IMG/VR virus record: IMGVR_UViG_3300005842_000485
Location: 26,566 to 90,565 of that record
From: a virus
Length of the DNA stretch: 64,000 bases
Direction: 5' to 3' (one strand)
In this document: positions 1-64,000 of the stretch, one piece after another
Numbering within the stretch: the first letter of the stretch is position 1
Layout: the number at the start of each line of letters is the position of its first letter
Notes under the pieces: generated by a model
Told to the model about the DNA's origin: nothing
The model's input: the letters and a program-made list of their open reading frames with translations, nothing else
Databases searched by the model: none
Translations under genes and position numbers: made by a program

Positions 1-39
1 AAGCCATCTGCGATGCCGTGAACTTCGCGCTGGACTGCT

Positions 40-378
40 GTGAGCCAACGAAGGTTCGTGAACGTCCTCGCGACGGCGGAGAATCTGGCACCGACGGCCC
101 GGTTCTGTACGATCATCGGTGACTCCATGTCCCCCGTGCTGGAATCGGGGTGGGTCGTGCGTATCGACACGTCCAAGCTCCCGCAGCCGGGGGATGTTAC
201 GGCGGTATACATCGATGGCGAGGGCGGGATGGTGGGGTACTGGCAGGGCGGAAAGAAGCCCATGCTCGACAAGGCGAATCCCGCGTACGCATCGGTGGAT
301 CTGACAGCCAAAGGGACGTGGAAGGTTGTCGGTGTCGTGGTCGCCATTGTGAACGCGCCGATCCAATCTCGCGCGTGA
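40..378 (+). CDS. S24/LexA-like repressor C-terminal domain, probably without autocleavage lysine
   Basis: The 112-residue protein has the peptidase S24 fold signature: GDSMSP with the serine nucleophile at residue 29, then a hydrophobic strand and an NPAY motif near the C-terminus. In S24 repressors a lysine general base lies about 37 residues after the serine in a V-K-R segment; here that place reads V-G-Y (Gly66), so self-cleavage may be lost. No helix-turn-helix precedes it. An in-frame stop lies just upstream of the GTG start, so it is either a stand-alone domain or the end of a broken repressor whose front lies outside the window. It overlaps the leader of the methyltransferase downstream. 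Confidence 0.7.
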   Translation: MSQRRFVNVLATAENLAPTARFCTIIGDSMSPVLESGWVVRIDTSKLPQPGDVTAVYIDGEGGMVGYWQGGKKPMLDKANPAYASVDLTAKGTWKVVGVVVAIVNAPIQSRA

Positions 379-458
379 CGGCTATACTGGCTACGATTTT
401 TGTCGAGGGGCGTTCGTCGCCTGTCGCCGACACGTACGTTGTGGGGTTCGGAGGCGGT

Positions 459-2237
459 GTGGGCGTCCGTTCGGCCATCATCTCGAAAGCGAGTGATCCG
501 ATACAGGTGAAGAACCGGACGCTGTTCTTCGGCGACAACCTCAGAATCCTCCGAGAGAAGTTCCCTTCCAACGAGGGGTACTTCGACCTCATCTATCTCG
601 ATCCGCCGTTCAACTCGCAGGCGAACTACAACATCCTCTTCCGCGAAGGACTTGTGGATAGCCCCGCCCAAGTCCATGCCTTTGAAGACACATGGCACTG
701 GACGCCCGAGACGCAGGCGCTCTTCACTGAACTAGCATCCGAACCTCGCTACACACAGAAAGTCTCGGAGGTGATGCAGGGGCTCGAGAAGGTCATCGGC
801 CACAACGATGTCCTGGCGTACCTCACGATGATGGCTGTCCGGCTCGTCGAGCTCCACCGCGTCTTGAAGGAGAACGGCTCGCTCTATCTGCATTGCGACC
901 CGAGTGCAAGTCATTACCTGAAAGTCGTACTCGATGCCGTATTCGGACCGAAGTACTTTCGGAATGAAGTCGTGTGGAAGCGGAGCAGCGCGCACAGCAG
1001 TTCAAAGCGATACTCGCCGGTCCACGACACGATCCTCTTCTACACGAAGAGTGACGACTACACCTGGAACAACATCTATACGCCACTCCCGCAGGAGACG
1101 GCAGATGCTTGGTATAACAACGTCGAAGCAGATACTGGTCGGCGCTTCAACCGAGCCGATCTCACCGCAGCGGGAACACGCACAGGTCCCTCCGGCGCGC
1201 CGTGGCGAGGGATTGACCCGACCTCGAAAGGACGGCATTGGGCGATCCCTGGGTTCGTGAAGGACGTTGTGGCGGGATTGGAGACGCAGGCCGCGCTGGA
1301 TGCTCTCGACGCGGCAGGAAGAATCTTCTGGCCAAAGTCCACGGGCGGCGTGCCGATGTTGAAGCGGTATCTTGAAGAGGCCAAGGGCATCCCGCCGCTG
1401 GACACCATCACGGATATTAGCCCCCTGAACAACGTCGCTGCGGAACGGCTTGGCTACCCAACGCAGAAGCCGCAGGCACTCCTCGAACGGATCGTCACAT
1501 GCAGCTCGAACGTCGGTGACTGGGTGCTCGATCCGTTCGGCGGGTGTGGAACGACAGTCGCAGCAGCAGAAGCGCTCGATCGAAACTGGGTCATCATCGA
1601 CATCACGACGCTTTCGATCAATCTCGTGAAGCGACGGATTGAGAAGGCGTATCCCGACAAGGCGCTCGACATGACGGTGGACGGCTACCCGGCCGATCTC
1701 GCCGGCGCGCGGGAACTCTTCGACCAGGACCCCTACCAATTCGAGTATTGGTGTTGCGACCTTGTGAACGCGCAGCCAGCAGGCGACAAGCGCCAAGGCA
1801 AGATGAAGGGTGCCGATAGGGGGATCGACGGCATCATCACCATCGTTGAGCCCGCGGCGAATGGTGGAGTCCAGTACCGCAAGGTGATCGTCCAGGTGAA
1901 GGGCGGACACATTTCGTCGCCGCACCTTCGGGACTTCCGCGGCACGATCGATAGAGAACACGCGCTCGGCGGCGTGTTCATCACCATGGAGCCGCCCACA
2001 AAACCGATGGTGCAAGAGGCGACGGAGGCCGGCACTTTCACGTACAAGATGAACAATCAGAAGTTCCCCGTGATCCAAATACTCACGGTCGCGGAGTTGC
2101 TCGATGGAAAACGACCCAACCTCCCCAACGTCATTGCCTACGCAAAACAGGCGCAGCTTGCGACCGCCGTCCCTGAACAGGCGAGTCTCCTTGGCGGCGG
2201 GGCGTCGGCTCCTCCTCCGAAACGCCGTTCTCGTTGA
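459..2237 (+). CDS. Beta-class DNA methyltransferase with C-terminal Mrr-like endonuclease domain
   Basis: From the GTG at 459 the protein has 592 residues. Residues 48-51 read DPPF (catalytic motif IV). A target-recognition region follows, then LDPFGGCGTT near residue 356 (AdoMet-binding motif I); this order defines beta-class N6-adenine or N4-cytosine methyltransferases. After residue 430 comes a domain with GIDGI and, about 23 residues on, VQVKGG, the D-(E/Q)xK pattern of Mrr/PD-(D/E)xK nucleases. One chain may therefore methylate and cut, or the domain may only bind. The frame is open from 150, but its first part is antisense-like sequence over the S24 gene. GTG 459 has GGAGG four bases upstream; GTG 375 and 507 are alternatives. 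Confidence 0.85.
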   Translation: MGVRSAIISKASDPIQVKNRTLFFGDNLRILREKFPSNEGYFDLIYLDPPFNSQANYNILFREGLVDSPAQVHAFEDTWHWTPETQALFTELASEPRYTQKVSEVMQGLEKVIGHNDVLAYLTMMAVRLVELHRVLKENGSLYLHCDPSASHYLKVVLDAVFGPKYFRNEVVWKRSSAHSSSKRYSPVHDTILFYTKSDDYTWNNIYTPLPQETADAWYNNVEADTGRRFNRADLTAAGTRTGPSGAPWRGIDPTSKGRHWAIPGFVKDVVAGLETQAALDALDAAGRIFWPKSTGGVPMLKRYLEEAKGIPPLDTITDISPLNNVAAERLGYPTQKPQALLERIVTCSSNVGDWVLDPFGGCGTTVAAAEALDRNWVIIDITTLSINLVKRRIEKAYPDKALDMTVDGYPADLAGARELFDQDPYQFEYWCCDLVNAQPAGDKRQGKMKGADRGIDGIITIVEPAANGGVQYRKVIVQVKGGHISSPHLRDFRGTIDREHALGGVFITMEPPTKPMVQEATEAGTFTYKMNNQKFPVIQILTVAELLDGKRPNLPNVIAYAKQAQLATAVPEQASLLGGGASAPPPKRRSR

Positions 2238-2949
2238 GGCACCTCCAGAACCTCCCGATGCTGCGGCGGAAGAGGCAGCGGCGAATAAGGCCGCAGAGGA
2301 GAAGTACAAGCAGGAAAAAGCGGCCTTCTTTGAATCCCTCACGAAGGAGCGTAGCCGGTTCATCGAAGGGAGGGCCGAGCAATCGAAGACCTACGACCAA
2401 ACCATCCTCACCTTCTCGGCCGGTGCGATTGGTCTCTCGATTACGTTCGTTGAGAAGATCGCGCCGAACCCGTTCGCGCCATGGCTACTCTACGGATCGT
2501 GGACATGCTTCGGCCTCGCGGTACTCTCGGTTGTTGTTTCATTCGTCGTCAGCCAGATGGCGTTCGACAACGAGATTACGTACGTGGACGCATCGTGGGC
2601 GGCGGTTGTGGGACAGACTGACCCGCCAGAGAAGCGAGCAAACAGGTATACGGAGCACACCGACAAGCTTAATCTCGTTTCCGGAGGGATGTTCGTGTGC
2701 GGCATCGTGTTCTTCGTGCTCTTCGGGGTCTGTAACTGGCCCGCGAAAAAAGAGGCGAGTACACTACGAGGAACACCGATCAAAATTGAGATCACCGGAG
2801 AAATGATGCCCGACAAGATGAACGTAATCACAAGGCCCGGAGCTGTCATCGAGGTGAAGAAGGGCAACACGCCGACACCGGCAATGCTGCCGCAAGCACC
2901 AAAGCCCGTTGTACCGACACCCGCGCCCGCGCCGACGACGAAGAAGTAG
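2104..2949 (+). CDS. Membrane protein with three hydrophobic segments, unknown function
   Basis: A charged, Ala/Glu/Lys-rich stretch is followed by three hydrophobic segments (around residues 103-120, 128-150 and 195-213) and a Pro-rich C-terminal tail. The ATG at 2104 would overlap the methyltransferase by 134 bases and encode an Arg-rich front unlike the rest. A TTG near 2188 is a plausible alternative. I do not recognise the family. The gene heads a run of small plus-strand genes of unknown function. Confidence 0.6.
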   Translation: MENDPTSPTSLPTQNRRSLRPPSLNRRVSLAAGRRLLLRNAVLVEAPPEPPDAAAEEAAANKAAEEKYKQEKAAFFESLTKERSRFIEGRAEQSKTYDQTILTFSAGAIGLSITFVEKIAPNPFAPWLLYGSWTCFGLAVLSVVVSFVVSQMAFDNEITYVDASWAAVVGQTDPPEKRANRYTEHTDKLNLVSGGMFVCGIVFFVLFGVCNWPAKKEASTLRGTPIKIEITGEMMPDKMNVITRPGAVIEVKKGNTPTPAMLPQAPKPVVPTPAPAPTTKK

Positions 2950-2957
2950 GAGCCACC

Positions 2958-3137
2958 GTGCCAAACGAAACGCATATGGTCGAACAGCCGTCCAAGTTGG
3001 GTCAATTCGGGGAAGCGCCGATCCAAGCGCTGCTAGCTCCGATACCGCAACCACCAGCATCGCCGGCGAGTACTCCCGCTCCGGCAGCTCCAGTGCCGTC
3101 TCCCGGAAGTGTCAGCGGCGGTGCAGCGTCGAAATAG
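2958..3137 (+). CDS. 59-residue Pro/Ala-rich protein
   Basis: A short frame starting at GTG has AGGAG five bases upstream and begins just after the membrane-protein gene. The product starts VPNETHMVEQ and ends in a Pro/Ala/Ser-rich tail with SGGAASK. It has no signal peptide or membrane segment. Translation probably continues from the preceding gene. Function unknown. Confidence 0.55.
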   Translation: MPNETHMVEQPSKLGQFGEAPIQALLAPIPQPPASPASTPAPAAPVPSPGSVSGGAASK

Positions 3138-3152
3138 AGGGAAGATACGACG

Positions 3153-3359
3153 GTGAGTATTTTTGCCTTGATCACGACGGCCACTTCTCCAGTACGGGCA
3201 TTGCTGGCAGGATTTCCGAAGCTTCTGAAGCGGAAGGAAAAGATCCCGGCGATCATCCACGTTCATGTCGGAGCGGAGATTACCGGCGACGTTGGGGACA
3301 TCACTGGCGTCGGGACCGAGGAGCAGAAGGTGACCGACGACGCTTGCTCAACGAGATAG
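3153..3359 (+). CDS. 68-residue protein, unknown
   Basis: The GTG start lies 15 bases after the previous stop and has a GGGAAG stretch upstream. The N-terminus (MSIFALITTATSP) is hydrophobic, a short basic patch follows, and the rest is Val/Gly/Thr-rich and acidic. It is the middle of three small genes arranged alike. Not recognised. Confidence 0.5.
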   Translation: MSIFALITTATSPVRALLAGFPKLLKRKEKIPAIIHVHVGAEITGDVGDITGVGTEEQKVTDDACSTR

Positions 3360-3383
3360 TGAGTCCGGAGTCGGAGTGGTGAC

Positions 3384-3599
3384 GTGAGCCTGATAGATCG
3401 AATCATCACATTACTGACCACATCGTATGGAGTCAGTCCGGTGTCCTCGATGCTGCGCCAGAGACCAGAGCTACCGAAGCAGGCGAGTCAAACCGATACT
3501 GTATTGCCAGCAAACATGAAATCTGCGGTCGAGCAAGAAGTTGCGACCGGTGCTGGTGGTGAGCATGAAGCCGGGGCGCCGCCTCCTGGTGCTAGATAA
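3384..3599 (+). CDS. 71-residue protein, unknown
   Basis: The GTG start is preceded by GGAGTGGTGAC. The product begins MSLIDRIITLL, an amphipathic helix like that of the preceding protein, and ends in an Ala/Gly/Pro-rich tail. It is the last of the small plus-strand genes. Function unknown. Confidence 0.5.
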   Translation: MSLIDRIITLLTTSYGVSPVSSMLRQRPELPKQASQTDTVLPANMKSAVEQEVATGAGGEHEAGAPPPGAR

Positions 3600-3709
3600 G
3601 CGTGGATCGGGGGTTCATTGCCCCGGCGTTGCCCGCATGGATCGCCAATGACGAAGGTGCGGCATGCGGGAACCTCCGCGCTTCAAGTCCAGCAAAGACC
3701 TCTAGTGCA

Positions 3710-3991
3710 TCAGCCGTAACCACGATCGGGAGGCGTGTCGGTTGGGGGTGCCGATGCCCTATTGTTCGCGCGCCACGTGGTGAGTTCGATCCAGAGCAGT
3801 CGCGTTGCACGTCCCACGTGATGAAGATGCTCCTTGACGCGAATGACGAGAAAGCGCGCGATCTCTAAGCCAAGCGCCAGTTCGTGCAGCAGGCCGAGCA
3901 GAAGTGCTACTGCGAGAACAAGGCATGCGAGGACGACGAGGATTGGGTGTGAAGTGAAGAGGTCCGAAGTCGCGATGTCGAACGTTCCCAT
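3710..3991 (-). CDS. Small single-span membrane protein (paralogue family, pair A)
   Basis: The ATG at 3991 is preceded by TTGGAGCGGACT; a TTG at 4003 would lie inside that ribosome site. One membrane segment (about residues 16-38) is followed by LHEL, a basic helix and LTTW. The segment LLHEL...VK.HL...R...TTW matches the protein at 47744-48160, and the upstream TTGGAGCGGA recurs before the genes at 50491 and 51048. It is likely an inner-membrane protein with a cytoplasmic basic tail. Function unknown. A plus-strand frame over its 3' end looks like a shadow. Confidence 0.6.
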   Translation of the reverse strand: MGTFDIATSDLFTSHPILVVLACLVLAVALLLGLLHELALGLEIARFLVIRVKEHLHHVGRATRLLWIELTTWRANNRASAPPTDTPPDRGYG

Positions 3992-4359
3992 AGTCCGCTC
4001 CAAGCTCGCGGTGGTTTCCCACCGGGATTGTCGCGAGCAGAGCGGATCGGGACATTTGCTTCTTCCGCGATACTACAGCGGATACTTCCGGTCCCCGACC
4101 GTTACACGTTCGGTGTCACACCATAGCCTCCTGCGGCTCGCGCGCAGGAACCGAGGGCGTCACGCTCTCGGAGTCGAACTGTACCCGTGGGCGGAGGAGT
4201 GAAACCTCCGTAAGCAGGCCGTGTTCTGTGGCGAGTACAACCGAAGCATAAAGCGGGCCAGCGACAGCGCACTGATGGGAGCGGGTTTTACGATGTCAGG
4301 ACTCACCGATCGTGTGCATGCTGGGTAGGGAAAGCGCAGGCACCGGACACTCCTAGGGT
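3992..4359. other. Non-coding stretch between divergent genes
   Basis: No convincing gene. Next to the minus-strand start is a hairpin (GCTCG-CGGTGG...CCACCG...CGAGC, about 4001-4035) in the leader of the small membrane protein. A second short hairpin (GGAGG...CCTCC) lies near 4194-4210. The right part must hold the promoter of the S1/P1 nuclease gene, but I cannot assign clear -35 and -10 boxes. Confidence 0.4.
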
Positions 4360-5331
4360 ATGAAGAAATCAAAAGCGCTTCTCCTGGTCTTGGCCGCTGC
4401 GTTGCTCTCCACCTCACCTGTCTTCGGGTGGAATGCCAGAGGACATGAGGCGGTCGCGGCGATCGCATGGGACAACATGCAGCCGGCGACGCAAAAGAAG
4501 GTCACGGAAATCCTGAACGCGGCGAAGGCGGGGGACTGCCTGCACGAGCTCGGGACGGGATTTGATGCACGAACGTTCTTTATCAAAGCCGCGACGTGGC
4601 CCGACGTCGTCCGGCCGGGCGATAACGACACGCGGCCGTGCACGAAGTTCCATGATCGAGACGCACACTTCTTCGATCACTTTTGGTCAGGAGTCTCGGG
4701 CGGCAAGGACGACGAAGCTCCGAAGGCGCTAATCATTGTCCCCAAGAAGAGGCCTACGACGAACGCAATCGAACGGGTCTACGAGTTTCGTCCGCTGGTG
4801 GCGTGCAAGAAAACGCCGTGCTGTGGAACGCCGGCTGATCGTGCGCATGACCTCGCATGGATGCTCCATCTCGTCGGGGACATCCACCAGCCGTTGCACA
4901 ACGCGGCGCGCGTTACCACGGAACCGAAGGAGAAGGAGGGTGACCACGGAGGAAACCTCTTCCTCTTGAAGAAAGGCACGATTCCAGACAACCTCCACAG
5001 CTTCTGGGACGAGATCATCGACGAGTCCATCCCGCGAAATGGCGAAGCGGAGATGGTGTACATCAACCGGGTCATCAAGCAGATCCAAGCGGATCACCCC
5101 AAGGCATCGCTCGCGGCGCGCATGCAATCAGGGGATGTTGGCGCGTGGTCGGCAGAAGGACTCGCGACGGCGGAGCGGATGGGGTATCCGAAAGCGTTGC
5201 AGCGTGGCGAAACCCCGAGCGACGAGTATCGCAAGGCGGTATTTACGGTTGCTGACGAGGCGATTGCGCTTGGCGGCTACCGGCTCGCGGACTTGCTCGA
5301 CAACATGTTCGGTACGGCAGCGAATCCGTAG
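4360..5331 (+). CDS. Secreted S1/P1-type zinc nuclease
   Basis: The 323-residue protein has a signal peptide (residues 1-23). The predicted mature protein begins with Trp24, which in P1 nuclease is the zinc-binding first residue. The family motifs follow in order: WNARGHE, HLVGDIHQPLH, GDHGGN and HSFWDE. Such enzymes cut single-stranded DNA and RNA and remove 3'-phosphates. Exported from the cell, it could degrade extracellular or periplasmic nucleic acid for nutrition, or act on rival phage DNA. It is not a usual virion component and stands alone between divergent or convergent units, as cargo would. Length is normal for bacterial members. Confidence 0.92.
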   Translation: MKKSKALLLVLAAALLSTSPVFGWNARGHEAVAAIAWDNMQPATQKKVTEILNAAKAGDCLHELGTGFDARTFFIKAATWPDVVRPGDNDTRPCTKFHDRDAHFFDHFWSGVSGGKDDEAPKALIIVPKKRPTTNAIERVYEFRPLVACKKTPCCGTPADRAHDLAWMLHLVGDIHQPLHNAARVTTEPKEKEGDHGGNLFLLKKGTIPDNLHSFWDEIIDESIPRNGEAEMVYINRVIKQIQADHPKASLAARMQSGDVGAWSAEGLATAERMGYPKALQRGETPSDEYRKAVFTVADEAIALGGYRLADLLDNMFGTAANP

Positions 5332-5342
5332 GCTGCCACCAG

Positions 5343-5609
5343 TCAGCGCGCAGCGTTATGGCCGGCAGGGGACAGGGCCGCTCGCGCCCGAGCTACATCC
5401 GCAAGCGTGACCTCGGTAACAGTGCCATCGGTAGCTTTCACGCGAATCGGAGCAATGTCGGCACGGAATGGTGGCTCTAGCTGCGCGATGGCGTCACAGA
5501 CGGCAACGAATGGGCGTAGCGCTTCGTCCTTCCGTTCGATCTCTTGTTCAAGCTTGGAAATACGGTCATCCAAATACCGTAACTCGATCTCATATGCGGT
5601 TTCACTCAC
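5343..5609 (-). CDS. Small coiled-coil protein, last gene of small-gene operon
   Basis: The 88-residue product has an N-terminal coiled coil (residues 8-35, rich in Glu, Lys and Leu) and a short Thr/Val-rich C-terminal part. Its start overlaps the end of the gene before it, so it is translated as part of the minus-strand operon beginning at 9903. Function unknown. Confidence 0.7.
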   Translation of the reverse strand: MSETAYEIELRYLDDRISKLEQEIERKDEALRPFVAVCDAIAQLEPPFRADIAPIRVKATDGTVTEVTLADVARARAALSPAGHNAAR

Positions 5610-5874
5610 TTAGCTGTTGTGTAGGTAGTGAGAAGACGCTATAAGGATTCCGAGCAGCAAGCATGTCGGCGGCACCGTGTGTGATGCCCGTGCTTTCCTC
5701 TGCGATCTGGACGCACCGGTGGTAGCCCTGTTCCATCGCGTCACGGATCACAACCGTAAGGTTCTCCACAGCGATTTCACTTAGGTCATCCACAACGTTG
5801 CAATAGTAGTCCGCGTACTCTTCTGGTGTATGACAATCCGCGAGCGTCCGTGGTGTCTCTGATGGTTCAGTCAT
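5602..5874 (-). CDS. Acidic 90-residue phage protein, unknown
   Basis: An acidic soluble protein with a mainly helical profile. Its ATG overlaps the stop of the 28-residue peptide gene (ATGA) and its stop overlaps the next start, so it lies inside a coupled operon. No family recognised. Confidence 0.65.
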   Translation of the reverse strand: MTEPSETPRTLADCHTPEEYADYYCNVVDDLSEIAVENLTVVIRDAMEQGYHRCVQIAEESTGITHGAADMLAARNPYSVFSLPTQQLSE

Positions 5875-5957
5875 GGCGATGTAAATATAAGAATTGTTGT
5901 TACGATGGCGGCGGTGGCCAGAGCGACAATGTAGAGGACGTATTCTCTATTGGTCAT
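5871..5957 (-). CDS. 28-residue single-span membrane peptide
   Basis: The frame encodes MTNREYVLYI followed by a continuous hydrophobic stretch to the end (about residues 7-26), a complete membrane helix. It is locked between its neighbours: its ATG overlaps the TGA of the gene at 5954-6226, and its TGA overlaps the ATG of the gene at 5602-5874. Exact coupling on both sides argues that it is real. The size suits a small membrane regulator or holin-like peptide, but no function is shown. Confidence 0.6.
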   Translation of the reverse strand: MTNREYVLYIVALATAAIVTTILIFTSP

Positions 5958-6226
5958 GCTGCTTCTTCGGGAGGAGGAGAGGGGGGAAGGTCGCGCACTT
6001 TGTCTCCTTGGGGTGGGAATGCATCACTCGTCCATGCCGCATAAGCCATGCGCCAGTACCGCTCCGCTGTGTCACGCACTCGTGGCTCATCTTCCGCTAG
6101 GCGGGCAATCTCCTTCGCGTCATAGACGATGCCGTGCAAGTGCCAGTAGAGGCGCGTCGCCTCTTCCCTCGCCTTCCTGATCTCCTCGGCACAATCGTTA
6201 CAGTCCTTATGTTCCTCATGCGACAT
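5954..6226 (-). CDS. 90-residue protein with His/Cys start, unknown
   Basis: The ATG at 6226 follows the HNH gene by a few bases; the longer frame upstream is Arg/Ser-rich antisense-like sequence. The N-terminus HEEHKDCNDC may bind a metal. A charged helix and a Pro-rich tail follow. Part of the small-gene operon. Confidence 0.65.
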   Translation of the reverse strand: MSHEEHKDCNDCAEEIRKAREEATRLYWHLHGIVYDAKEIARLAEDEPRVRDTAERYWRMAYAAWTSDAFPPQGDKVRDLPPSPPPEEAA

Positions 6227-6230
6227 CGGC

Positions 6231-6698
6231 TCAGTGGTTAGTGATCTGATTAAGCTTCGCGAACTCACCGTGAACCTTGCTGGCGAAGACGTTGTAGGAG
6301 AGTGCCGCCGCATCCTCCGTGTTGTGGTACTCCGTGATACGGCCATACGGCGTACGAATCTGCATCCTCCATTTCCCGCGCTTCGTCGGACTCACCCCGA
6401 GATGCCGGGACGCCCCACGTAGCTTTCGCCTATTCGCGTTGTTCTGCGCCAGCGTTGCCACGCGGAGGTTCGACCTTTGGTTGTTTAGACCGTTGCCGTC
6501 GATATGGTCTGTGAACATTCCAGATGGCGGCGGCAAGACCTCGCGGTGCATGTGGACGCGCTTCCCGCCTGCCACGCGGCGAGCATAGAACGTCCGATCC
6601 CTGTTCTTTTCAGCGAACCACTTGTAAGCAGAAAGACGTTCGTAACCAGCGTCGTCTACGAACGCGAACATATCCTGAGTTAGCGGGATGAGCATCAT
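6231..6698 (-). CDS. HNH homing-type endonuclease with AP2-like DNA-binding region
   Basis: The 155-residue protein has the HNH core typical of phage homing enzymes: VHMHREV, TDHIDGNGLNNQRSNLR, then QNNANR. The C-terminal half (GVSPTKRGKWRMQIR, then Tyr/Glu residues and an alanine-rich helix) resembles the AP2 module that often follows HNH domains. It makes nicks or breaks in DNA and usually spreads itself among related phages. It sits inside an operon of small genes, overlapping its upstream neighbour by ATGA, so it could be a free-standing homing gene inserted without breaking transcription. Confidence 0.9.
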   Translation of the reverse strand: MMLIPLTQDMFAFVDDAGYERLSAYKWFAEKNRDRTFYARRVAGGKRVHMHREVLPPPSGMFTDHIDGNGLNNQRSNLRVATLAQNNANRRKLRGASRHLGVSPTKRGKWRMQIRTPYGRITEYHNTEDAAALSYNVFASKVHGEFAKLNQITNH

Positions 6699-6931
6699 GT
6701 GGAGCGGCGTTCAATGCGGATACCATCCTCAGCTTGTAACACCTCGTTTCTCAGCTTCTCAACCTCCTCCTGGTGCTCCTGCTCACGGTGATCGATGATC
6801 GAAAGTAGGAAGAGCATCTCGCGCCCGAGGTCAGCCAGAGATTCTTTCGGGGAGGTAGTAAGGTCAGCGGCGATGTCACGCAGCGCAGTAATCCGGTCTT
6901 GTTCTTTGGGGGTGGTGTCGTTACTTGGCAT
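6695..6931 (-). CDS. Small coiled-coil protein, unknown
   Basis: From ATG 6931 the product is 78 residues, acidic, with a Leu-rich helix (REMLFLLSIID) and a Glu-rich coiled coil (EQEHQEEVEKLRNEV). It overlaps both neighbours and belongs to the small-gene operon. Confidence 0.65.
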   Translation of the reverse strand: MPSNDTTPKEQDRITALRDIAADLTTSPKESLADLGREMLFLLSIIDHREQEHQEEVEKLRNEVLQAEDGIRIERRST

Positions 6932-7223
6932 CAGCAACAGAGTTATCTTTACAGTAGATGGCTCCTATAACTTGGTTCTCGATGTCCGTGCGGCTCTTAG
7001 AGAGATCGCTTATCGCCAAACGAGCGATGGAACGCACGAGTGTTCTGTCATCTGCGTCTCGTATCTCGCGAAGTGCTTCAAGTGCCCGGACGACTTTGAG
7101 GGGAGCAATCCAGCAATCTTCACAAACTCCCGTCTTAGCCTCCTCCGTGTGCCACGCCGCATATGGCTTGTCATATGCGCATATCAGACATGAGCCGTGT
7201 GGCAGCGTTAAACCTTCAGGCAT
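6921..7223 (-). CDS. Small Cys-pair (zinc-binding) protein
   Basis: Starting at ATG 7223, the 100-residue protein has CLIC and CEDC pairs spaced as in a four-cysteine zinc site, followed by a helical region. The longer open frame upstream is low-complexity and overlaps the neighbour. It is a likely small nucleic-acid or protein-binding factor of the phage early operon. Confidence 0.65.
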   Translation of the reverse strand: MPEGLTLPHGSCLICAYDKPYAAWHTEEAKTGVCEDCWIAPLKVVRALEALREIRDADDRTLVRSIARLAISDLSKSRTDIENQVIGAIYCKDNSVADAK

Positions 7224-7500
7224 CGGAGGGTGGGTTAGTGGTAGTGATGGCGGCGAGGGCGTCACGGATGATCGTCTCCATGCAGACGTGGCCTTGATCT
7301 TTGGGACAGACGCCTTGTGGAGCGTAGCGACGCAAAGATCGTAGTGCCTTCTCTGCAATGGCGAGCTTGCGGCGGTCTTCCTGAATCGTGGCGAGGAAAC
7401 GCAGCGGGTCGATAGTCACTGCCCCAAGCTCTAGCTGAGTAAGGATTACCTCAATCCGGTCTAGCTCCTCGTCCGTGTACGGCTTCACTTCATTGCTCAT
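7216..7500 (-). CDS. 94-residue helical protein, unknown
   Basis: A soluble, helix-rich protein with a central Arg/Lys-rich segment (EDRRKLAIAEKALRSLRR) and two cysteines near the C-terminus. Its leader is CCTGACCACTCCCC before ATG, without a Shine-Dalgarno site. It overlaps both neighbours in the operon. Confidence 0.65.
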   Translation of the reverse strand: MSNEVKPYTDEELDRIEVILTQLELGAVTIDPLRFLATIQEDRRKLAIAEKALRSLRRYAPQGVCPKDQGHVCMETIIRDALAAITTTNPPSDA

Positions 7501-8152
7501 GGGGAGTGGTCAGGAAGAAGTTGAAGAGGGCCGATACCGCCTGGATATCAGCGTTGTGTTTTGAGGCGTCATTGTCTTCGAGCGGCCAAAGTAAACCATC
7601 CTCAAAGTCTTGCCGATCGGCTACATCGACGTGCGGATACTTCCCTGTGGCATACGTGTAGAGGCGTGGCTCAAAACGACCATTCTGAATAGCGACTCCC
7701 CACACGTGGTCGCCGCCCTGCGGCTCCCAGCCGTTTCGGTTGATGAGTGCCTGTACCGCCCTATTCACGAGCGGTTCTACCTTGAGACGGAGTTCTGCGT
7801 CTTCCTTGATGCGGTAAGCGCCACAGTTTGCAAACAGCCGCGCGTCTATGTCTCCGGGCGTGTGGGTATCTTGCGATGGCCTATCACGGTCGAACGGACT
7901 GACAAAGAAGAAGTGCTCATTGTTTGCTGGCTCCCACGGGTACGGGCGCTCTGGCTCGTCAGGGATGGGGGCGAACCACTCCGGGTTGTTTTCCACTGGA
8001 TACGCCAGTTGGCGACACTCGCAGTCCCTCCCTCCTTCAAGCCAGTACGCAACGTACACACCATTATCAACACGGGAAGGCTCAAAGATTTTGCCTGTTC
8101 CAGCAGCCGGGCATCCAGGGAGGTCTTTGAGGAGACGAAACTTCTTAGGCAT
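7490..8152 (-). CDS. 220-residue phage protein, unknown
   Basis: Starting at MPKKFRLLKDLPG, this is the largest product of the small-gene operon. The first 60 residues (KDLPGCPAAGTGKIF...YVAYWLEGG) look like a compact beta domain. The rest is mixed, with several Trp and acidic residues. No catalytic motif is evident. It overlaps the genes on both sides. Confidence 0.65.
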   Translation of the reverse strand: MPKKFRLLKDLPGCPAAGTGKIFEPSRVDNGVYVAYWLEGGRDCECRQLAYPVENNPEWFAPIPDEPERPYPWEPANNEHFFFVSPFDRDRPSQDTHTPGDIDARLFANCGAYRIKEDAELRLKVEPLVNRAVQALINRNGWEPQGGDHVWGVAIQNGRFEPRLYTYATGKYPHVDVADRQDFEDGLLWPLEDNDASKHNADIQAVSALFNFFLTTPHEQ

Positions 8153-8384
8153 TTCTATGAGGGTTACATTCGGCCAAGACGAAAACATCCGATTTACTCA
8201 AACCGAGATATTCTTTGACGTAGTCTGCCGCTTCGTCCCATCCCTGCGCGAGTGCTTCTTTCTTCACACGGCGCAATACATTCCGGATAACCCTAGGATA
8301 AATAGCAGAGTTCCGTTGGTTGTAGAGGCTCGCAACAAGTTGATCCTCTGCTCTACGCTCTTCTGGTGTAATCGTCTGCGACAT
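8145..8384 (-). CDS. 79-residue helical protein, unknown
   Basis: An Arg/Glu-rich helical protein, possibly nucleic-acid binding. Its leader, CTAACCACCGGCCCCT directly before ATG, is a clear example of the C/T-rich, Shine-Dalgarno-free leaders of this operon. Confidence 0.65.
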   Translation of the reverse strand: MSQTITPEERRAEDQLVASLYNQRNSAIYPRVIRNVLRRVKKEALAQGWDEAADYVKEYLGLSKSDVFVLAECNPHRNA

Positions 8385-8396
8385 AGGGGCCGGTGG

Positions 8397-8675
8397 TTAG
8401 TTTGCGCGACCAATGATCTCGACGTTGGGCATGCACCCTTCATCGTCCGTGCGGCCCATGATATGGGTAGAGCATTCATAGCCGCTCTGGTGCTCCCAGT
8501 TGTACTCCCAGCCCCAGCCGCCGAGTTCACGGCGGACAACGAATGTACCGGTGCGCTCGCCTGTCGGACTATGCGGGTAATCGTTGCTGGCATCGACGCG
8601 CAGAATGTCACCTACTGTGATCTCGATACCGTTCTTGTCGTAGAGGCCCGTGCTATTCACGCTCTCCTGTGACAT
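8397..8675 (-). CDS. YopX-family phage protein
   Basis: The N-terminal half reads TGLYDKNGIEITVGDIL, the signature of the YopX family, common in small early phage proteins whose role is unknown. The C-terminal half has several Trp/Tyr residues and two cysteines. Length (92 residues) is at the short end for the family. The leader is CCTAACCACCC...CCT before ATG. Confidence 0.8.
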   Translation of the reverse strand: MSQESVNSTGLYDKNGIEITVGDILRVDASNDYPHSPTGERTGTFVVRRELGGWGWEYNWEHQSGYECSTHIMGRTDDEGCMPNVEIIGRAN

Positions 8676-8689
8676 AGGGGGATGGGTGG

Positions 8690-8917
8690 TTAGGAGATTG
8701 CCTGTGCCGCGATCCGCCGATTGATCTGGTTCATGCGCTCGATGGTGGCGACGTGTTTAGCGCACTCCTCTACGAGTTCCTGCTTCTCTCGCTGGAACTG
8801 ACGGATGACCTCGCAGAGCCACCGAACATCAGGGTTGCCGAGATCTGCGTCGTTGTGTTGCGCCCAAAACTCGATCCGTTCGAGGCGAGTCTCGATGTGT
8901 TCTGGTGCTGGTTCCAT
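8690..8917 (-). CDS. Small coiled-coil protein, unknown
   Basis: The ATG at 8917 gives 75 residues that are almost entirely coiled coil, with QFQREKQELVEECAKHVATI in the middle and a basic end. The frame extends upstream only through Arg/Pro-rich antisense-like sequence that overlaps the neighbouring gene. Part of the small-gene operon. Confidence 0.6.
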   Translation of the reverse strand: MEPAPEHIETRLERIEFWAQHNDADLGNPDVRWLCEVIRQFQREKQELVEECAKHVATIERMNQINRRIAAQAIS

Positions 8918-8931
8918 GGGAGGTGGAGGTG

Positions 8932-9084
8932 TTAGCCGCGCGACCACCCGCCGCCAACAAGGACGACGATGCCGGCAATGAGCGCGAGGACGCCGAGGAA
9001 GATCGACGGCACGGAGATATGGAATAGCTCGATGCATCCAATGAGGATGAGGTAGAGCCCGAGGGTGAGATTGGAGAGCGACAT
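8932..9084 (-). CDS. 50-residue membrane protein with two spans
   Basis: The frame encodes MSLSNLTLGLYLILIGCIEL, a short polar turn and then a second hydrophobic span ending in GGGWSRG. Two tightly packed helices suggest a small inner-membrane hairpin protein. Its leader (TAACCGCTCCACACT before ATG) is of the same type as its neighbours. Function unknown; holin-like roles are possible but unproven. Confidence 0.6.
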   Translation of the reverse strand: MSLSNLTLGLYLILIGCIELFHISVPSIFLGVLALIAGIVVLVGGGWSRG

Positions 9085-9096
9085 AGTGTGGAGCGG

Positions 9097-9354
9097 TTAG
9101 GATGACGACGGGATGGGCATGCCGGCTCGAGCGAGTTTCATCCGCACCGCCTCTCGGTAGCTCGTGCCTTCAGGGAGGAAGTAGAGCGTCGAGGTCGTGG
9201 CTATCGGCGGACGCGGATTCGGGGCGTCGCTTCCTGGGTAGCGCACTTCACAGGCGTCTTCCGTCACTGCGTCCCCGATCTCGACGAGATCATTGCTGCG
9301 GGTCAGGGCGTAGCGTGGCTCCGGTGTGTCGTCGGGGGTCTCACGCAGCGGCAT
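9097..9354 (-). CDS. 85-residue protein, unknown
   Basis: From ATG 9354 the product is a soluble, Pro-containing protein with a conserved-looking centre (LVEIGDAVTEDACEVRYPG). Its start overlaps the end of the gene before it. Longer frames upstream are antisense-like. Not recognised. Confidence 0.6.
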   Translation of the reverse strand: MPLRETPDDTPEPRYALTRSNDLVEIGDAVTEDACEVRYPGSDAPNPRPPIATTSTLYFLPEGTSYREAVRMKLARAGMPIPSSS

Positions 9355-9550
9355 CTTCGTCGATGGGAAGGATGCCGCGCTCTTGGAGGGCCTTGAGGAG
9401 AAGGCCTGGGAAGATGGCTCGATGCGAGATATGGCGGCTATCGGCCTCGCGGTAGCTCTGTTCTCGGAGATTGCAGTATTCATCCAATGGGATGTACTTC
9501 AATGCGAGGTCGTAGATGTCCGCGTTCGTGAGGGTGCCTACGGTCGTCAC
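9341..9550 (-). CDS. 69-residue protein, unknown
   Basis: The chosen GTG at 9550 overlaps the previous stop as GTGA, the coupling seen throughout this operon; an ATG at 9589 is the alternative. The protein has a Tyr-rich segment (IYDLALKYIPLDEYCNLREQ) and an acidic end. Not recognised. Confidence 0.55.
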   Translation of the reverse strand: MTTVGTLTNADIYDLALKYIPLDEYCNLREQSYREADSRHISHRAIFPGLLLKALQERGILPIDEDAAA

Positions 9551-9903
9551 AGCAGCGCGTGTGAAAACGAGACCTGGTGGCCGGGGCATGACACGGGACA
9601 GGGGCCGGAGAGATCGCAGGGTGACCGGCGACCCGTGGTGCGAAACTGCGGAACGGCGCGCGAAATGGCACCCTGCCAAGACTTCGGCACATCCTCCCAC
9701 GCGACTGTCGGACAGTCATCGACGAACCACGTGTTGCTCGCCGCTGGCGAGGTGGCGATACGGGGACGTTCTGAAATCCCCGAGACTGCATTGAAGATGA
9801 CCGGGTTGCCACGGACATCTTGGAGGCCGGTATCGACAAAGTATTGCTCGTAGCCAGGCAGGGAGTTCTTCGTATACCGACGGATGGTGTAGCGGGGCGT
9901 CAT
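9547..9903 (-). CDS. 118-residue protein, first gene of small-gene operon
   Basis: The ATG at 9903 lies about 30 bases after the predicted transcription start. The leader is CTTCACCTCCTCACC-rich, with no Shine-Dalgarno site. The protein starts MTPRYTIRRYTKNSL and has two Trp-containing beta-like segments and a C-terminal CPVSCPGH motif. Not recognised. Confidence 0.6.
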   Translation of the reverse strand: MTPRYTIRRYTKNSLPGYEQYFVDTGLQDVRGNPVIFNAVSGISERPRIATSPAASNTWFVDDCPTVAWEDVPKSWQGAISRAVPQFRTTGRRSPCDLSGPCPVSCPGHQVSFSHALL

Positions 9904-9937
9904 TTGTGTTGAGGGTGAGGAGGTGAAGAACAATCTA

Positions 9938-9965
9938 AGACTACGCCTCTCCTACTGGATGTCCA
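9938..9965 (-). promoter_or_regulatory. Sigma70-like promoter of the small-gene operon
   Basis: On the minus strand TGGACA (-35), a 16-base spacer and TAGTCT (-10) are followed by TTCTTCACCTCC. The same downstream string occurs after the promoters at 50115 and 57567, which supports the assignment. Confidence 0.6.
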
Positions 9966-9973
9966 GAGTGCTT

Positions 9974-9991
9974 ATGCACGACTTATCCACA
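9974..9991 (+). promoter_or_regulatory. Shared upstream box (TGCACGA-STTATCCACA type)
   Basis: ATGCACGACTTATCCACA lies about 9 bases upstream of the -35 of the operon promoter. Near-identical boxes lie upstream of promoters at 47438/47507 and 57567, and a shortened one at 50115. It contains a perfect DnaA-box consensus (TTATCCACA), so it could bind DnaA or a phage regulator. Confidence 0.55.
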
Positions 9992-10004
9992 AAATAGAGC
10001 GTCG

Positions 10005-10208
10005 TTAGTGGACGGTTTCTCGTCGGACGGGAAGCGCGGCGCGTGGCTTTGCCCCGCAGTTTGAGCACGGCGTATCCAGCCAGCGTTCGTAGGCCGCATC
10101 GTCTTCCTGATCGGTCATGTCAGATGTAAACCAGAGCGGGATGCTGTGACCGCAGGCGGCGCAGTAGGCAGAAGCGCACCCGCCGTGGACGGGGTCAGGT
10201 GAAGCCAT
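10005..10208 (-). CDS. 67-residue zinc-ribbon protein
   Basis: Two cysteine pairs (CAAC near residue 16 and CSNC near residue 48) form a likely zinc ribbon; a short acidic linker lies between. It is transcribed toward the small-gene operon but sits beyond its promoter, so it is probably a separate short unit. Function unknown. Confidence 0.65.
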   Translation of the reverse strand: MASPDPVHGGCASAYCAACGHSIPLWFTSDMTDQEDDAAYERWLDTPCSNCGAKPRAALPVRRETVH

Positions 10209-10249
10209 AGCGGTATGATAGATGGATCACCGGAAAGAAGGAGTCACGC

Positions 10250-10777
10250 ATGCCGCGTTCACGGAAGCCGGGAACGACCGCCGCCGAGATACGTCCGGGA
10301 CAAGCCAGCTATGTGCTGGATCGGCTCATCAAGGACAAGCGCATCACGCCGTACGACATCCAGCGCTACGTCGCGGACATGGGGAAGGAGATCGACGAAC
10401 TCCAACGCCGACTTGATTCCTTGCGCACGGCGCATGCTCCCCAAGGGGTGCGTCGCGAACTCCCGCCGCCACCACCACCAACGCCACGCAAGCGCCGGCG
10501 TCGTCGTGCTCCGCTGCGCGCTGGGAGCGTCGTGCCGCCAGCAAGTTTGCCGGAGCGTCCGACACCCCCGGAACCACGAAAAGAGAAACAACCGCCATCG
10601 AAGAAGCCAGCTATGGGCGTGAGCGCTGAAACACTGGCCTCCCGGCAGCTCCAAGGTCGGTATTTGGCGCTCATCCGGCAGATTCCCGCACAGAAGCGCG
10701 CGCAGTACGCGAAGACAGCGAAGGAGAAGGGTCGCGAGGCGGCGATCAAGGAGATGCGTAATGCGCGTCGGAAGTAA
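10250..10777 (+). CDS. Basic proline-rich protein, unknown
   Basis: The ATG has GAAGGAG upstream, and a TATGAT -10 box lies about 38 bases before the start. The first 60 residues are helical (AEIRPGQASYVLDRLIKDK). A run of Pro and Arg/Lys follows, and the last 45 residues (GRYLALIRQIPAQKRAQYA) form a basic helical domain. A DNA- or RNA-binding role is plausible. It is the first gene of a plus-strand unit that leads into the two secreted paralogues and overlaps the next start by 17 bases. Confidence 0.7.
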   Translation: MPRSRKPGTTAAEIRPGQASYVLDRLIKDKRITPYDIQRYVADMGKEIDELQRRLDSLRTAHAPQGVRRELPPPPPPTPRKRRRRRAPLRAGSVVPPASLPERPTPPEPRKEKQPPSKKPAMGVSAETLASRQLQGRYLALIRQIPAQKRAQYAKTAKEKGREAAIKEMRNARRK

Positions 10778-11807
10778 GGGAGACGGTCGGCGCCGGAACT
10801 GGCTCTTCGCGGTGGTGGCGCTTTGCGCCGTTGTTGTGCCGGCACTGGCGCAGGATGACCCGGTGCTCGCACAGCAGATGCCGCGTCATGATGGAACGTA
10901 CCAAGCACACGAAGCGGATCACCCGATGTACGGCGGGACGATTACGTTTCGGAAGCGCGGGGAGCATGCGGTGGGGATGTTTGCGACACCGTATGGATTG
11001 ATGTGCTACCAAGGAACGCTCTCAAGGGAGACGAACCGGGGTATCGGGGAAATCCAGGTCGCGGACGTTATCCGGCTCGAACACGATGCGACGACCAACG
11101 CCGCGCGGTTTGTGCCCGTCTACGAGAGCGACCGCGACCACTTCACGCCGCTGCGCTTCGGAACTCCGGTTGAGCTGTTCCCGAACCCCTATGCGTTGCT
11201 CGCGACGCCACCTGCTCTTATCGCGAGAGATACCGGGTGGCTGAATGAGTGCTCGAAGCATTACGGGGAGCCGGAAGAACCGCCTGCCCCGTGCGGCGAC
11301 CCGTCCCTCCGTGGCACGGAGCTGAATGAAGGGTCGATGAAGTACTTCGACTCGGAGCCTGTATGCACGTGGTATCAGACGCATGCATGCACGGTCGAGA
11401 ATGTATTCGCCGTCCTCCTCGCGACGCCGGCCGCCATCGGCCCACTTAGGAAGGATGTCGGGCAGCCGCAGGTCGTCGAGGATTGCGGGATGCTGCTTCT
11501 TGAATCGATTGGGGCCGACAACCGGATCAGAACGGAGATCGACGAACGGCACCACCTCATCCGAAACTACACACTCCCCGGTCACATCTTTTATCCCGGC
11601 AGCGTCATCCGGTTCGTCGTCGACATCAACAATCGCGTGGACATCAATACCGAGGGCCTCGGGACAGAGAACCTGCTGAAGAAAAGCGTGAACGAGGCGT
11701 TCGCGCTGTTCATCTGGAAGCGGCCGAACCAAGCGCTTCGGGACGCGTTCTTTGCGAAGTACGCGCCGCAGGCGAAGCCGAAGAAGAAGCCGACGCATAA
11801 AAAATAG
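10761..11807 (+). CDS. Secreted protein, first of two tandem paralogues
   Basis: A signal peptide (residues 1-30, ending ALAQ) precedes a 318-residue exported protein. It has beta-rich segments (GGTITFRKRGEHAVGMFATP), paired cysteines, a CTVENVF motif, VVEDCGMLLL, and a conserved C-terminal stretch NYTLPGHIFYPGSVIR. The tail is Lys-rich. The next gene encodes a clear paralogue with the same order of motifs. I do not recognise the family. Export and paired cysteines suggest a periplasmic or extracellular fold. Confidence 0.8.
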   Translation: MRVGSKGDGRRRNWLFAVVALCAVVVPALAQDDPVLAQQMPRHDGTYQAHEADHPMYGGTITFRKRGEHAVGMFATPYGLMCYQGTLSRETNRGIGEIQVADVIRLEHDATTNAARFVPVYESDRDHFTPLRFGTPVELFPNPYALLATPPALIARDTGWLNECSKHYGEPEEPPAPCGDPSLRGTELNEGSMKYFDSEPVCTWYQTHACTVENVFAVLLATPAAIGPLRKDVGQPQVVEDCGMLLLESIGADNRIRTEIDERHHLIRNYTLPGHIFYPGSVIRFVVDINNRVDINTEGLGTENLLKKSVNEAFALFIWKRPNQALRDAFFAKYAPQAKPKKKPTHKK

Positions 11808-11823
11808 CGGATCTGAAGGATGG

Positions 11824-12915
11824 ATGATGGCAACGAAACCCGTGCTGCGCCTTGTGGCTGCGATGTTCATTGTCATGGTGACGCTTGCCGCTGATGCTGC
11901 GACGAAGAAGAAGCCGGCCAAGACGCCGCCAAAGCCCGAAGCGAAGAAAGACCTGGCGCACACCACGAAAGACGGCGCATACACCGCGAACGGTTGGTAT
12001 CGACAGTTCTTGTACCGGGGAGTGACGTTTCAGAAGCACGGAACGAACGTCGTAGGCTTCACGGCCGACAACGCCAATGTCTACTGCTTTACGGGGACGG
12101 CGGAGGGAAACATCATCCACGTCGCAGATGCCGTGTCCTGGGAAGACGAGTACGACACCCATGGCAGCCAAACAGGAAAGTATCACTTCATCCCGCTTCG
12201 CGATGATGAGAAGCCAGATCTTCGCGAGTTTCGCATGACGGACGTGCTTGAGACGTTCCCGGAATATTACGTCGGCTGGATCAAGCAGAGTCCGGAGATC
12301 ATCAAGCGCGATGAGCGGTGGCTGAACGGATGTGTGGGGTACTTCCGGGGCGAGCGTCCTGCGGAGGTGGCAGAAGAACCGCCGCCATGCGATGACGAGC
12401 AACTTCGACCGGCCATGAAATCTGCCGGTCAGTGGCCGACGTATCTCACCCTGTTTCCCCATACGGTGTGTGAGGTGAAGGGCGATCAGAACTGCACGGT
12501 TGAAAACGTGTTCCGGCTGCTAGTTGAAAACCCAGCCGCGATCGGGCCAGCGAAAGACCCCGAGACGCAGACCGTCGAAGACTGCGGTGTCCTCGTGCTC
12601 GACTCGTTTAAGAATCTCCTGAGACCGAAGGAGGAAGAGCGCGCAGAGGACGACAATCTCATCAAGGTGGACATCGACGAGGAGCACCACCGCATCACCA
12701 ACTACACGCTGCCAGGGCATGTGTTCTGGCCGGGGCAGGTCATCCGCGAGATCGTGCTCAAAGACGGCAAGGTGGGCGTGAAAACCACGGGATATGGGCA
12801 CGAGGGCATCATCACGAAGTGGGTGGTGAACTTGATGACAGCAAACCCGGCGTGGGCCCGCTGCGACGATGTGCTGATCGAGGCCTACAAGCACACGTAT
12901 GGCGACAACGAGTAA
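11824..12915 (+). CDS. Secreted protein, second tandem paralogue
   Basis: The start ATGATG is preceded by AAGGATGG; the frame upstream is antisense-like. A signal peptide (to about residue 25, ADAA) is followed by a Lys/Pro linker and a domain matching its neighbour: GVTFQKHGTNVVGF, CTVENVFRLL, NPAAIGPA, TVEDCGVLVLD and NYTLPGHVFWPGQVIRE. Identity is roughly one third by eye, so the duplication is old. It ends a plus-strand unit that meets the fibre genes tail to tail. Confidence 0.8.
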   Translation: MMATKPVLRLVAAMFIVMVTLAADAATKKKPAKTPPKPEAKKDLAHTTKDGAYTANGWYRQFLYRGVTFQKHGTNVVGFTADNANVYCFTGTAEGNIIHVADAVSWEDEYDTHGSQTGKYHFIPLRDDEKPDLREFRMTDVLETFPEYYVGWIKQSPEIIKRDERWLNGCVGYFRGERPAEVAEEPPPCDDEQLRPAMKSAGQWPTYLTLFPHTVCEVKGDQNCTVENVFRLLVENPAAIGPAKDPETQTVEDCGVLVLDSFKNLLRPKEEERAEDDNLIKVDIDEEHHRITNYTLPGHVFWPGQVIREIVLKDGKVGVKTTGYGHEGIITKWVVNLMTANPAWARCDDVLIEAYKHTYGDNE

Positions 12916-12956
12916 CGACGACCAACTCGACTACACGCGTGTCTTGATACGACAGA

Positions 12957-14063
12957 CTACGGGTCGAAGAACTCAAGCGCCGTGCCCTCGGCGTTCACAC
13001 GGATTTGTTGCAGCGGTGAGCCGAGACCACTGAGGCCAGTACCCCCGAAGTAAACGCTCAAGGGGGATGCGAAGACGAGCGCGGAAGCATCGACGGCCGG
13101 CAGCTGCGGGTTGAGTCCGTAGATTTGCCCACCGAGCGTCCCCCCGCCGTCCATGGTCATATTGGTGGACGACTCCGTGAAGACGATGGAGTTCCCTGCG
13201 GAGCCAGCGGCGACTGCTTGCACGGCGACATTGCCATCAGCCTGATCGAAGGCGGCAACGGTCACCAGATCGGCGTTGATCGCAGCGGCAATGTTCCCTC
13301 CGGCCTCCGCAGCGCTGGAGCCGATGGTGACTTCGCCGGTTCCTGTACGCGTGGCCTTCCACGTGAACGTCTGCGTGTCTACTACGAATGTCTCATCCGC
13401 TTCCGCCAATCCAGACATCGTGATGAGTCCCATCGCCTGCGCGGACGGCGAAAGCTGGACAATCTGATCGCCAGCAGTCCCAACATCAAGAAGCGCAGCC
13501 GTTCCGAGTCCTGTGATCTGCGCGGCGTTGATGGCAGTTACATTTGCCGCATCCACGTCAGGAAGCGCAGGGTCACGACCACCGTACAGGGTGCCTGATC
13601 CGCCCATCGAAGCGTTGGTGACCGACTCGGTGAAGACGATGCTGTTACCTGCGGCACCGGCTGTGACAGCCGTGATATTGACTACTTGGCCGATGTCGTT
13701 CACGACGGCAACGACGCTTGCAAGATCAGTGTTGATGGCATCAGCGATATTCGCCCTCGTCTCTGCGGCATCAGGCCCAATGGTGACCTCTCCTACCCCT
13801 GACCGAAGTTCCTTGAAGATGAAGGTTTGCGTATCGACAACAAACGTCTCATCGACAAGCGGAAGGCCATTGACACCGAAGGCACCTGCCGCCGCGATTG
13901 CCTCGGTGAGCTGTACGAGATCTCCAGAGCCATTGAAGGTATTGCCTTGAACCGTGACGTTTGCGGAGAGCCGAGCATCGCCCAGTGTCCCGGATGTCAG
14001 GTCAGAGGCGTCGGTCGAGCCACCACCTCCGCTCGATGGGGCCTGGGAGAGATTGATAGCCAT
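12957..14063 (-). CDS. Tail fibre or tip protein with internal duplication
   Basis: The 368-residue product is Ala/Gly/Thr-rich and beta-like. It contains two copies of a module reading ETFVVDTQTF, then GVGEVTIG or GTGEVTIG, then NIA.AIN.DL and AAGNSIVFTES (about residues 70-155 and 220-305). The N-terminus has a Gly/Ser linker. The C-terminus, LQQIRVNA.GTALEFFDP, is almost the same as that of the protein at 27275-27898. It is the last gene of the virion module, which fits a receptor-binding or tip role. A late-type promoter lies just before the start. Confidence 0.7.
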   Translation of the reverse strand: MAINLSQAPSSGGGGSTDASDLTSGTLGDARLSANVTVQGNTFNGSGDLVQLTEAIAAAGAFGVNGLPLVDETFVVDTQTFIFKELRSGVGEVTIGPDAAETRANIADAINTDLASVVAVVNDIGQVVNITAVTAGAAGNSIVFTESVTNASMGGSGTLYGGRDPALPDVDAANVTAINAAQITGLGTAALLDVGTAGDQIVQLSPSAQAMGLITMSGLAEADETFVVDTQTFTWKATRTGTGEVTIGSSAAEAGGNIAAAINADLVTVAAFDQADGNVAVQAVAAGSAGNSIVFTESSTNMTMDGGGTLGGQIYGLNPQLPAVDASALVFASPLSVYFGGTGLSGLGSPLQQIRVNAEGTALEFFDP

Positions 14064-14089
14064 GGCAGGGCAGGTGGGGAATCAGATGA

Positions 14090-14119
14090 AGCGTAGGGGC
14101 GGGCTATGGAAGCGGTCAA
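14090..14119 (-). promoter_or_regulatory. Late-type promoter before fibre gene
   Basis: On the minus strand TTGACC, an 18-base spacer and TACGCT. The predicted transcript starts about 20 bases before the fibre ATG. Same layout as six other sites in the virion module. Confidence 0.6.
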
Positions 14120-14133
14120 CGCGTGCAGTTGTG

Positions 14134-16260
14134 CTATTGCGTTTCAACGGCATCGACGCGCACTGTCCAGTTAATCGTCTTTCCCGTAGAGCCAGTGACT
14201 TCTACCTTGAGGGCATCGTTCGTATCGTTCGCCGTGACGGTGACATCCCAGTTAAGCGAGTCGCCGCCGTCATCTGCGATACTGGTTTTCAGGACGGTTC
14301 CGATGAGCGAGGTTGTCCCACCGACATTCTTTAACCCACCCTCAATGCGCCAGACGCGCCCGATGTTATCGGTTGTGGAATAAGCAACGACATTCATACG
14401 GAATCCAATGGCCTTCCCGGATGCAAGCGTAAGTCTATTGGAGGCGACATTCCCCAAGAACACTTCAGTAACCGTCGCATTCGTTGTCTGCTTCGAGTAG
14501 GGGTAATCCGAGTACCTAGCATTTGTTAGTCCGCTTGAGGCGGATGCCGCCTCTTCGAAGGCGCGAGCTACGGTGAGGTTGAACCCTTTTGCAATGCCAC
14601 CGACTGCGGAAACGACCGCGCTCCGGCCGATGGCGATGCCTTGTGCCGCGGTAACGCTGGTTGATCCCCCAAGTGCCGTTGCATCATTCGCGCTCACCGC
14701 AGCAGCAGAGCCAATCGCCGTGCTGTCTGTTCCGCTTGAGACATTCGCACCGGCACCAAACGCTGAACCACCAGTGCCAGCGACAGTAGCTAGTGCTCCA
14801 ACAGCGGTAGACGAGTCAGCGGATGTGCTTGTTCGATCCCCGATGGCGACTGCTTGGACGTAGGCAACGCTACTCTTACGCCCGAGAGTTGTCCCAATGT
14901 CGCTAGTCCCTTCCCCTGCGCCGAGCGAATAGCCAACCCAGTTCGTGCCGTCGAATATATACGTCTTCTTTCCTCCGCGCCCTATGAAGTCGATTGTCGT
15001 TCCACCACTTTGAATGGTGAGGTCACGCACCGCGTTCGTTGCCGAGGAATTGCGGATTGTGAACTTACTGCCCGTAGCAGGCGGCCCAGTCGTCACCATG
15101 TTTACGGTGCGCGATGCACCGCTTGGGAGGAGGACTTGGTAGGTCGAGTCCGTGCCAACAGTAAGGGTGCGCGTCCCAGTGATCGTCTCGATGTTCACTG
15201 TCTCCGTTCCCCCTGCGGCAGCAGCCCACTTCACGCCGTTGGTTGAGGCTGCGTCGGCGGTGAGGACTTGGCCATCCGAGCCCACGCCGAGCTTATTGAG
15301 CGATGCGCCTCCAGGGGAGGTTAAGAGATCGCCCTTCGTGTAGGTCGTTTGGCCCGTTCCGCCATTTGCCGCAGCGACGGTGCCGGTGACGTTCGATGCT
15401 GTGCCGGTGGTGTCGGCCGCGTTGTTCGGGATGTCCGCAGAGACGAGCGCGCGGAAGGTCGGCGCCGCAGCGCCACCCGAGGTTGGGCCAGCAAAGACGC
15501 CGTTGGCGCTCTGGTTCGCTTTGGAGACAGCGAGCGTGCCGGACGTGGTGACGGGAGAACCGCTGACGCTGAACTCCGATGGAACGGTGAGGGCAACGGA
15601 GGTGACGGTGCCAACTCCTCCTCCTCCCCCACTGAAATTGGCCGCGAATAGGTTGCCGTCTTTGTCGAATCCACCAGCACCACCCGCGACAGAGAGCAAA
15701 TCAGCGGTGCTCGCGCCGTTCGCATCAATCTGAACTGTTGGTGCAGCGTTCGACGCATCCGAAGACTTAAACCAAGCGGAGTTTCCCCCGGCGCTTTGGG
15801 CCCCCACGCCGTTACCGGTCGTCGATGCGGTGAAGAAGCCGCCATAGCCGTCCTTGCCGGAGCCACGGATGCCGACACCACCAGTCCCGCCGAACGGCGA
15901 GATGTTCGCCGAGCCTTCGATGGCTGCTGTGCCCCCAGAGCCGGCCGTGGCAGCGGAGATTCTCGTTCCAGTATCGACGACGCCGATGTTGAGAAGGACT
16001 TGGGACGTGGAGTCTTTGACTTGCGCAATCGGGTTTGTTTGGCCGGCTTGCCCCTTGAGTGTGATCGCTGCGAAGTCCCCCGTGGGCGTAACGGTGTTCC
16101 GCGCCGCACTTGCCGGCGCAAGAATGACGGCTGAGGACACGTCAACCGGTGCGTCATCCCACGCTGCGGAGGTGCCGTCGATGGCGACAGGGACTTGGCC
16201 TGCGGTAGGGGTTCCGGTGATCTCCACGCCATTTACGCGGCGAACGTTGGACTTCGGCAT
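14134..16260 (-). CDS. Large tail fibre with YadA-like head repeats
   Basis: The 708-residue protein has an N-terminal region typical of tail fibres (ITGTPTAGQVPV...), a long Gly/Ser/Thr-rich shaft with GQVL-type repeats, and, around residues 465-580, short repeats such as AVAIGDRTSTSADSSTAVG that match the left-handed beta-roll of trimeric autotransporter heads (YadA/Hep_Hag). The C-terminal 110 residues form a beta domain. The protein is expected to be a homotrimer that contacts the cell surface. Its ATG overlaps the tail-hub stop. Confidence 0.8.
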   Translation of the reverse strand: MPKSNVRRVNGVEITGTPTAGQVPVAIDGTSAAWDDAPVDVSSAVILAPASAARNTVTPTGDFAAITLKGQAGQTNPIAQVKDSTSQVLLNIGVVDTGTRISAATAGSGGTAAIEGSANISPFGGTGGVGIRGSGKDGYGGFFTASTTGNGVGAQSAGGNSAWFKSSDASNAAPTVQIDANGASTADLLSVAGGAGGFDKDGNLFAANFSGGGGGVGTVTSVALTVPSEFSVSGSPVTTSGTLAVSKANQSANGVFAGPTSGGAAAPTFRALVSADIPNNAADTTGTASNVTGTVAAANGGTGQTTYTKGDLLTSPGGASLNKLGVGSDGQVLTADAASTNGVKWAAAAGGTETVNIETITGTRTLTVGTDSTYQVLLPSGASRTVNMVTTGPPATGSKFTIRNSSATNAVRDLTIQSGGTTIDFIGRGGKKTYIFDGTNWVGYSLGAGEGTSDIGTTLGRKSSVAYVQAVAIGDRTSTSADSSTAVGALATVAGTGGSAFGAGANVSSGTDSTAIGSAAAVSANDATALGGSTSVTAAQGIAIGRSAVVSAVGGIAKGFNLTVARAFEEAASASSGLTNARYSDYPYSKQTTNATVTEVFLGNVASNRLTLASGKAIGFRMNVVAYSTTDNIGRVWRIEGGLKNVGGTTSLIGTVLKTSIADDGGDSLNWDVTVTANDTNDALKVEVTGSTGKTINWTVRVDAVETQ

Positions 16261-17436
16261 TTACTCGATGGGGACAGTGGGGAGCGCGCCATCGGTGACG
16301 ACACGCATGTAATCGGCGATCTGCTCCAGCGTCATCCCAAGCCGGAAGCTCCGTCGAACTGGGCCGATGCCGAGCGTGAGATGGACGCCATCGGGCTTGT
16401 ACTCGACGCGGGTGATCGAGAACGTGGTGCCGGAGAGTGAAGGGATGTTCCGCAGTTCGCAGGTGTCGCCAGGCTGGATCGTCTCGATGTCGTAGCCACG
16501 GGCGTCCGTGCTCGCATCGAGGATGTCCACCTCATAGGTCTGGATCGGGGTGTTGTGCTCTTGGATGTAGCGCTCGGCGATGGAGACAGCGGTGGCCGAG
16601 TCGTCGATATGCGAGTCCGTGACAATCTGCGTCCGGCGTCCGTACGTCGATTGCGAGGTGGTCGTGGACAACGGCCGCTCCAACGCGATCACCAAACCAT
16701 CGGCGTCACTCTTGTTCCAGAAGTAGACCGTGTTCTTGAGATCCACGATGCTCTCGGTTTCGTGGAGCGAGACGAGATCGCGGCCGAGCGTGAAGAGATG
16801 TTTCGTGCCGGAGTCAAAGTTGCGGTACGAGAAGACCCCCGCCGCATCGACGTACCAATACCAGTCGCCGGGGCCGAGACCTTTGATGCGTCGGATAGCA
16901 TCCAAGTACGTCTCGGAGCCTACCTGGATGGAGATGGTCTTGCCGGTGGTGAGGACGGACGATGCGGTGTAGTGGACGTTCCCGAACGCGCCCGCCGAGA
17001 GCTTTGCACGGTCGAGGATGTATTTGAGGATCGTGGCGATCTCGGTCGAGCTCCACGTCTTCGCAATGTCGGCACCGAAGGCGTTGCTATCGCGGAAATA
17101 GTCATCGGAAAGCTGCTTCACGTATGGCGAGACAGTGACTATCACCTGGTCGCCTGCAGCCGTGATGGAGCGGTCGATGGTCTCGATGACGCCGGCGTGA
17201 ATGAGCACTGTCCCGGTGTCGCGGACGCAGTACGTCTCGACGGTGTTGCCGTTCGCGAGATCGCTCCCTGCGTAGTCGAAGGGGACGTTGAGCGAGATCG
17301 AGAGCGGACCAAGGCCGGAGTCCACCTCCTTGGAGAAGGCCGGGTCGCTCGCCACCGAGACGAGCGCACCCGAATCTCCTCCCCATGTGCCGAGGAGCGT
17401 CCCGCCCGACCGGACACGGTAGAGATAGCGCTTCAC
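16261..17436 (-). CDS. Tail hub/baseplate protein (siphovirus Gp37-like)
   Basis: The 391-residue protein starts MKRYLYRV and has the beta-rich layout of siphoviral tail-hub proteins: a domain with LISLNVPF-like strands, a central helical part (KYILDRAKLSAG) and a C-terminal part ending ITRVEYKPDGVHLTLGI. Its place between the distal tail gene and the fibres supports the role of a ring at the tail tip that carries the fibres. The GTG start overlaps the previous stop (GTGA). Confidence 0.75.
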   Translation of the reverse strand: MKRYLYRVRSGGTLLGTWGGDSGALVSVASDPAFSKEVDSGLGPLSISLNVPFDYAGSDLANGNTVETYCVRDTGTVLIHAGVIETIDRSITAAGDQVIVTVSPYVKQLSDDYFRDSNAFGADIAKTWSSTEIATILKYILDRAKLSAGAFGNVHYTASSVLTTGKTISIQVGSETYLDAIRRIKGLGPGDWYWYVDAAGVFSYRNFDSGTKHLFTLGRDLVSLHETESIVDLKNTVYFWNKSDADGLVIALERPLSTTTSQSTYGRRTQIVTDSHIDDSATAVSIAERYIQEHNTPIQTYEVDILDASTDARGYDIETIQPGDTCELRNIPSLSGTTFSITRVEYKPDGVHLTLGIGPVRRSFRLGMTLEQIADYMRVVTDGALPTVPIE

Positions 17437-19775
17437 AGGAATGTCGCGCGATGAGAGACGACCACGGAGGATGGCGAGACGCCTGCGCCAACCGGGTCGT
17501 TCCCCTCAAGAATGGCGAAGCCGTACTTGCTCGCGGTGGAAGCCCACGCGCCTCCAGCCGGGGCGGTGCAGAGTGAGAGCAACCCCGTGCTCGAGGTGGT
17601 GTCCACGGGGATGTACCAGGACTGCGGCAAGGTGCCTGTCGAAGTGGAGAAGACGAGCGCGTAAGTCGTCGAGGCGCTCACGGGGATGTCGGCCGCCCAC
17701 ACGACTTCGATTGGGATGAGGGAGGCGTTGTACGCAGCGGGGCTCGTGACGACGTACGAGGTGTTGTCGTACTTGCTGATCGTGACCTGCGCGGCGTTGC
17801 CGTTCACGTCGTTCACGGCCGTTCCGGTCGGGAGGCCGGCGCTCGTCGTCTCCAAGCGGATCACGATGTCGCCGTGGTCAGCGGTGCTCGATTGCTGTCC
17901 GATGTAGACCCACGTACCGCGCTGCCGGATGTGGGTGTTCGTGCCGGATGAGAACGTGAGCGCGCGACGAACGCCGTTGGCCCCCCCGGTTCCTCCCCCG
18001 AAGTTGAGGTAGTCACCGAACCGCGAGGAGATGTCGTAGAAGCTCGCGGCGCCGAGCTGCGACGACGGGAAGGCAACTGAGAGTTGATTGAAGCCGGGCA
18101 GGAGCTTCGGGAAGCTGCCGGAGATTTGCACCGTGTTGCTGATGCTGTCCGCGAGCAGCGTCCGCGTGTTCAGGTACACCTGATCCGTGGTGATGTTCGA
18201 GTTTCGATAGGTCAGCGTGTTCGTCTGCCCCGTCGCATAGTCGGTGACTTCGAGGTAGGCGCAGCGGATCGCGGTGTTGTTGGCGTAGATGCCCCACGCG
18301 CCCGCCCCCGTCGTCTTGACGTTGCCGGAGAAGAACCGCACCCAATCGTCGGAGTAGTCGAACTTGTACCAAAGCTCGGCTGTCTGTCCTTTGCACACGA
18401 GCTTCACCCACCACCAGCGATCGAAGTACGCGCCTGTACGACCGGCCGCTTGCAACTGGCCGTCGAAGATGCCGGGGAACGCGCCAAACTCACCGGAGAT
18501 GACGCCAGACTGCCGGAGCGTCGGCGCTTCGGATGGCGCGCGGGCGAAGACGCCGAGGGTTGAGCTGGTCGGCCGGTAGAGGAAGGCGATGATCTCCCCG
18601 TCTTGGACTTGCAGGTTCCGGATGGCCGCCGTAACGGTGCCGGTTGCGGTCGATTCGCGGAGCGTCTTGAGGTACGCCTGGTGCGCCCCGATGGTCCATG
18701 TGCCGGTCAGGGTGTAGACGGCTGCCGCGGCGGTGGCATTTGCGTAGGAGCCGAAGGTGTCGAGGAAGTGATCGGCGACGACCACGCGCGATGGGAGGAT
18801 CGAGCCGATGCCGACGTTCACGCTCACGGGCTGACTGCCTGACCCGTCGAACGCGAGCGGGACGAACCGCTGTGCGTTCGCGTCGGTCGGCGTCGTGCGG
18901 GTGACCGTGATCGCGGACTGTGCGCTCCCCTCCGAGCAGGAGAACGTGACCGAGAACGGCACCCACGTCACGTTGTAGTGCTCGCGCGGGTAACTGATGT
19001 CAGAGGCGAGCGCGACGTCGTACATGCGGCTATCGGTAGTGGTCGAGAGGCGAAGATCATCGAAGGACACGTTGACCGTGACCGCGGCCAGAGACAGCGC
19101 GGTAAGCCGGACGCGGCTGATCGACGCCCACGTTGGCGATCCGGTGGTGGTGAAGGCGCTCCGGAGGATGGAGAACTCGTTCCAGCCGTTCGCGAAGCCG
19201 GAGGAGATGGTCTTCACGTAGTAGTCCGTGCCTACGGTGGTCTCGAAGCGGAGCGAGACCGTGTCGAGCTTCGTCGCGTCGTCGATGTACGCCCACAGCT
19301 TCACCGTGTCCGTATCCGCGAACGCGGAGAGGTCGTAGCTCATGTCGGAGGTTGCGACAGTCGCGACCGCGTTCGTGGAGGTAAGCTTCATCGCGCGACG
19401 ACCGATCTTGTAGTTCGTGAAGTCCCACGAGCTTGCGCCCGTCCACACCTCGCCTTCCTCGAACGTCGAGACGTGACACTCGGTCGTGCCGTAGTTCGTG
19501 ATCTTGAGCTTCCCAGGCCGCGTGAGAAGCGCCTTCAACGTGTCGAGTTTGTCCTCGAAGTCCGCTTGGCTGGATGCGACGATCGCTCCCTGGATCGTGA
19601 TGGACTTCGCGCGCGTCTGAAGCTCGCGGAAGACTCGCCCCGAGCCGCGGGCAACGTCGGTCTCGGTGAGTTGGACGGACGGCGAGCTGTCATGCCGCAC
19701 GATCTCGATGAGGGTTCCCGTCGAGCCGTTGAAGTCGTCGAGCTGCGTCCCGTTGTAGTAGTAGTGCTGGCTCAT
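17433..19775 (-). CDS. Distal tail (Dit-like) protein with extra carbohydrate-binding-like domains
   Basis: The first 130 residues (DFNGSTGTLIEIV..., then IQGAIVASSQADFEDKLDTL and LTRPGKLKITNYG) match the N-terminal barrel of distal tail proteins that close the tail tube. The remaining 650 residues are Thr/Ser/Gly-rich beta domains, including segments like those of concanavalin-type sugar-binding folds. At 780 residues it is much longer than a minimal Dit, typical of 'evolved' Dit proteins that bind the host. It lies between the tape measure and the hub, the usual order. Confidence 0.75.
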   Translation of the reverse strand: MSQHYYYNGTQLDDFNGSTGTLIEIVRHDSSPSVQLTETDVARGSGRVFRELQTRAKSITIQGAIVASSQADFEDKLDTLKALLTRPGKLKITNYGTTECHVSTFEEGEVWTGASSWDFTNYKIGRRAMKLTSTNAVATVATSDMSYDLSAFADTDTVKLWAYIDDATKLDTVSLRFETTVGTDYYVKTISSGFANGWNEFSILRSAFTTTGSPTWASISRVRLTALSLAAVTVNVSFDDLRLSTTTDSRMYDVALASDISYPREHYNVTWVPFSVTFSCSEGSAQSAITVTRTTPTDANAQRFVPLAFDGSGSQPVSVNVGIGSILPSRVVVADHFLDTFGSYANATAAAAVYTLTGTWTIGAHQAYLKTLRESTATGTVTAAIRNLQVQDGEIIAFLYRPTSSTLGVFARAPSEAPTLRQSGVISGEFGAFPGIFDGQLQAAGRTGAYFDRWWWVKLVCKGQTAELWYKFDYSDDWVRFFSGNVKTTGAGAWGIYANNTAIRCAYLEVTDYATGQTNTLTYRNSNITTDQVYLNTRTLLADSISNTVQISGSFPKLLPGFNQLSVAFPSSQLGAASFYDISSRFGDYLNFGGGTGGANGVRRALTFSSGTNTHIRQRGTWVYIGQQSSTADHGDIVIRLETTSAGLPTGTAVNDVNGNAAQVTISKYDNTSYVVTSPAAYNASLIPIEVVWAADIPVSASTTYALVFSTSTGTLPQSWYIPVDTTSSTGLLSLCTAPAGGAWASTASKYGFAILEGNDPVGAGVSPSSVVVSHRATFL

Positions 19776-19784
19776 AGGAAGGCG

Positions 19785-22709
19785 TTAGGCGGGCATGCCG
19801 GATGCGACGCGGCGGTATTCGTGGTGGAGCTTCTCGGAAATCTTCGTGGCGAGGCGGTCGATGTCCGCATCGTTCCGGACATGCACGTCTCCGTGGACGT
19901 TCACGACCACGCCGCCGCCATTCATTCGGTGGCGCGGGTCGCTGCGGGGGATCACCTCTTCTCCGGGCGTGAGCATCGCGGGAACAGTGTCGCCCCATCC
20001 AGAGCCAGGAACGATGCCGCCGCTCGCGAACCGGGGTACGAGCTGCGCCCGTTCACCAATGTTCTTCTCGGCGACGCGGCGCGCAATGTATCCGGCAAGG
20101 CCACCCGTGAGCACGTTCGTTGCGGTGTCGAGACCGCTGCCGGCGACCGCGCCATCCTGGAGTGCCTTGATGGGATGGAGGAGCGGACTCGTAAGAATGG
20201 CATTCGTAAGCTGTACGACCGCGCCCATGAGTCCCGTCATTGATCCGGCGAGGCTCGTCCCGAGTTCGATCTCAAGGTTCTTTGTCGCGGCGGCAACCTT
20301 CTCCATGGCGCCGTAGACATCATTGTTCACGTCCGCAGCGCCCGTCGCGGCACCGGTCGCGGTCTTCAACGTGTCACGGATGCGTTCAAGGATGCCGAGG
20401 TTCTGGCCCTTGTCGCCGAGGAGCGCGACCATCATTGCGCCGCCGCGCTTTCCGAGGAAGTCGTACGCGGCGCCTGCGCCCATGGCGGAGTTCTTCAGCT
20501 CGTCGATGAGTGCAGCTTCGTCTTTCAGCGGCTTCGTCATGCCGCCGATTTGCTCTTCTGCGCTGGCGATCGCGGGCTTCAGCTGCTCGTTCGCCTTCTT
20601 GAGATCATCGATCTTGCCGGTGTAGGTCTCCAGTGTCTTCTGGTTGCCCTTGATCTGCGCGTCGTAGGTATCGACCTGACCTTGTTCGGCATCGCGGGCG
20701 GTCTTCAGCGCGGCGAGTTTGGACGAGAGGTCGCCGTACTGATGGGCGACCGTGGGTAGCTCGGCCATGATCTTCCCGAAGGGCTGCTCCTCCGCGACGA
20801 GGCCCAACTGCTCCTTCAGTTCCTTGGCCCGCTCCTTGATCTGGAAGACTTGATTCCCGAACTGCACCGCCTTCTCCAACTGGAGCGCTTGCACCTCGTC
20901 CTGGAGCGACTTCAAGGTGTCGTCGCCCTGCTTCTTCGCGCCAAGCTGCCCGGTGACGCCCTGGATACCAGCGAGGATGTTTTGCGCAGTATCCGGGCCG
21001 AGCTTCCTTCCTGCGGCGATGTCCGCGGCGTTTGCTGCCTTCTGAATCGCGCGCTTCGCAGGATCGAATTGCAGAGAGTCGCGGAGATCGACTTGCTCTT
21101 TCTCGCGCGTCAGCCTGGCGATCTCCTTGTCCAGTTGATTCCCGCCGAAGAGATCAGCTGGCGAGAGGTTGACCTTGCGGAGTTGCAGTTCCTTGATCTG
21201 CTGCCCGATCTTGAAGGAGGTGTCGCTGAACGCCTCCTCGCCCTTCAACTCCTCGTTGCGAAGGTCGGCGAGTTCCTTCTCCAGGTCTTTCACGTGGCCC
21301 CGCGCCTTGGCTGCAGCATCGCCCATCTCCCCGTACTGCCGGACGAGGCGTTCGCTCGCTGATTCGTGGTTGCCCATCTCGTCGGTCGTGCCGGCGAGCG
21401 CGGTCTTGAAGTCCTCGGTTTGCTGCGTCAGCCGGAGGTTCGCGAGTTCCTGCTTCTGCGCGGCAAGCTGCGCCTTCTCAATCTGGCTATCAAATGCCGA
21501 CATGCCCGTGATCTGCGGGTCGCTGAGCTGCTCGAGTTGCGTCTTGGTCTTCGCAAGCTCGTCCGTTGTCGCCGTGATCGCCTGCTTCGTCGCATCGAGC
21601 TTCTCTTTCCAGCCGTCTTGCTCGTCGCTCAAGGCGGAGATGCGCGACTTGAGCGTATCGGCAAGTTCGCTGTAGGACGCGATGGCGACGTTGTTCTTGT
21701 CCTCGGCGTCTTGGAGCGCGAGAAGCTTGGTACGTGCGTCATCGAAGGCGGAGGCTTGCTGCTTTTGCTGCTCGAAGAGTCCCGCACGTGTCGGGCCGAC
21801 ACCACCTGCGGCGGTGAAGGCATGTTCGCGATCGATGTCGCCTTGGAAGGAGGCGGGCGTGCGGTAGAAGTCCACCCCGGCGTCCCGCATCCCTTGGAGC
21901 TGCTTCGCGCTCGGCGCCTCGCCTGCGGAGAAGAAGAGCTTTTGGAACTGGGCCGCCTGTGCATCGGAGAATCCGAGCTGCTTCAGGCGCGTGGTGACCG
22001 CAAGGTATGACTCCAGCGAGACGCCCGCCGTTGCCGCAGCTGCACCGGCGGCGGTGATCTGCTGTTGGAAGCCCTCGGCGGTGGTGCCGGCGAGCTTGAA
22101 CGCCTCGTACATGAGGTTCGCCACATGGCCGGTGTCCTCAAGGTTCAGGTTGAACTGGCGCAGCGTCACGGCGGTGGCGTCGGCCACGTCGCCGAGGTCT
22201 TGCATCGTGGCGGTCGCAGCATCCAAGACGGGCTGCAACTGCTCCTTCGTCATGGAGAACACGTCGAAGCCCGCATCGCGGAACTTCGTCAGGCCGCCGA
22301 GAACTTTGTCTTCCGAGAAGATCGTGCCCTGCGAGAGGCCGAGGACGAGTTGATGGATGCCTTCGGATGCCTGCTGGAAGGCGGCTCCGGTCTTCCCAGA
22401 GGAGACCGCGAGCTTGTCGAGCATCTGATCGAAGCCCGAGGCGGCCTTGAATGCATCGGTGATGAGACGGACGGCCGCGTAGACCGACAAGAACTGCGCC
22501 GCGACGGTGCGGAGTTGTCCACCGAGGTTGCCGAGCGCCGCGCCGTGATCGGTAGTCGCCTTCGACCAGTCTCGGAAGGCGGCGGCTGACTCTTTCGTGT
22601 TGACGTTCAGCGCGTCGATGTCGGTGCCGAGCGCTTTGACGTTGCCGGCACCCGCGACATTGGCCGAAATGTTGATCGACGCGGAGATCGCGTCGTTGAA
22701 GTCCGGCAC
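19785..22709 (-). CDS. Tail tape measure protein
   Basis: The 974-residue protein has the TP901-type tape measure layout: an N-terminal helical domain with FLSVYAAVRLITDAFKAASG, long coiled coils rich in Lys, Gln and Leu (residues 330-720), a hydrophobic segment near residue 840, and a C-terminal FASGGIVPGSGWGDTVPAML with GEEVI, common in this family. At about 1.5 angstrom per residue the length predicts a tail near 150 nm. It follows the tail assembly chaperone pair as expected. Confidence 0.92.
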   Translation of the reverse strand: MPDFNDAISASINISANVAGAGNVKALGTDIDALNVNTKESAAAFRDWSKATTDHGAALGNLGGQLRTVAAQFLSVYAAVRLITDAFKAASGFDQMLDKLAVSSGKTGAAFQQASEGIHQLVLGLSQGTIFSEDKVLGGLTKFRDAGFDVFSMTKEQLQPVLDAATATMQDLGDVADATAVTLRQFNLNLEDTGHVANLMYEAFKLAGTTAEGFQQQITAAGAAAATAGVSLESYLAVTTRLKQLGFSDAQAAQFQKLFFSAGEAPSAKQLQGMRDAGVDFYRTPASFQGDIDREHAFTAAGGVGPTRAGLFEQQKQQASAFDDARTKLLALQDAEDKNNVAIASYSELADTLKSRISALSDEQDGWKEKLDATKQAITATTDELAKTKTQLEQLSDPQITGMSAFDSQIEKAQLAAQKQELANLRLTQQTEDFKTALAGTTDEMGNHESASERLVRQYGEMGDAAAKARGHVKDLEKELADLRNEELKGEEAFSDTSFKIGQQIKELQLRKVNLSPADLFGGNQLDKEIARLTREKEQVDLRDSLQFDPAKRAIQKAANAADIAAGRKLGPDTAQNILAGIQGVTGQLGAKKQGDDTLKSLQDEVQALQLEKAVQFGNQVFQIKERAKELKEQLGLVAEEQPFGKIMAELPTVAHQYGDLSSKLAALKTARDAEQGQVDTYDAQIKGNQKTLETYTGKIDDLKKANEQLKPAIASAEEQIGGMTKPLKDEAALIDELKNSAMGAGAAYDFLGKRGGAMMVALLGDKGQNLGILERIRDTLKTATGAATGAADVNNDVYGAMEKVAAATKNLEIELGTSLAGSMTGLMGAVVQLTNAILTSPLLHPIKALQDGAVAGSGLDTATNVLTGGLAGYIARRVAEKNIGERAQLVPRFASGGIVPGSGWGDTVPAMLTPGEEVIPRSDPRHRMNGGGVVVNVHGDVHVRNDADIDRLATKISEKLHHEYRRVASGMPA

Positions 22710-23225
22710 TTAGAGGGTCGGGAGGAAATAGCTCTTGGCGTGAAGCGCTTGCTGAACGCCGATGCGAAGGGCCTCGAGGACGCGTTCTTCACCGAGCTTC
22801 AGGACGGGAGCGACCGACTGCTCAAACCAGTGCTTCGCTTGGATGCGCGTCGTGCCGCGTTCCGTGAACCATCCGTAGTTCACTTTGGCGCGACGTACCT
22901 TGCGGCGGCTGAACAGTTGCTCTGCTTCAAAGGCGACCTGCGCGCGCGCATTGCGGGGGTCGGCGGAGAACCGCGCGGAGAGGCCATCCGCGTTCGTGCT
23001 CGGGTCAACGCCGATGGATGATCGCAGTTGCCCGGTCGCGACGGGCGCTGCATGCCTGGCAGCGAGCACCGCGTCATCCGCTGCGTCATAGAGGGCGCGA
23101 CGGACATTGAGACCGATGAAGGTAGAGGAGCCGAAGTCGAGCAGTTCACCGCCAAGAGCTTCCAACCCGGCCGCTGCTTCGGCGACCCCCTGGACGTTCA
23201 CCGAGATGTAGTCGGTCGAGGGCAC
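22710..23225 (-). CDS. HK97 gp10-like tail component
   Basis: From GTG 23225 the protein has 171 residues, with VNVQGVAEAAAGLEALG near the start and RRALYDAADDAVLAARHAAPVATGQLRSSI, the pattern of HK97 gp10-family proteins that help join or end the tail. Further N-terminal reading is through Arg/Pro-rich sequence that belongs to the frameshifted chaperone in another frame. It lies between chaperone and tape measure, which is unusual, since gp10 is more often upstream of the tail tube. Confidence 0.7.
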   Translation of the reverse strand: MPSTDYISVNVQGVAEAAAGLEALGGELLDFGSSTFIGLNVRRALYDAADDAVLAARHAAPVATGQLRSSIGVDPSTNADGLSARFSADPRNARAQVAFEAEQLFSRRKVRRAKVNYGWFTERGTTRIQAKHWFEQSVAPVLKLGEERVLEALRIGVQQALHAKSYFLPTL

Positions 23226-23235
23226 AAGGGAGGGA

Positions 23236-23783
23236 TTAGCGCTTCGCTCGGCGGGACTTCCGTTCGAGCGCTTCGAGCTCGGCTTCGGGGGATCGCGCTC
23301 TAGCCTTAGCTTGCGGCGTGTTCTCCGCCTCGGCAATCAGGATGCGACGGAACATCTGCACCTTCTCGGCCGGGAGCTGGTAGATGCCCACGCCGAACTC
23401 GCGCACCATGCGGAGTTCGTCGATGGCCGGATGGCCGTGGCCGCGCCTTACCGCTTCTTCGAGGTCTCTCCTTTTGGGCTTTCTGGATCGTTCGCGGCAT
23501 TCGCGGCGCTGTAGAGCGCGGCAACGGCTTCCTCAAGCCGCTTTCCGTCCTTCGGCGAGAGCTGTTTGATCGCGTCGAGGCTGATGCCCTTGGGGATCAC
23601 GGAAAGCATGGCGTTCCTGCGCGCGGTGATGTAGCTGCCGTCGATCTTCCGCTCACTCGTCTCGGGGTCGAACTGGATCGCGGCGTTGCCGGCATCCTCA
23701 ATCGCGAGCATGTCGCCGTAGGAGAGCGCGAGGGCAACATCCGTGTTGGCATCGTCGAGGTGGACGGTCGTAGGAGAGTCCAT
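23236..23783 (-). CDS. Tail assembly chaperone, frameshifted long form (G-T type)
   Basis: A -1 slip at CCCAAAA (23472-23478) joins the first 104 codons of the short chaperone to 78 codons in the -1 frame (KRRDLEEAVRRGHGHPAIDELR...RRAKR), giving 182 residues. The extension has no start of its own and is well-formed protein sequence. In lambda-like phages G and GT bind the tape measure and recruit tail tube protein; the position immediately before the gp10-like and tape measure genes fits this. Confidence 0.8.
23448..23783 (-). CDS. Tail assembly chaperone, short form (G type)
   Basis: The 111-residue zero-frame product (MDSPTTVHLDDANTDVALAL...SPKGETSKKR) is acidic and helical, like other tail chaperones. 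Its ATG has a C/T-rich leader (CCAACCCTTCCTCCGC) with no Shine-Dalgarno site. The stop follows the slippery site within eight codons, as is usual for these pairs. Confidence 0.8.
   Translation of the reverse strand: MDSPTTVHLDDANTDVALALSYGDMLAIEDAGNAAIQFDPETSERKIDGSYITARRNAMLSVIPKGISLDAIKQLSPKDGKRLEEAVAALYSAANAANDPESPKGETSKKR
23472..23478 (-). promoter_or_regulatory. Slippery heptamer C CCA AAA for -1 frameshifting
   Basis: Read on the minus strand the site is C-CCA-AAA in the chaperone frame, which fits X-XXY-YYZ. The following GGAG may act in the mRNA as a further signal. Slippage leads directly into the open -1 frame. Confidence 0.8.
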
Positions 23784-23820
23784 GCGGAGGAAGGGTTGGT
23801 GGTAGACCGAGGCCGGGCGC

Positions 23821-23839
23821 GGGGCGGCGCATCCGCCCC
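23821..23839. other. Hairpin between tail tube and chaperone genes
   Basis: GGGGCGG and CCGCCCC flank a five-base loop. There is no T-tract on either side. It may limit read-through from the tail tube gene or stabilise its mRNA. Confidence 0.35.
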
Positions 23840-23853
23840 TGCACCCTCTCTTC

Positions 23854-25074
23854 TTAGTACGCCGAGGTGCCGTTTACAAGTACCACCTGGACATCGTAGC
23901 CGTCGCTTGTGGAGGTCGCGCAGACGGCGGTGATGGCCTCCTCGATGATGCCGTCGCTCCCAAGGTTCACATCGTAGGGATTGATCCGAGCCGCTGCGAT
24001 CTTGTGCGTCACGGAGTCTTTTGTCGTTGCCGCGCCGGAGATCAGGTTGCCGCTGGTGGTGACGACGAAGGCGATGTCTTGCCGATCCCGCAGGTACGAC
24101 AGGTACGTGAGGTCTTGGTGGTAGAACTTGGTGGTCATCGTGGCTCCGTAGCCCTTCACGAGGATCGTGGCCGGGAAGCGGGAGAAGTCACCGGTGCCAT
24201 TCGGGGCGTAGCGCGCCTCCAAGTCCTGATTGAAGTCGATGGTGAAGTCCTCCAGCCGCTGTACCGCGCTGGCACCGGAGACCGTCGTGCCGATGGAAGT
24301 CGTCGTGCCGCCCATCCATTGCATGTACGGCGATGCCGAGGAGTACGACGGGGTGCTCTTCTTGATGACGACAAGATCACCTGCCGTATGCGTCACTCCG
24401 GTAATCGCGCTGCCGAGCGTGAGCGTTGTGCCGTTCGTATTCACGGCCGCAATCGTGTATTCGGCCTGGTTCGTTGAGTCCTTGAACGAGACGTAGATCG
24501 TATCCGAGGTGGTGAGGCCGTGGTTCGAGTCGAGGACGAGCGTGGTGCCGGAGCTTGCGGTGGTCGCGACCTTCGCTTTCGTGAAGCTATAGCGCGCCAT
24601 CACGCTGAAGTCGGTCATCCAGACGTTGCCCTTGATATAGGGCTTGTAGTTGCCGAACTGACAGCCGACGTAGCGCTTCACGTACGTCGAATCGGTGTTC
24701 CCGATGTCGAGCGTGTAGGTCGGAATGCTGCCGGACGCCGTGGATGCGAACGTATGCGTGTAGGCGGCGGTGTCGGTGGGGCCGCTCGTCGAAGGGGAAC
24801 CGAAGCAACCAGAGAGGAAATGGCCGAGGATCGCCGGCTGCATCTGCATCGAAAGTTGGCCGGCGGGCGCGGCGTTCTTGCCCGGCACCATGAAGTAGTT
24901 CTTGGAGCGGGTATTGGCTGCCGGGCCGAGGACATCGGACTCGTAGCCGGTCACGATGCTTTCAGCATCGAAGTAGCCGTAGTTCGTCGGCTTCACAGCC
25001 GTCCCTGCGGTCGTTTCCTTCACGACCGCGAGGTAGCCGCGCTTGCCGTAGGCGTAGAAAGGGGTGGTCGCCAC
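23854..25074 (-). CDS. Major tail tube protein
   Basis: The 406-residue protein begins MATTPFYAYGKRGYLAV, and the first 150 residues (KETTAGTAVKPTNYGYF, TLDIGNTDSTYVKRYVGCQF) match phage tail tube families. An extra Thr/Ser/Gly-rich domain sits in the middle (residues 165-230), perhaps an Ig-like decoration. The C-terminal strands (RQDIAFVV..., YDVQVVLVNG) complete the tube fold. It is followed by the chaperone pair, the standard order. Confidence 0.82.
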   Translation of the reverse strand: MATTPFYAYGKRGYLAVVKETTAGTAVKPTNYGYFDAESIVTGYESDVLGPAANTRSKNYFMVPGKNAAPAGQLSMQMQPAILGHFLSGCFGSPSTSGPTDTAAYTHTFASTASGSIPTYTLDIGNTDSTYVKRYVGCQFGNYKPYIKGNVWMTDFSVMARYSFTKAKVATTASSGTTLVLDSNHGLTTSDTIYVSFKDSTNQAEYTIAAVNTNGTTLTLGSAITGVTHTAGDLVVIKKSTPSYSSASPYMQWMGGTTTSIGTTVSGASAVQRLEDFTIDFNQDLEARYAPNGTGDFSRFPATILVKGYGATMTTKFYHQDLTYLSYLRDRQDIAFVVTTSGNLISGAATTKDSVTHKIAAARINPYDVNLGSDGIIEEAITAVCATSTSDGYDVQVVLVNGTSAY

Positions 25075-25076
25075 GG

Positions 25077-25283
25077 TCAGTCGTCGTTAGAGGGCTTGGG
25101 GCGCGAAGGCTTGGCGGGTGCGTCCTCGGTCTTCGCTGCCGGGGCGTCGTTGCGGACGAAGTTCACGCCGTCGCAGAGATCGGCGGCCATCGCTTCGGAG
25201 ACCTCGCGGGATTCGCCAGGCCCGACGAGGCCGAGACCTTCGACGATGCGCCCGTCCGGGTTGGGATTCTTGATGAGGGGCAT
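25077..25283 (-). CDS. 68-residue protein with Lys/Pro/Ala tail
   Basis: A small acidic N-terminal region (LGLVGPGESREVSEAMAADL) is followed by a Pro/Lys-rich tail. Such proteins are often found between tail tube and neck genes in siphoviruses. Coupled to the tail tube gene by two bases. Confidence 0.6.
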   Translation of the reverse strand: MPLIKNPNPDGRIVEGLGLVGPGESREVSEAMAADLCDGVNFVRNDAPAAKTEDAPAKPSRPKPSNDD

Positions 25284-25303
25284 GGAACGGTGCGGGGAGG
25301 GGC

Positions 25304-25768
25304 TTAGGTGCGCTGGACGAGGTACTCGCCCTGACAGTCGATGATCGCGATGCGGAGCGGCGGGCTGCTCTTCGTGTCGTACGTGAGCATGTAGGAGAGG
25401 ATGCGGTTTACCACGCAGCCGCTCGACTGCTGGCCTAGACTGATGTTCGCGTCCTTCCGCAGCGCGGTCAACGCGGTGTCCACCATCGTCACGAAGGCCG
25501 TCTCATTGGCCTCGGTATCCGAGAACTTGTCGAAGATAGTGACGCGCGACGTGACGAGCTGCCGGTTAAGGCCACCGGCGCCAACCACGGTCATCTGGTC
25601 GGTGGAGCGGTTGGTGGCCGGTTCGACCGTCCAGAAGGGCCACTTCAAGGCGAGGTTTCCGAAGTCGCGGTAGCCCCACTTGTAGCCCTGGGCGAAGGTG
25701 CCAGCCGTCGCCCCGGTGATCGAGTTCATGACGGTGTACAAGCCGTCTCTATGGAGCGACAGCGACAT
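25304..25768 (-). CDS. Probable tail terminator or neck protein
   Basis: The 154-residue product resembles tail-completion proteins in size and position. It contains KFSDTEANETAFVTMVDTALTALRKD, the helix seen in such proteins before the last strands, and a C-terminal PPLRIAIIDCQGEYLV. It lies between the connectors and the tail tube. Assignment rests mainly on position. Confidence 0.55.
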   Translation of the reverse strand: MSLSLHRDGLYTVMNSITGATAGTFAQGYKWGYRDFGNLALKWPFWTVEPATNRSTDQMTVVGAGGLNRQLVTSRVTIFDKFSDTEANETAFVTMVDTALTALRKDANISLGQQSSGCVVNRILSYMLTYDTKSSPPLRIAIIDCQGEYLVQRT

Positions 25769-26154
25769 CAGGATGTGGTGTTGAGGTCAGCGACGGCGTG
25801 CTGGAGGAGGAGTTCGAGGTGCGTCGGCATATCGACGACATCGACGACGGAGTACGTCACGCCAGCAGCAGTAACGAGGTCGCTCACCTGAATCTGCGTG
25901 GGGACGGTGAGGTGGTTCAGGATGCCGTGGTAGAAGTCCCGGAGCGGCGCGCCTTCGACGCTGGTATCGGCCATCCGCGCCTGCGTAATGAACATGGGGA
26001 TCCCCGTAAGATGCGCCGCGGCTGGAGCCATTTGGCCGGTGGTGTTATTCCGGATGAGCCGTTGGATCGAAGCGGTGGTGCCGAAATCGGCGATCGCATC
26101 GAGATTCACGGCCTGCATCCAGGCTTTGTCCGCGCTCGTGAGCATGCCCGCCAT
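25768..26154 (-). CDS. Probable head-tail connector protein
   Basis: From ATG 26154 the 128-residue protein starts MAGMLTSADKAWM. It has a beta-rich middle (LIRNNTTGQMAP...) and a helical end with VVDMPTHLELLLQH. This resembles head closure or neck proteins in size and composition. The start overlaps the previous stop (TGATG). Confidence 0.55.
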   Translation of the reverse strand: MAGMLTSADKAWMQAVNLDAIADFGTTASIQRLIRNNTTGQMAPAAAHLTGIPMFITQARMADTSVEGAPLRDFYHGILNHLTVPTQIQVSDLVTAAGVTYSVVDVVDMPTHLELLLQHAVADLNTTS

Positions 26155-26816
26155 CAGCCGCGCTGGAAGCTGAACGTACCGAAGGAGGATGCGTTGGTCG
26201 CAATCTCTTTGAGGCTCTCTTCGAAGCACTCCATCCGCTCTTCGGCAAGGGAAAGCCATCGCTTCGACTCACCACTCTTCGTGATGCTGACGGAGCCGCC
26301 GCCGAGCGAGTAGTCGAAGTAGGAGGCGGCGACGGTGGCGCGCTGCTCAAAGGAGCGCGCGGAGGAGTAGTCGAGGGCAATCTTGATCCATTCAGCAGGG
26401 AGGAGGGGGATCGTCCACGTTCCGCCGTAGCGGATCGTCCATGTTCCGCTTGCGGTCGGCGCGCTAACGAGGGTGATCGTGCGGCCAAAGATGGTGAAGT
26501 GCGTATCGAGGTACAGGAACCCGCCAGCGGCGTCCTCGATGCGGTAGACGGGCGCGTTATAGAAGGGGGAGTAGTCAACAACCGTGCTCGGCTCCACGAT
26601 GCTCGAGGTCGAAGTGATCCAGTCGGCGGGAACGGGATACGTACGCGTTCCGCTCGTCACGGAGAGGCTGGCCGATGTCGGCATCGGCGACGCACGGGAT
26701 ATGGATGCGAGCGCATCGTCCCGCCACGCGTTGTAGACAGCATCTGCGAAGACCGCGGGCGATCCAGCGTCGTTAGCGTCGATCCGCTGTCGGGCGAGGA
26801 AGTCGATGGTCGTCAC
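26154..26816 (-). CDS. Probable head-tail adaptor protein
   Basis: The 220-residue protein starts with a helix-rich region (DFLARQRIDANDAGSPAVFADAVYNAWRDDAL) of the type found in head-tail adaptors. A beta section with TYPVPADWITSTSS and YRIEDAAGGFLYLD follows, then a C-terminal helical part. Position between decoration-like gene and connectors supports the role. Confidence 0.6.
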   Translation of the reverse strand: MTTIDFLARQRIDANDAGSPAVFADAVYNAWRDDALASISRASPMPTSASLSVTSGTRTYPVPADWITSTSSIVEPSTVVDYSPFYNAPVYRIEDAAGGFLYLDTHFTIFGRTITLVSAPTASGTWTIRYGGTWTIPLLPAEWIKIALDYSSARSFEQRATVAASYFDYSLGGGSVSITKSGESKRWLSLAEERMECFEESLKEIATNASSFGTFSFQRG

Positions 26817-27154
26817 GCAGCGTTCGCGAGGTAGTCAACACCTTCACCGTCTGCGCCTGCCTTGACAGAGATTTTCACGAGGTCATCGATGTCGAGCGAC
26901 ACCGCGTCCTTGGTGTAGAGCGGGAAGTATTCACTCCCCACAGGGCCGATCAAGACAGCGAGCGTGTTGCCGCTTTTGGCGCGGATGATGACGTTGCGGG
27001 CCTTCGTGCTTGTGGCGACGAGCGTTTCAGGTGTTGCGGCTGCGGCAACCGTCTTTGAACCCGCACGCAAGGTCGAGGTGAAGGAGCCGTCGTACTGGCG
27101 GCCGAGGACTTCTTGTTCCGTGGTGTCGTTCGGGTTCGTAAGGCTGTTCGCCAT
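26813..27154 (-). CDS. Possible head decoration or vertex protein
   Basis: The 113-residue protein has several strand-like segments (TLVATSTKARNVIIRAKSGNTLAVLIG, EYFPLYTKDAVSLDIDDLV) and no cysteine. It looks like a small beta barrel, as in decoration or stabilising proteins. It has its own late-type promoter, so high expression is likely. Function not proven. Confidence 0.5.
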   Translation of the reverse strand: MANSLTNPNDTTEQEVLGRQYDGSFTSTLRAGSKTVAAAATPETLVATSTKARNVIIRAKSGNTLAVLIGPVGSEYFPLYTKDAVSLDIDDLVKISVKAGADGEGVDYLANAA

Positions 27155-27181
27155 GCTGGGCTGGTGGGAGGATTCGTCTCG

Positions 27182-27211
27182 ACGCTACGGCGCGGAGCGG
27201 AACGCGGTCAA
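27182..27211 (-). promoter_or_regulatory. Late-type promoter
   Basis: TTGACC, 18 bases, TAGCGT on the minus strand. The predicted transcript starts about 20 bases before the ATG at 27154. The -10 region GCGCCGTAGCGT is the same as in the promoter at 27929. Confidence 0.65.
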
Positions 27212-27212
27212 T

Positions 27213-27246
27213 CGAAGAGGACGCCGTTCCAACGGCGTCCTCTTCG
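27213..27246. other. 16-bp perfect palindrome, terminator-like or regulatory
   Basis: CGAAGAGGACGCCGTT, a two-base loop and the exact inverted copy. On the minus strand it lies after the fibre-like gene and one base before the -35 box of the next promoter. There is no T-tract on that side; on the plus strand TTTTTT follows 19 bases later. Confidence 0.6.
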
Positions 27247-27274
27247 CGTCGAGGTCGAGGTGAGTTTTTTGAAA

Positions 27275-27898
27275 CTACGGAGTGAAGAACTCCAAGGCGG
27301 TGCCGCCCGCGTTTACGCGAATCTGCTGAAGCGCCGAGCCGAGCGTGAGAAGCGGAGTCAATTCGGCAGGCATCCGAGCGTCGGGGACAGTGCCACTCGC
27401 GAGGTTGTCGGCGTTCGCGGCATCGGACGCGACTTCTTCAAGCGCGGCCTGTACCTGTGTCGCAGCGATTGTGCCAGCAGGAGTGAAGGCGATGGCCGAC
27501 GCTGCGTGCGCCGCCGTAGCGTCTCCGGTGTGGTCGGTCACGAGCGCGGCTGCGTCCGTCGCGACCTCTTCGACGGCTGCCTGCACGGTCGAAGCGGCGA
27601 TGGTTCCGGCGGGGGTGAATGCGACAGTCGCGGCAGTCTGCGCACCAAAAGCCAGCACTTCTTTCCAGTCGCCGTTCGTGGTCGGGCTGTTCGTGGCGAG
27701 GATGTAGGTCTTGCCGGTGTCGCTCTGGATGGCGACATCACCCTTCTGGGCGCTGAGTGCGAGGCGCGCGGCCTGGTTCGCGACGACGGAGACATCAGTG
27801 ATCGCGAGATCGACGTCATAGACAGCCACGGGCTGGCCGTTGGCGTCGGTCGTGATGTACTTGTTTGCGGCTTGGACCGGAGGAAGGTTGAGGGACAT
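27275..27898 (-). CDS. Fibre-like structural protein with shared C-terminal motif
   Basis: The 207-residue protein has an N-terminal domain with NKYITTDANGQPVAVYDVDLAITD, two Ala-rich repeats with the pattern AFTPAGTIAA(S/T).VQAA.EEVA, and a C-terminus LQQIRVNA.GTALEFFTP shared with the fibre at 12957-14063. Its place among head genes suggests a head fibre or collar whisker. A strong late-type promoter precedes it. Confidence 0.65.
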   Translation of the reverse strand: MSLNLPPVQAANKYITTDANGQPVAVYDVDLAITDVSVVANQAARLALSAQKGDVAIQSDTGKTYILATNSPTTNGDWKEVLAFGAQTAATVAFTPAGTIAASTVQAAVEEVATDAAALVTDHTGDATAAHAASAIAFTPAGTIAATQVQAALEEVASDAANADNLASGTVPDARMPAELTPLLTLGSALQQIRVNAGGTALEFFTP

Positions 27899-27928
27899 GG
27901 GGTGTGGAAGAAGATGGCTGTTGCCCGA

Positions 27929-27958
27929 ACGCTACGGCGCGTATTCGATGGCGGTCAA
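27929..27958 (-). promoter_or_regulatory. Late-type promoter
   Basis: TTGACC, 18 bases, TAGCGT. The predicted transcript starts about 24 bases before the fibre-like ATG. Confidence 0.65.
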
Positions 27959-27970
27959 CGAGGTTGCGAG

Positions 27971-28297
27971 CTATGCAAACGGAACGCGTTGTGCCGATGA
28001 GATTCCAAGCGCGTGGCGTTCGTCATACTGCCGGGAGAACGAGACCTTGGCCGACTCAACGAGCCAGCGCCAGTTGAGGCGGTGAAGCAGGAGAAGAAGC
28101 CAGTCTCCGGGGCCGCCCGCAAACTCGTCTAATTCGGAGATGGCCGCGAGCTTCAGCGGAAGATGGCCGGACAATTGGTACTTGATCCAGTAGGCGCGCT
28201 TTGATCGGTTGCGCGAGTCCGCGTCGGCTTCAAGAAAGAGGCGGTTGTCGATGCGGCGAAGGTACTCCGTGAATGTGCGGCTGTTGTGGTCGGGCAT
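27971..28297 (-). CDS. 108-residue protein in the head region, unknown
   Basis: From ATG 28297 the product starts MPDHNSRTFTEYLRRIDNRL. It is helical, with a Leu-rich central segment (GDWLLLLLHRLNWRWLVE) too polar for a clear span. The leader is CTTTCCGTCTCCGGCA before ATG, without a Shine-Dalgarno site. A neck or packaging accessory role is possible. Confidence 0.55.
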   Translation of the reverse strand: MPDHNSRTFTEYLRRIDNRLFLEADADSRNRSKRAYWIKYQLSGHLPLKLAAISELDEFAGGPGDWLLLLLHRLNWRWLVESAKVSFSRQYDERHALGISSAQRVPFA

Positions 28298-28322
28298 TGC
28301 CGGAGACGGAAAGAGGAAGGAC

Positions 28323-28601
28323 TTAGCGGCCCTTCCTCTTCTTGGCGGGAGCGTCTTCGGACTGCGCCTCTTCGGACGCGGCAGCGGAAGGGGCAGACGG
28401 CGACTCTTCATCAGCCGTCTGTTCGGGGATGGCGACGGCCACGGGCGATTCCGGATCATCTTTCCTCGGTGCGACGGGGGCCTCGGCGTCTTCGGAACGC
28501 GTTTCCACGACCGACCAGCCTACTTGCCCGATAAATTGGGCGGCTTCCTCATCGGTGAACCACGATTCAACGCCACCTGGATTGCGGAGCTTCTTCAACA
28601 T
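28323..28601 (-). CDS. 92-residue protein with acidic tail
   Basis: From ATG 28601 the product has an N-terminal compact part (GGVESWFTDEEAAQFIGQVGWSVVE without a break) and a long Glu/Ala/Pro/Ser-rich acidic tail ending in KKRKGR. Similar small proteins often follow capsid genes. Function unknown. Confidence 0.55.
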   Translation of the reverse strand: MLKKLRNPGGVESWFTDEEAAQFIGQVGWSVVETRSEDAEAPVAPRKDDPESPVAVAIPEQTADEESPSAPSAAASEEAQSEDAPAKKRKGR

Positions 28602-28628
28602 ACTAGGGGAGAGGTTATTGGGATGTGA

Positions 28629-28655
28629 CGGAGGAGAACGTAGCATTCTCCTCCG
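28629..28655. other. Hairpin after capsid gene
   Basis: CGGAGGAGAA and TTCTCCTCCG pair around a seven-base loop, directly downstream of the capsid stop on the minus strand. No T-tract follows. It probably lowers read-through or protects the capsid mRNA. Confidence 0.45.
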
Positions 28656-28676
28656 GTACACGCCAGGAACCTCTAT

Positions 28677-29588
28677 TTAGGCGCCGTACACATACAGACC
28701 GAGCGTCGGGCGCACGACCTTCACGCCGTAGAGGACGTCGTAGGTCATGATCGTCGCGAGGTCCTTGTGGCTCCACGAAGCGGTGAAGCGGATGCCCATC
28801 TTCGTCTGCGGGTCGGAGGCCACCGCGCTCATGACAGCGCCGGAAAACTCGTTGCTCGGGCTGTAGAGCGGCGCAGAGGCCAAGGCCAGCGCGTCGGGGT
28901 TGAACGCGAGGTTCTTGTCACCGGCGGGGCTACCAGTCCGCGAGATGTTCTGGTCCACGTAGATGTCGAAGCCGAAGAGCGAGGTGAGCTTCGCGTTCTG
29001 GACAGCCGAGGGCGAGCCCACCGTGTTCGCCTGGACGAAGAGGCTCTGGCCGAGCAGGTCGCTCTGGCTCTGGGAGCCGATGACGAGGACATTGCCGGTC
29101 GGCGACTTCGCGTCGATGAGGCGCTTGTTCGCGAGCCGCAGCCCCGCGGGATCGATCGCGGTGCCCTGCGTGCCAACGGCGGTGCCGGTGAAGTTCGCGG
29201 CTTCGGCGATGAGATCGGCGTCGATCTGGTTCGCGAGCGACTTCATTGCGGCGTCCGTGAACGCCTGCATCTTGTCGTCGATCATCAGGGTCTTCGCGAC
29301 ATCCTCGGTGGCGACGGACGACTCGTAGTGCTTGTTCAGCACGACTTGGACGTTCGAGAACGTCGGCGTCTGAAGCGTGATCTCGGTCTGCACCGCCTTG
29401 GCGTTCGCCGCGATGGTGAGCGAGTTGAGGATGTTGACGGTGTTGCCCTTTTGTTTGAACTCGGAGTCCCAAGTGCGGGACACGATGCCCGGAAGGACAA
29501 CGTTGTTTGAGAGGGCGACGAGGGCTTTGTTGGCCCAAATCTGCGGGATATTGGCCGCAGCAGTCGTCGCGGAAATGGTGTTCGCCAT
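28677..29588 (-). CDS. Major capsid protein (P22/HK97 fold)
   Basis: The 303-residue product starts MANTISATTAAANIPQIW. It has a typical capsid helix-strand pattern: TWDSEFKQKGNTVNI, HYESSVATEDVAK, AADLIAEAANF-like segments and a C-terminal RFTASWSHKDLATIMTYDVLYGVKVV, as in P22 coat-like proteins. It follows the scaffold gene and is followed by a hairpin, the usual head order. The leader before ATG (TACCCCCCTACGCCCCAC) has no Shine-Dalgarno site. Confidence 0.88.
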   Translation of the reverse strand: MANTISATTAAANIPQIWANKALVALSNNVVLPGIVSRTWDSEFKQKGNTVNILNSLTIAANAKAVQTEITLQTPTFSNVQVVLNKHYESSVATEDVAKTLMIDDKMQAFTDAAMKSLANQIDADLIAEAANFTGTAVGTQGTAIDPAGLRLANKRLIDAKSPTGNVLVIGSQSQSDLLGQSLFVQANTVGSPSAVQNAKLTSLFGFDIYVDQNISRTGSPAGDKNLAFNPDALALASAPLYSPSNEFSGAVMSAVASDPQTKMGIRFTASWSHKDLATIMTYDVLYGVKVVRPTLGLYVYGA

Positions 29589-29607
29589 GTGGGGCGTAGG
29601 GGGGTAA

Positions 29608-30399
29608 TTACGTGGTGATGCGCCCCTCCTTCACCGCCTTGTCGATCTCGGGTTGATGTGCCTTGTAGAAGGCAAAGTCCTCGATCTGCTGGCGGCTGAA
29701 CGTCGTTGCTCCTGCAACCGCAGCGGGACTTGTCGCGGCCGATCCAGCTCCGGCTTTACCGGAGAAGGGAGACTTCGCGATGTAGTCGTTCGCTGCGAGG
29801 AATTGCTGGACTTTGGCGTGGAGGGGGGTGCCAACGTCGCCGTCCACGACGACCTCTTTGGTCGCGGGATCGACGCTGACGGTGTGCTTATTCTTGAAGA
29901 GGACGACGGCCGCTTCCGCATTCTCGGCGGTATCCGAGAAGAGGGCGAGCAGCGCGTTGTCGATCTTCGATGTCTCGATCGCTTTCTTCAGTTGGTCGCG
30001 TTCGGCCTCGGCTGCGGCCTTGGCTTCTTCAAGCGTCTTCCGGTCGCGTTCGGCCTTCTCGCGATCGAGGGCGATGATCTTCTCAAACTCGCCCTTCTCT
30101 TCGAGGCGCTTGCGCTCCTTCTCTTCCTGCTCCCGTTTCACCGCGTCTTCTTTGTCGCGGTAGGACTTCAGGAGGTCGTCGCGCTCTTTCAACTGGGTCT
30201 GCCAGTTCGCTTCGGCGTCTTCACGCGCTTTCTTCTCTCGCGCGACGCGCTTCGAGATCATCTCGTCGATCTCGGCTTGGGTAAGAGCTTTCGTCTCCGG
30301 TTTATCGCCATCCGTGGGCGCCTGCGCTGGGTCCGCGGCAGGGGGCGTGGTGACCGGCTCCGTTGCGGGAGGGGTCGCAGTGTTTGGCTCTTCAGCCAT
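29608..30399 (-). CDS. Scaffolding protein
   Basis: From ATG 30399 the 263-residue product has a Pro/Thr-rich start, then residues 40-160 form a long charged coiled coil (VAREKKAREDAEANWQTQLK, KREQEEKERKRLEEK), then a Ser/Ala/Gly linker and a basic C-terminal helix. This is the common shape of DUF4355-like scaffolds, and it lies just before the capsid gene. A 160-base leader separates it from its promoter. Confidence 0.85.
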   Translation of the reverse strand: MAEEPNTATPPATEPVTTPPAADPAQAPTDGDKPETKALTQAEIDEMISKRVAREKKAREDAEANWQTQLKERDDLLKSYRDKEDAVKREQEEKERKRLEEKGEFEKIIALDREKAERDRKTLEEAKAAAEAERDQLKKAIETSKIDNALLALFSDTAENAEAAVVLFKNKHTVSVDPATKEVVVDGDVGTPLHAKVQQFLAANDYIAKSPFSGKAGAGSAATSPAAVAGATTFSRQQIEDFAFYKAHQPEIDKAVKEGRITT

Positions 30400-30564
30400 A
30401 GGAGTAGTGAGGAATGAAATGCCGTGTGTACGTGCGTCCACGCGCAGGAGGGGCCTGCCCTGCGAGCAGTAAGGTCTGATTGCTAGATGGAACCGCCGTT
30501 CAATTCGGCGGGACTGGATGTGAAGGATCGCTGTGACGCTGCGTGTGGATGCGCTGTCAGGCTT

Positions 30565-30594
30565 ACTTCACGGTCGATGCGCGGGGGCCGTCAA
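30565..30594 (-). promoter_or_regulatory. Possible late-type promoter for scaffold-capsid
   Basis: TTGACG, 18 bases, TGAAGT on the minus strand. The -35 overlaps the protease stop. The -10 departs from the consensus more than most, and the leader is long (about 160 bases) with a GC-rich hairpin. Confidence 0.45.
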
Positions 30595-31199
30595 CACTCG
30601 AACGAATGAGAGACAGAGACGGAGGTGATGAGCCGGGGCGCGCCAATGTGGGTTGCGAGTCCGTGCTTCTTCGCGTCACGGGCGTTCCAGTACAGGTCTG
30701 CATGTTTGTTCTGGTCGATGAGTTTCGTGAAGTAGCCGGCGGGCTTCCCGCAGCTCTTCGCGACGCGCGAATAGACCACGTCTTGCAGTCGCTCAAGCTC
30801 CTTCACGTCCACCTTCATGTCCTCCGTCTTGCCACCGATCTCGGAAGAGATGTCATGGAGCATGAACGTGGCGGAGGGCGCGGCGTAGCGTTGATGCCCG
30901 AGCGCAAAGAGGAGCGCGCCGCAGCTCATCGCTTTCGATTCGCAGATGGTGATGACGGGGAGCGTCGCACTGTCGATGATCGCGACCATTCCGAGAAGGG
31001 CGTAGGCATCGCCGCCGTAGGAATCGATGACCACAGGGATGACGGGCTGCCCGGTTTCGTGGGCACGGGACATCTCTTCCCCAAACCGCCCCAGGCTCGG
31101 TTCATCAAAGTCATTGACGGTGACTACGACCGGCCGACGCACCATGTCTTCGAGCTTCGATGGTAGAAGGCCATGGCCAGCTTGGAGGATGACGTTCAC
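30591..31199 (-). CDS. ClpP-like head maturation protease
   Basis: The protein has the ClpP/S49-type core: GQPVIPVVIDSYGGDAYALL, VITICESKAMSCGALLFALG with the serine in AMSCGA, and a histidine region (ATFMLHDISSE). Such enzymes cut the scaffold during head maturation. The GTG at 31199 (202 residues) lies about 27 bases after a predicted transcription start behind a C/T-rich leader; ATG 31145 is an alternative. The frame further upstream runs through the promoter. Confidence 0.85.
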   Translation of the reverse strand: MNVILQAGHGLLPSKLEDMVRRPVVVTVNDFDEPSLGRFGEEMSRAHETGQPVIPVVIDSYGGDAYALLGMVAIIDSATLPVITICESKAMSCGALLFALGHQRYAAPSATFMLHDISSEIGGKTEDMKVDVKELERLQDVVYSRVAKSCGKPAGYFTKLIDQNKHADLYWNARDAKKHGLATHIGAPRLITSVSVSHSFEC

Positions 31200-31232
31200 G
31201 CTCCGGGTCGGGAAAGAAGTGGGGCACCCCTC

Positions 31233-31262
31233 ACGTTGCGTGTCGCGGAGCCGGACGGTCAA
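31233..31262 (-). promoter_or_regulatory. Late-type promoter before protease
   Basis: TTGACC, 18 bases, CAACGT. The same layout as the other late-type sites. It lies after a palindrome and after the cargo gene, so protease transcription can be independent of it. Confidence 0.55.
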
Positions 31263-31284
31263 ACGACGGTTAACGGCATGCAGA

Positions 31285-31314
31285 CGCGGAGCGCGGTAGA
31301 TACCGCGCTCCGCG
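31285..31314. other. 14-bp perfect palindrome between cargo gene and protease promoter
   Basis: CGCGGAGCGCGGTA, a two-base loop and the exact inverted copy. It follows the stop of the exported-protein gene on the minus strand. Its loop size and its place just upstream of a late-type promoter match the palindrome at 27213. No T-tract follows. Confidence 0.6.
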
Positions 31315-31325
31315 AGACTCGTGGG

Positions 31326-32249
31326 CTACAGGGGCTTGGGAGCGGCGATGTACGGCTTGTGCGTCGCCTCCCACATCTTTTCCTCAATCCACCGATGCAG
31401 TTCGGCATTGCGCTGGCTGGCGGGTTTCGCGTCGAGGAGGTCTTTCACGCGTGCCATCAACTCAACCTCTTCCTTGTACGGTCCATCAACCCAGACCAGA
31501 TCAGCAGATGTTCCAGTCTTCGTTGGGATGACAACCTTCTCGACGACGAGCTTCACTGGAGAACCCTCCGGGTCTTTCAGGATGTCGATGACGGTTTCCA
31601 CAACTTCCTGCCAGTCCGTCGGGTTGTGTGAAAGCTCCTTCTTCGGAATCTGACATTTCGGACGCGGCCATCCGCTCTTATAGCGGGCCTTCACCGCAAC
31701 GGCGGCTGCTTGAAGTTCCTTGAGTTGCTGCTCGTAGGTAAGGGTAGATGGCTTGTGTGACGCAGCCATTTGCGATGGCAAATTCGGGCACGCGTGACTC
31801 CCGACCTTTACGGCGTCACTTTTGGTTGTCTTGCTACCATCACCGTGGTCAACGTGACCGTTCACATTAGCGACAGATGACGAACTGCCGGTGGATGTCC
31901 GCCCGATCACCGCTGGTGTCGGTCGCTCGGTGGCCTTCGGCTTCGGGTCAGGTTTGGGCTTTTCCTTCGGTTTGTCCGGCTTCTGGTCGGGCGCGGTATA
32001 TGTTGGGTGCTCTCCAGACATCTGAACGCTCGGCGCGCTCGGAGTGTTATGACTTGGCTGTTCGCGATCCACGTGCCCGACACTAGGATCGACCTGATGA
32101 CCACCGCCACCCGCTCCGCCTGCTGAACCACCGCCGCCTCCTTCGCCCGTCATGCGGACAGACGGTCCGCCCAGACGCTCCGCGAACGCTAGGTGCGTCG
32201 GTAGCAAGCCAACGCAGAGAATGAGAAAGGCGATACATGTACGTCGCAT
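31326..32249 (-). CDS. Secreted protein inside the head module (moron-like cargo)
   Basis: The ATG at 32249 has AAGGAG six bases upstream, unlike neighbouring virion genes. A signal peptide (residues 1-23, ending AFA) is followed by a long Gly/Pro/Lys-rich low-complexity region (residues 35-130) and a folded helical domain with YEQQLKELQAAAVAVKARYK and TVIDILKDPEGSPVKLVVEKV. The different ribosome site, the export signal and the flanking palindrome suggest an inserted cargo gene. Function unknown. Confidence 0.75.
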   Translation of the reverse strand: MRRTCIAFLILCVGLLPTHLAFAERLGGPSVRMTGEGGGGGSAGGAGGGGHQVDPSVGHVDREQPSHNTPSAPSVQMSGEHPTYTAPDQKPDKPKEKPKPDPKPKATERPTPAVIGRTSTGSSSSVANVNGHVDHGDGSKTTKSDAVKVGSHACPNLPSQMAASHKPSTLTYEQQLKELQAAAVAVKARYKSGWPRPKCQIPKKELSHNPTDWQEVVETVIDILKDPEGSPVKLVVEKVVIPTKTGTSADLVWVDGPYKEEVELMARVKDLLDAKPASQRNAELHRWIEEKMWEATHKPYIAAPKPL

Positions 32250-32396
32250 GGTTGCTCCTTCATACTGCGACGACAGACAAAGGCAATCGGTACGCCTACC
32301 AAGCCCAGCAGCCGCCAAGAATGGCAACTGCGTTTCCAAGATCAGGTGGACTTCACCGGATTGACACACGGCTGTGGTCGATTCGGCATCGGCGCC

Positions 32397-33206
32397 CTAC
32401 GCAGCTTCGACGTAGTGATCCACGTCGAGCCAGCAGCGGCAATTCGGGTCAGACAGTGCATCCAAGGCTTCGGATACGGGCCGCGCTTCGGAAATTTGGA
32501 TTTCGACTTCATCTTCGACGAAGAACTGGCCCTCTAACGCTTCGTGGCTGTCTCTCACCCGGTCATCGCCCTGCGTGTGGTAGATGAGGACGGTGATGAT
32601 CCCGGTCTCTTTGCGGATGAGGTAGGCAGCTTCTTCGGCCACGCGGCCGTTGAGCCGCGTGAGCTCGGACTGGACGAGACGGCGCGCAGCGTAGGCCGGG
32701 CCCGCGGCGCCGGTGGACACTCCGACGTAATACTGCTCGACGGCGTGGATGAGATGCTCTGGGGCCGCGCCCTGCCGCAAGCCCAAGACGAAGCGCTGGC
32801 GAAGCGCCGTGCGTTCTGCTCCGCTCAGAAGCGAGATGCGTTGCCCGACGTTCTTTCCTGCGATGACGGCGCGTTCGGCTTGCTGCGTCAGCCGTTGGAT
32901 CGTCTTCGTGGAGAAGATGGGGACAGCAGAGCGGGCGGCTTGATAGCGCAGCGTGGCATCCGCAATCCCTTCGTACCCGGACGCCAGCTGTGAACGGAGT
33001 GCTGCGCGTTGCGCCGCGAGGACGCCATCGGTGGCGCGCATGAGCGGCGCGAGGCTGCGGATGCCGGAGGGCTGAAGCTCTCGAATCGCATCGACGAGCT
33101 CTCCAGGTGTCGAGGCGACCACCCGGACAGCACCGCGCTCCGTCCGCAAGTAGGTACGGAGGAGCTGCAGGCGGTACTGCGCCGCAGCGGGAGGAAGCTG
33201 CGGCAC
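32397..33206 (-). CDS. Mu gpF-like head morphogenesis protein
   Basis: The 269-residue protein has a helical N-terminal half and a C-terminal module LVQSELTRLNGRVAEEAAY, DDRVRDSHEALEGQFF and DPNCRCWLDV, characteristic of Mu gpF/SPP1 gp7 minor head proteins. These bind the portal and help head assembly or DNA ejection. It begins four bases after the portal stop. Confidence 0.88.
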   Translation of the reverse strand: MPQLPPAAAQYRLQLLRTYLRTERGAVRVVASTPGELVDAIRELQPSGIRSLAPLMRATDGVLAAQRAALRSQLASGYEGIADATLRYQAARSAVPIFSTKTIQRLTQQAERAVIAGKNVGQRISLLSGAERTALRQRFVLGLRQGAAPEHLIHAVEQYYVGVSTGAAGPAYAARRLVQSELTRLNGRVAEEAAYLIRKETGIITVLIYHTQGDDRVRDSHEALEGQFFVEDEVEIQISEARPVSEALDALSDPNCRCWLDVDHYVEAA

Positions 33207-33209
33207 GGG

Positions 33210-34691
33210 CTACGCGGCAGGACTGATAGTCGCCTGGGTATCGCGGCCTGCCACGGCTTCCGATGCCTGGGAGAAGCTCTTCGTCAGCGCTTGCTCGAGC
33301 TGGTTATCGTCTGGGGTTGTGTCGATCTCTTCGTCGATCTTGGTGTCGGTCGCTTCGTCGAGGCCAGGGAAGGTCTCGTCCACAACGCGTTTCTTCACCA
33401 AGCGATTGAAGGTGGGTGAGACGTTGAGACTAAAGAGGCCCAGCGATTCGTCGATGGTGTCCGCAAGCGTCGTGACGTTGAAATCCGTTGGGTAGGTGAT
33501 GGAGACGGGCACCTCGTCCTTGTTCATCCACTTGTAGAAAAGCCGGATGATCTTGCGCTCGCCGTCTTCGAGGTTCTTGGCGATCTTCGCGAAGGCGCTG
33601 TTGGACTCGTGGAACTCGTAGGCATGGGCGATCCCGGATTTCTCGGACGAGGTGCTCTTTCGGTCCTGGAGCTTCGCCATCTCGATCAGCTCACGGTGGG
33701 CGTCCTCGATCCGCTGCATGATGATCTCGGCGGGATTCGAGGGCGGTGTGATGTAGGAGGGCGGGCTCGTGCCGGCAGGGAAGAACAGCCCCTTCTGCGT
33801 GCCGAGCGCTTGCGTGAGCGATTTGATCTTTTCCGGGGTCGTCTCCCCGTCGATCGGGAGCGCGAGGATATTGAATGCCTGGCGGTACAAAAACTCGTCC
33901 AGGAGCGATTGGTAGTTGTAGATGGCCCGGTTGAGGATCGAGGTATCGACGACGACCGACTCGCCGACTTCGAGGTACTGCAAGTGTTCCTTCGCCGGCG
34001 TGAACACGGCAGGGACTTCACCGAGGCCATGATCGCCGCGGTCGAGTTCTTGGCCATCCTCGTTGTGGACGATGAACTCCGTTCGCGTCCAGGTGCGGTA
34101 AATCTTCGTGGGTGTAACCCGAGAGGCGAATGGCGCCGAGGTATCTGCGGCCGTCTCGCAGACGCGAACCCAGAGGTAGCTGCCGTTCGCGTCGATTGCC
34201 CAGTCCACGACCTCAAGGGGGCTGTAGACGCGCAGGTAGGGACGTATGCCGAGGGTGCGGTCTTGGCGGCGGGTCTTGGATTTCGTTGCGTCGCTCGGCA
34301 GGTCAACGATGGTCACCGTGTGGCCTTGGATCATGCCGACCTTGCCCACCTGCTCGGCCATGATCTGTGAAAGCGGCGTCCCCTTGCGGTCGGCATCGTT
34401 CTCAAACTCCCGGAAGAGCGCGTCGTCAGTCTGGCGTTCGATGGGCTCCTTGAAGATGAAGGACGAGTAGATGTCCACCTGCTTGCGGACGAGGTTCGTG
34501 AAGGTCGCGCGGTTCAGCCGATCCCCGTAGTCATGCTCGGTTTCGCGGGCATGCCGGAACAGGTAGGCGGACTTTCGGGTGTACGTGTCGCCGCCTTGGT
34601 AGGAGTCCACGTAAAACTCCCAATCGGGCGAAAGCTGCTGATAGAGAGGGTGCGTCTCCTTCAGACGCGCAGCGATGCTGCTGTCGGCCAT
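33210..34691 (-). CDS. Portal protein
   Basis: The 493-residue product has the portal pattern: an N-terminal region with RKSAYLFRHARETEHDYGDRL without a break, TNLVRKQVDIYSSFIF, then a clip-stem region (SILNRAIYNYQSLLDEFLYRQ) and a C-terminal helical crown rich in Asp and Gln. It resembles DUF4055-type portals. The position between TerL and the gpF-like gene is standard. It has its own late-type promoter. Confidence 0.88.
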   Translation of the reverse strand: MADSSIAARLKETHPLYQQLSPDWEFYVDSYQGGDTYTRKSAYLFRHARETEHDYGDRLNRATFTNLVRKQVDIYSSFIFKEPIERQTDDALFREFENDADRKGTPLSQIMAEQVGKVGMIQGHTVTIVDLPSDATKSKTRRQDRTLGIRPYLRVYSPLEVVDWAIDANGSYLWVRVCETAADTSAPFASRVTPTKIYRTWTRTEFIVHNEDGQELDRGDHGLGEVPAVFTPAKEHLQYLEVGESVVVDTSILNRAIYNYQSLLDEFLYRQAFNILALPIDGETTPEKIKSLTQALGTQKGLFFPAGTSPPSYITPPSNPAEIIMQRIEDAHRELIEMAKLQDRKSTSSEKSGIAHAYEFHESNSAFAKIAKNLEDGERKIIRLFYKWMNKDEVPVSITYPTDFNVTTLADTIDESLGLFSLNVSPTFNRLVKKRVVDETFPGLDEATDTKIDEEIDTTPDDNQLEQALTKSFSQASEAVAGRDTQATISPAA

Positions 34692-34715
34692 GCGTGGTGC
34701 GGGGGAATCACTGGA

Positions 34716-34745
34716 ACCCTAGCGGTGCTTGCGGAAGGCCGTCGA
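34716..34745 (-). promoter_or_regulatory. Weak late-type promoter before portal
   Basis: TCGACG, 18 bases, TAGGGT. One mismatch to the -35 consensus. The predicted transcript starts about 18 bases before the portal ATG. Confidence 0.45.
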
Positions 34746-34748
34746 GCC

Positions 34749-36341
34749 TTAGCCGTCGAACGTGAAGGTGGAAACCATGGAGGCGAGGCCGACTTCCTCG
34801 GCGAGCATAAGGCAGTAGACGACGACATCCATCGCGTCATCGTGCTTCGGCTTGATCTTGCCGTCTCGGGTGTAGCCGCAGACCTCATCGACCGCGAAGG
34901 CATGCTTTTGCTTCTGCATGTAGACGCGGCCTTGCTCGAACGTCGGCTGGTGCCTGGTGAGCCGGAAGATCTTGTCGGTGACCGGGCGTAGCTCGCGGGT
35001 CGGGATTGAGAGGCCTGCGGCGGTTGCGGCGCGGTCGATGCCTTGCTTGAGCGCTTTCTGGTACATGACAGTCTCGATGCCGAGCGTCTGGATGCGATCT
35101 CCGACGCGCTGCCGCCATTCGACGTGCTTCTGTACTGCCCCCGTCACTTGGCGGTCGTAGGGCATCCGGTCGTGGATGAAGTCGAGGAACCACCGCGTCC
35201 CGTTCGGGTGCGCGGCCATGACCCCCATGGCGAAGAAGTCGGCCGTGTTCTTCTCCGAGATGGCCGGATCGATGGCTTCATACAGCAGGCATTCCGAGAG
35301 CTTCACGACCACGCCGTTGTGGCCGATGAGGTACGTCTCTGTTTTGCCATCTTCGACCACGGTCTCCAGCCGGAAGTCGTGGATCTGCGTGGGCGTGACA
35401 ATCTGGTTGCCCGATGCAACCGGCTCGCTCTGGAACTCGGTCGCGAACCGTGTCGATCCGATCAGGCGACGGGTGCTCCAGAGATCGAAGTAGTCGTGGC
35501 GCGCCGGCCACAGCACCACCGCACCCGTATCCATCGCATCCCGATGCGCTTCGTAGAATGCGCGCGAGGCGTCCACACCCACGCCCCCGTCGTTCTGCGC
35601 TCGGGCCCAGACGACGGCGCACTCCTCCCAGAGGGCTTGGTTGGTGGGCTCGCGGATAATCGCTTGCTTCTTGATGACCTGGTAGCCGCCAGACGCGGCC
35701 ACGCGCGCCATCGCTGCGTCTTCGTGCAGCATCGTTCCGACCCAGATCACGCGTCCGACGTGCGGATCGCGCATCGGGAAGATCTCGGCTTCCCACCACT
35801 CTTGCGTGTTGTCGCGCAGGTCGGTGGTGGCGATGGTCTTCAGGTTCTCAATGTCGTCGCCGAGAACGAGATCAGGACGCTGTTCCTCGTCACGAGACCC
35901 ACGGTCAGAGGAGCCGTGCGACGAACAGGAAATCTGGCCACCGGAGGCGAAGACTAGTTCGTGCCCGTTGTCCGTCTCGATCTTGAGTTCTTGGCCGAAG
36001 TCACGGAGAAGTCGCGCATATCGGCCGTTCTTATTGGTGGCCGCACGGCGGATGTTGCGCAAGATCTTCGTGGCCTGCTTGTCGGTTTCGGAGAAGAGGA
36101 TCTGGTAGCGCTTCCTAGCTGTGACGTGATTCCAGAGTGGATAGATCAGCGACACCCACGTGGTCTTCGCGTGGTCGCGCGGCCAGTAGACGACGAGATG
36201 CCCATTGCCGCCTTGGAGTTCCTTGATGATCTCCAGGTGGAAGTCCGGAATCGGGCCAGAGATGTAGTGTGGGAAGTAGTACGCGCCGAAGACCGCAAGA
36301 GAATTGCGGGCAATCTTCCGCGCTAGCCTCGGTACGAACGT
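34749..36341 (-). CDS. Terminase large subunit, probable non-ATG start
   Basis: The ATPase has Walker A-like WPRDHAKTT, Walker B LVLGDD (then IEN), and a nuclease domain with AIDPAISEKNTADFFA and HDDAMDVVVYCL. The first ATG/GTG/TTG in frame (GTG at 36155) lies after the Walker A lysine, so it cannot be the true start. The frame is open upstream to a stop at 36366-36368 with no standard start. ACG at 36341 is my best candidate: it lies about 20 bases after the predicted transcription start behind a C/T-rich leader and gives 530 residues, normal for TerL. ATT 36314 is a second choice. Confidence 0.85.
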   Translation of the reverse strand, partial: TFVPRLARKIARNSLAVFGAYYFPHYISGPIPDFHLEIIKELQGGNGHLVVYWPRDHAKTTWVSLIYPLWNHVTARKRYQILFSETDKQATKILRNIRRAATNKNGRYARLLRDFGQELKIETDNGHELVFASGGQISCSSHGSSDRGSRDEEQRPDLVLGDDIENLKTIATTDLRDNTQEWWEAEIFPMRDPHVGRVIWVGTMLHEDAAMARVAASGGYQVIKKQAIIREPTNQALWEECAVVWARAQNDGGVGVDASRAFYEAHRDAMDTGAVVLWPARHDYFDLWSTRRLIGSTRFATEFQSEPVASGNQIVTPTQIHDFRLETVVEDGKTETYLIGHNGVVVKLSECLLYEAIDPAISEKNTADFFAMGVMAAHPNGTRWFLDFIHDRMPYDRQVTGAVQKHVEWRQRVGDRIQTLGIETVMYQKALKQGIDRAATAAGLSIPTRELRPVTDKIFRLTRHQPTFEQGRVYMQKQKHAFAVDEVCGYTRDGKIKPKHDDAMDVVVYCLMLAEEVGLASMVSTFTFDG

Positions 36342-36367
36342 ATGGGGCGAATGTGAATGCTGCCCTT

Positions 36368-36397
36368 ACGCTGCCTATGGCTTACGGGAGCGGTCAA
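36368..36397 (-). promoter_or_regulatory. Late-type promoter before large terminase
   Basis: TTGACC, 18 bases, CAGCGT on the minus strand. It sets the probable 5' end of the TerL mRNA near 36361. Confidence 0.55.
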
Positions 36398-36410
36398 CGC
36401 GCCGGAGCGG

Positions 36411-36983
36411 TCAGCCGCGCGTGGGATTAGGGCCTTTCGGTAGATCAATATGGAACACGAAGCGAGCGATGGCGAGCAGGGTTCCACCGACGACCAACCC
36501 CACCCCGAGGCCGCAGCGAAACTCGAACGGCAGTCTCGTCAGGAACACGAGGATTGGCGAGAAGGCGAGTGCGCCCAGCCCTTGGACCCAGTGCAGAACG
36601 TAGAGCCAGCGCGTTTGGCGTATCACCGTGCGCTTCACGTCGATGCGGCCGCCATCGGACTCCCAGAGACCGGTGTCCATGTCTTCGATCCGCTTGGTCA
36701 GTGCTTCGTGGAGTCGAGCCGCTCGGCTTGCCTCGGCCGACTGGATGTACGCGACGATGCCCGTCACCACCGCATACGCAGCAAATAGCCCAGCCGTGCC
36801 TCCGGCCGCTGAGAGCAGGAACGAGCGGTAGCGGATGAGCGGGAGAATGAAGGCGAGCGCTGCACCTGTCGTCGCTACAAGGAGGTAGACAGAGGCGAGG
36901 CGACCCATCCGCCACGCCACGACAACCACCGGGTTTCGGTCCTCAGGGATTGGACGGACAATTTGAATTGCGCTGAGGTTCAT
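36411..36983 (-). CDS. Membrane protein, four hydrophobic segments
   Basis: From ATG 36983 the 190-residue protein has hydrophobic segments around residues 28-48, 54-78, 125-145 and 152-175, with a polar loop containing KRIEDMDTGLW. Its start overlaps the preceding stop (ATGA). With its neighbour it forms a membrane-gene pair between the terminases, a place where holins are sometimes found. No endolysin lies next to it, so a lysis role is speculative. Confidence 0.65.
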   Translation of the reverse strand: MNLSAIQIVRPIPEDRNPVVVVAWRMGRLASVYLLVATTGAALAFILPLIRYRSFLLSAAGGTAGLFAAYAVVTGIVAYIQSAEASRAARLHEALTKRIEDMDTGLWESDGGRIDVKRTVIRQTRWLYVLHWVQGLGALAFSPILVFLTRLPFEFRCGLGVGLVVGGTLLAIARFVFHIDLPKGPNPTRG

Positions 36984-37318
36984 ACGCCGTGCTTCCCGAG
37001 GTACGCGCGAACGACGGCAGTGACCCCGACAACACCGACGCCCACGAGGAGGGCGAAGTCCGCGCCGTCGAAGAGGACTTCCATCTCGACGAGGTGAAAG
37101 AACACCTTGTTCTGCGGAACACCGAGGATGTGCGTGAGGCCCCAATGGAAGGCTTGGATCACGGCGAAGATCCCAAACAGAAGGATGGCGTGCGCGACCC
37201 ACTCCGCGAACGCCCGTAGACAGCGGTCGCCCAGCTTTCGAAGAAACGCACCGAACGGGATCGGTAGGGCTGGCAGCACTGGTGCGGCCGGCACCGCCGG
37301 CTTCGCGTGATTGGCCAT
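36980..37318 (-). CDS. Membrane protein with two hydrophobic segments, holin-like size
   Basis: The 112-residue product starts with an Ala/Pro-rich part, then has spans near residues 42-60 and 85-103 and ends RAYLGKHGV. Size and topology resemble a class II holin, but no lysis enzyme is found nearby. It is coupled to the next membrane gene by overlap. Confidence 0.6.
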   Translation of the reverse strand: MANHAKPAVPAAPVLPALPIPFGAFLRKLGDRCLRAFAEWVAHAILLFGIFAVIQAFHWGLTHILGVPQNKVFFHLVEMEVLFDGADFALLVGVGVVGVTAVVRAYLGKHGV

Positions 37319-37360
37319 TAGTTGTGAAGCTAGTGTAGCCCGGATCGTTCCGGAAAGATG

Positions 37361-38194
37361 TCAGTCGCCCGTTTCATCTCGACGCTGCCGGAGCATGTAT
37401 TCGGTGCGAAAAACGACTTCCCCGAGCTTCACCAGCGCGATGTAGGTTTCACAGACGAGCGCCGTTCGAGCGTTGATCTTCGCCTTTTCCTCATCCTCTT
37501 GGAGCTTCCCGCTCCGGATCATTGCTTCGTAGCTCTCGCCCTCTGGCTTCCCCCACGACTGCGCTTCATAGGCTGCCCGATCGCGACCGATGAGATCACG
37601 CTGGACGTGGGCCGGCTGGGTGGCTAACCCATGCGCCGCGACGTGCCTTGCCTCCCGACCTTTGCGCGCAGCCGTGAATCCAGTTCGGAGCTGCGCAACC
37701 TCCGTGTCGAGGCCGGCATCCAGAAGCAGATCGTACGATGCGTTCAGTTCACCTTTTTGCTCACTTTTCTGCCCAAGGACAGCGGTGATGAGAAAGTCCC
37801 GGAGGCGATCCGCGGCAGCGGTCAGGGCGACGAGCGCCGCGAATTCGCTGAAGTCAAACTCGGTGGGCTCGACCCGGAGCCACGGCACGTGCGGCTGATA
37901 GAGGAGCATCTGGCCGACGAAGTGCCGGGAAGTCTTCATGAGGCCGAAGAAGTCGCTGCCGAGCTCCATCAAGCGCTGCTCTTGTGCCGTTGGCGCGCGC
38001 TTCGGAGGGATGTCGTCCTGCCAGCCCATGAAGTCGTGGTCATAGGGCGGGTTTTGCACCCACATGACGTAGCCGACGAACTCGGGATCGATCTCCTCGA
38101 GGTTCAGCCAGCCGTAGTGATCGACGTCGAATACTCCTCGGGCGCGGAGAAGCACCTCTGCGTCTTTCTTGAGTAACCCGAGGTCCGTGGCCAT
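37361..38194 (-). CDS. 277-residue helical protein, unknown
   Basis: From ATG 38194 the protein begins MATDLGLLKKDAEVLLRARG. It is rich in helices and has a His/Arg-rich middle part (ARHVAAHGLATQPAHVQRDL). The frame upstream of 38194 looks antisense-like. It lies between the terminase genes but lacks ATPase motifs. Not recognised; a HEPN-like helical fold is one possibility that I cannot test. Confidence 0.65.
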   Translation of the reverse strand: MATDLGLLKKDAEVLLRARGVFDVDHYGWLNLEEIDPEFVGYVMWVQNPPYDHDFMGWQDDIPPKRAPTAQEQRLMELGSDFFGLMKTSRHFVGQMLLYQPHVPWLRVEPTEFDFSEFAALVALTAAADRLRDFLITAVLGQKSEQKGELNASYDLLLDAGLDTEVAQLRTGFTAARKGREARHVAAHGLATQPAHVQRDLIGRDRAAYEAQSWGKPEGESYEAMIRSGKLQEDEEKAKINARTALVCETYIALVKLGEVVFRTEYMLRQRRDETGD

Positions 38195-38310
38195 CCGACG
38201 TGTGTGTACCAGAGCACGTGTCGCGGCGTCCAGATGCGGAAAACGAGCGGGAGCATGCCAGGAACCGTGCGACGATGAGCGCAACAGCCAGCAGCCCAGT
38301 GGAGGATCAC

Positions 38311-38880
38311 ATGCAGAGGTTCGTACTGGCGCTTGTTAGCGTGCTACTCGCGTTTTCGGCCTACCCGGAATGCGTCGGAAAGCAGCGATGGGACGTGAAA
38401 ACAACGGCGGACGACGACGCAGAGAACATCAAGAAGAAGCACATCGACACGACCGTCGCGCAGCTCCGCGCGCTGGATCGTCCTGCGGACTTGAAGCGCA
38501 AGAGTCCGCGGACGAGCGGGACAGAGGAGACGATCTACGTTCTGGATGCTGTGCTGGTGACGTTCTTCACCGAGGCAGATCAAGACCGTCATCTCGTGCT
38601 CAAGGCACGCGGCAAGTTCATGGTCGCCGAGATCGCCGATCCACGCTGCGTGGCGAGTTCGGCGCGCTTCCATGACGAGATTCACGCTGTCCGGGAGGCG
38701 TTCGACGATCACTTCAAGCAGACGAACGGGAGGGTCCGGAAGTCGAAGAAGGTCGTGAACGAGCGCGTGCGTGTCACCGGTGTGGGGTTCTTCGACTCGC
38801 CGCACAAGGTCACCAATGCGGCACCAAACTTCATCGAACTGCACCCGGTCATCAAGATCGAGTTCTTGGACGAAGAGTAG
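38311..38880 (+). CDS. Secreted protein with GVGFFD...ELHP motif
   Basis: GGAGG lies ten bases before ATG 38311 and decides this start over ATG 38275. A signal peptide (residues 1-17 or so) is followed by a domain ending VRVTGVGFFDSPH, then APNFIELHPVIKIEF. This C-terminal motif occurs in many small secreted bacterial proteins of unknown role. The gene faces the terminase genes and sits as a single plus-strand gene in the virion module, like other exported cargo here. Confidence 0.75.
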   Translation: MQRFVLALVSVLLAFSAYPECVGKQRWDVKTTADDDAENIKKKHIDTTVAQLRALDRPADLKRKSPRTSGTEETIYVLDAVLVTFFTEADQDRHLVLKARGKFMVAEIADPRCVASSARFHDEIHAVREAFDDHFKQTNGRVRKSKKVVNERVRVTGVGFFDSPHKVTNAAPNFIELHPVIKIEFLDEE

Positions 38881-38889
38881 TCGTCTGGG

Positions 38890-39108
38890 CTACGCAGCTT
38901 CCGGGTAACAACGCCGGCAGCGGCACGTCCAATAGTGTTCGCGCGTGTCCTGTTCGTTCGCTTGCGCGGAATCAAGTTGCACGGGGACGGGAACGGTCTC
39001 ATCGACGTTGTGGGCAGTCACAATGCCGATGATGTCGTCCGCGTTGTCTCGGATAACCCAAATGGCGGGCCGACACCAGCATCGCTCTGTGTGCTCGTGT
39101 TCCTTCAC
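38890..39108 (-). CDS. Cys-rich 72-residue protein coupled to small terminase
   Basis: The GTG start overlaps the small-terminase stop (GTGA). Cysteines cluster at both ends (CWC near residue 10; CRCRRC near residue 64), suggesting a zinc site. Not recognised. Confidence 0.6.
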   Translation of the reverse strand: MKEHEHTERCWCRPAIWVIRDNADDIIGIVTAHNVDETVPVPVQLDSAQANEQDTREHYWTCRCRRCYPEAA

Positions 39109-39692
39109 GCCGCGTCGCGTATGGCTTCCACAACTGATGCGCCATCGAACCCGGCCTGCTTAAGTGCAGCGACGAACGCCTTCATCTCTTCCGGCGTGGC
39201 TTCGGTATTCAAGTTCATGTTCGTCACGGCGCCCGTGACCTCTTGCTTCTCCACCCATGCCCCGGTGAGCTTGGCCTTTGCGACGATGACATCCTTCTTT
39301 TGTCCGAGGGCTTGAACGGCGGCGTGGTAGCTCTTCTTCTCCACGGGTGCGAGGGCTTGCTGCGAAATCTGCTGGAATTGCAGGGCGAGGTCGTCGAGCT
39401 GTTCAGAGAGTTCGAGCCGCGTATCTTCAACATCGATCGAGGCGTCGGCTCGAAGCGCTTCCCGCACCGCTTTCCGGTCATCGCGGATCGTGCGCTCGGA
39501 GATGTCGTAGCCCTGTTTGGCGTACATCTCCACCACCTTGTCCGGCTGTGTGATCCCGCGGCGTATGAGTTGGAGGAGGTAGCGTCGGCGTTCGATGGTC
39601 TTGTCCTGGTCGCCGAGCTTCACCGAGACAGACGTTGCGGCCTTGGAGCGCTTCACGATGCGGTGTTTCTTCGTGCGTGGACGACGTGACAT
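39105..39692 (-). CDS. Probable terminase small subunit
   Basis: The 195-residue protein has a basic N-terminus and a helix-turn-helix (PDKVVEMYAKQGYDISERTI, then RDDRKAV), then a Gln/Leu-rich coiled coil and a C-terminal segment with MKAFVAALKQAGFDGASVVE. This fits TerS proteins, which bind pac/cos DNA and form rings. It is the first clear virion gene, about 2.8 kb before TerL, with unknown genes between them. Confidence 0.7.
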   Translation of the reverse strand: MSRRPRTKKHRIVKRSKAATSVSVKLGDQDKTIERRRYLLQLIRRGITQPDKVVEMYAKQGYDISERTIRDDRKAVREALRADASIDVEDTRLELSEQLDDLALQFQQISQQALAPVEKKSYHAAVQALGQKKDVIVAKAKLTGAWVEKQEVTGAVTNMNLNTEATPEEMKAFVAALKQAGFDGASVVEAIRDAA

Positions 39693-39714
39693 TCTCGGCA
39701 GGTATTGGCAGATG

Positions 39715-39981
39715 CTATGCGGCTTCTTTGGGAGCGCCGCACGGGGCGAGCAGGTGGTGTTCTCCTTGCGCCAAGATGAACGGTACGCTGTCGATCAGGT
39801 TGTTGGACGTGATGATCCACCGGCGGTCACTCCGGTAGCTGGCGATGGCGTCGCAGGCTGTACATCTCAGCGTGGCGACGCAGGCGAGCGGGTCATCGGC
39901 CGCGTCCACATGCGCTTTGAGATCGTGGCCAGCGGCTTTGATGCCGGGGATGGACTGCTGGGCGCGTTCAATCGGAGTCAC
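39715..39981 (-). CDS. 88-residue Cys-containing protein, unknown
   Basis: From GTG 39981 the product has CVATLRCTAC near residue 33 and a further Cys near the end, so a zinc-binding fold is possible. The frame upstream overlaps a hairpin and the divergent promoter region. Function unknown; it starts the right end of the virion gene run. Confidence 0.55.
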   Translation of the reverse strand: MTPIERAQQSIPGIKAAGHDLKAHVDAADDPLACVATLRCTACDAIASYRSDRRWIITSNNLIDSVPFILAQGEHHLLAPCGAPKEAA

Positions 39982-40000
39982 ATGCGGCGAAGTGGAAGTT

Positions 40001-40025
40001 CCTCTCCTGTCTAGCACAGGGGAGG
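40001..40025. other. Hairpin between divergent genes
   Basis: CCTCTCCTGT and ACAGGGGAGG pair with one wobble around five bases (CTAGC). It lies between the first virion gene and the plus-strand membrane protein and may be an operator or leader structure. Confidence 0.4.
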
Positions 40026-40099
40026 CGCGTTGGCGAGAGTAGACGGGTAGGGAAATGCGCGGCTTTGGCACTCCTACAGAAGAGAGAGTCTACGCCGCC

Positions 40100-40771
40100 A
40101 TGATGACAACCGAGCCACCGACCCCAGTATCTGGGCCATCCGCCGCACCGACCGTCACCAAGCCAGAACTACCGACGCAGCTCATCAAGGATTGGGTGTA
40201 CTACGTTGTTGGCTTCGGCGCCGCTGTCGGCATCGGTCTCGCTGTGTGGCTTGGTAAGGTCGGCGTACCGCTGTTTTCGCCTCTCCTCGACATCATTCCG
40301 AACGAACTCCGGCCGACACTCATCCCGCTCTCATCTGCGCTCATGGGTGTAGTCGCGGTGGTGGTGCAGTATTACGCGGATCGCAAAGGAAACACGGACA
40401 AGCTGTTCGCGTTTGCGCTAGCGTTCACAGTCGCCGCCTTCATCGGGCTTGTCGTCGTCCGGACAAAGCTCGTCGTCCCCATCGAGACCACGCCAGGAAC
40501 GCGGGTGACTTTTCTCGTCTGTCTATCCGTGCCGCAAAAGACACCGTGCGTCGGCGTGGGGAAGTCCGAGTGCATCGAGCGGCTGACATTCAACCCTTCG
40601 TACATCCGATCGTTCTTCGGTGACAGCTGCTTGGAAAACGCGGAACTTGGTGTGGAAGCGGCGTATTTGGCGTTCATGGCCTGCTTCGGCCTGATGGTAG
40701 GGATCGTGGTTGCCCGTCGAAAACACCAGCAGCAGGGCCAGCAAGTCACGACGGAGGGTCAGCAGCCATGA
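40100..40771 (+). CDS. Membrane protein, four spans
   Basis: The ATGATG start follows AGAGAGAG. A Pro/Thr-rich N-terminus is followed by hydrophobic segments near residues 32-52, 72-95, 104-124 and 190-212; between the last two is a loop with four cysteines (VCLSVPQKTPCVGVGKSEC). A Gln-rich tail follows. It overlaps the next gene (ATGA), so the two probably act together in the envelope. Family unknown. Confidence 0.7.
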   Translation: MMTTEPPTPVSGPSAAPTVTKPELPTQLIKDWVYYVVGFGAAVGIGLAVWLGKVGVPLFSPLLDIIPNELRPTLIPLSSALMGVVAVVVQYYADRKGNTDKLFAFALAFTVAAFIGLVVVRTKLVVPIETTPGTRVTFLVCLSVPQKTPCVGVGKSECIERLTFNPSYIRSFFGDSCLENAELGVEAAYLAFMACFGLMVGIVVARRKHQQQGQQVTTEGQQP

Positions 40772-41580
40772 AGAACCTCCTCGCCGTAGCGATGCTCGCT
40801 CTCGCTGGGTGTGCGAGCGCGGCGCAACCGGTGGCTGCTTCCACAGCCGCAACCGTAACGAAGGCGACGCGGGGTGTGACGAAGGTACCGGAGACCGTTC
40901 GGGCGGCTGACGAAGCGCCACCGGTGTCACGCGCAATCGCCGACGCGCAAGAAGCACAGCTTCAGGCGCAGTTGGCACCCTTCCGCGCGAAGGTTCTTGA
41001 GGGACGTATGCTGCCCATCGAGGCCACGTTCACGAGCTTTCCGCCGAGAGTCGTGAAAGGCGTGCGGGCGAATGTGGCAAACGACTGGGTAGAAAGTACC
41101 GGCGAGGATTTACATCGACGGCTCGACAGCCTGGAATGGAAGGAAGACCCCCAGATGAAGGATGTCGCGGCCTTTGTACAAAGCCAAGTGGATTCGCGCA
41201 CCCGAAACAACCAGATGCCGATTCAGGAGGGCGGGCTCGTTGCACCCGAGGCTGTCCAGAGTTACGTGAACGACATTCTCTCGATTCTCGATCAGGCGAA
41301 GAGCAGCGCCTCCCGTATCACTATCACCGTCATCACGGCGCCCAAGGGCGCGACATTTGAACTCTGTCGCGAGTTCGTTCCTACGGACTGTACATCTGTT
41401 GGAACGAACGTGACTTTGGCTGATATTTTCCGGGGTCGTTACATCTACAAGATCACCCTCAAAGGGTATCAGAAGGTGCAAGCGCCGCTGAACCTTGTGA
41501 ACTTCACGCAGTCGCGGTTGTGGTGTCCGCTTCACGCCGATTCGGACAGCGCCGGCGCGGTTCCTTGTACGCCGCAGTAA
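40768..41580 (+). CDS. Lipoprotein with PEGA-like C-terminal domain
   Basis: The signal peptide ends LALAGC, a lipobox, so Cys16 should be lipid-modified. A Shine-Dalgarno site (GGAGGG) lies upstream. After an Ala/Thr-rich linker and a helical domain, the C-terminal part (TVITAPKGATFELCREF, then FRGRYIYKITLKGYQKVQ) resembles a PEGA domain. It likely sits in the outer membrane or periplasm and is coupled to the four-span membrane protein. Confidence 0.8.
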   Translation: MKNLLAVAMLALAGCASAAQPVAASTAATVTKATRGVTKVPETVRAADEAPPVSRAIADAQEAQLQAQLAPFRAKVLEGRMLPIEATFTSFPPRVVKGVRANVANDWVESTGEDLHRRLDSLEWKEDPQMKDVAAFVQSQVDSRTRNNQMPIQEGGLVAPEAVQSYVNDILSILDQAKSSASRITITVITAPKGATFELCREFVPTDCTSVGTNVTLADIFRGRYIYKITLKGYQKVQAPLNLVNFTQSRLWCPLHADSDSAGAVPCTPQ

Positions 41581-41584
41581 TGAG

Positions 41585-42208
41585 CTACGCCGCAAGCGAG
41601 TTGTCCGACTGGCCCCACTCCACAACGATGCGTTCAAGGGCAGTCCCTGGCTTGCACCGTTCGCGTTTACAGAAGCCGCCGATGATGTCGTCAACGATCT
41701 CGGCCGCTTCCTTTGCCATCTTGAACTTCAGGGTCGCCCACGTCTGGCTTTCATCATCTCGATGGTCGTCTTGCGCGTTCTGGTCATTCGGCGCAACGAG
41801 GTCGAGCGTCAGTGCGTCCAAGCCGAGAAGTGGAAGATCATCCTTCGGAAGTGTGTCGATCTGGATTGAGAGTTGCGGCAAGTCCCAAGCGCCGAAGGTG
41901 CCATTGTCAGCAATCCGGATGCGGGTTTTCTCCTCTGGCGTGAGGTCGCGGAGATAGATCACAGGACACTTGCTCTTCAGATCCGTATAGACATCGTGGC
42001 GCTGGCAGCCGCCGACGATCTCGCATGTACTCTTCTCAACGAGGATCGCCTTGAAGTCTCCGCGCTTGATGCTCTCCCTGAGCGCGGCGAAGGCTCCGGG
42101 ATATGCAGTCTTCAATCGGACACGCGGGTTATCCGCGGCCGGCTTCAGTTCGGCGGGATCAAGCCAATGAATCGTGTCATCGATGATGTAGGAAGCAAAA
42201 CGGTTCAC
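41585..42208 (-). CDS. ParB/sulfiredoxin-fold protein
   Basis: The N-terminal 110 residues (LDPAELKPAADNPRVRL, ALRESIKRGDF, VGGCQRH) match ParB-like nuclease-fold proteins common in phages and often linked to DNA modification. An acidic linker and a helical C-terminal domain with cysteines follow. It lacks the full partitioning ParB HTH layout, so a plasmid-segregation role is doubtful. Its start overlaps the preceding gene. Confidence 0.75.
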   Translation of the reverse strand: MNRFASYIIDDTIHWLDPAELKPAADNPRVRLKTAYPGAFAALRESIKRGDFKAILVEKSTCEIVGGCQRHDVYTDLKSKCPVIYLRDLTPEEKTRIRIADNGTFGAWDLPQLSIQIDTLPKDDLPLLGLDALTLDLVAPNDQNAQDDHRDDESQTWATLKFKMAKEAAEIVDDIIGGFCKRERCKPGTALERIVVEWGQSDNSLAA

Positions 42209-42408
42209 GGGAGCTTCGAGGAGGGTACGGCCAGGAAGAACCAGCTCTGCGTCGTGCGCTCGCCGTCCTGTTCGATATGAACTTCAACAACGGATTCGTC
42301 GCCGATCAACGCGAGGACGTCGATTGTCTCCGAGATTGCGGGATCGTCGAGACATTGGCGCATGAGGCCGAATTGGAAATCGGGAGGATCGATCTCGCGC
42401 AGGTTCAA
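42205..42408 (-). CDS. 67-residue protein coupled to ParB-like gene
   Basis: The TTG start has a CCATCGAC-type leader, and the stop overlaps the ParB-like start. The protein is acidic and beta-like (VVEVHIEQDGERTTQSWFFL). No known family. Confidence 0.55.
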   Translation of the reverse strand: MNLREIDPPDFQFGLMRQCLDDPAISETIDVLALIGDESVVEVHIEQDGERTTQSWFFLAVPSSKLP

Positions 42409-42441
42409 GTCGATGGTTGATTAGGAAGCAATATCCGCCAC

Positions 42442-42837
42442 TTATCCAGAGATGAGCGCAGCCAAGGAGAAGAGGCAGAGGAGCGTGAAGCCGGCCCATG
42501 CTGCCCAAAGGAGAGCGGTCGAGAAGGTCAGCAACGGCTCGTAGGTAGGTAAGACATCCGAGACGGTGAACGGACGGCGGGTATCAGGCCATGTATACGA
42601 AGAAAGCTGGCTGGTGAAGATTGTCGAAGATGTTGCGTCCGGCAGCTTACCAGCGGAATAGACAATCCGGGGTTGTTTGGGGATGTGGTTCTTCCTTTTC
42701 GGTCGTTTCAGAGCCGCGCCACCTTCCAGCGTGAAGAGACGCCCCTCTGCAATATCTCGAAGTCCGGCGTTAAGCGCTTGCTGTACGGCTTGCTCAACCG
42801 GTGCGCGCTTCGGATGCGGTTTCTTCTTCGGTGGCAT
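42442..42837 (-). CDS. Tail-anchored membrane protein, unknown
   Basis: From ATG 42837 the 131-residue protein has a Lys/Pro/His-rich N-terminus, an Ala/Leu helix and one hydrophobic span near residues 105-128 at the C-terminus. The leader is ACTTCGCCACAC, without a Shine-Dalgarno site. A C-terminal anchor suggests a cytoplasmic domain held at the membrane. Confidence 0.6.
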   Translation of the reverse strand: MPPKKKPHPKRAPVEQAVQQALNAGLRDIAEGRLFTLEGGAALKRPKRKNHIPKQPRIVYSAGKLPDATSSTIFTSQLSSYTWPDTRRPFTVSDVLPTYEPLLTFSTALLWAAWAGFTLLCLFSLAALISG

Positions 42838-43022
42838 GTGTGGCGAAGTCAGTGTCAGATGCACAATACCCGCTCGCAGACACATTGCAAGGGCATAAGA
42901 AACCCATGAGTGTATGCCGTCAGGGACGAACGATCTCCCTTTGACGAGCTTCGACGGCGCGGCGTAGGCCGAGGACATACAGGGACACGTGTTCCCTCAT
43001 AACTCGGAAAGGAGCCGTCGCC

Positions 43023-43529
43023 ATGAAGAAGCTGCTGATGCTGTGCCTTGCTGTCCTCGTTTTCTTGCCTGTCGTGTACGCAGCCGAACGCATCGAGCCG
43101 TTCTGGGTCGTCCATGGGCATGCGGAAGACCCGGTGCATCACATCCTGTACGTCGTCGCGCGCGAAGTAGGGGGGGCTCATCGCTGGATTGTCACGGCGC
43201 ATGAGATGGTGCAGGCGGAACGCCAGGCGGACGGCTCGATGGCCTACAGCTACCGCGACGAGGCGTGCGTCCTCTACATCGACGAGGACGGGGACGAGCA
43301 CTTCACGCCGAAGGAACGCCGCTGGAAGACGACCGCCGATCACGCCTGCGCGCTGACGGAGAGTCCCGTGACGCTCGCGCTCGATCTCGCGCCTGATGGC
43401 TCGGTCGCGATGTTGCACGTGCAGACGCCGCCGAAGAAGCGGCATGCGGAGTCGCAGGTCGCGCTGCTCGATGTCGCCGGAGCCGCCCATGTCGAGCGGC
43501 AGTATCAACTCGGCGCTCCGACGGAGTGA
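43023..43529 (+). CDS. Secreted protein, unknown
   Basis: AAAGGAG lies upstream of ATG. A signal peptide (1-20, VYAA) precedes a 148-residue domain with IEPFWVVHGHAEDPVHHILY and an acidic end. It is followed by a strong terminator, so it is an independent unit. A TTGACG-N18-TAGGCC site just upstream resembles the late-type promoters, hinting at late expression. Function unknown. Confidence 0.75.
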   Translation: MKKLLMLCLAVLVFLPVVYAAERIEPFWVVHGHAEDPVHHILYVVAREVGGAHRWIVTAHEMVQAERQADGSMAYSYRDEACVLYIDEDGDEHFTPKERRWKTTADHACALTESPVTLALDLAPDGSVAMLHVQTPPKKRHAESQVALLDVAGAAHVERQYQLGAPTE

Positions 43530-43552
43530 ACGAGCTGTCTGTATGACCGAGG

Positions 43553-43575
43553 CCCCGCCATGTGGCGGGGTTGTT
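43553..43575 (+). terminator. Rho-independent terminator of secreted-protein gene
   Basis: CCCCGCC-ATGT-GGCGGGG followed by TTGTT, shortly after the stop codon. Confidence 0.75.
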
Positions 43576-43759
43576 CGGCGTACGGGTCAGGAAGCGTAGG
43601 TAGGGAAGCGGCGCGCCGCGTCACTCCTTGAATTGAACGGCAGATGCGCCGAATCGGACTCGTGACCTGCGTGTCGGCGTGGACAATGGCAGGGGCGGGC
43701 TGTGGACGAAACAGAAAACGGTGCGCCCATTCTCGGGGCGACGGCTGGGAGAGACGAGT

Positions 43760-44458
43760 ATGGAAGTGAAGGAAGAACGCGAACGCACGGCGACAGGGCG
43801 CGTGTTGAGCTGGACACTGTGGAAGATGGCGATGCCGCTCGCCTTGGCGATCCTGTTATTGCAAATGCTTAAGATGGGTAGGGTCGCGTGGTTGCAGGGA
43901 TTCGGTACGTCCATCTTAGGGCATATGCAAGTCGGATTCATCCTTGCCGGGCTCACGAGCTTTGCCTACGAGTGGACGGCATACGTTCGACGAGGCAATG
44001 CGCTGGCGGAGAAGCTGGCGCACTTGTTCGTAAAGGCTTCACGAACGGCGCATAAGCCGAAGCCACGAACGAAAGCACCGACGCTCGCAATGGTGATGGC
44101 CGAGGAGTTTGAAGCGAGTGTCTCCAGGCTCATTTTCCTGCTCTCAAGCGTCCTGCTCGGGCTCACGCTCGCTGGGCTTCTCTGGCGTGATCGGAGCTTA
44201 ACCGTGGTGGCGTGTGGTGTTGGCGCGTTGATCCTTGTCGCGCATGCGCGACAAGGAATGTTGCGCTGGCGGATCGAGCGTGGGTATTTTGGGAGTAGCG
44301 AACACGAAGTGCGAGAATTGCTCCGTTTCGCTTCGCAGCACCCCCGGCCGACAGACTTCTTTGACGGTGGCGGACTGCTGCCAGCGTTCGAGATCGGGGA
44401 GCGCAAAGAACAGTCGAAGCTGTGGGCAGCGCCCGGAGAAGCGGAGGTCACCCCGTGA
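43760..44458 (+). CDS. Membrane protein with four spans
   Basis: From ATG 43760 (GGGAGAGAC upstream) the 232-residue protein has two spans near residues 20-62, then a basic loop, two more near residues 120-165, and a cytoplasmic tail with YFGSSEHEVRELLRFASQHP. The paired layout may be a duplication of a two-helix hairpin. The stop overlaps the next start. Not recognised. Confidence 0.65.
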   Translation: MEVKEERERTATGRVLSWTLWKMAMPLALAILLLQMLKMGRVAWLQGFGTSILGHMQVGFILAGLTSFAYEWTAYVRRGNALAEKLAHLFVKASRTAHKPKPRTKAPTLAMVMAEEFEASVSRLIFLLSSVLLGLTLAGLLWRDRSLTVVACGVGALILVAHARQGMLRWRIERGYFGSSEHEVRELLRFASQHPRPTDFFDGGGLLPAFEIGERKEQSKLWAAPGEAEVTP

Positions 44459-44868
44459 GTGCCGAAGCGCTGACATCGCTGCTCGGCCGTGCGATCGATT
44501 ACCTCTTTCTGGACGACCGGCGCGCATCGTCAATGGGCATCTCATTCGGTGCGACGATCCTCATGCTCACGCGAGTGTTCCATCCCGCGCTGGCACAGCA
44601 GCACGTAGTCGATCTGAACGCCGCGCATCCGATGCTTTTTCTTGTCGCCGGCATGTTCCTGTTCAACCTTCCGCGATTCATCCGTGGAGATGCGCTTCCA
44701 AAGACGGCGGAGACGAGATTGAAGCTCGTGCGTTCCGAGCTGCGCGCGAAGAGAATCTCGCACGTCGAAGCACAGCAACTCTACAAACGTATCCTTGAGG
44801 AAGAGTTGCAAGCATTGATTGTTGACCGCACTCGAAAGCCACCGGACGCGGCGATTATGGCGAAGTAA
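44455..44868 (+). CDS. Membrane protein with two spans, coupled to previous gene
   Basis: The GTG start overlaps the preceding stop (GTGA). Hydrophobic segments lie near residues 28-45 and 58-75, then a Lys/Arg/Glu-rich helical tail. Together with the previous protein it may form one complex. Function unknown. Confidence 0.65.
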   Translation: MSAEALTSLLGRAIDYLFLDDRRASSMGISFGATILMLTRVFHPALAQQHVVDLNAAHPMLFLVAGMFLFNLPRFIRGDALPKTAETRLKLVRSELRAKRISHVEAQQLYKRILEEELQALIVDRTRKPPDAAIMAK

Positions 44869-44895
44869 GCTGAAGCGGCGAGCTTCGGCAGAAAA

Positions 44896-45807
44896 TCATT
44901 CGACGGTTGATGCAAGCGCTTCGCGCGTCGTGCTCTGTAGTTCCATCGCGTCAATGATCGAGGATGCTGCGTGGTGAATGCGGTCAGCGGAAGCGGCAAT
45001 CTTCTTCGTGTCGCCGTCCGACCACGACGATACGTACGGAAACGTGTATTCCGAGGTGTCCAGGCCGTAGTAGTTCAGAACGACGAAGGCCACGGACTCC
45101 GCTTCTAGCTCGCGTTGCTCCTTCGGGATCTCGTCGGTTGGGATCCCCACGTGCATGGCGACGTGTGCCTTCTCGTGGATAAGGGTCTTCACGGCTTGCA
45201 AGTCGTCCACGCCTTCACGGGTGACGACCTTGCCGGTCTCCTTCGAGACGTAGCCGTAGTGCCGGCCGACAAGATGCTCTTCGCCGACTTCATAGCCGTC
45301 GCTCCCGAGGACGCGGGTGATCGTGGCGCGCAGTTCTTGAATCTCCTCGGAGGTGCCGCGTAGCTCGTGGATGATCTCGGGGACGGGATCGCCCTCGGTT
45401 TGGCTGACATCGAAGACGTAGCCGGTGATGAAGCGGACGCCACTCTCCTCGGGTGTGTCGTCTGTGGTTTCTTCCTGGGCGGCGTTCTTGCCCTTCTTGT
45501 ACGTGCTCGGGACAAGAATCATCAGGCCGTGCTCACCCTTCTTTACGGAGCGGTTGTGCTGTTGCCATTGCCGGAATCCCATGACGAGGGATGCACTCGG
45601 CATCTGTGAGTAGATGAGGAGCGTGTTCTTGAAACTAAAAGCTCGGGTGTGCTGCGCAAGGAATGTCAGATAGGCGCGGTACTGCTCGGAGTCGCGGAAC
45701 GATTCGACGCCCCGTTCTAGCATGTCGTGAGCGGCGCGGAGCTTCGCTTGCTTCTGCTCGAGCCACGTCTCCCGGTCGAAGTCTGTTTTGGGGGTACGGC
45801 GAGCCAC
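44896..45807 (-). CDS. ArdC-like antirestriction protein
   Basis: The 303-residue protein has an N-terminal part (AFSFKNTLLIYSQMP, VMGFRQWQQ, KKGEHGLMILVP) of the ArdC ssDNA-binding type and a metallopeptidase-like C-terminal part with HEKAH at residues 211-215 and a downstream glutamate (ELEAES). ArdC proteins protect incoming single-stranded plasmid DNA from restriction. It is last in an operon with a zinc protein and the macro-domain gene. Confidence 0.88.
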   Translation of the reverse strand: MARRTPKTDFDRETWLEQKQAKLRAAHDMLERGVESFRDSEQYRAYLTFLAQHTRAFSFKNTLLIYSQMPSASLVMGFRQWQQHNRSVKKGEHGLMILVPSTYKKGKNAAQEETTDDTPEESGVRFITGYVFDVSQTEGDPVPEIIHELRGTSEEIQELRATITRVLGSDGYEVGEEHLVGRHYGYVSKETGKVVTREGVDDLQAVKTLIHEKAHVAMHVGIPTDEIPKEQRELEAESVAFVVLNYYGLDTSEYTFPYVSSWSDGDTKKIAASADRIHHAASSIIDAMELQSTTREALASTVE

Positions 45808-46088
45808 TACTCTGGCGTTTCTATATCATCGTCATCCAAGATGAACCGGTGTCCGGCTTCGGATGTCTCCGCTGGTGTCAGTTCAATGAGCTTGACGTTC
45901 TGGCCGACGGCGTACTTACGGTGGCAAGCAACACACTCAAAGTTGTAAAAGAAGGCTGCGTCGATGTGTGAATGATGTCCGCAGACGCAGTGGACATCCA
46001 TACAGACATCGGTGCCTTTCCACTGAATCCACCCGCCCGTAGCTGTGGGAGGGTTGTCGCGTTCGTAAACCTGTTTGTAGTAGTCCAT
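45807..46088 (-). CDS. Zinc-ribbon protein in anti-defence operon
   Basis: The 93-residue protein has CVCGHH and CVACHRKY, a four-residue zinc site, near the middle. Its stop overlaps the ArdC start, and its leader TAGCCACCGCGTTTC before ATG is Shine-Dalgarno-free. A role next to ArdC is likely but unknown. Confidence 0.65.
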   Translation of the reverse strand: MDYYKQVYERDNPPTATGGWIQWKGTDVCMDVHCVCGHHSHIDAAFFYNFECVACHRKYAVGQNVKLIELTPAETSEAGHRFILDDDDIETPE

Positions 46089-46100
46089 GAAACGCGGTGG

Positions 46101-47408
46101 CTATATGGCTTGCTTTGAATCGAGGAGTTGCGACAGCGGGGACTCGCCGAGGAACTTCGCGTCGCGGCCGTAGAACAGCACGCGGTCATCAACGAAGAAC
46201 ACGAGGACGCCGAGCTTGGCGAAGTCGGCGTACCAGTGCGCGACTTCGATTCCAGCGACCTTTGCGATTTCGAGGTAGAACAAGCAGTCGGTCTGCCAGT
46301 CGTACTGGTAACAGAGTTCGCTCCGGAGTTTGCTCCGGAGTTTGCTCCAGAGTTTGCTCCGGAGTTTGCTCCGGAGTTTGCTCCAGAGTTTGCTCCGGAG
46401 TTTGCTCCAGAGTTCGCTCCCGAGTTCGCTCCCGAGTTCGCTCCGGAGTTCGCTCCGGAGTTCGCTCCGGAGTTTGCTCCGGAGTTTGCTCCAGAGTTCG
46501 CTCCCGAGTTTGCTCCCGAGTTCGCTCCCGAGTTTGCTCCCGAGTTCGCTGGCCGTGGGTAGATCGGTCGCGTGAACGATCAGCCGATGGTCGGCCTTAT
46601 AGGAATCGGTGCTTGCGAGCAGTTGCTTGCCGCGCGGCCCCCACGCGACAGAGACGGGAAGCTCGGCAACGGTGCGGAGCCGTGAGACGCGCACCTTATC
46701 GTCGCCCATGCCGCAGCGGTCTTCTTGTTCGTAGGTGCAAAAGAACACGCGATCGGGAACGTTGTAGTTCCCGGCGCCGGCGAGGGTGTGTCCGAGGTGG
46801 AGACCAGTGCCACACTCGCTGCCATCCTTCTCCGCGGCCGGCTCCTGCGTGACCTTCCCGACACGGTACAGGGCATGTTTGCCGGTGTCGCGGGAAGTGG
46901 CGAAGCTCTGTCCCTTGGCGTCGGTGTACTTGAAGCCGTACCTGATGCCCTGCCATTCGCAAAGCGCGACAAGGAGCAGCCATACGAAGTCGTCTTCATC
47001 GAGGCCGCCGATACCAGTCCCAAGTCCAGAAAGGAGGAGCGTTTCGCCGGGGTTGATGCTCTTGAGCGCGAAGGCGAGCGCGCCCGCAACGAGCGGGCGC
47101 GAGGAGCGCAGCGATGCATCAACGGTGACGGTAAAGATGATGTCGTCGATACGCTGATTACCGGCTTCCCGGTCAATCCGCGCACATACATCCGGATAGC
47201 GATGGGCGATCTGTGCGTCGAGGCCGCCGCCCATGGTGAAATTGGGGTTGGACGCAGAAGCAATGACGCCTTCGAAGGAGAAGATGTCCCCGGTTTTCGT
47301 CTCAACCGGGACATCGAGAGGAAGGTATTTGAGCGCCTTGGAAACCTTGGCGATGAGAGATCGGTTGCGATCAATGACGAGAATACGGGGTTGTTTGTTC
47401 CGGGGCAC
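46101..47408 (-). CDS. Macro-domain protein with tetrapeptide repeat insert
   Basis: Residues 30-145 (ETKTGDIFSFEGVIASASNP, GGGLDAQIAHRYP, TLLLSGLGTGIGGLDEDDF) match macro domains, which bind ADP-ribose or related products. A second domain with CGTGLHLGHTLAGAGNYNVP follows. Residues 287-365 are a (S-K/E-L-X) repeat encoded by a 12-bp tandem repeat. A C-terminal domain with FLYLEIAKVAG-like sequence ends the protein. It is the first gene of an operon with a zinc protein and ArdC, so a role against NAD- or ADP-ribose-based defence is plausible but unproven. Confidence 0.8.
   Translation of the reverse strand: MPRNKQPRILVIDRNRSLIAKVSKALKYLPLDVPVETKTGDIFSFEGVIASASNPNFTMGGGLDAQIAHRYPDVCARIDREAGNQRIDDIIFTVTVDASLRSSRPLVAGALAFALKSINPGETLLLSGLGTGIGGLDEDDFVWLLLVALCEWQGIRYGFKYTDAKGQSFATSRDTGKHALYRVGKVTQEPAAEKDGSECGTGLHLGHTLAGAGNYNVPDRVFFCTYEQEDRCGMGDDKVRVSRLRTVAELPVSVAWGPRGKQLLASTDSYKADHRLIVHATDLPTASELGSKLGSELGSKLGSELWSKLRSKLRSELRSELRSELGSELGSELWSKLRSKLWSKLRSKLRSKLWSKLRSKLRSELCYQYDWQTDCLFYLEIAKVAGIEVAHWYADFAKLGVLVFFVDDRVLFYGRDAKFLGESPLSQLLDSKQAI
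46314..46550. repeat. 12-bp tandem repeat, 19 full copies and one partial
   Basis: Units read GAGTTYGCTCCN on the plus strand, with third-position changes T/C in the middle and G/A/C at the end. Each unit adds four residues to the macro-domain protein without changing the frame. Neighbouring units differ in patches, as expected from slippage or unequal crossing-over. CTCCGGAG palindromes form where the last base is G. Confidence 0.95.
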
Positions 47409-47437
47409 GAGTGTTGCGGTTAGGAGGTGACACCTTC

Positions 47438-47465
47438 ACGATACCCCGGCTGCTGGACAGCGCAA
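47438..47465 (-). promoter_or_regulatory. Promoter of macro-domain/ArdC operon
   Basis: TTGCGC, 16 bases, TATCGT on the minus strand, then GAAGGTGTCACCTCC, similar to the start of the other units of this class. Confidence 0.5.
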
Positions 47466-47481
47466 GGTCAAGAGTCGCTTT

Positions 47482-47499
47482 TGTGGATAACTCGTGCAT
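47482..47499. promoter_or_regulatory. Shared upstream box between divergent promoters
   Basis: TGTGGATAACTCGTGCAT; the reverse strand reads ATGCACGAGTTATCCACA, the same as the box at 9974 except one base. It lies between the divergent promoters of the macro-domain operon and the gene at 47568 and could control both. Confidence 0.6.
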
Positions 47500-47506
47500 A
47501 GTTGAC

Positions 47507-47535
47507 TTGTAGGCGCAGGCGACGCGGCGTACTGT
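47507..47535 (+). promoter_or_regulatory. Promoter of gene at 47568
   Basis: TTGTAG, 17 bases, TACTGT, then AAGAGTGTCGTCACTTCC. The same TTGTAG -35 occurs at 50137 on the other strand. Confidence 0.55.
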
Positions 47536-47567
47536 AAGAGTGTCGTCACTTCCTACCAAACACCAAT

Positions 47568-47855
47568 ATGTACGATTGCGAAGCCGGATGCGGCCATGTT
47601 GAATGGATCGTCACGCTCGCGTCCTGCAAGGTCTTCTTCCTCTGCGGCGAGAAGGCGCTGCGGATGCTGACGCTCGCTGGCGAGGTCGGTTGTTCCTCGC
47701 ATATCGCGAGTCTGCGCGGTGCGGCGATGGAGCTTGCTAGCCACTACTGCGCTGAAGTCGGCATTGATGAACGCTCGGATCTTCCGCGCGACATCGAAGA
47801 CGAAAAAGTGCGGGAGTTCACAAGGCTCCATTGGCGCAACCGCGCGGCCGAGTAG
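47568..47855 (+). CDS. 95-residue Cys-containing protein, unknown
   Basis: The product starts MYDCEAGCGHVEW and has several further cysteines and an acidic C-terminal part. The leader is C/A-rich (CACTTCCTACCAAACACCAAT), without a Shine-Dalgarno site. It is transcribed away from the macro-domain operon under the shared box. Function unknown. Its 3' end overlaps the C-terminal codons of the opposite-strand membrane protein. Confidence 0.6.
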   Translation: MYDCEAGCGHVEWIVTLASCKVFFLCGEKALRMLTLAGEVGCSSHIASLRGAAMELASHYCAEVGIDERSDLPRDIEDEKVREFTRLHWRNRAAE

Positions 47856-48160
47856 CGCTTACGCAGCATGTTCCTTCTGCGGCCTCGAGGCTTGGGGAAA
47901 AGTACAAAGGCATGGGAGATGCGTCGGGCGCGATCCCAGGTTGTGAATGAACGCTTGATGCGACGGAGCGTCTGGCGGCCGGCGGTCAGCTCATCTTTGA
48001 TGTGGTCGAGCAAGACGACGAAGCAATCACCGAGAATCCGGAGGTCGTGAAGGACGCCGAGACCGAGGGTCAAGATGAAGAAGAGCGCGAGGATGGCTGC
48101 GGGCAGAGGATGAGCGAACGCGTGTTCAATGAGTTTGGTAAGCCATGGATGTTCGCGCAT
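47744..48160 (-). CDS. Small single-span membrane protein (paralogue family, pair A)
   Basis: From ATG 48160 (GGAGGACGGAGCGC upstream), residues 18-38 form a span followed by LHDLRILGDCFVVLLDHIKD and FTTWDRARR, matching the protein at 3710-3991. The last 55 residues are basic, lie antisense to the gene at 47568, and may be an extension of low value. Confidence 0.55.
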   Translation of the reverse strand: MREHPWLTKLIEHAFAHPLPAAILALFFILTLGLGVLHDLRILGDCFVVLLDHIKDELTAGRQTLRRIKRSFTTWDRARRISHAFVLFPKPRGRRRNMLRKRYSAARLRQWSLVNSRTFSSSMSRGRSERSSMPTSAQ

Positions 48161-48360
48161 GCGCTCCGTCCTCCGTTTGAGAACCTAACGAGTTGAGCGA
48201 GGCTGCGGACATCCCAAGGGCAACAACGACGAGGAGAGGGAACCCTAGGCGAACATGCGTTGCAAGCGGAGGTCGCCTGGAACTCGAAACCAAGCGGCCC
48301 GTTCCTGCAAACTTGGATGAAGAATACCACGAGAGGTATGGCTGCGCCGCATGATCGACC

Positions 48361-48717
48361 CTACTCGCGGCTGGCAGGGCCCGCGTTGAGGAGCAAGAGG
48401 AAGCAGGAAAACGCAAGCAACGCAGCGGCGGCCTTCGGGCTTTCGAATGCCAGCGCTGTGAGTCCTGTGAGGTATGCGATGAGTAGTACTGCGTCACGGA
48501 TGGCAGCGCGGCGCGTCGGTATGATCGTCACGTTCTCGAAGTAGAGACCATCCAGCCCTTCGTCGAACAGCGTGAGGAGTCCGCGAGCTTCGGCATGTGA
48601 ACGCTGCATCCCTTTCGGCTCGGTAGCGGAGCGGGCATTACTGACGACCGTCACCGCTTCGTCTTTGGTGAGATACATGGTCGTGCCGTCTGGATATGTA
48701 GCGATATAGGGCTTCAT
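48361..48717 (-). CDS. Membrane-associated protein, last gene of small operon
   Basis: From ATG 48717 the 118-residue protein begins MKPYIATYPDGTTMYLTKDE, a small beta domain. Two hydrophobic spans follow near residues 75-112. It closes the operon that starts at 50088. Not recognised. Confidence 0.6.
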   Translation of the reverse strand: MKPYIATYPDGTTMYLTKDEAVTVVSNARSATEPKGMQRSHAEARGLLTLFDEGLDGLYFENVTIIPTRRAAIRDAVLLIAYLTGLTALAFESPKAAAALLAFSCFLLLLNAGPASRE

Positions 48718-48727
48718 GCGGAGGGTG

Positions 48728-49096
48728 CTAAAAGAGGGGAACTTGTATGGCGCTAGGTTTCGCCGGAGGAGTATGGGTTCCACGGATGCGGGCCGCGACT
48801 TCTGACCAGGGAATCACACCCTCTCGATCCTCGTAGCGAAGCCAAAGCCCCTTCGTTGATCCCTCGAAGATAGCGCGCTCGCGTGTGCCTCCCCACCAGC
48901 GGCAGCGGCCTCTCGCAAGGGCGATAGCGTCTGCGTCTGTTGCTGCCGCGCGGATCGCCCGTTCGATGCTGCGATGCTCGATGTTTGATGCGGCTAGTTC
49001 CACGGCCCACAGAATGTCCTCTTCGGTGAGTGGGCCACGTGACGGGCCATCAAGCAGGCGGTCACCATCGGCGTCGTCAGGCGTGTCCAGCGACAT
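48728..49096 (-). CDS. 122-residue protein ending in clamp-binding-like QVPLF
   Basis: From ATG 49096 the product has an acidic start, a helical middle (DILWAVELAASNIEHRSIERA) and a WWGGTRERAIFEG...LRYEDREGVIPWSEVAARI segment. The last five residues, QVPLF, resemble the QxxLF motif that binds the sliding clamp. Role unknown; contact with replication is possible. Confidence 0.6.
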   Translation of the reverse strand: MSLDTPDDADGDRLLDGPSRGPLTEEDILWAVELAASNIEHRSIERAIRAAATDADAIALARGRCRWWGGTRERAIFEGSTKGLWLRYEDREGVIPWSEVAARIRGTHTPPAKPSAIQVPLF

Positions 49097-49367
49097 GCAT
49101 GTGTGGCGTGATGGATCGAGCGAGCGTCTCTTGCGCGTCGAGGGAGAGACCGGCGTCCTTCCATCCCTGCTTTCGGCCTTGGGTGAAAGCGTCGCCCTCA
49201 AGGGCCAAGCATTCCAACAGAACGAGTTTTAGGCGTGCGACAAGGAGTGCAGCACCGTGGCCTCGCGGGGCTTGCGAAGACGCTTGCAGGTAGGCGTGCG
49301 CCTCACCTACCACGCCACGTGCATTGGCGAGCGCGTCGTCGCGGGTGCGAGTGTTGAAAGTCCGCAT
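49077..49367 (-). CDS. 96-residue helical protein, unknown
   Basis: An Ala/Leu/Arg-rich helical protein (ANARGVVGEAHAYLQASSQ, ARLKLVLLECLALEGDAF). It overlaps the next gene by 20 bases. Part of the operon from 50088. Confidence 0.6.
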   Translation of the reverse strand: MRTFNTRTRDDALANARGVVGEAHAYLQASSQAPRGHGAALLVARLKLVLLECLALEGDAFTQGRKQGWKDAGLSLDAQETLARSITPHMHVAGHA

Positions 49368-49381
49368 GGATATGCGAGGCG

Positions 49382-49597
49382 TTATAGGAGACGTGGAGAG
49401 CGGAGAATCTGAATCTCACGGCGCTGCTGCGCGATGCGCGCGAGAAGTCTGTACGTGAGGAGAGTCGGCGGAGGCGCGGGCATTGACAGGTCATGCGAGA
49501 CCTGTGCTTTCCAGTCGGCCTCGTTGCCGAACGTGGCCTTGATATATTCGTCAGACAACGGCGTTAGAAACTCCGCCGCGTTGTCGAGGTTAGCCAC
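49382..49597 (-). CDS. 71-residue protein, unknown
   Basis: The GTG start has the leader CTAACCACCAGCACAC, of the same Shine-Dalgarno-free type. Helical, with a basic C-terminal end (RLLARIAQQRREIQILRSPR). Confidence 0.6.
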   Translation of the reverse strand: MANLDNAAEFLTPLSDEYIKATFGNEADWKAQVSHDLSMPAPPPTLLTYRLLARIAQQRREIQILRSPRLL

Positions 49598-49609
49598 GTG
49601 TGCTGGTGG

Positions 49610-49888
49610 TTAGCTATTGGAGAGACTAGCTGGTACGGACAAGTAATACTCCTTCGGCGCGGCCACCCAGCCGATAGGCAACTCTGTAAGGCGCAGGGTT
49701 GCAACTTGCCGTTGGAGACGTGTCACCTGTTCCTCAAGCGCCTCGATGTACGAGCTGTTGTCAGCCTGCGCGATCATCCAGCCGATTTCTCCGGTACGCG
49801 CACGGTTGGCAGACGTCCTCGTATTGTCGCGGCACTCTGCGATGCGCTTCACCAAGCCTTCGTCTGTTAGGGAGGCGATGAACTTCAT
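49610..49888 (-). CDS. 92-residue coiled-coil protein, unknown
   Basis: The leader CCTAACCACAAAGAAC precedes the ATG. A central coiled coil (YIEALEEQVTRLQRQVATL) follows a basic helical start. Member of the operon from 50088. Confidence 0.6.
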   Translation of the reverse strand: MKFIASLTDEGLVKRIAECRDNTRTSANRARTGEIGWMIAQADNSSYIEALEEQVTRLQRQVATLRLTELPIGWVAAPKEYYLSVPASLSNS

Positions 49889-49899
49889 GTTCTTTGTGG

Positions 49900-50088
49900 T
49901 TAGGTATTCGAGGACGCGAGCTTCTTCTGCTGATGCACGGCCTTGCGGTTCTCCTCACACTTCGGGCAGTTGATCCCTGTGGTATCGCCCGGCTCCGCCA
50001 GGAAGGTGTGTCCTTGCGGGCACTCCATCTGAGCGTAGATGCGAATGGTGGCGCGAGTGGTGATGACTTCGAGGGTGGGTTGCGGCAC
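49900..50088 (-). CDS. 62-residue zinc-ribbon protein, first gene of operon
   Basis: From GTG 50088 the product has CPQGHTFLAEPG and CPKC, a zinc ribbon like those in many small phage regulators, with a Lys/Gln-rich tail. It follows the promoter by about 20 bases. Confidence 0.65.
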   Translation of the reverse strand: MPQPTLEVITTRATIRIYAQMECPQGHTFLAEPGDTTGINCPKCEENRKAVHQQKKLASSNT

Positions 50089-50114
50089 GTGAGGCGTGGG
50101 TGAAGAACAACCTA

Positions 50115-50142
50115 ACAATACGCCTTCCAGCGGGTACTACAA
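50115..50142 (-). promoter_or_regulatory. Promoter of operon 50088-48361
   Basis: TTGTAG, 16 bases, TATTGT on the minus strand, then TTCTTCACCC, as at the promoter at 9938. Confidence 0.55.
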
Positions 50143-50147
50143 GACCA

Positions 50148-50165
50148 CATATCCACGAGTTATGA
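50148..50165. promoter_or_regulatory. Degenerate copy of the shared box
   Basis: ATATCCACGAGTTATGAA retains CACGAGTTAT and TATCCAC from the box at 47482 but with altered order at the edges. It lies six bases beyond the -35. Confidence 0.4.
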
Positions 50166-50188
50166 ACATTCTGATGGTGTCGAGACAC

Positions 50189-50491
50189 TCACCCGTTCGG
50201 GGCCTCCGGGGTCGTTCGTGGCTTCTCTTGCGGTGCATGCAAGGCCGCGTGGAGATCGGAAGGCCATTTGTGGAGTTCCTCAAGGACGGCCCGCAGGTGT
50301 TTGAGCATATGTACGGTGCACCGGCGCGCGAACTTCAGCACGGCACACAAAAGAACGAAGAAGAGTGCGAGCGCGTGCATCTCGGCGCAGTACCCAGCGA
50401 CGATGAGGAAGGTTGCCGCTCCCGCGTACTCAAGGGCATGAGCGACCGCTGTAAGGAAGGTAATGGTGGTGTCGATCTGCGCCGTGTCCAT
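50189..50491 (-). CDS. Small membrane protein (paralogue family, pair B)
   Basis: The start is preceded by TTTGGAGCGGAGCT. Two hydrophobic segments (residues 22-35 and 38-52) are followed by LKFARRCTVHMLKHLRAVLEEL. It is related to the protein at 50812-51048 (AGA(A/T)xFL(I/L)VAxYC, then L(K/R)FAR). Likely an inner-membrane protein with a basic amphipathic tail. Function unknown. Confidence 0.6.
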   Translation of the reverse strand: MDTAQIDTTITFLTAVAHALEYAGAATFLIVAGYCAEMHALALFFVLLCAVLKFARRCTVHMLKHLRAVLEELHKWPSDLHAALHAPQEKPRTTPEAPNG

Positions 50492-50811
50492 AGCTCCGCT
50501 CCAAAGACCGGCACGGATAAGAGACCCGTCCGGAAGTTGGTGGGTACGAGCGGATCAAGATGGAATCGGCGAACCGATCGCCCTTAGCTGGCGCCTTCCT
50601 GCCCCCGAGAGAGCTGCGCCGCCCCCGAGGGGGTTGCCAGTAGCCATGCATCTCGCGGCATCCCACCGTAGCAGTAGCCGCACGATCCGAGACGATGATG
50701 GTTGGTTTCCGGCGTACCAGAGCACAACCGTCGTCTCGGTCAGTCGCAACCCACTACACGCGACCGACCTGCAAATCGGAATGGGCAATGGCGAGTGTTT
50801 ATTCCGAACGG
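50492..50811. other. Non-coding stretch between paralogous membrane genes
   Basis: No gene is convincing on either strand; the open frames are Arg/Ser/Pro-rich shadows. A CCCCCGAGGGGG palindrome lies near 50621-50632 and may end transcription of the gene at 50812. A hairpin (CCGG-ACGG...CCGT-CCGG) lies in the leader of the gene at 50491. Confidence 0.4.
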
Positions 50812-51048
50812 TCAGGGACGCCATGCTCGCAGTTCCTCGGTGAGTCCGGCCACGGCTTGCGCGGCATGGTGGGTGCGCTCTCGGGCGAAGCGGAGCGCGT
50901 GGGTTGCGACCGTGGCGGTGAATGCAACAGCTTCTGTCAGGCCGCAGTAGATCGCGACGAGCAGGAAGAGCGTGGCTCCCGCGCGTTCGATGAGATGGAC
51001 AGCACTCCGAAGGAGGTTGAACGGGTGCGTCCGCGTCGGTTCTGCCAT
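50812..51048 (-). CDS. Small membrane protein (paralogue family, pair B)
   Basis: The ATG at 51048 follows ATTGGAGCGGATC. The 78-residue product has RAGATLFLLVAIYCG and a second hydrophobic stretch, then LRFARERTHHAAQAVAGL and ends RAWRP. It is a paralogue of the protein at 50189-50491. Confidence 0.6.
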   Translation of the reverse strand: MAEPTRTHPFNLLRSAVHLIERAGATLFLLVAIYCGLTEAVAFTATVATHALRFARERTHHAAQAVAGLTEELRAWRP

Positions 51049-51417
51049 GATCCGCTCCAATGTCCTACCGAGCCGAAGACTCGGAGATGAATTGGCGAGT
51101 GATGAGCAGACCAGGGGTTCTACTTACATGAACAGGCCCGTAAGCCGCGGGTCAGACGCCTGTGACGCGGGCTCGCTAACGGAGGGGCGTCGCGCTGGAT
51201 GTTCCCGTCGGGCGGGTGGCGTGTTCAATGAGCTACCTGTTGCGTCGTGGGTCGCTGGCTGCCTGACCTCCGACGCGTCCTAGCGACTCCCTTTTCTCAT
51301 CAAGACGATTGAGTGTCGGTCGCTACTGTCGGCCACTCGCAGCCGACCCATGCCATATTTGGCAGCTAAGAAAAGAATACTGCAAAAGTCAGGCAAGGTG
51401 AACCGCCGTTCGGGACA
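51049..51417. other. Non-coding stretch
   Basis: Contains the leader of the small membrane protein (hairpin CCGAG...CTCGG near 51069-51085) and otherwise no gene that I can support. Its right end carries the T-rich side of the terminator of the large methyltransferase-helicase gene. Confidence 0.4.
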
Positions 51418-51456
51418 GAACAAAGAGGGGCGAAGGCCGGAAAGCCAACGCCCCTC
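51418..51456 (-). terminator. Rho-independent terminator of methyltransferase-helicase operon
   Basis: On the minus strand GAGGGGCG...CGCCCCTC with an inner GGC/GCC pair, followed by TTTGTTCTG, twelve bases after the stop. Confidence 0.75.
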
Positions 51457-51467
51457 AACAGGAACGG

Positions 51468-54400
51468 TTAGAACAATGAGATTTGTGCTGCGGCCGTGAT
51501 CGGAACCGGGATGATGGCCGGCTCGGGATCGACGACTAGGGCAACCGGGAGAACGGACCCGGGAACGTAGACGGCGCGGGGCTTCTTCGTGATGCGCCTT
51601 GCGACTTCGAGTTGGGCGGCGTTCGTCGCGCGTTCCAAGATGTCTGCGACGGTGGCGTACCGCGCCGTGCCGTCGATGGCTTCTCGGAGCGCTTGGAACT
51701 TCGCGCCGCATAGGTTATGCATGTCCTCATCAATCGTGCCGCCCGAGAGCAGGATGTACTCGTAGCACTCCTTTACCTGGCCGGGGCGGTGGATGCGACC
51801 GCAGACCTGTTTGAGAATCTCCGGCGACCACTCGAGCGCGAGCACGATGATGTGGTTCGCGCCGATGATGTCCAGCCCGCGCGCGATGGCTCCCATGCTC
51901 GCGAGGAGCACCGGAGTCTCGTCGCGGTTGAACTCCTTAATCAGCTCGTGGCGCTTCTTCATGGACACGCCAGCGGTAACCTGCGTAAAGCCGATGCGCT
52001 CACGTTTGAGGCGAATACCCACCGCTGCGAGGAGTGGTCGAAGGGGCGAGGTGACGATCACCTTGTCGCCGCGAGATCGGATGTCGCGGATGAGCCGCAA
52101 CGTCTCCTCGATCTTTGCGGTTGTCGCGCCGCTCGGCAACGCGATCTGCGGACATTCGGGATGGTCGCGGACAAGATGTTCTCGCGCCGTGGGATCGGAA
52201 GCAGCGAAACGGAGTGACCACAAGCACTGTGAGATCACGCCCATGTTCACGTCTTCGTTCTGATGCTGCGCGAGCTCGCGGTTGATGCGATCCGTTGACC
52301 ATGATTCGTAGGCGGCGTAAAGCTGCGCCTGATCCGAGAACATCCCACAGCGAGCGATCTGGGGCGGGTGCTTCGTCGGGAGCGTTGCCATCTCGCCGTC
52401 CACGCGCCGAACCATGAATGGCGCCATCATCCGAGAGAAGAGGTTGAGGCTTGAGACTTCGGGGAGCATCAATGCCTTGCCGACGTGCAAGGTTTCCTCG
52501 TACTCGCGCGTGACGAACTTGAACGTGGCGTAGCAATCGAGAAAGCGTTTTGATCCTCCTTTGTAGCTGTACGGGAACAGCGGGTTATCCCAACCGAGCA
52601 GCCAGGAGATCGTCCAGAACACGTCGGTGACGTAACCCTTGAACAACGTGGCTGATAGGACGTACCGACCCTTGGACTTGAACGAGCGGAGGGCTTGTCC
52701 TCGCAGCGAGAGTTTGGACTTGGCGACTTGCGCCTCGTCCGCGATGACGCACGAGAAGAGCTTGGACAAGGATTTGTAGGCCGGCCGCTGGCGGCGTGCG
52801 CCGTCGTAGCTGTAGGCCACAAAGCCGCAGGCGTGGCAGACGTGGCCCGTCCACTGTTCCGCGTCTTCGCACTTTGGACAGGAACGGACAGCGACTTCAT
52901 ATTCGGTGCCGCACTCGCAGGTTTCGGATGTGATGCCCGTCGCTTCGTGACGTACGGCACCGTCTTTATCGAACTTCACGCAGTCCCACGGCTCGAACGT
53001 CTTGCTGCCATCGAGCGCGAGGAACTCATAGCTGGTGATCCAGAACCCCGTTGGCTTCGAGCCGGAGCGAATCTGCTCACGCAGGTCTGAAACGGCACGG
53101 TGTGTGTCGAGCCGATGCCCGACCACGCCGAATTGCTGACAGGCTTCGAGCCACTTTTCCACGAGACGTGACTCGCAGATGACGAGGGTGCGTTGGTACT
53201 GCCGGGCTTTGGCGACGGCGGTAGAAACAGGTGTCTTGCCTCCCCCGACTTCCCAAGCGATGTAGGCGCGCGGTTTCGTGATGAGACGCGCGCCGTCTTC
53301 GTTCTGGTAGTCGAACAGATGCGGCGCTTGTCGCGAGAGCAGGTCGCGGTTGCGTTCTACTTCCTCGGCGAGCAAGTCATCTACGTCCTCGATGACGGGG
53401 AGCGCGAAGGCGCGCAGGAACAGCGAGACGGCGGTTTCATCGACTTCCGCGACATCGAGCAGGCCCGCGTCCGTTTCCACCTGCAGGAGAAGGTAGCCGC
53501 GGTCGATCTGGGTAATCACCCGCTCGTCACGGTCTTTCGATTCGTTCCGTACCGTCTCCTCCGCAGCGGTCTCGCGTTTGCGAATCCACGTCGGGTGAAT
53601 GCGATACGAGACGCCTTCGCGCCAGAGCACGGATGCTTCGGCGCCCGGCATCAGGGCAACGCCGGTGTCGGTGGCGCGCACACCCATGGAGACATCCGCG
53701 ATTGCGGGGTACGGCTTGTCGTCGAAGTAGCCGATGAGCTGATGCGGCTTCGGGCGGTAGAGCGGGATCGAGAGACGCGTGTAGCGTTTCTGTTGCCGCG
53801 CGATCTTCTCCTTCGCTCGTTCCGTGATGGCCGGTTCAAACCCGAGATTCGAGAGTGCCGCGAGCGCTTCATCCGCTCCGCGCTTGATGAGCGCGGGTGG
53901 TGAACAATACGCATCGATAACTCCGACCCGGACGCCTTGCACGGGTGAATACACCTGCACGGTGGCGTTCAGGAAGTCGAGCATCGCCTTAGCCGAGAGG
54001 TCAGCGGTGATGCCCTTCTCGGACAGCGTGACGGCGTTCGTCTGCGGCAGTCTGACCAAGAGATTCACTTGCGGCAGATCGAGCGCGGTGACGAGCGGAA
54101 CACCGTAGTCCGGCATCGCGTCACTGATGACGACCCCCAAGCGGTCAGAGAAGTTGTGTGTGAGCGCGTCCAGCGCGTGAAGCGTCGGCTCGCGGCTCTC
54201 CCGCCCGTACTCGCGGTGTCCCGCTTTCGTGGCGACGACGAGATCGACGGAGACGTCGATGCCGTATTCCTCGGTAAACGCGTGGGCGACCGTGATGCGC
54301 GCGCGGAGGTCGAACTGCTTATAGAGCGTGGTCCGCAGCGCGGCATCTTTCCCGTTCTCGAACGTCGAGGACGGGATGATGGCAACGAGCAGACCGTTCT

Positions 54401-54947
54401 GCGTGAGCGCACGCGCGCAGAGTTCGAGCGTGAACGCTTGAGACTCCACGGAGCCGTGCTGGTTCACTGTCTCCCAGCCTTCGGTGGTGGGGACGTTCCA
54501 CCAGATGCCAAAGGGCGGATTCGTGACGATGACGTTCGCCCCCTCGTCGTACGGCAGACCCTTGAGGATCTTCCGGTACAAGAGGAGATCGCCGACGCGG
54601 ACGTTCTTCGAGAGTAGGTTGCGTTTCGCAACCGCCGCCGAGTCTTCGTCCATCTCGACGCCGAGCACCTGCGCGCCGGACGCGCGGAACGGCAAGAGCA
54701 GGCGGCCGGAGCCACACGTCGGGTCGAAGACGACGAGATCGGCGGGTGTCGTCACTGTCGCGCGGCCGTTGCCGTTGTAGCCGCGATGCGGCTGCGTGAC
54801 ATGCCCGAGCACCGCGTCCGCGATGACCTGGCAGATCGTGGTGCTCGTGTAATAGCTCGCGTGACTGCTGGCGTTCCAGCGACGAAAGCCGAGGTTGTGA
54901 TTCGAGTCGCGTCCAGAGAACGCGAGATCAGGCGCAAGGTCTGTCAT
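51468..54947 (-). CDS. N6-adenine methyltransferase-Snf2 helicase fusion
   Basis: The 1159-residue protein starts with an N6 methyltransferase: FDPTCGSG at residues 74-81 (motif I) and NPPF at 143-146 (motif IV). The second half is an SF2/Snf2 motor: GGGKT near residue 569, four cysteine pairs near 690-720 (a zinc finger), DEAQ near 736, LSAT, and GRIHRPGQ near 1050. The end, QISLF, matches the sliding-clamp motif. The layout resembles P1 DarB-type proteins that protect phage DNA from restriction. AGAAGGAG precedes the ATG, which overlaps the previous stop. Confidence 0.88.
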   Translation of the reverse strand: MTDLAPDLAFSGRDSNHNLGFRRWNASSHASYYTSTTICQVIADAVLGHVTQPHRGYNGNGRATVTTPADLVVFDPTCGSGRLLLPFRASGAQVLGVEMDEDSAAVAKRNLLSKNVRVGDLLLYRKILKGLPYDEGANVIVTNPPFGIWWNVPTTEGWETVNQHGSVESQAFTLELCARALTQNGLLVAIIPSSTFENGKDAALRTTLYKQFDLRARITVAHAFTEEYGIDVSVDLVVATKAGHREYGRESREPTLHALDALTHNFSDRLGVVISDAMPDYGVPLVTALDLPQVNLLVRLPQTNAVTLSEKGITADLSAKAMLDFLNATVQVYSPVQGVRVGVIDAYCSPPALIKRGADEALAALSNLGFEPAITERAKEKIARQQKRYTRLSIPLYRPKPHQLIGYFDDKPYPAIADVSMGVRATDTGVALMPGAEASVLWREGVSYRIHPTWIRKRETAAEETVRNESKDRDERVITQIDRGYLLLQVETDAGLLDVAEVDETAVSLFLRAFALPVIEDVDDLLAEEVERNRDLLSRQAPHLFDYQNEDGARLITKPRAYIAWEVGGGKTPVSTAVAKARQYQRTLVICESRLVEKWLEACQQFGVVGHRLDTHRAVSDLREQIRSGSKPTGFWITSYEFLALDGSKTFEPWDCVKFDKDGAVRHEATGITSETCECGTEYEVAVRSCPKCEDAEQWTGHVCHACGFVAYSYDGARRQRPAYKSLSKLFSCVIADEAQVAKSKLSLRGQALRSFKSKGRYVLSATLFKGYVTDVFWTISWLLGWDNPLFPYSYKGGSKRFLDCYATFKFVTREYEETLHVGKALMLPEVSSLNLFSRMMAPFMVRRVDGEMATLPTKHPPQIARCGMFSDQAQLYAAYESWSTDRINRELAQHQNEDVNMGVISQCLWSLRFAASDPTAREHLVRDHPECPQIALPSGATTAKIEETLRLIRDIRSRGDKVIVTSPLRPLLAAVGIRLKRERIGFTQVTAGVSMKKRHELIKEFNRDETPVLLASMGAIARGLDIIGANHIIVLALEWSPEILKQVCGRIHRPGQVKECYEYILLSGGTIDEDMHNLCGAKFQALREAIDGTARYATVADILERATNAAQLEVARRITKKPRAVYVPGSVLPVALVVDPEPAIIPVPITAAAQISLF

Positions 54948-55423
54948 GCGTTCTCCTTCTGTAGATCGCGGAGCCAGTACGTGAGGGCTGCTGGGCGGTC
55001 GAGCGCGTAGGCGGGGACGCTGGAGTTGCCGTCGTCTTCCGTTTTGTCGATGCCGGCCGAGTGATACGACGGGTACTCGTGGGAGAGTGCGCGGATCGCC
55101 CGGTCAATGTCGGGTGCGGGGATGCCGTGGGCTTCAAAGAGCAGACGCAACCCCGCCTCTTTCGTCGCGCCGACGAAGAAGCGCTTGTCGTTCGTGCCAT
55201 CGAAGTACGCAGGCTTCCATGCGGTGAAGACGCGGCGGTTGCCGTCCTTTGCGACGATCAGTTCCCAGTTCTTTTCAGGGAGATCATCTTTCGTGAGCGG
55301 TGCCGTCCCGAAAACTTGCACCATCGCCCACTTGTCGTAGCGAACGCGGTAGCCACGGATCAGGTAGAACGACTTGCCATTGATCTGGACATACTTCGTC
55401 CCGTCGATGTCGAAGGTACGCAT
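54944..55423 (-). CDS. 159-residue protein coupled to the methyltransferase-helicase
   Basis: The ATG at 55423 has AAAAGGAG upstream. The N-terminal half is beta-rich (FDIDGTKYVQINGKSFYLI, RVRYDKWAMVQVFG), the rest helical. Its stop overlaps the fusion start (ATGA), so the two are made together; it could be a partner or specificity factor. No family recognised. Confidence 0.7.
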   Translation of the reverse strand: MRTFDIDGTKYVQINGKSFYLIRGYRVRYDKWAMVQVFGTAPLTKDDLPEKNWELIVAKDGNRRVFTAWKPAYFDGTNDKRFFVGATKEAGLRLLFEAHGIPAPDIDRAIRALSHEYPSYHSAGIDKTEDDGNSSVPAYALDRPAALTYWLRDLQKENA

Positions 55424-55546
55424 CGTAGGCACTCCTTTTGGGCGTGGTGAGGTGGGCTGACGCGGAATGCGTCAGGTGTGAAGGGGCGAGGCGGCGTCGG
55501 CCTCTAGCCCCAAAGGTGGGGGCGCGTCGAAACGCGCGTCAATGCG

Positions 55547-56692
55547 TTACGCGGCGTCGAGGAGAGGTATTTGATACGGAACGACTTGGATGTGGGGCTC
55601 AAAGTTTGGAGACGAAGGCAATGACGAACGCGGAGGCAGCGGGGATGCAACGCCGATGCGCTGTTCTGCGAGTCGCAAGTAATCGGGGTTCAACTCAATC
55701 CCGATGAAGGAACGACCTTCTTCGCGCGCAACTTGGCCGGTCGTGCCGCTTCCCATGAAGGGATCGATTACGACGCCATCACGCGGAGCACCAGCGAGAA
55801 TGCACGGACGAATCAAATCCGGTGGGTACGTGGCGAAGTGCGCGCCTTTGTACGGCCGCGAGGCGACCGACCAAACCGAGCGGCGATTTCGAGTAAGCCA
55901 AGGGACGTTAGCTACCTTGAGAAGCCCCGCCTTTGTCCGATGTTCTTCCGTGGCCGACGCGTCGTACGCGTTGACGTACTTATGACTCTTGTTGCCAGAA
56001 ATGCGAGGCTTCATCGAGGCTCTGCCTAGTTGATGTGCGCCTGTCTTTCCAGTGTGGAACTCGCTGCCAGCGGAGCCACGCGACGCGGGTTCCTGCATGG
56101 AAGCAGTGTCGAAGTAGTACCGCGGGGACTTCGAGAGAAGGAAGATGTACTCGTGCGCTTTCGTGCAACGGTCTGTCACGCTTTCAGGCATCGGGTTCGG
56201 CTTAGCCCAAATGATGTCTTGGCGAAGGCGCCAGCCGTCCGCTTGTAGGGCAAGCGCAACGCGCCAGGGTACTCCGAGCAAATCTTTCGGCTTCAAACCG
56301 ACTTGCCTCCCACGTCTGACGGGATTCGTGTTGATCGGCGGCATAGAAGAACGAAGTGTCGATTTGTCGCGTCCTCCGGTTGCCCCGTTGCCGCCTGTCG
56401 TGGTGTTCGCGTACGAGTCACCGAGATTTAACCAAAGGGTGCCGTCGTCGCGTAAGACACGCCGCACATCTCGAAAGACGGAGACGAGCCGACAGACATA
56501 GCAGATGCGGCAGGAGTCCCGAGTGGCCCACCCCAAGCAGTCAGCGGTGTTTTCAGCGCCTAGCTGCCCCCGAACACCGTAGTCCCGGAGGCCGAAGTAC
56601 GGCGGCGATGTAACGCATGTCTGCACCGACCCGGAAGGAATGTCCCGCAGCCGATCAAGGCAGTCACCGAGGAGTAGTTGCACATCAGACAT
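55547..56692 (-). CDS. Beta-class DNA methyltransferase (TSPPY type)
   Basis: From ATG 56692 the 381-residue protein has [12 protein letters not shown] near residue 32 (motif IV), a cysteine cluster ([16 protein letters not shown]) that probably binds zinc, and [10 protein letters not shown] near residue 306 (motif I). This is the order of N4-cytosine or N6-adenine methyltransferases common in phages. No partner endonuclease is seen next to it, so it is likely an orphan enzyme protecting phage DNA. It closes the operon that begins at 57540. Confidence 0.9.
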
Positions 56693-57053
56693 CGCGACCT
56701 GCGTTAACGCACCTAGAGCAGCCCTTAAGGCCTTCTTTCGTATGTGCTGGGTAGAAGTCATAGATTTCAAGTGCGTTTCGTAGCGCGTTCTCCTGCTCCC
56801 AGGCGCCAGCTACGCGATTGCGACCATGCGCTCTGGCAGCGGACTGGGACGTCATCGAGTGCGTGCGCCGAATCGCACGTTCGTGGGACGCAGCGGCCGT
56901 CTTGAGTTCTCCGGCAGTCTCGGAGAGCCGGAGTTCAAGCTCGCGCCGTGTGTAATTTGATGCGAGGACTCGCGACCAGTCGCTGTATTCGTCGTAGCGC
57001 CAAGTCACTTGCGGCGGAGTGGCGGGGACGAGGAGGGGTTGAACGTCAGGCAT
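56685..57053 (-). CDS. 122-residue protein coupled to methyltransferase
   Basis: From ATG 57053 the product has a Pro-rich start, a helical region rich in Arg/Glu ([20 protein letters not shown]) and a C-terminal CSRC pair. Its end overlaps the methyltransferase start. Unknown. Confidence 0.6.
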
Positions 57054-57064
57054 CGGGCGTGCCG

Positions 57065-57259
57065 TTAGCGTGACAGCTCGGCTGCGTCCGCGAGGTCTGC
57101 GAGGGTTGACGCCTGCCACTCGTGGCCACAGTCGTTGCAGGAGAAGACACCCCAGCCGGGTTTCAGTTCATCGACGCACTCAAAATCCTCGTGCTTGCAG
57201 TCGGCGTCATCGGGAAGCGTGGCTTCGCCAGAGTCGTGCGTAGCTTGGGGATGTGACAC
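57065..57259 (-). CDS. 64-residue zinc-binding protein
   Basis: The GTG start leads to C-x-H at residue 21, C near 28 and CNDCGHEW near residue 41, a zinc-ribbon-like set, then an acidic helix. Second gene in its operon. The leader CACCTCCTCACCACCACCC before GTG lacks a Shine-Dalgarno site. Confidence 0.65.
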   Translation of the reverse strand: MSHPQATHDSGEATLPDDADCKHEDFECVDELKPGWGVFSCNDCGHEWQASTLADLADAAELSR

Positions 57260-57294
57260 AGGGGTGGTGGTGAGGAGGTGAAGTACTTTTGCGA

Positions 57295-57540
57295 CTAAGT
57301 GGCTTCAGCGCGAGCCTTGCGCGTGGCGACATGCAGCGCGTCTGACGCGGCGCGGAATGCGGCGTATGCGTCCGCGAGAAGAGTACCCGGCTCGCCATGC
57401 CCCTTCTCGGTGTAGCGCACGTCGCCTGCGCGCTCGGAGGGGAAGGCGCGCTTGATCTCGGCCATCCAAGCGTCGTCAGTGGCGAGGGCCTTGCGGTAGA
57501 GATCGTGGAGGATGTTGGTCGCGGTGTTGACGTCGGACAT
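57295..57540 (-). CDS. 81-residue helical protein, first gene of methyltransferase operon
   Basis: Acidic, helical protein (NILHDLYRKALATDDAWMAEI). Starts soon after the predicted transcription start, with a CACCTCCCACCTCCG leader. Unknown. Confidence 0.6.
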   Translation of the reverse strand: MSDVNTATNILHDLYRKALATDDAWMAEIKRAFPSERAGDVRYTEKGHGEPGTLLADAYAAFRAASDALHVATRKARAEAT

Positions 57541-57566
57541 CGGAGGTGGGAGGTGAAGACACTTTC

Positions 57567-57594
57567 ACTGTACGCTTCTGACAGGATTTGTGAA
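57567..57594 (-). promoter_or_regulatory. Promoter of second methyltransferase operon
   Basis: TTCACA, 16 bases, TACAGT, then GAAAGTGTCTTCACCTCC. The start of the transcript matches the class. Confidence 0.55.
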
Positions 57595-57602
57595 GGTGCT
57601 GA

Positions 57603-57620
57603 ATGCACGAGTTTTCCACA
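57603..57620 (+). promoter_or_regulatory. Shared upstream box
   Basis: ATGCACGAGTTTTCCACA, one change from the box at 47482. It begins nine bases beyond the -35 element. TTTTCCACA also fits relaxed DnaA consensus. Confidence 0.55.
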
Positions 57621-57656
57621 AAAATTGGGATGTATTCTGGTGAGTGTTTTCGACCC

Positions 57657-57968
57657 TTATCTGTGGGAAGTCATGTTGCGCGGAGCGAGTTGTGTGAGCG
57701 TTTTGCGAAGAATGGTATCGGCATCTTCGGTGTGCTGACGGAGGAATCGATCAAGGGCAGGGAGGTCGTCTGCCAGCGTCAGCGTGACAAACTGGGCCCA
57801 TAGATCAGCGGAGAGGGAGCGAAGGTGGTCCGCAAGCGCCATGAAGAACGCTTCGTCGGCTTCCGCTTGTGTAGCTGGCGGAACGGTAAAAGATGGATCA
57901 GCCGCGCGAAGCGGCGCGAACACAACGTCTCGATGAGCGGCGAGTGCATCAGCAAGCGTCAGCGGCAT
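57657..57968 (-). CDS. 103-residue protein at the end of the conjugation-like operon
   Basis: An Ala/Leu-rich helical protein (LADHLRSLSADLWAQFVTLTL). It lies 48 bases after the replication-relaxation gene and may be cotranscribed. Unknown. Confidence 0.6.
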   Translation of the reverse strand: MPLTLADALAAHRDVVFAPLRAADPSFTVPPATQAEADEAFFMALADHLRSLSADLWAQFVTLTLADDLPALDRFLRQHTEDADTILRKTLTQLAPRNMTSHR

Positions 57969-58015
57969 GCACCGATGCTACACAGGCGGCTCCACGCGTC
58001 TCACCATCGTAGAGG

Positions 58016-59158
58016 TCACGCGACGAAGAGGGGCAGGCGAAGCGTCATCGGCCGGTCGTCTTTGCGGCCGGTGACTTGTGAGAACACGGGCGCGGTAATG
58101 CGAGACGCGAGATGGGCAAAGATCGGCGTCCCGTCTGCAACGGGCAGGTCTTTCAGGAAATGATCGCGGCTCCACTTCTCTCCGGTGGGCTCGTCTCCTA
58201 AGTGGAGATCAGCGGAACGGGTCATGAGGAAGAGGCCCGTTCCTTTCTTGGGAAGCTTTTCGGAAATCACGTCTTCAATCATCCGCGCGTGCGCGTCCGT
58301 CTGACAGTGGAAGAGCACGCGGAATGAGGTCATCCCATGCGCGCCGGTCATTGCCGCGACGCTTTCAACGCCTTTCTCGCGGTTGAGGAGCAAGTACCGA
58401 TCAACCTTCTCGATGATCTTGTGTCGCGCGGATGTTCCCGTCTCTGCTTCCAGCGCGAAGCCGAACTCTCCGATGGTGAAGAACCCGTCCGGCTCGATGG
58501 TCTGGCGCTTGCCGTCATGCTCAAAGGAGAGGTTCACGGCACCGTCCCCAAGGATGTTCTCGACCGCCGCGCCCATCTGCCGGGCACCGAACCAAAGAAT
58601 CGAGAGCACTGTGGAGGCGAGGATGCGGTGGCGCACATCGGAGGGCTCGTCGCTGATGAACTTCAAGGCGAGGTCGGTGTTGTATTGGAGCATGGCGTCC
58701 ACGCGATCCGCAGGGAGTCCTTGTTCCGTGAGCATCTCAAGGAGCCGCTTGCGAAGCGGGGCTGCGGTCTTCGCCACCGCCTCGGCTTGTTCGTCTGGAA
58801 GCGCGAGGTAGTGCATCCGGAGGCGGGCGACTTCTTGGGCGCGCCCCGTTTCGAGCGTGTAATAGAAATGCCGGGAGCCGGGGAGGTAGCGCCCGAACTT
58901 CGGGTCGAAGCGGGAGAGCCAGCGCGCATTGAAGAGTGCCGTGAGGCGCTTGATCCAGTTCACCATGCCGAGTTCCCCGCTGGCATACGCGGAGAGGTAG
59001 AGCGCTTGCGCCTTCGCAAATCGCAGGTGGAAGAGATCGACCAGCACCGCAATATCACGCGCCTGGAGGACGAGCGAGCGCGGCGCGGACGGGTGGTAGC
59101 GGGATCGGCGCGTGGGGAGAGACATGCGTGGAGACGCGAGGGGATCAGCGCTAGTCAT
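58016..59158 (-). CDS. Replication-relaxation family protein
   Basis: The 380-residue protein has the layout of this plasmid/ICE family: an N-terminal winged-helix-like region (ARDIAVLVDLFHLRFAKAQAL, YLSAYASGELG) and a domain IEPDGFFTIGEFGFALEAETGT that resembles the endonuclease-like fold of the family. These proteins are found with VirD4-like ATPases on mobile elements. Its start overlaps the ATPase stop (ATGA), so the two probably work together. Confidence 0.75.
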   Translation of the reverse strand: MTSADPLASPRMSLPTRRSRYHPSAPRSLVLQARDIAVLVDLFHLRFAKAQALYLSAYASGELGMVNWIKRLTALFNARWLSRFDPKFGRYLPGSRHFYYTLETGRAQEVARLRMHYLALPDEQAEAVAKTAAPLRKRLLEMLTEQGLPADRVDAMLQYNTDLALKFISDEPSDVRHRILASTVLSILWFGARQMGAAVENILGDGAVNLSFEHDGKRQTIEPDGFFTIGEFGFALEAETGTSARHKIIEKVDRYLLLNREKGVESVAAMTGAHGMTSFRVLFHCQTDAHARMIEDVISEKLPKKGTGLFLMTRSADLHLGDEPTGEKWSRDHFLKDLPVADGTPIFAHLASRITAPVFSQVTGRKDDRPMTLRLPLFVA

Positions 59159-60747
59159 GCGGGCGTCTCGCCTCCTTCGTCAACGGCGGTACGTCGCTTC
59201 GGGTCTTTCCTTCCCCGGTCTTTCCGCGTCTTCGGGAGTTGCGGGGCGTCGGTCACGGGTGGAGGTGCAGTCTCCGCGTGCACGGGCGGTGTGAAGCGTT
59301 CTTCGACATGCAGCCGCACAAACTGAATGCGGTGGGCCTCTCGCGCGAGATCCCGGTGCTCCGGATTGATGGTCTTGTAACGATGCCGAACGCGGATCGC
59401 ACGGGCGGACGGATCGATGTGGTACGCCGTTCCGATGGGAAGCTCGAGGAGGCGGAGCGCGTGGGCATCAAGCGCTTCAGTAATCCGGACGCGCTCCTCG
59501 CCAGTCACCGTTCCTGCGGCTCCGCCATCCGAGGACATGTCGTTGTCGCCACTCATGCCGGCCGCCCAGGTTGCGGAGGTGGTCTTTGTGAGGGTCGGTA
59601 GCCGGGCTGCGGTCAGAGAGACACGCCGAAGGTGCGTCGCGATCTGGCGCGCGGACTCAAAGGTGCCAGGGCGGAAGAACACCAAGTGCTGCATGGCGGA
59701 GAGAATCTCGTCGTAGTGCGCGCCGCGATCTCCAATCTGTCGTCCGGTCTGGAAGAGGAACCAGTGGTAATCGGAGCGGTTGCGCGCCATCGCGACATGA
59801 AGGGCGTAGAGATCAGCGTTCATCCCTTGCTGCTCATCGACGACGACGAGGGACGGACGATTCGATGCGCGTGAGGCAAGGAACGCGTTCCTGATGCCGT
59901 AGAGCGCACGGCGGAAGATGCCTGCGGTGGTGGGGTTTGCATCCGCTGGATCGACGAGGAGTACACCGCCTCGGGAGTGGAACGCGCCGTAGTCGATGCT
60001 GTCCCGCCGGAAGAAGGACGCGTACTCCAGCGTGAGCCACGCGAAGTTTCTCCGCGTCGAACCCGTGAGGACATTGAACTGCACGGGGCTTCGCTGCGTG
60101 GTGTAGTACAGCTCATTGAGGACATCGAGTTGCGCCCGGACATAGGCATCACGGTGACCGTGACGGTCGATGTCGATCCAAAGCTGGACGCGGTACGCCT
60201 CATCTCCATGCGTGAGCACTGACGCAAGCTCGGTGACGGGGCGGTGCCCGGCAACCAAAGCAGCGAAGGCGGCCGATCCGTACGTGTGGACAAGGCGGTA
60301 GTCCTCGCTGCCTTCCGTCGTATGCGCGAGGGTCGCCATGATCGCGGAGACGCGTTCATGCACGGTTTCAAACCGAGGGAACCCGTGGGCGTCGATCTTG
60401 GGGCGCAGCTTCGCGAGGTCGAAGGACAGCCCGCTCTCGTTCTCCGGCTGGACGCGAAGATGCAGGATGCGCGAACGCATGCGTCGCATGTCGGCGCCCG
60501 CCTCCTCGCGCCGCTCGATCCAGCCGTAGAGCCGGGCGGCGAGATCGGCGGCGAGCGTACCGATGCCATCGAGGACGAGCATCGGAACCTCGGGGCGCTT
60601 GCGGAACAGGTAGGCCAAGCACTCGCGCGCCACAGAGGTCTTTCCGGAGCCGCTCGCGCCCTCGAAGAGGTGGTGCCGCAACAGGTGTTCGGGCGAACGC
60701 GCGTAGATGCGATGGGACGGCGTTTCGCCAAGGGCAAGCGCGGTCAT
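59155..60747 (-). CDS. VirD4/HerA-like ATPase (conjugation coupling type)
   Basis: The 530-residue protein has Walker A GASGSGKT at residues 30-37, VPMLVLDGIGTL, and Walker B LVVVDEQQG near residue 308, followed by VAMARNRSDYHWFLFQTGRQI, as in type IV coupling proteins and HerA-like motors. The C-terminal 100 residues are Pro/Arg/Lys-rich. It lacks N-terminal membrane spans; the membrane protein two genes upstream may supply the anchor. It could drive DNA transfer or partition. Confidence 0.8.
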   Translation of the reverse strand: MTALALGETPSHRIYARSPEHLLRHHLFEGASGSGKTSVARECLAYLFRKRPEVPMLVLDGIGTLAADLAARLYGWIERREEAGADMRRMRSRILHLRVQPENESGLSFDLAKLRPKIDAHGFPRFETVHERVSAIMATLAHTTEGSEDYRLVHTYGSAAFAALVAGHRPVTELASVLTHGDEAYRVQLWIDIDRHGHRDAYVRAQLDVLNELYYTTQRSPVQFNVLTGSTRRNFAWLTLEYASFFRRDSIDYGAFHSRGGVLLVDPADANPTTAGIFRRALYGIRNAFLASRASNRPSLVVVDEQQGMNADLYALHVAMARNRSDYHWFLFQTGRQIGDRGAHYDEILSAMQHLVFFRPGTFESARQIATHLRRVSLTAARLPTLTKTTSATWAAGMSGDNDMSSDGGAAGTVTGEERVRITEALDAHALRLLELPIGTAYHIDPSARAIRVRHRYKTINPEHRDLAREAHRIQFVRLHVEERFTPPVHAETAPPPVTDAPQLPKTRKDRGRKDPKRRTAVDEGGETPA

Positions 60748-61124
60748 AGCTCCTCGTCCTCCTCCATCAACTGCTGCCGGAGTCTCGTGTTGGAAGCTTC
60801 GGATTCCGCGAGCTGGCGTTTGAGCCGGTCGAGTTCTGACCGTTGGGCGACGCGGGCAAGCGTGGCTTCAAGCGGCGCGTCGAGCGCACGTTCGCGCTGT
60901 TCAACAGCAAGCTCGGCGAGCCTCACGCGCGCCTTGGCTTCTGCCTGCTTCGCGTGCTCCTCCTCGATCATGGTCGTGAGCCGTTCGTTCGCGAGGTTCG
61001 TGAGGATGGGCGCGAGCCGTCGTGCGCCTTCAAGCGCCCGTTCTCGGTACTCGATGAGGGCATCCGTGCGGATGAGTTCCAGTTCCACGGTGGCCCGCCG
61101 CTGAAGGAGATCGGCGTCCATCAC
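60744..61124 (-). CDS. Coiled-coil protein coupled to ATPase
   Basis: The product is almost wholly coiled coil, rich in Arg, Leu and Glu (ELDRLKRQLAESEASNTRLR). The overlap with the ATPase start (ATGA) implies a structural partner. ATG 61121 is an alternative start. Confidence 0.7.
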   Translation of the reverse strand: MMDADLLQRRATVELELIRTDALIEYRERALEGARRLAPILTNLANERLTTMIEEEHAKQAEAKARVRLAELAVEQRERALDAPLEATLARVAQRSELDRLKRQLAESEASNTRLRQQLMEEDEEL

Positions 61125-62152
61125 CGCTTTCCTTGAGGCGAGAAGGACGTCGGGTCAACGTAGGCATCACCGAGGAGTCGACGCAGTTCCTTGTCGAGTT
61201 GCGCGGCGTAGTCTTGTCGCCTGTGGAGGAGCGCTTCGCGCTCGCGCACCTCGTCCCATGGACGGCGCGCAAGCTCGCGCGCGTGGGCCACCTGCCGTTG
61301 TCGTTGCCGCTCCTTCCACGCGAGCACCGAGGCCACCAGGAACCCCGTGACGAGCAGGCCGGCGAAGCCTCCGAGACACCACGCGAACGCCCGCGTCTCC
61401 GCGTTCCAAAACGGCTTCGTGAAGAGCGGTGGAACCGGCCTCCCGGCCTGCTCGCAGCGATCCGCGTATGCACGGCGGAGCAGCCGCGCAGCGTTGGCAT
61501 CCGGCCCGTACTCTTCGCCGAGGAGCGGCGCACCGAGCGCGGTTCCGATCCAGTGGTAATCCCCGCGAGCGGGGATGAATCCTCCGTCGTGCATATGGAG
61601 ATGTGTACTCGGGTCGAAGAGGTACAGATCGGCCGCGTCATCCGAGGACACCAGCACCCCGATGACCGGCGCAGGCGCGAACGCCGGATCAACCACCGTC
61701 GCTCCGTTCCAGGCCACGGGTGTCACGATGTGCGGAAACGCCCGATCGTGGAGGTGCTCTCCAGGAATCGAGAACCCGGCAAGCGGATCGCCCGACAGAC
61801 CGCGCATGAAGCCGAGGGTCATCAGCAGCGCGAGGCACCCGAGCACGCGTCGCACCTGCGCCGCCACGGATAAGGACGCCGCGTCGGGCGCATGCCCGAC
61901 TTCGATCCGATGACCCCGGAGCACCAGCGATGGGGCGATAGCCGTGGCGCTTGTTGCCACGGGCGTCGGATCGAAGTCGGGAACCGGAGGCCGGGTGATT
62001 CTTCCGGCCGGAGGAGCCCGACGCGGCCAAACGGGAGTCAGGACAAGCACGTTCCGAAGAAGCATCGGAAGCACACTCCGGTCGTGAACGCGGGCGAGAT
62101 AGCCGGCGAGCCGCGACGTGACAGGCGACGGACGAGTGCGGGCGGCCATCAT
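61121..62152 (-). CDS. Two-span membrane protein of conjugation-like operon
   Basis: The 343-residue protein has a first span near residues 103-120 and a second near residues 255-278 (GGFAGLLVTGFLVASVLAW), with a folded extracytoplasmic part between them, and a basic helical C-terminus. The layout fits a membrane anchor or periplasmic sensor for the ATPase. It overlaps both neighbours in the operon. Confidence 0.7.
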   Translation of the reverse strand: MMAARTRPSPVTSRLAGYLARVHDRSVLPMLLRNVLVLTPVWPRRAPPAGRITRPPVPDFDPTPVATSATAIAPSLVLRGHRIEVGHAPDAASLSVAAQVRRVLGCLALLMTLGFMRGLSGDPLAGFSIPGEHLHDRAFPHIVTPVAWNGATVVDPAFAPAPVIGVLVSSDDAADLYLFDPSTHLHMHDGGFIPARGDYHWIGTALGAPLLGEEYGPDANAARLLRRAYADRCEQAGRPVPPLFTKPFWNAETRAFAWCLGGFAGLLVTGFLVASVLAWKERQRQRQVAHARELARRPWDEVREREALLHRRQDYAAQLDKELRRLLGDAYVDPTSFSPQGKR

Positions 62153-62337
62153 GCGCTCGCGGGGCGCTCGGCGGGTTCAGCGGACTTGGGGCGCTTCGTC
62201 AGGGTGGCGAATTGGCCCATGGCGTACTGCGCGATCTTGCGGGCCGCTTCAGTGGAGGCAGCGGTGTCTTCAATCGTGCGCGCGTCGGAGTAACTGAAGT
62301 CGGGGCCTTCAATGATGACGGAGAGGGGCTTGCTCAT
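62149..62337 (-). CDS. 62-residue protein, first gene of conjugation-like operon
   Basis: AAAGGAACGCCAG precedes the ATG. A short, mixed protein (SVIIEGPDFSYSDARTIED) with a helical C-terminus and Pro/Lys tail. It overlaps the membrane protein start. Unknown. Confidence 0.65.
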   Translation of the reverse strand: MSKPLSVIIEGPDFSYSDARTIEDTAASTEAARKIAQYAMGQFATLTKRPKSAEPAERPASA

Positions 62338-62534
62338 CTGGCGTTCCTTTCGGTTGTCCCGAACGCGATATGCGACGGGAGCGTGAAGGAAGCGTGCAGG
62401 ACGAGCGGCGGTGGCTGTCGAAGCACGTCGAAGGGAGGCGATTGGCGGGGAGTCCCGGGACGGCTACGGTGGGAGTGCGGCCCTTTTCCAACCAGGAACC
62501 CTACTACCGCACCGGCAAGGCACGAGGAGGCGAT

Positions 62535-63215
62535 ATGCCCACGCAGCGGTATCTCTTCGACCAGATGAACGAAGCGCAGGGGGCGATCCTGCGTGACGAG
62601 GAGCCGTCGTATCGGCTATTCGAGCACGGCAGCGCAACGCTCTCCGATTCGGAACTCGTCGCGCTTGTGACCGGTCGGCCTGTAGAGGAAGCACGGATGT
62701 TCCTTCGAGACGGCCTGCCGTCGTTTGCGCGACGTCCATGGGGTGCGGGCCGGCGGCACCAGATCGGGAGGACGGTCGCTGTGCGGATCGCCGCGAGCTT
62801 GGAGCTTGGGCGGCGCGTGGCGATGGCGACCATCGAGTTTGGCGACACCGTATGTGTTGAGGACTTGGGGCCGTTCCTCGCAACCCGCTACGGTGATGCG
62901 GTGCAAGAGCACTTCGGCGCCGCATTTCTCAATGCGCGCCGGGGGATGATCGCACTCCGAGAACTGTGCGTCGGGACGCTGAACTCCGCGCTGGTCTCTC
63001 CACGTGAGGTCTTGCGGAGCGCGCTCGAACTCCATGCCGCAGGGATCATCGCGTACCACAACCATCCAAGCGGCGACCCGTCACCATCAGTCGAAGATCT
63101 CACCGTGACGATGAAGCTGCGGAACGCAGCCAAGAACATGGACATCGACTTCATCGACCACGTGATCGTGGCGAAGCGTCGGTACTACTCCATGGCCAAG
63201 CACGGGCACTTCTAA
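62535..63215 (+). CDS. radC: RadC-like JAMM-domain protein
   Basis: The ATG has GAGGAGG upstream. The C-terminal domain of this 226-residue protein has LHAAGIIAYHNHPSGDPSPS, the JAMM metal site (HxH and Asp) near residue 175, as in RadC/UPF0758. The N-terminal helical region (LSDSELVALVTGRP) is a reduced HhH part. Common on mobile elements; the enzymatic role is still unclear. Confidence 0.9.
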   Translation: MPTQRYLFDQMNEAQGAILRDEEPSYRLFEHGSATLSDSELVALVTGRPVEEARMFLRDGLPSFARRPWGAGRRHQIGRTVAVRIAASLELGRRVAMATIEFGDTVCVEDLGPFLATRYGDAVQEHFGAAFLNARRGMIALRELCVGTLNSALVSPREVLRSALELHAAGIIAYHNHPSGDPSPSVEDLTVTMKLRNAAKNMDIDFIDHVIVAKRRYYSMAKHGHF

Positions 63216-63225
63216 AGGAGGAGCG

Positions 63226-63543
63226 ATGCAAGCACAGCATGTGTTTCTAAACCTCTTCCATGGGCGGAGCGATCCGTACGCAGAGATGGAAGACTGGGGT
63301 GAGCTAGGACCGATCCTCGGCCCGCTCAAGTACGTGCACGTCACGTACAACTCGTACATCCACATCAGCTTCGACGGCGCGGACTTCGACCTGACGTTCA
63401 CGAACGATTGCGTCGCCTATGACGGCGCGTTCTACGGCGACTTCAGCGTCTTCGCCGAAGCGACGGCGGACGATCCTGACGTGCGCTCCCGGCGCGAAGA
63501 CCCCGCAGTCAGCATGGCGAAGCTCATCGAGCAGCGCCGCTAA
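63226..63543 (+). CDS. 105-residue protein often found on plasmids, unknown
   Basis: Strong AAAGGAGG site upstream. The product has a beta-rich segment (LKYVHVTYNSYIHISFDGAD) and an acidic Asp/Ala part. It looks like a single beta domain. It lies between RadC and the HTH regulator in one plus-strand unit. Confidence 0.7.
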   Translation: MQAQHVFLNLFHGRSDPYAEMEDWGELGPILGPLKYVHVTYNSYIHISFDGADFDLTFTNDCVAYDGAFYGDFSVFAEATADDPDVRSRREDPAVSMAKLIEQRR

Positions 63544-63592
63544 CCAGCCGGTTCCCGGCTGCAACCCCCCGACATCTGAAAGGAGACCGGCG

Positions 63593-64000
63593 ATGAGTAT
63601 CGCATCGCGGTTGAAGGACGTGCGCAAAGGCGCAGGACTCAGCGAAAAGGAGCTGGCGCGGCTCTCCGGCGTCCATGAAAAAACGATCAGTTCCTACGAG
63701 TCTGGTCGGCGTATCGGACGCATGAAGATTGAGCACTTGGTGAAGATGCTTGCCGTGATCGGCATGTCGCTGCCGGTGTTCTTCATGAGCGTGGACGAGG
63801 AGCGGGAGACGGTAGCGATGAATGCGGAAGACGGCCCTGCATTCCGGTTCTTTGACCGGTTCATGGCGCTCCCGGAAGACACGCAGCGCGCGCTCCTTCC
63901 GGCGTTTCATTTGCTGACCGACATCGTGGAGTCCCGTGACGCGCGGCGCGCGGTCGCCGATCCGCTGACGGCGGTGAAATCGCTCGCGCGCGTGGGGTAG
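63593..64000 (+). CDS. XRE-family HTH regulator
   Basis: GAAAGGAG precedes the ATG. Residues 4-60 (LKDVRKGAGLSEKELARLSG, then TISSYESGRRIGR) form an HTH-XRE domain, then an acidic helical part of about 75 residues without a peptidase motif. It may control the right-hand units or act as antitoxin/immunity repressor. The gene is complete and ends at the edge of the window. Confidence 0.85.
   Translation: MSIASRLKDVRKGAGLSEKELARLSGVHEKTISSYESGRRIGRMKIEHLVKMLAVIGMSLPVFFMSVDEERETVAMNAEDGPAFRFFDRFMALPEDTQRALLPAFHLLTDIVESRDARRAVADPLTAVKSLARVG

What the first reader, a model, noticed from the sequence alone, without database searches (positions are those of the whole stretch)
34749..36368. Large terminase frame with no standard start codon
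The frame runs from the stop at 36366-36368 to the end of TerL, and the first ATG, GTG or TTG is the GTG at 36155, which is after the Walker A region (WPRDHAKTT). The skipped 60 residues are clearly TerL-like (ARNSLAVFGAYYFPHY...). The late-type promoter at 36368-36397 places the mRNA 5' end near 36361. ACG at 36341 lies about 20 bases later behind a C/T-rich leader, the same spacing as for portal and fibre starts. A true ACG (or AUU) start would reduce terminase synthesis by design; an assembly error is the alternative.
Basis: seen in the sequence. Interest (0 to 1): 0.75.

Follow-up and report, generated by a model that had tools for sequence, protein, structure and literature searches.

The report
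Phage terminase gene starting at ACG
In this uncultured temperate phage, the gene for the DNA-packaging motor has an intact body and a phage-style promoter, but at the place where every comparable late gene of the phage has ATG or GTG it carries ACG; this is either a rare weak start codon or a single wrong or mutated base, and one sequence record cannot decide which.

Summary
On the minus strand the large-terminase frame is open from the TAA at 36366-36368 to 34749, and its first ATG/GTG/TTG is GTG 36155, just after Walker A. The protein is a genuine TerL (PHROG 38, E 2e-78; confident AlphaFold model, terminases as top PDB matches). With three looser copies, nine promoters have a start site 25-34 nt after the -10 box. 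Eight carry ATG or GTG; terL carries ACG at offset 26, behind the same C-rich, Shine-Dalgarno-free leader. Structure supports position 36341 (disorder ends at residue 8; ACG is residue 9), as does, weakly, homology beginning before the alternative AUU at 36314. A TTG/frameshift start is unlikely: that TTG is the promoter's -35 box. Codon usage just after ACG is mildly against it. Site 36341: about 80% likely. Whether ACG is a maintained weak start (about 42%) or a T-to-C error or start-loss mutation (about 40%) is undecided; 'by design' is unsupported. No close relative was found.

The parts
34749..36341 (-). terL coding region if translation starts at ACG (530 codons plus stop)
36339..36341 (-). 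ACG, the proposed start codon (residue 9 of the stop-to-stop frame)
36366..36368 (-). TAA that closes the terL frame upstream
36391..36397 (-). -35 box TTGACCG of the late promoter; contains the only nearby upstream TTG
36368..36374 (-). -10 box GCAGCGT of the late promoter
36342..36361 (-). predicted 5' leader, C-rich, G-poor, no Shine-Dalgarno pairing (mRNA 5' end inferred)
36312..36314 (-). ATT, the rival near-cognate start (residue 18), 53 nt after the -10 box
36153..36155 (-). GTG, first standard start codon in the frame, after Walker A
36159..36185 (-). Walker A region WPRDHAKTT (residues 61-69)
34721..34746 (-). portal promoter-like site CTCGACG-N16-GCTAGGG (26 of its 30 bases listed, 34717-34746 in full); ATG 34691 follows 25 nt after it
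31233..31262 (-). late promoter TTGACCG-N16-GCAACGT; GTG 31199 follows 33 nt after it
27929..27958 (-). late promoter TTGACCG-N16-GTAGCGT; ATG 27898 follows 30 nt after it
27182..27211 (-). late promoter TTGACCG-N16-GTAGCGT; ATG 27154 follows 27 nt after it
14090..14119 (-). looser late promoter TTGACCG-N16-CTACGCT; ATG 14063 follows 26 nt after it

Best explanation
The terminase gene starts at 36341, and its codon there is ACG. The late promoter at 36368-36397 would yield an mRNA with a C-rich, SD-free leader of about 20 nt; the ribosome would initiate at ACG with the initiator tRNA (one mismatch, at codon position 2), less efficiently than at ATG, giving Met-FVPRLARKIARNSLAVFGAYYFPHY... Shown here: the frame, the TerL identity, the promoter set, the spacing and the leader type. 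Inferred: the mRNA 5' end, use of ACG, and lower output. That low output is useful (few terminase subunits are needed per capsid) is speculation.
For: Nine promoters of one kind; eight are followed 25-34 nt later by ATG/GTG, and terL has ACG at 26. The strict motif has 6 matches, all on one strand, and 0 in 40 simulated genomes (the pattern was fitted to these sites). The leader up to ACG has 11% G, 42% C and no SD pairing, like the other late leaders. In the AlphaFold model residues 1-8 have pLDDT below 50 while residues 11-20 average 87 within a helix 7-21; ACG is residue 9. Profile homology starts at residue 16, before AUU at residue 18. ACG is the only codon one change from ATG before residue 13. 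Frames elsewhere in the late region are intact, so the assembly is not generally poor.
Against: The eight codons after ACG score -4.2 in this phage's codon usage, nearer to upstream sequence (mean -3.4, sd 5.0) than to late-gene N-termini (mean 1.9, sd 3.2). With only three in-frame codons in the 25-34 nt window, one being near-cognate by chance is not rare. ACG without an SD would be expected to initiate very poorly in standard bacterial systems (own knowledge). About 90 relatives all have a standard start available. No second copy or close relative confirms the base.
Confidence: 0.42

Rival explanations
1. The start codon at 36341 is or was ATG; the C at 36340 is a consensus or assembly error, or a recent start-loss mutation in the sampled genome (for example a decaying prophage).
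For: Promoter spacing and leader put the start exactly at 36341, where all eight sister genes have ATG or GTG; one T-to-C change accounts for everything. The phage is temperate by its integrase, so the source may be a prophage. SD-free ACG is expected to be very weak.
Against: Neighbouring late frames are intact, so there is no sign of a generally poor assembly. No reads or variants could be examined.
Confidence: 0.4
2. Translation starts at AUU 36314 (residue 18), an accepted rare bacterial start codon.
For: AUU is in table 11's list of starts. Codon usage becomes normal from about there. Predicted anti-SD pairing upstream is -5.9 kcal/mol.
Against: It lies 53 nt after the -10 box, against 25-34 nt in the other eight genes; the leader would be 46 nt with 26% G, unlike the others. 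It would cut the confidently predicted first helix and drop the matched residues 16-17.
Confidence: 0.07
3. Translation starts at TTG 36397 and reaches the terL frame by a -1 shift, or by a missing base, in the CCCC run at about 36345-36348.
For: The TTG frame is open from 36397 through the C run and overlaps the terL frame.
Against: That TTG is the -35 box of a well-supported promoter, upstream of the expected mRNA 5' end. The part of the terL frame before ACG is not predicted to be folded.
Confidence: 0.04

Closest known systems
Large terminases of PHROG 38 (Mu-like phages such as JBD26, RcapMu, BalMu-1)
   Same: ATPase and RNase H-like domain layout; 25-28% identity over nearly the whole protein
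   Different: Most relatives have 40-70 residues before the Y(F/L)PHY motif; here the segment is about 20 residues from ACG, and no standard start codon is present
Non-AUG starts of bacterial table 11 (CTG, ATT, ATC, ATA)
   Same: Near-cognate initiation, expected to be of low efficiency
   Different: ACG is not in that list; its mismatch to the initiator anticodon is at the middle position (own knowledge)
ACG initiation in eukaryotic viruses (Sendai virus P/C mRNA, cited in PMC9845219; AAV VP2 from own knowledge)
   Same: Same codon, used there to make a product from a non-AUG site
   Different: Eukaryotic scanning ribosomes; here a bacterial ribosome and, so far, sequence evidence only

Membership tests
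Phage large terminase (TerL) | Sequence profile match | tested here: met
   PHROG 38, E 2.1e-78, residues 17-523; Pfam Terminase_6C just below its cut-off
Phage large terminase (TerL) | Walker A and acidic Walker B residues | tested here: met
   WPRDHAKTT, with K67 invariant, and LVLGDDIEN, with D170 invariant
Phage large terminase (TerL) | RNase H-like nuclease acidic residues | tested here: met
   D366, E431 and D510 invariant in 46 sequences; nuclease-domain matches in PDB
This phage's late gene set | Promoter TTGACCG-N15/16-GYARCGT with a start site 25-34 nt later | tested here: met
   -35 perfect, -10 GCAGCGT, ACG at 26 nt
This phage's late gene set | C-rich, SD-free leader | tested here: met
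   11% G, 42% C, anti-SD pairing energy +1.7
This phage's late gene set | ATG or GTG start codon | tested here: not met
   ACG at the site
Functional non-AUG start | Protein N-terminus or initiating ribosome at the codon | not testable with these tools
   needs proteomics, ribosome profiling or a reporter
Functional non-AUG start | Codon conserved in relatives | tested here: inconclusive
   no relative above about 29% identity found

The most novel reading that the evidence does not exclude
A phage uses ACG as the maintained start codon of its packaging motor behind an SD-free C-rich leader, so that start selection on its late mRNAs depends on leader type and distance from the 5' end more than on SD pairing or an exact AUG, and terminase dose is set by the weak codon.
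Probability: 0.15. Interest if true: 0.75.

Novelty: new variant of a known kind. Interest (0 to 1): 0.4.

Why it matters
ACG lies outside the bacterial start-codon list that gene finders use, so such genes are annotated truncated or missed; a genuine case in an essential phage gene would show that bacterial ribosomes can use it where the dose may be low. If the base is instead wrong or mutated, the same analysis shows how a lost start codon can be placed from promoter spacing and leader type.

Tried and rejected
Start at GTG 36155: lacks Walker A. Fusion to the upstream ORF: it is in the same frame, but TGA 36411-36413, TAG 36375-36377 and TAA 36366-36368 intervene. TTG 36397 plus frameshift: it is the -35 box. 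The window TerL, portal and capsid as single queries, and a portal alignment in genome contigs, gave no relative; alignment searches of viral contigs gave TerLs of at most 29% identity and two portal relatives whose neighbourhoods hold no relative of this TerL. Motif scans of IMG/VR returned one distant TerL relative, nothing, or single promoter matches not linked to this lineage. RNA folding of the 5' end is unremarkable (z 0.10). The generic sigma-70 scan found no site in 24-42 kb, since the -10 departs from TATAAT. A first 14-member TerL alignment was too divergent to search with.

Full report
Observation. On the minus strand the frame containing the terminase is closed upstream by TAA 36368-36366 and open to the TAA ending at 34749. 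The first ATG, GTG or TTG is GTG 36155, directly after the Walker A stretch WPRDHAKTT, so a protein starting there could not be a working motor. The window is bases 26566-90565 of a 90,565-base virus record.

Identity. The frame matches PHROG 38 (terminase large subunit, E 2e-78) from residue 17; Pfam's Terminase_6C hits just under its cut-off. Relatives are distant: about 25-28% in annotated phages and at most 29% in IMG/VR. An AlphaFold model on 46 sequences has mean pLDDT 91, and its best PDB matches are large terminases (PhiV-1, T4 gp17, HK97, D6E). Portal, Mu F-like, scaffold and P22-type coat genes follow downstream.

Promoter set. The motif TTGACCG-N16-GTAGCGT is clear upstream of several late genes. 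The strict form TTGACC[AG]-N15/16-G[TC]A[AG]CGT has six matches in the 90.6-kb record, all on the minus strand, and none in 40 first-order simulated genomes; the pattern was fitted to these sites, so the figure overstates the significance somewhat. Two looser members (-35 at window 14119 and at record position 23420) and the portal's own (-35 at 34746) make nine; the portal's is the loosest and was found by eye. Distances from the -10 end to the start codon are 26, 29, 34, 26, 27, 30, 33 and 25 nt for the eight with ATG or GTG; in terL the codon at 26 nt is ACG. Reading TTGACC and TAGCGT as hexamers makes the motif sigma-70-like with a degenerate -10, so the expected mRNA 5' end is near 36361; this is inference.

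Leader type. The leaders of the promoter-linked late genes, and of most other late genes examined, are G-poor and C-rich with no Shine-Dalgarno pairing, while most early or other genes examined pair well. The terL leader up to ACG (19 nt, 11% G, 42% C) belongs to the first type. A leader reaching AUU 36314 would not (46 nt, 26% G).

Which codon. For 36341: spacing and leader; N-terminal model disorder limited to residues 1-8, with a confident helix over residues 9-21; profile homology reaching residue 16, before AUU at residue 18. Against: the eight codons after ACG, including the rare AGG and CTA, score -4.2 on this phage's codon-usage scale, nearer to upstream sequence (mean -3.4, sd 5.0) than to late-gene N-termini (mean 1.9, sd 3.2). 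A direct likelihood comparison of that stretch as coding or as leader is about even (-40.7 against -42.5), and plain background composition fits it better than either (-36.5). Short TerL N-termini do occur elsewhere: L107 has 23 residues before the corresponding region and L007 about 16. I put the start site at 36341 with about 80% confidence.

Is ACG used? This cannot be decided here. All of the roughly 90 relatives whose upstream region is not cut off by a contig end have a standard start available, so the case is exceptional. Two accounts predict the same sequence: a maintained weak ACG start, or a T-to-C error or recent start-loss mutation at 36340. Intact frames elsewhere in the late region argue against a generally poor assembly; the expected weakness of ACG without an SD argues against normal use. 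The integrase at the record's left end means the source may be a prophage, where single inactivating changes occur.

Known and not known. ACG initiation is documented in eukaryotic viruses (Sendai virus, cited in PMC9845219) but ACG lies outside the starts of bacterial table 11 (own knowledge). Searches of the held literature for phage or terminase cases returned nothing relevant; [quoted passage not shown] coli was not held. If real this is a new variant of non-AUG initiation; if not, it is a single-base artefact or mutation in an ordinary gene.

Noticed in passing
12957-36400, minus strand (late region): Most late genes have C-rich, G-poor leaders without a Shine-Dalgarno sequence, while most early or other genes of the same phage have clear SDs. 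How the late mRNAs recruit ribosomes is unexplained.
   Followed up: partly
14119, 27211, 27958, 31262, 36397, and record positions 23096, 23420, 24545 (all minus strand): A phage-specific late promoter family, TTGACCG-N15/16-GYARCGT, with a -10 that departs from TATAAT; no sigma factor or RNA polymerase was recognised among the proteins scanned.
   Followed up: partly
36411-36983, minus strand: Hydrophobic, membrane-protein-like ORF directly upstream of terL, in the same frame but separated by three stops; no PHROG match.
   Followed up: no
46266-46586: A run of about 18 overlapping register copies with a 12-nt spacing, i.e. a 12-nt tandem repeat, inside the ORF 46101-47408.
   Followed up: no
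L016:1-1278 (record left end) and window 150-2237, 44896-45807, 51468-54947, 55547-56770, 58016-59158, 62370-63215: Integrase at the record's end; methyltransferase/restriction-like, ArdC-like, helicase-methyltransferase, Replic_Relax and RadC genes give the record a phage-plasmid or integrative character.
   Followed up: no
4360-5331, plus strand: S1/P1 nuclease gene (Pfam E 3e-41) in a phage record.
   Followed up: no
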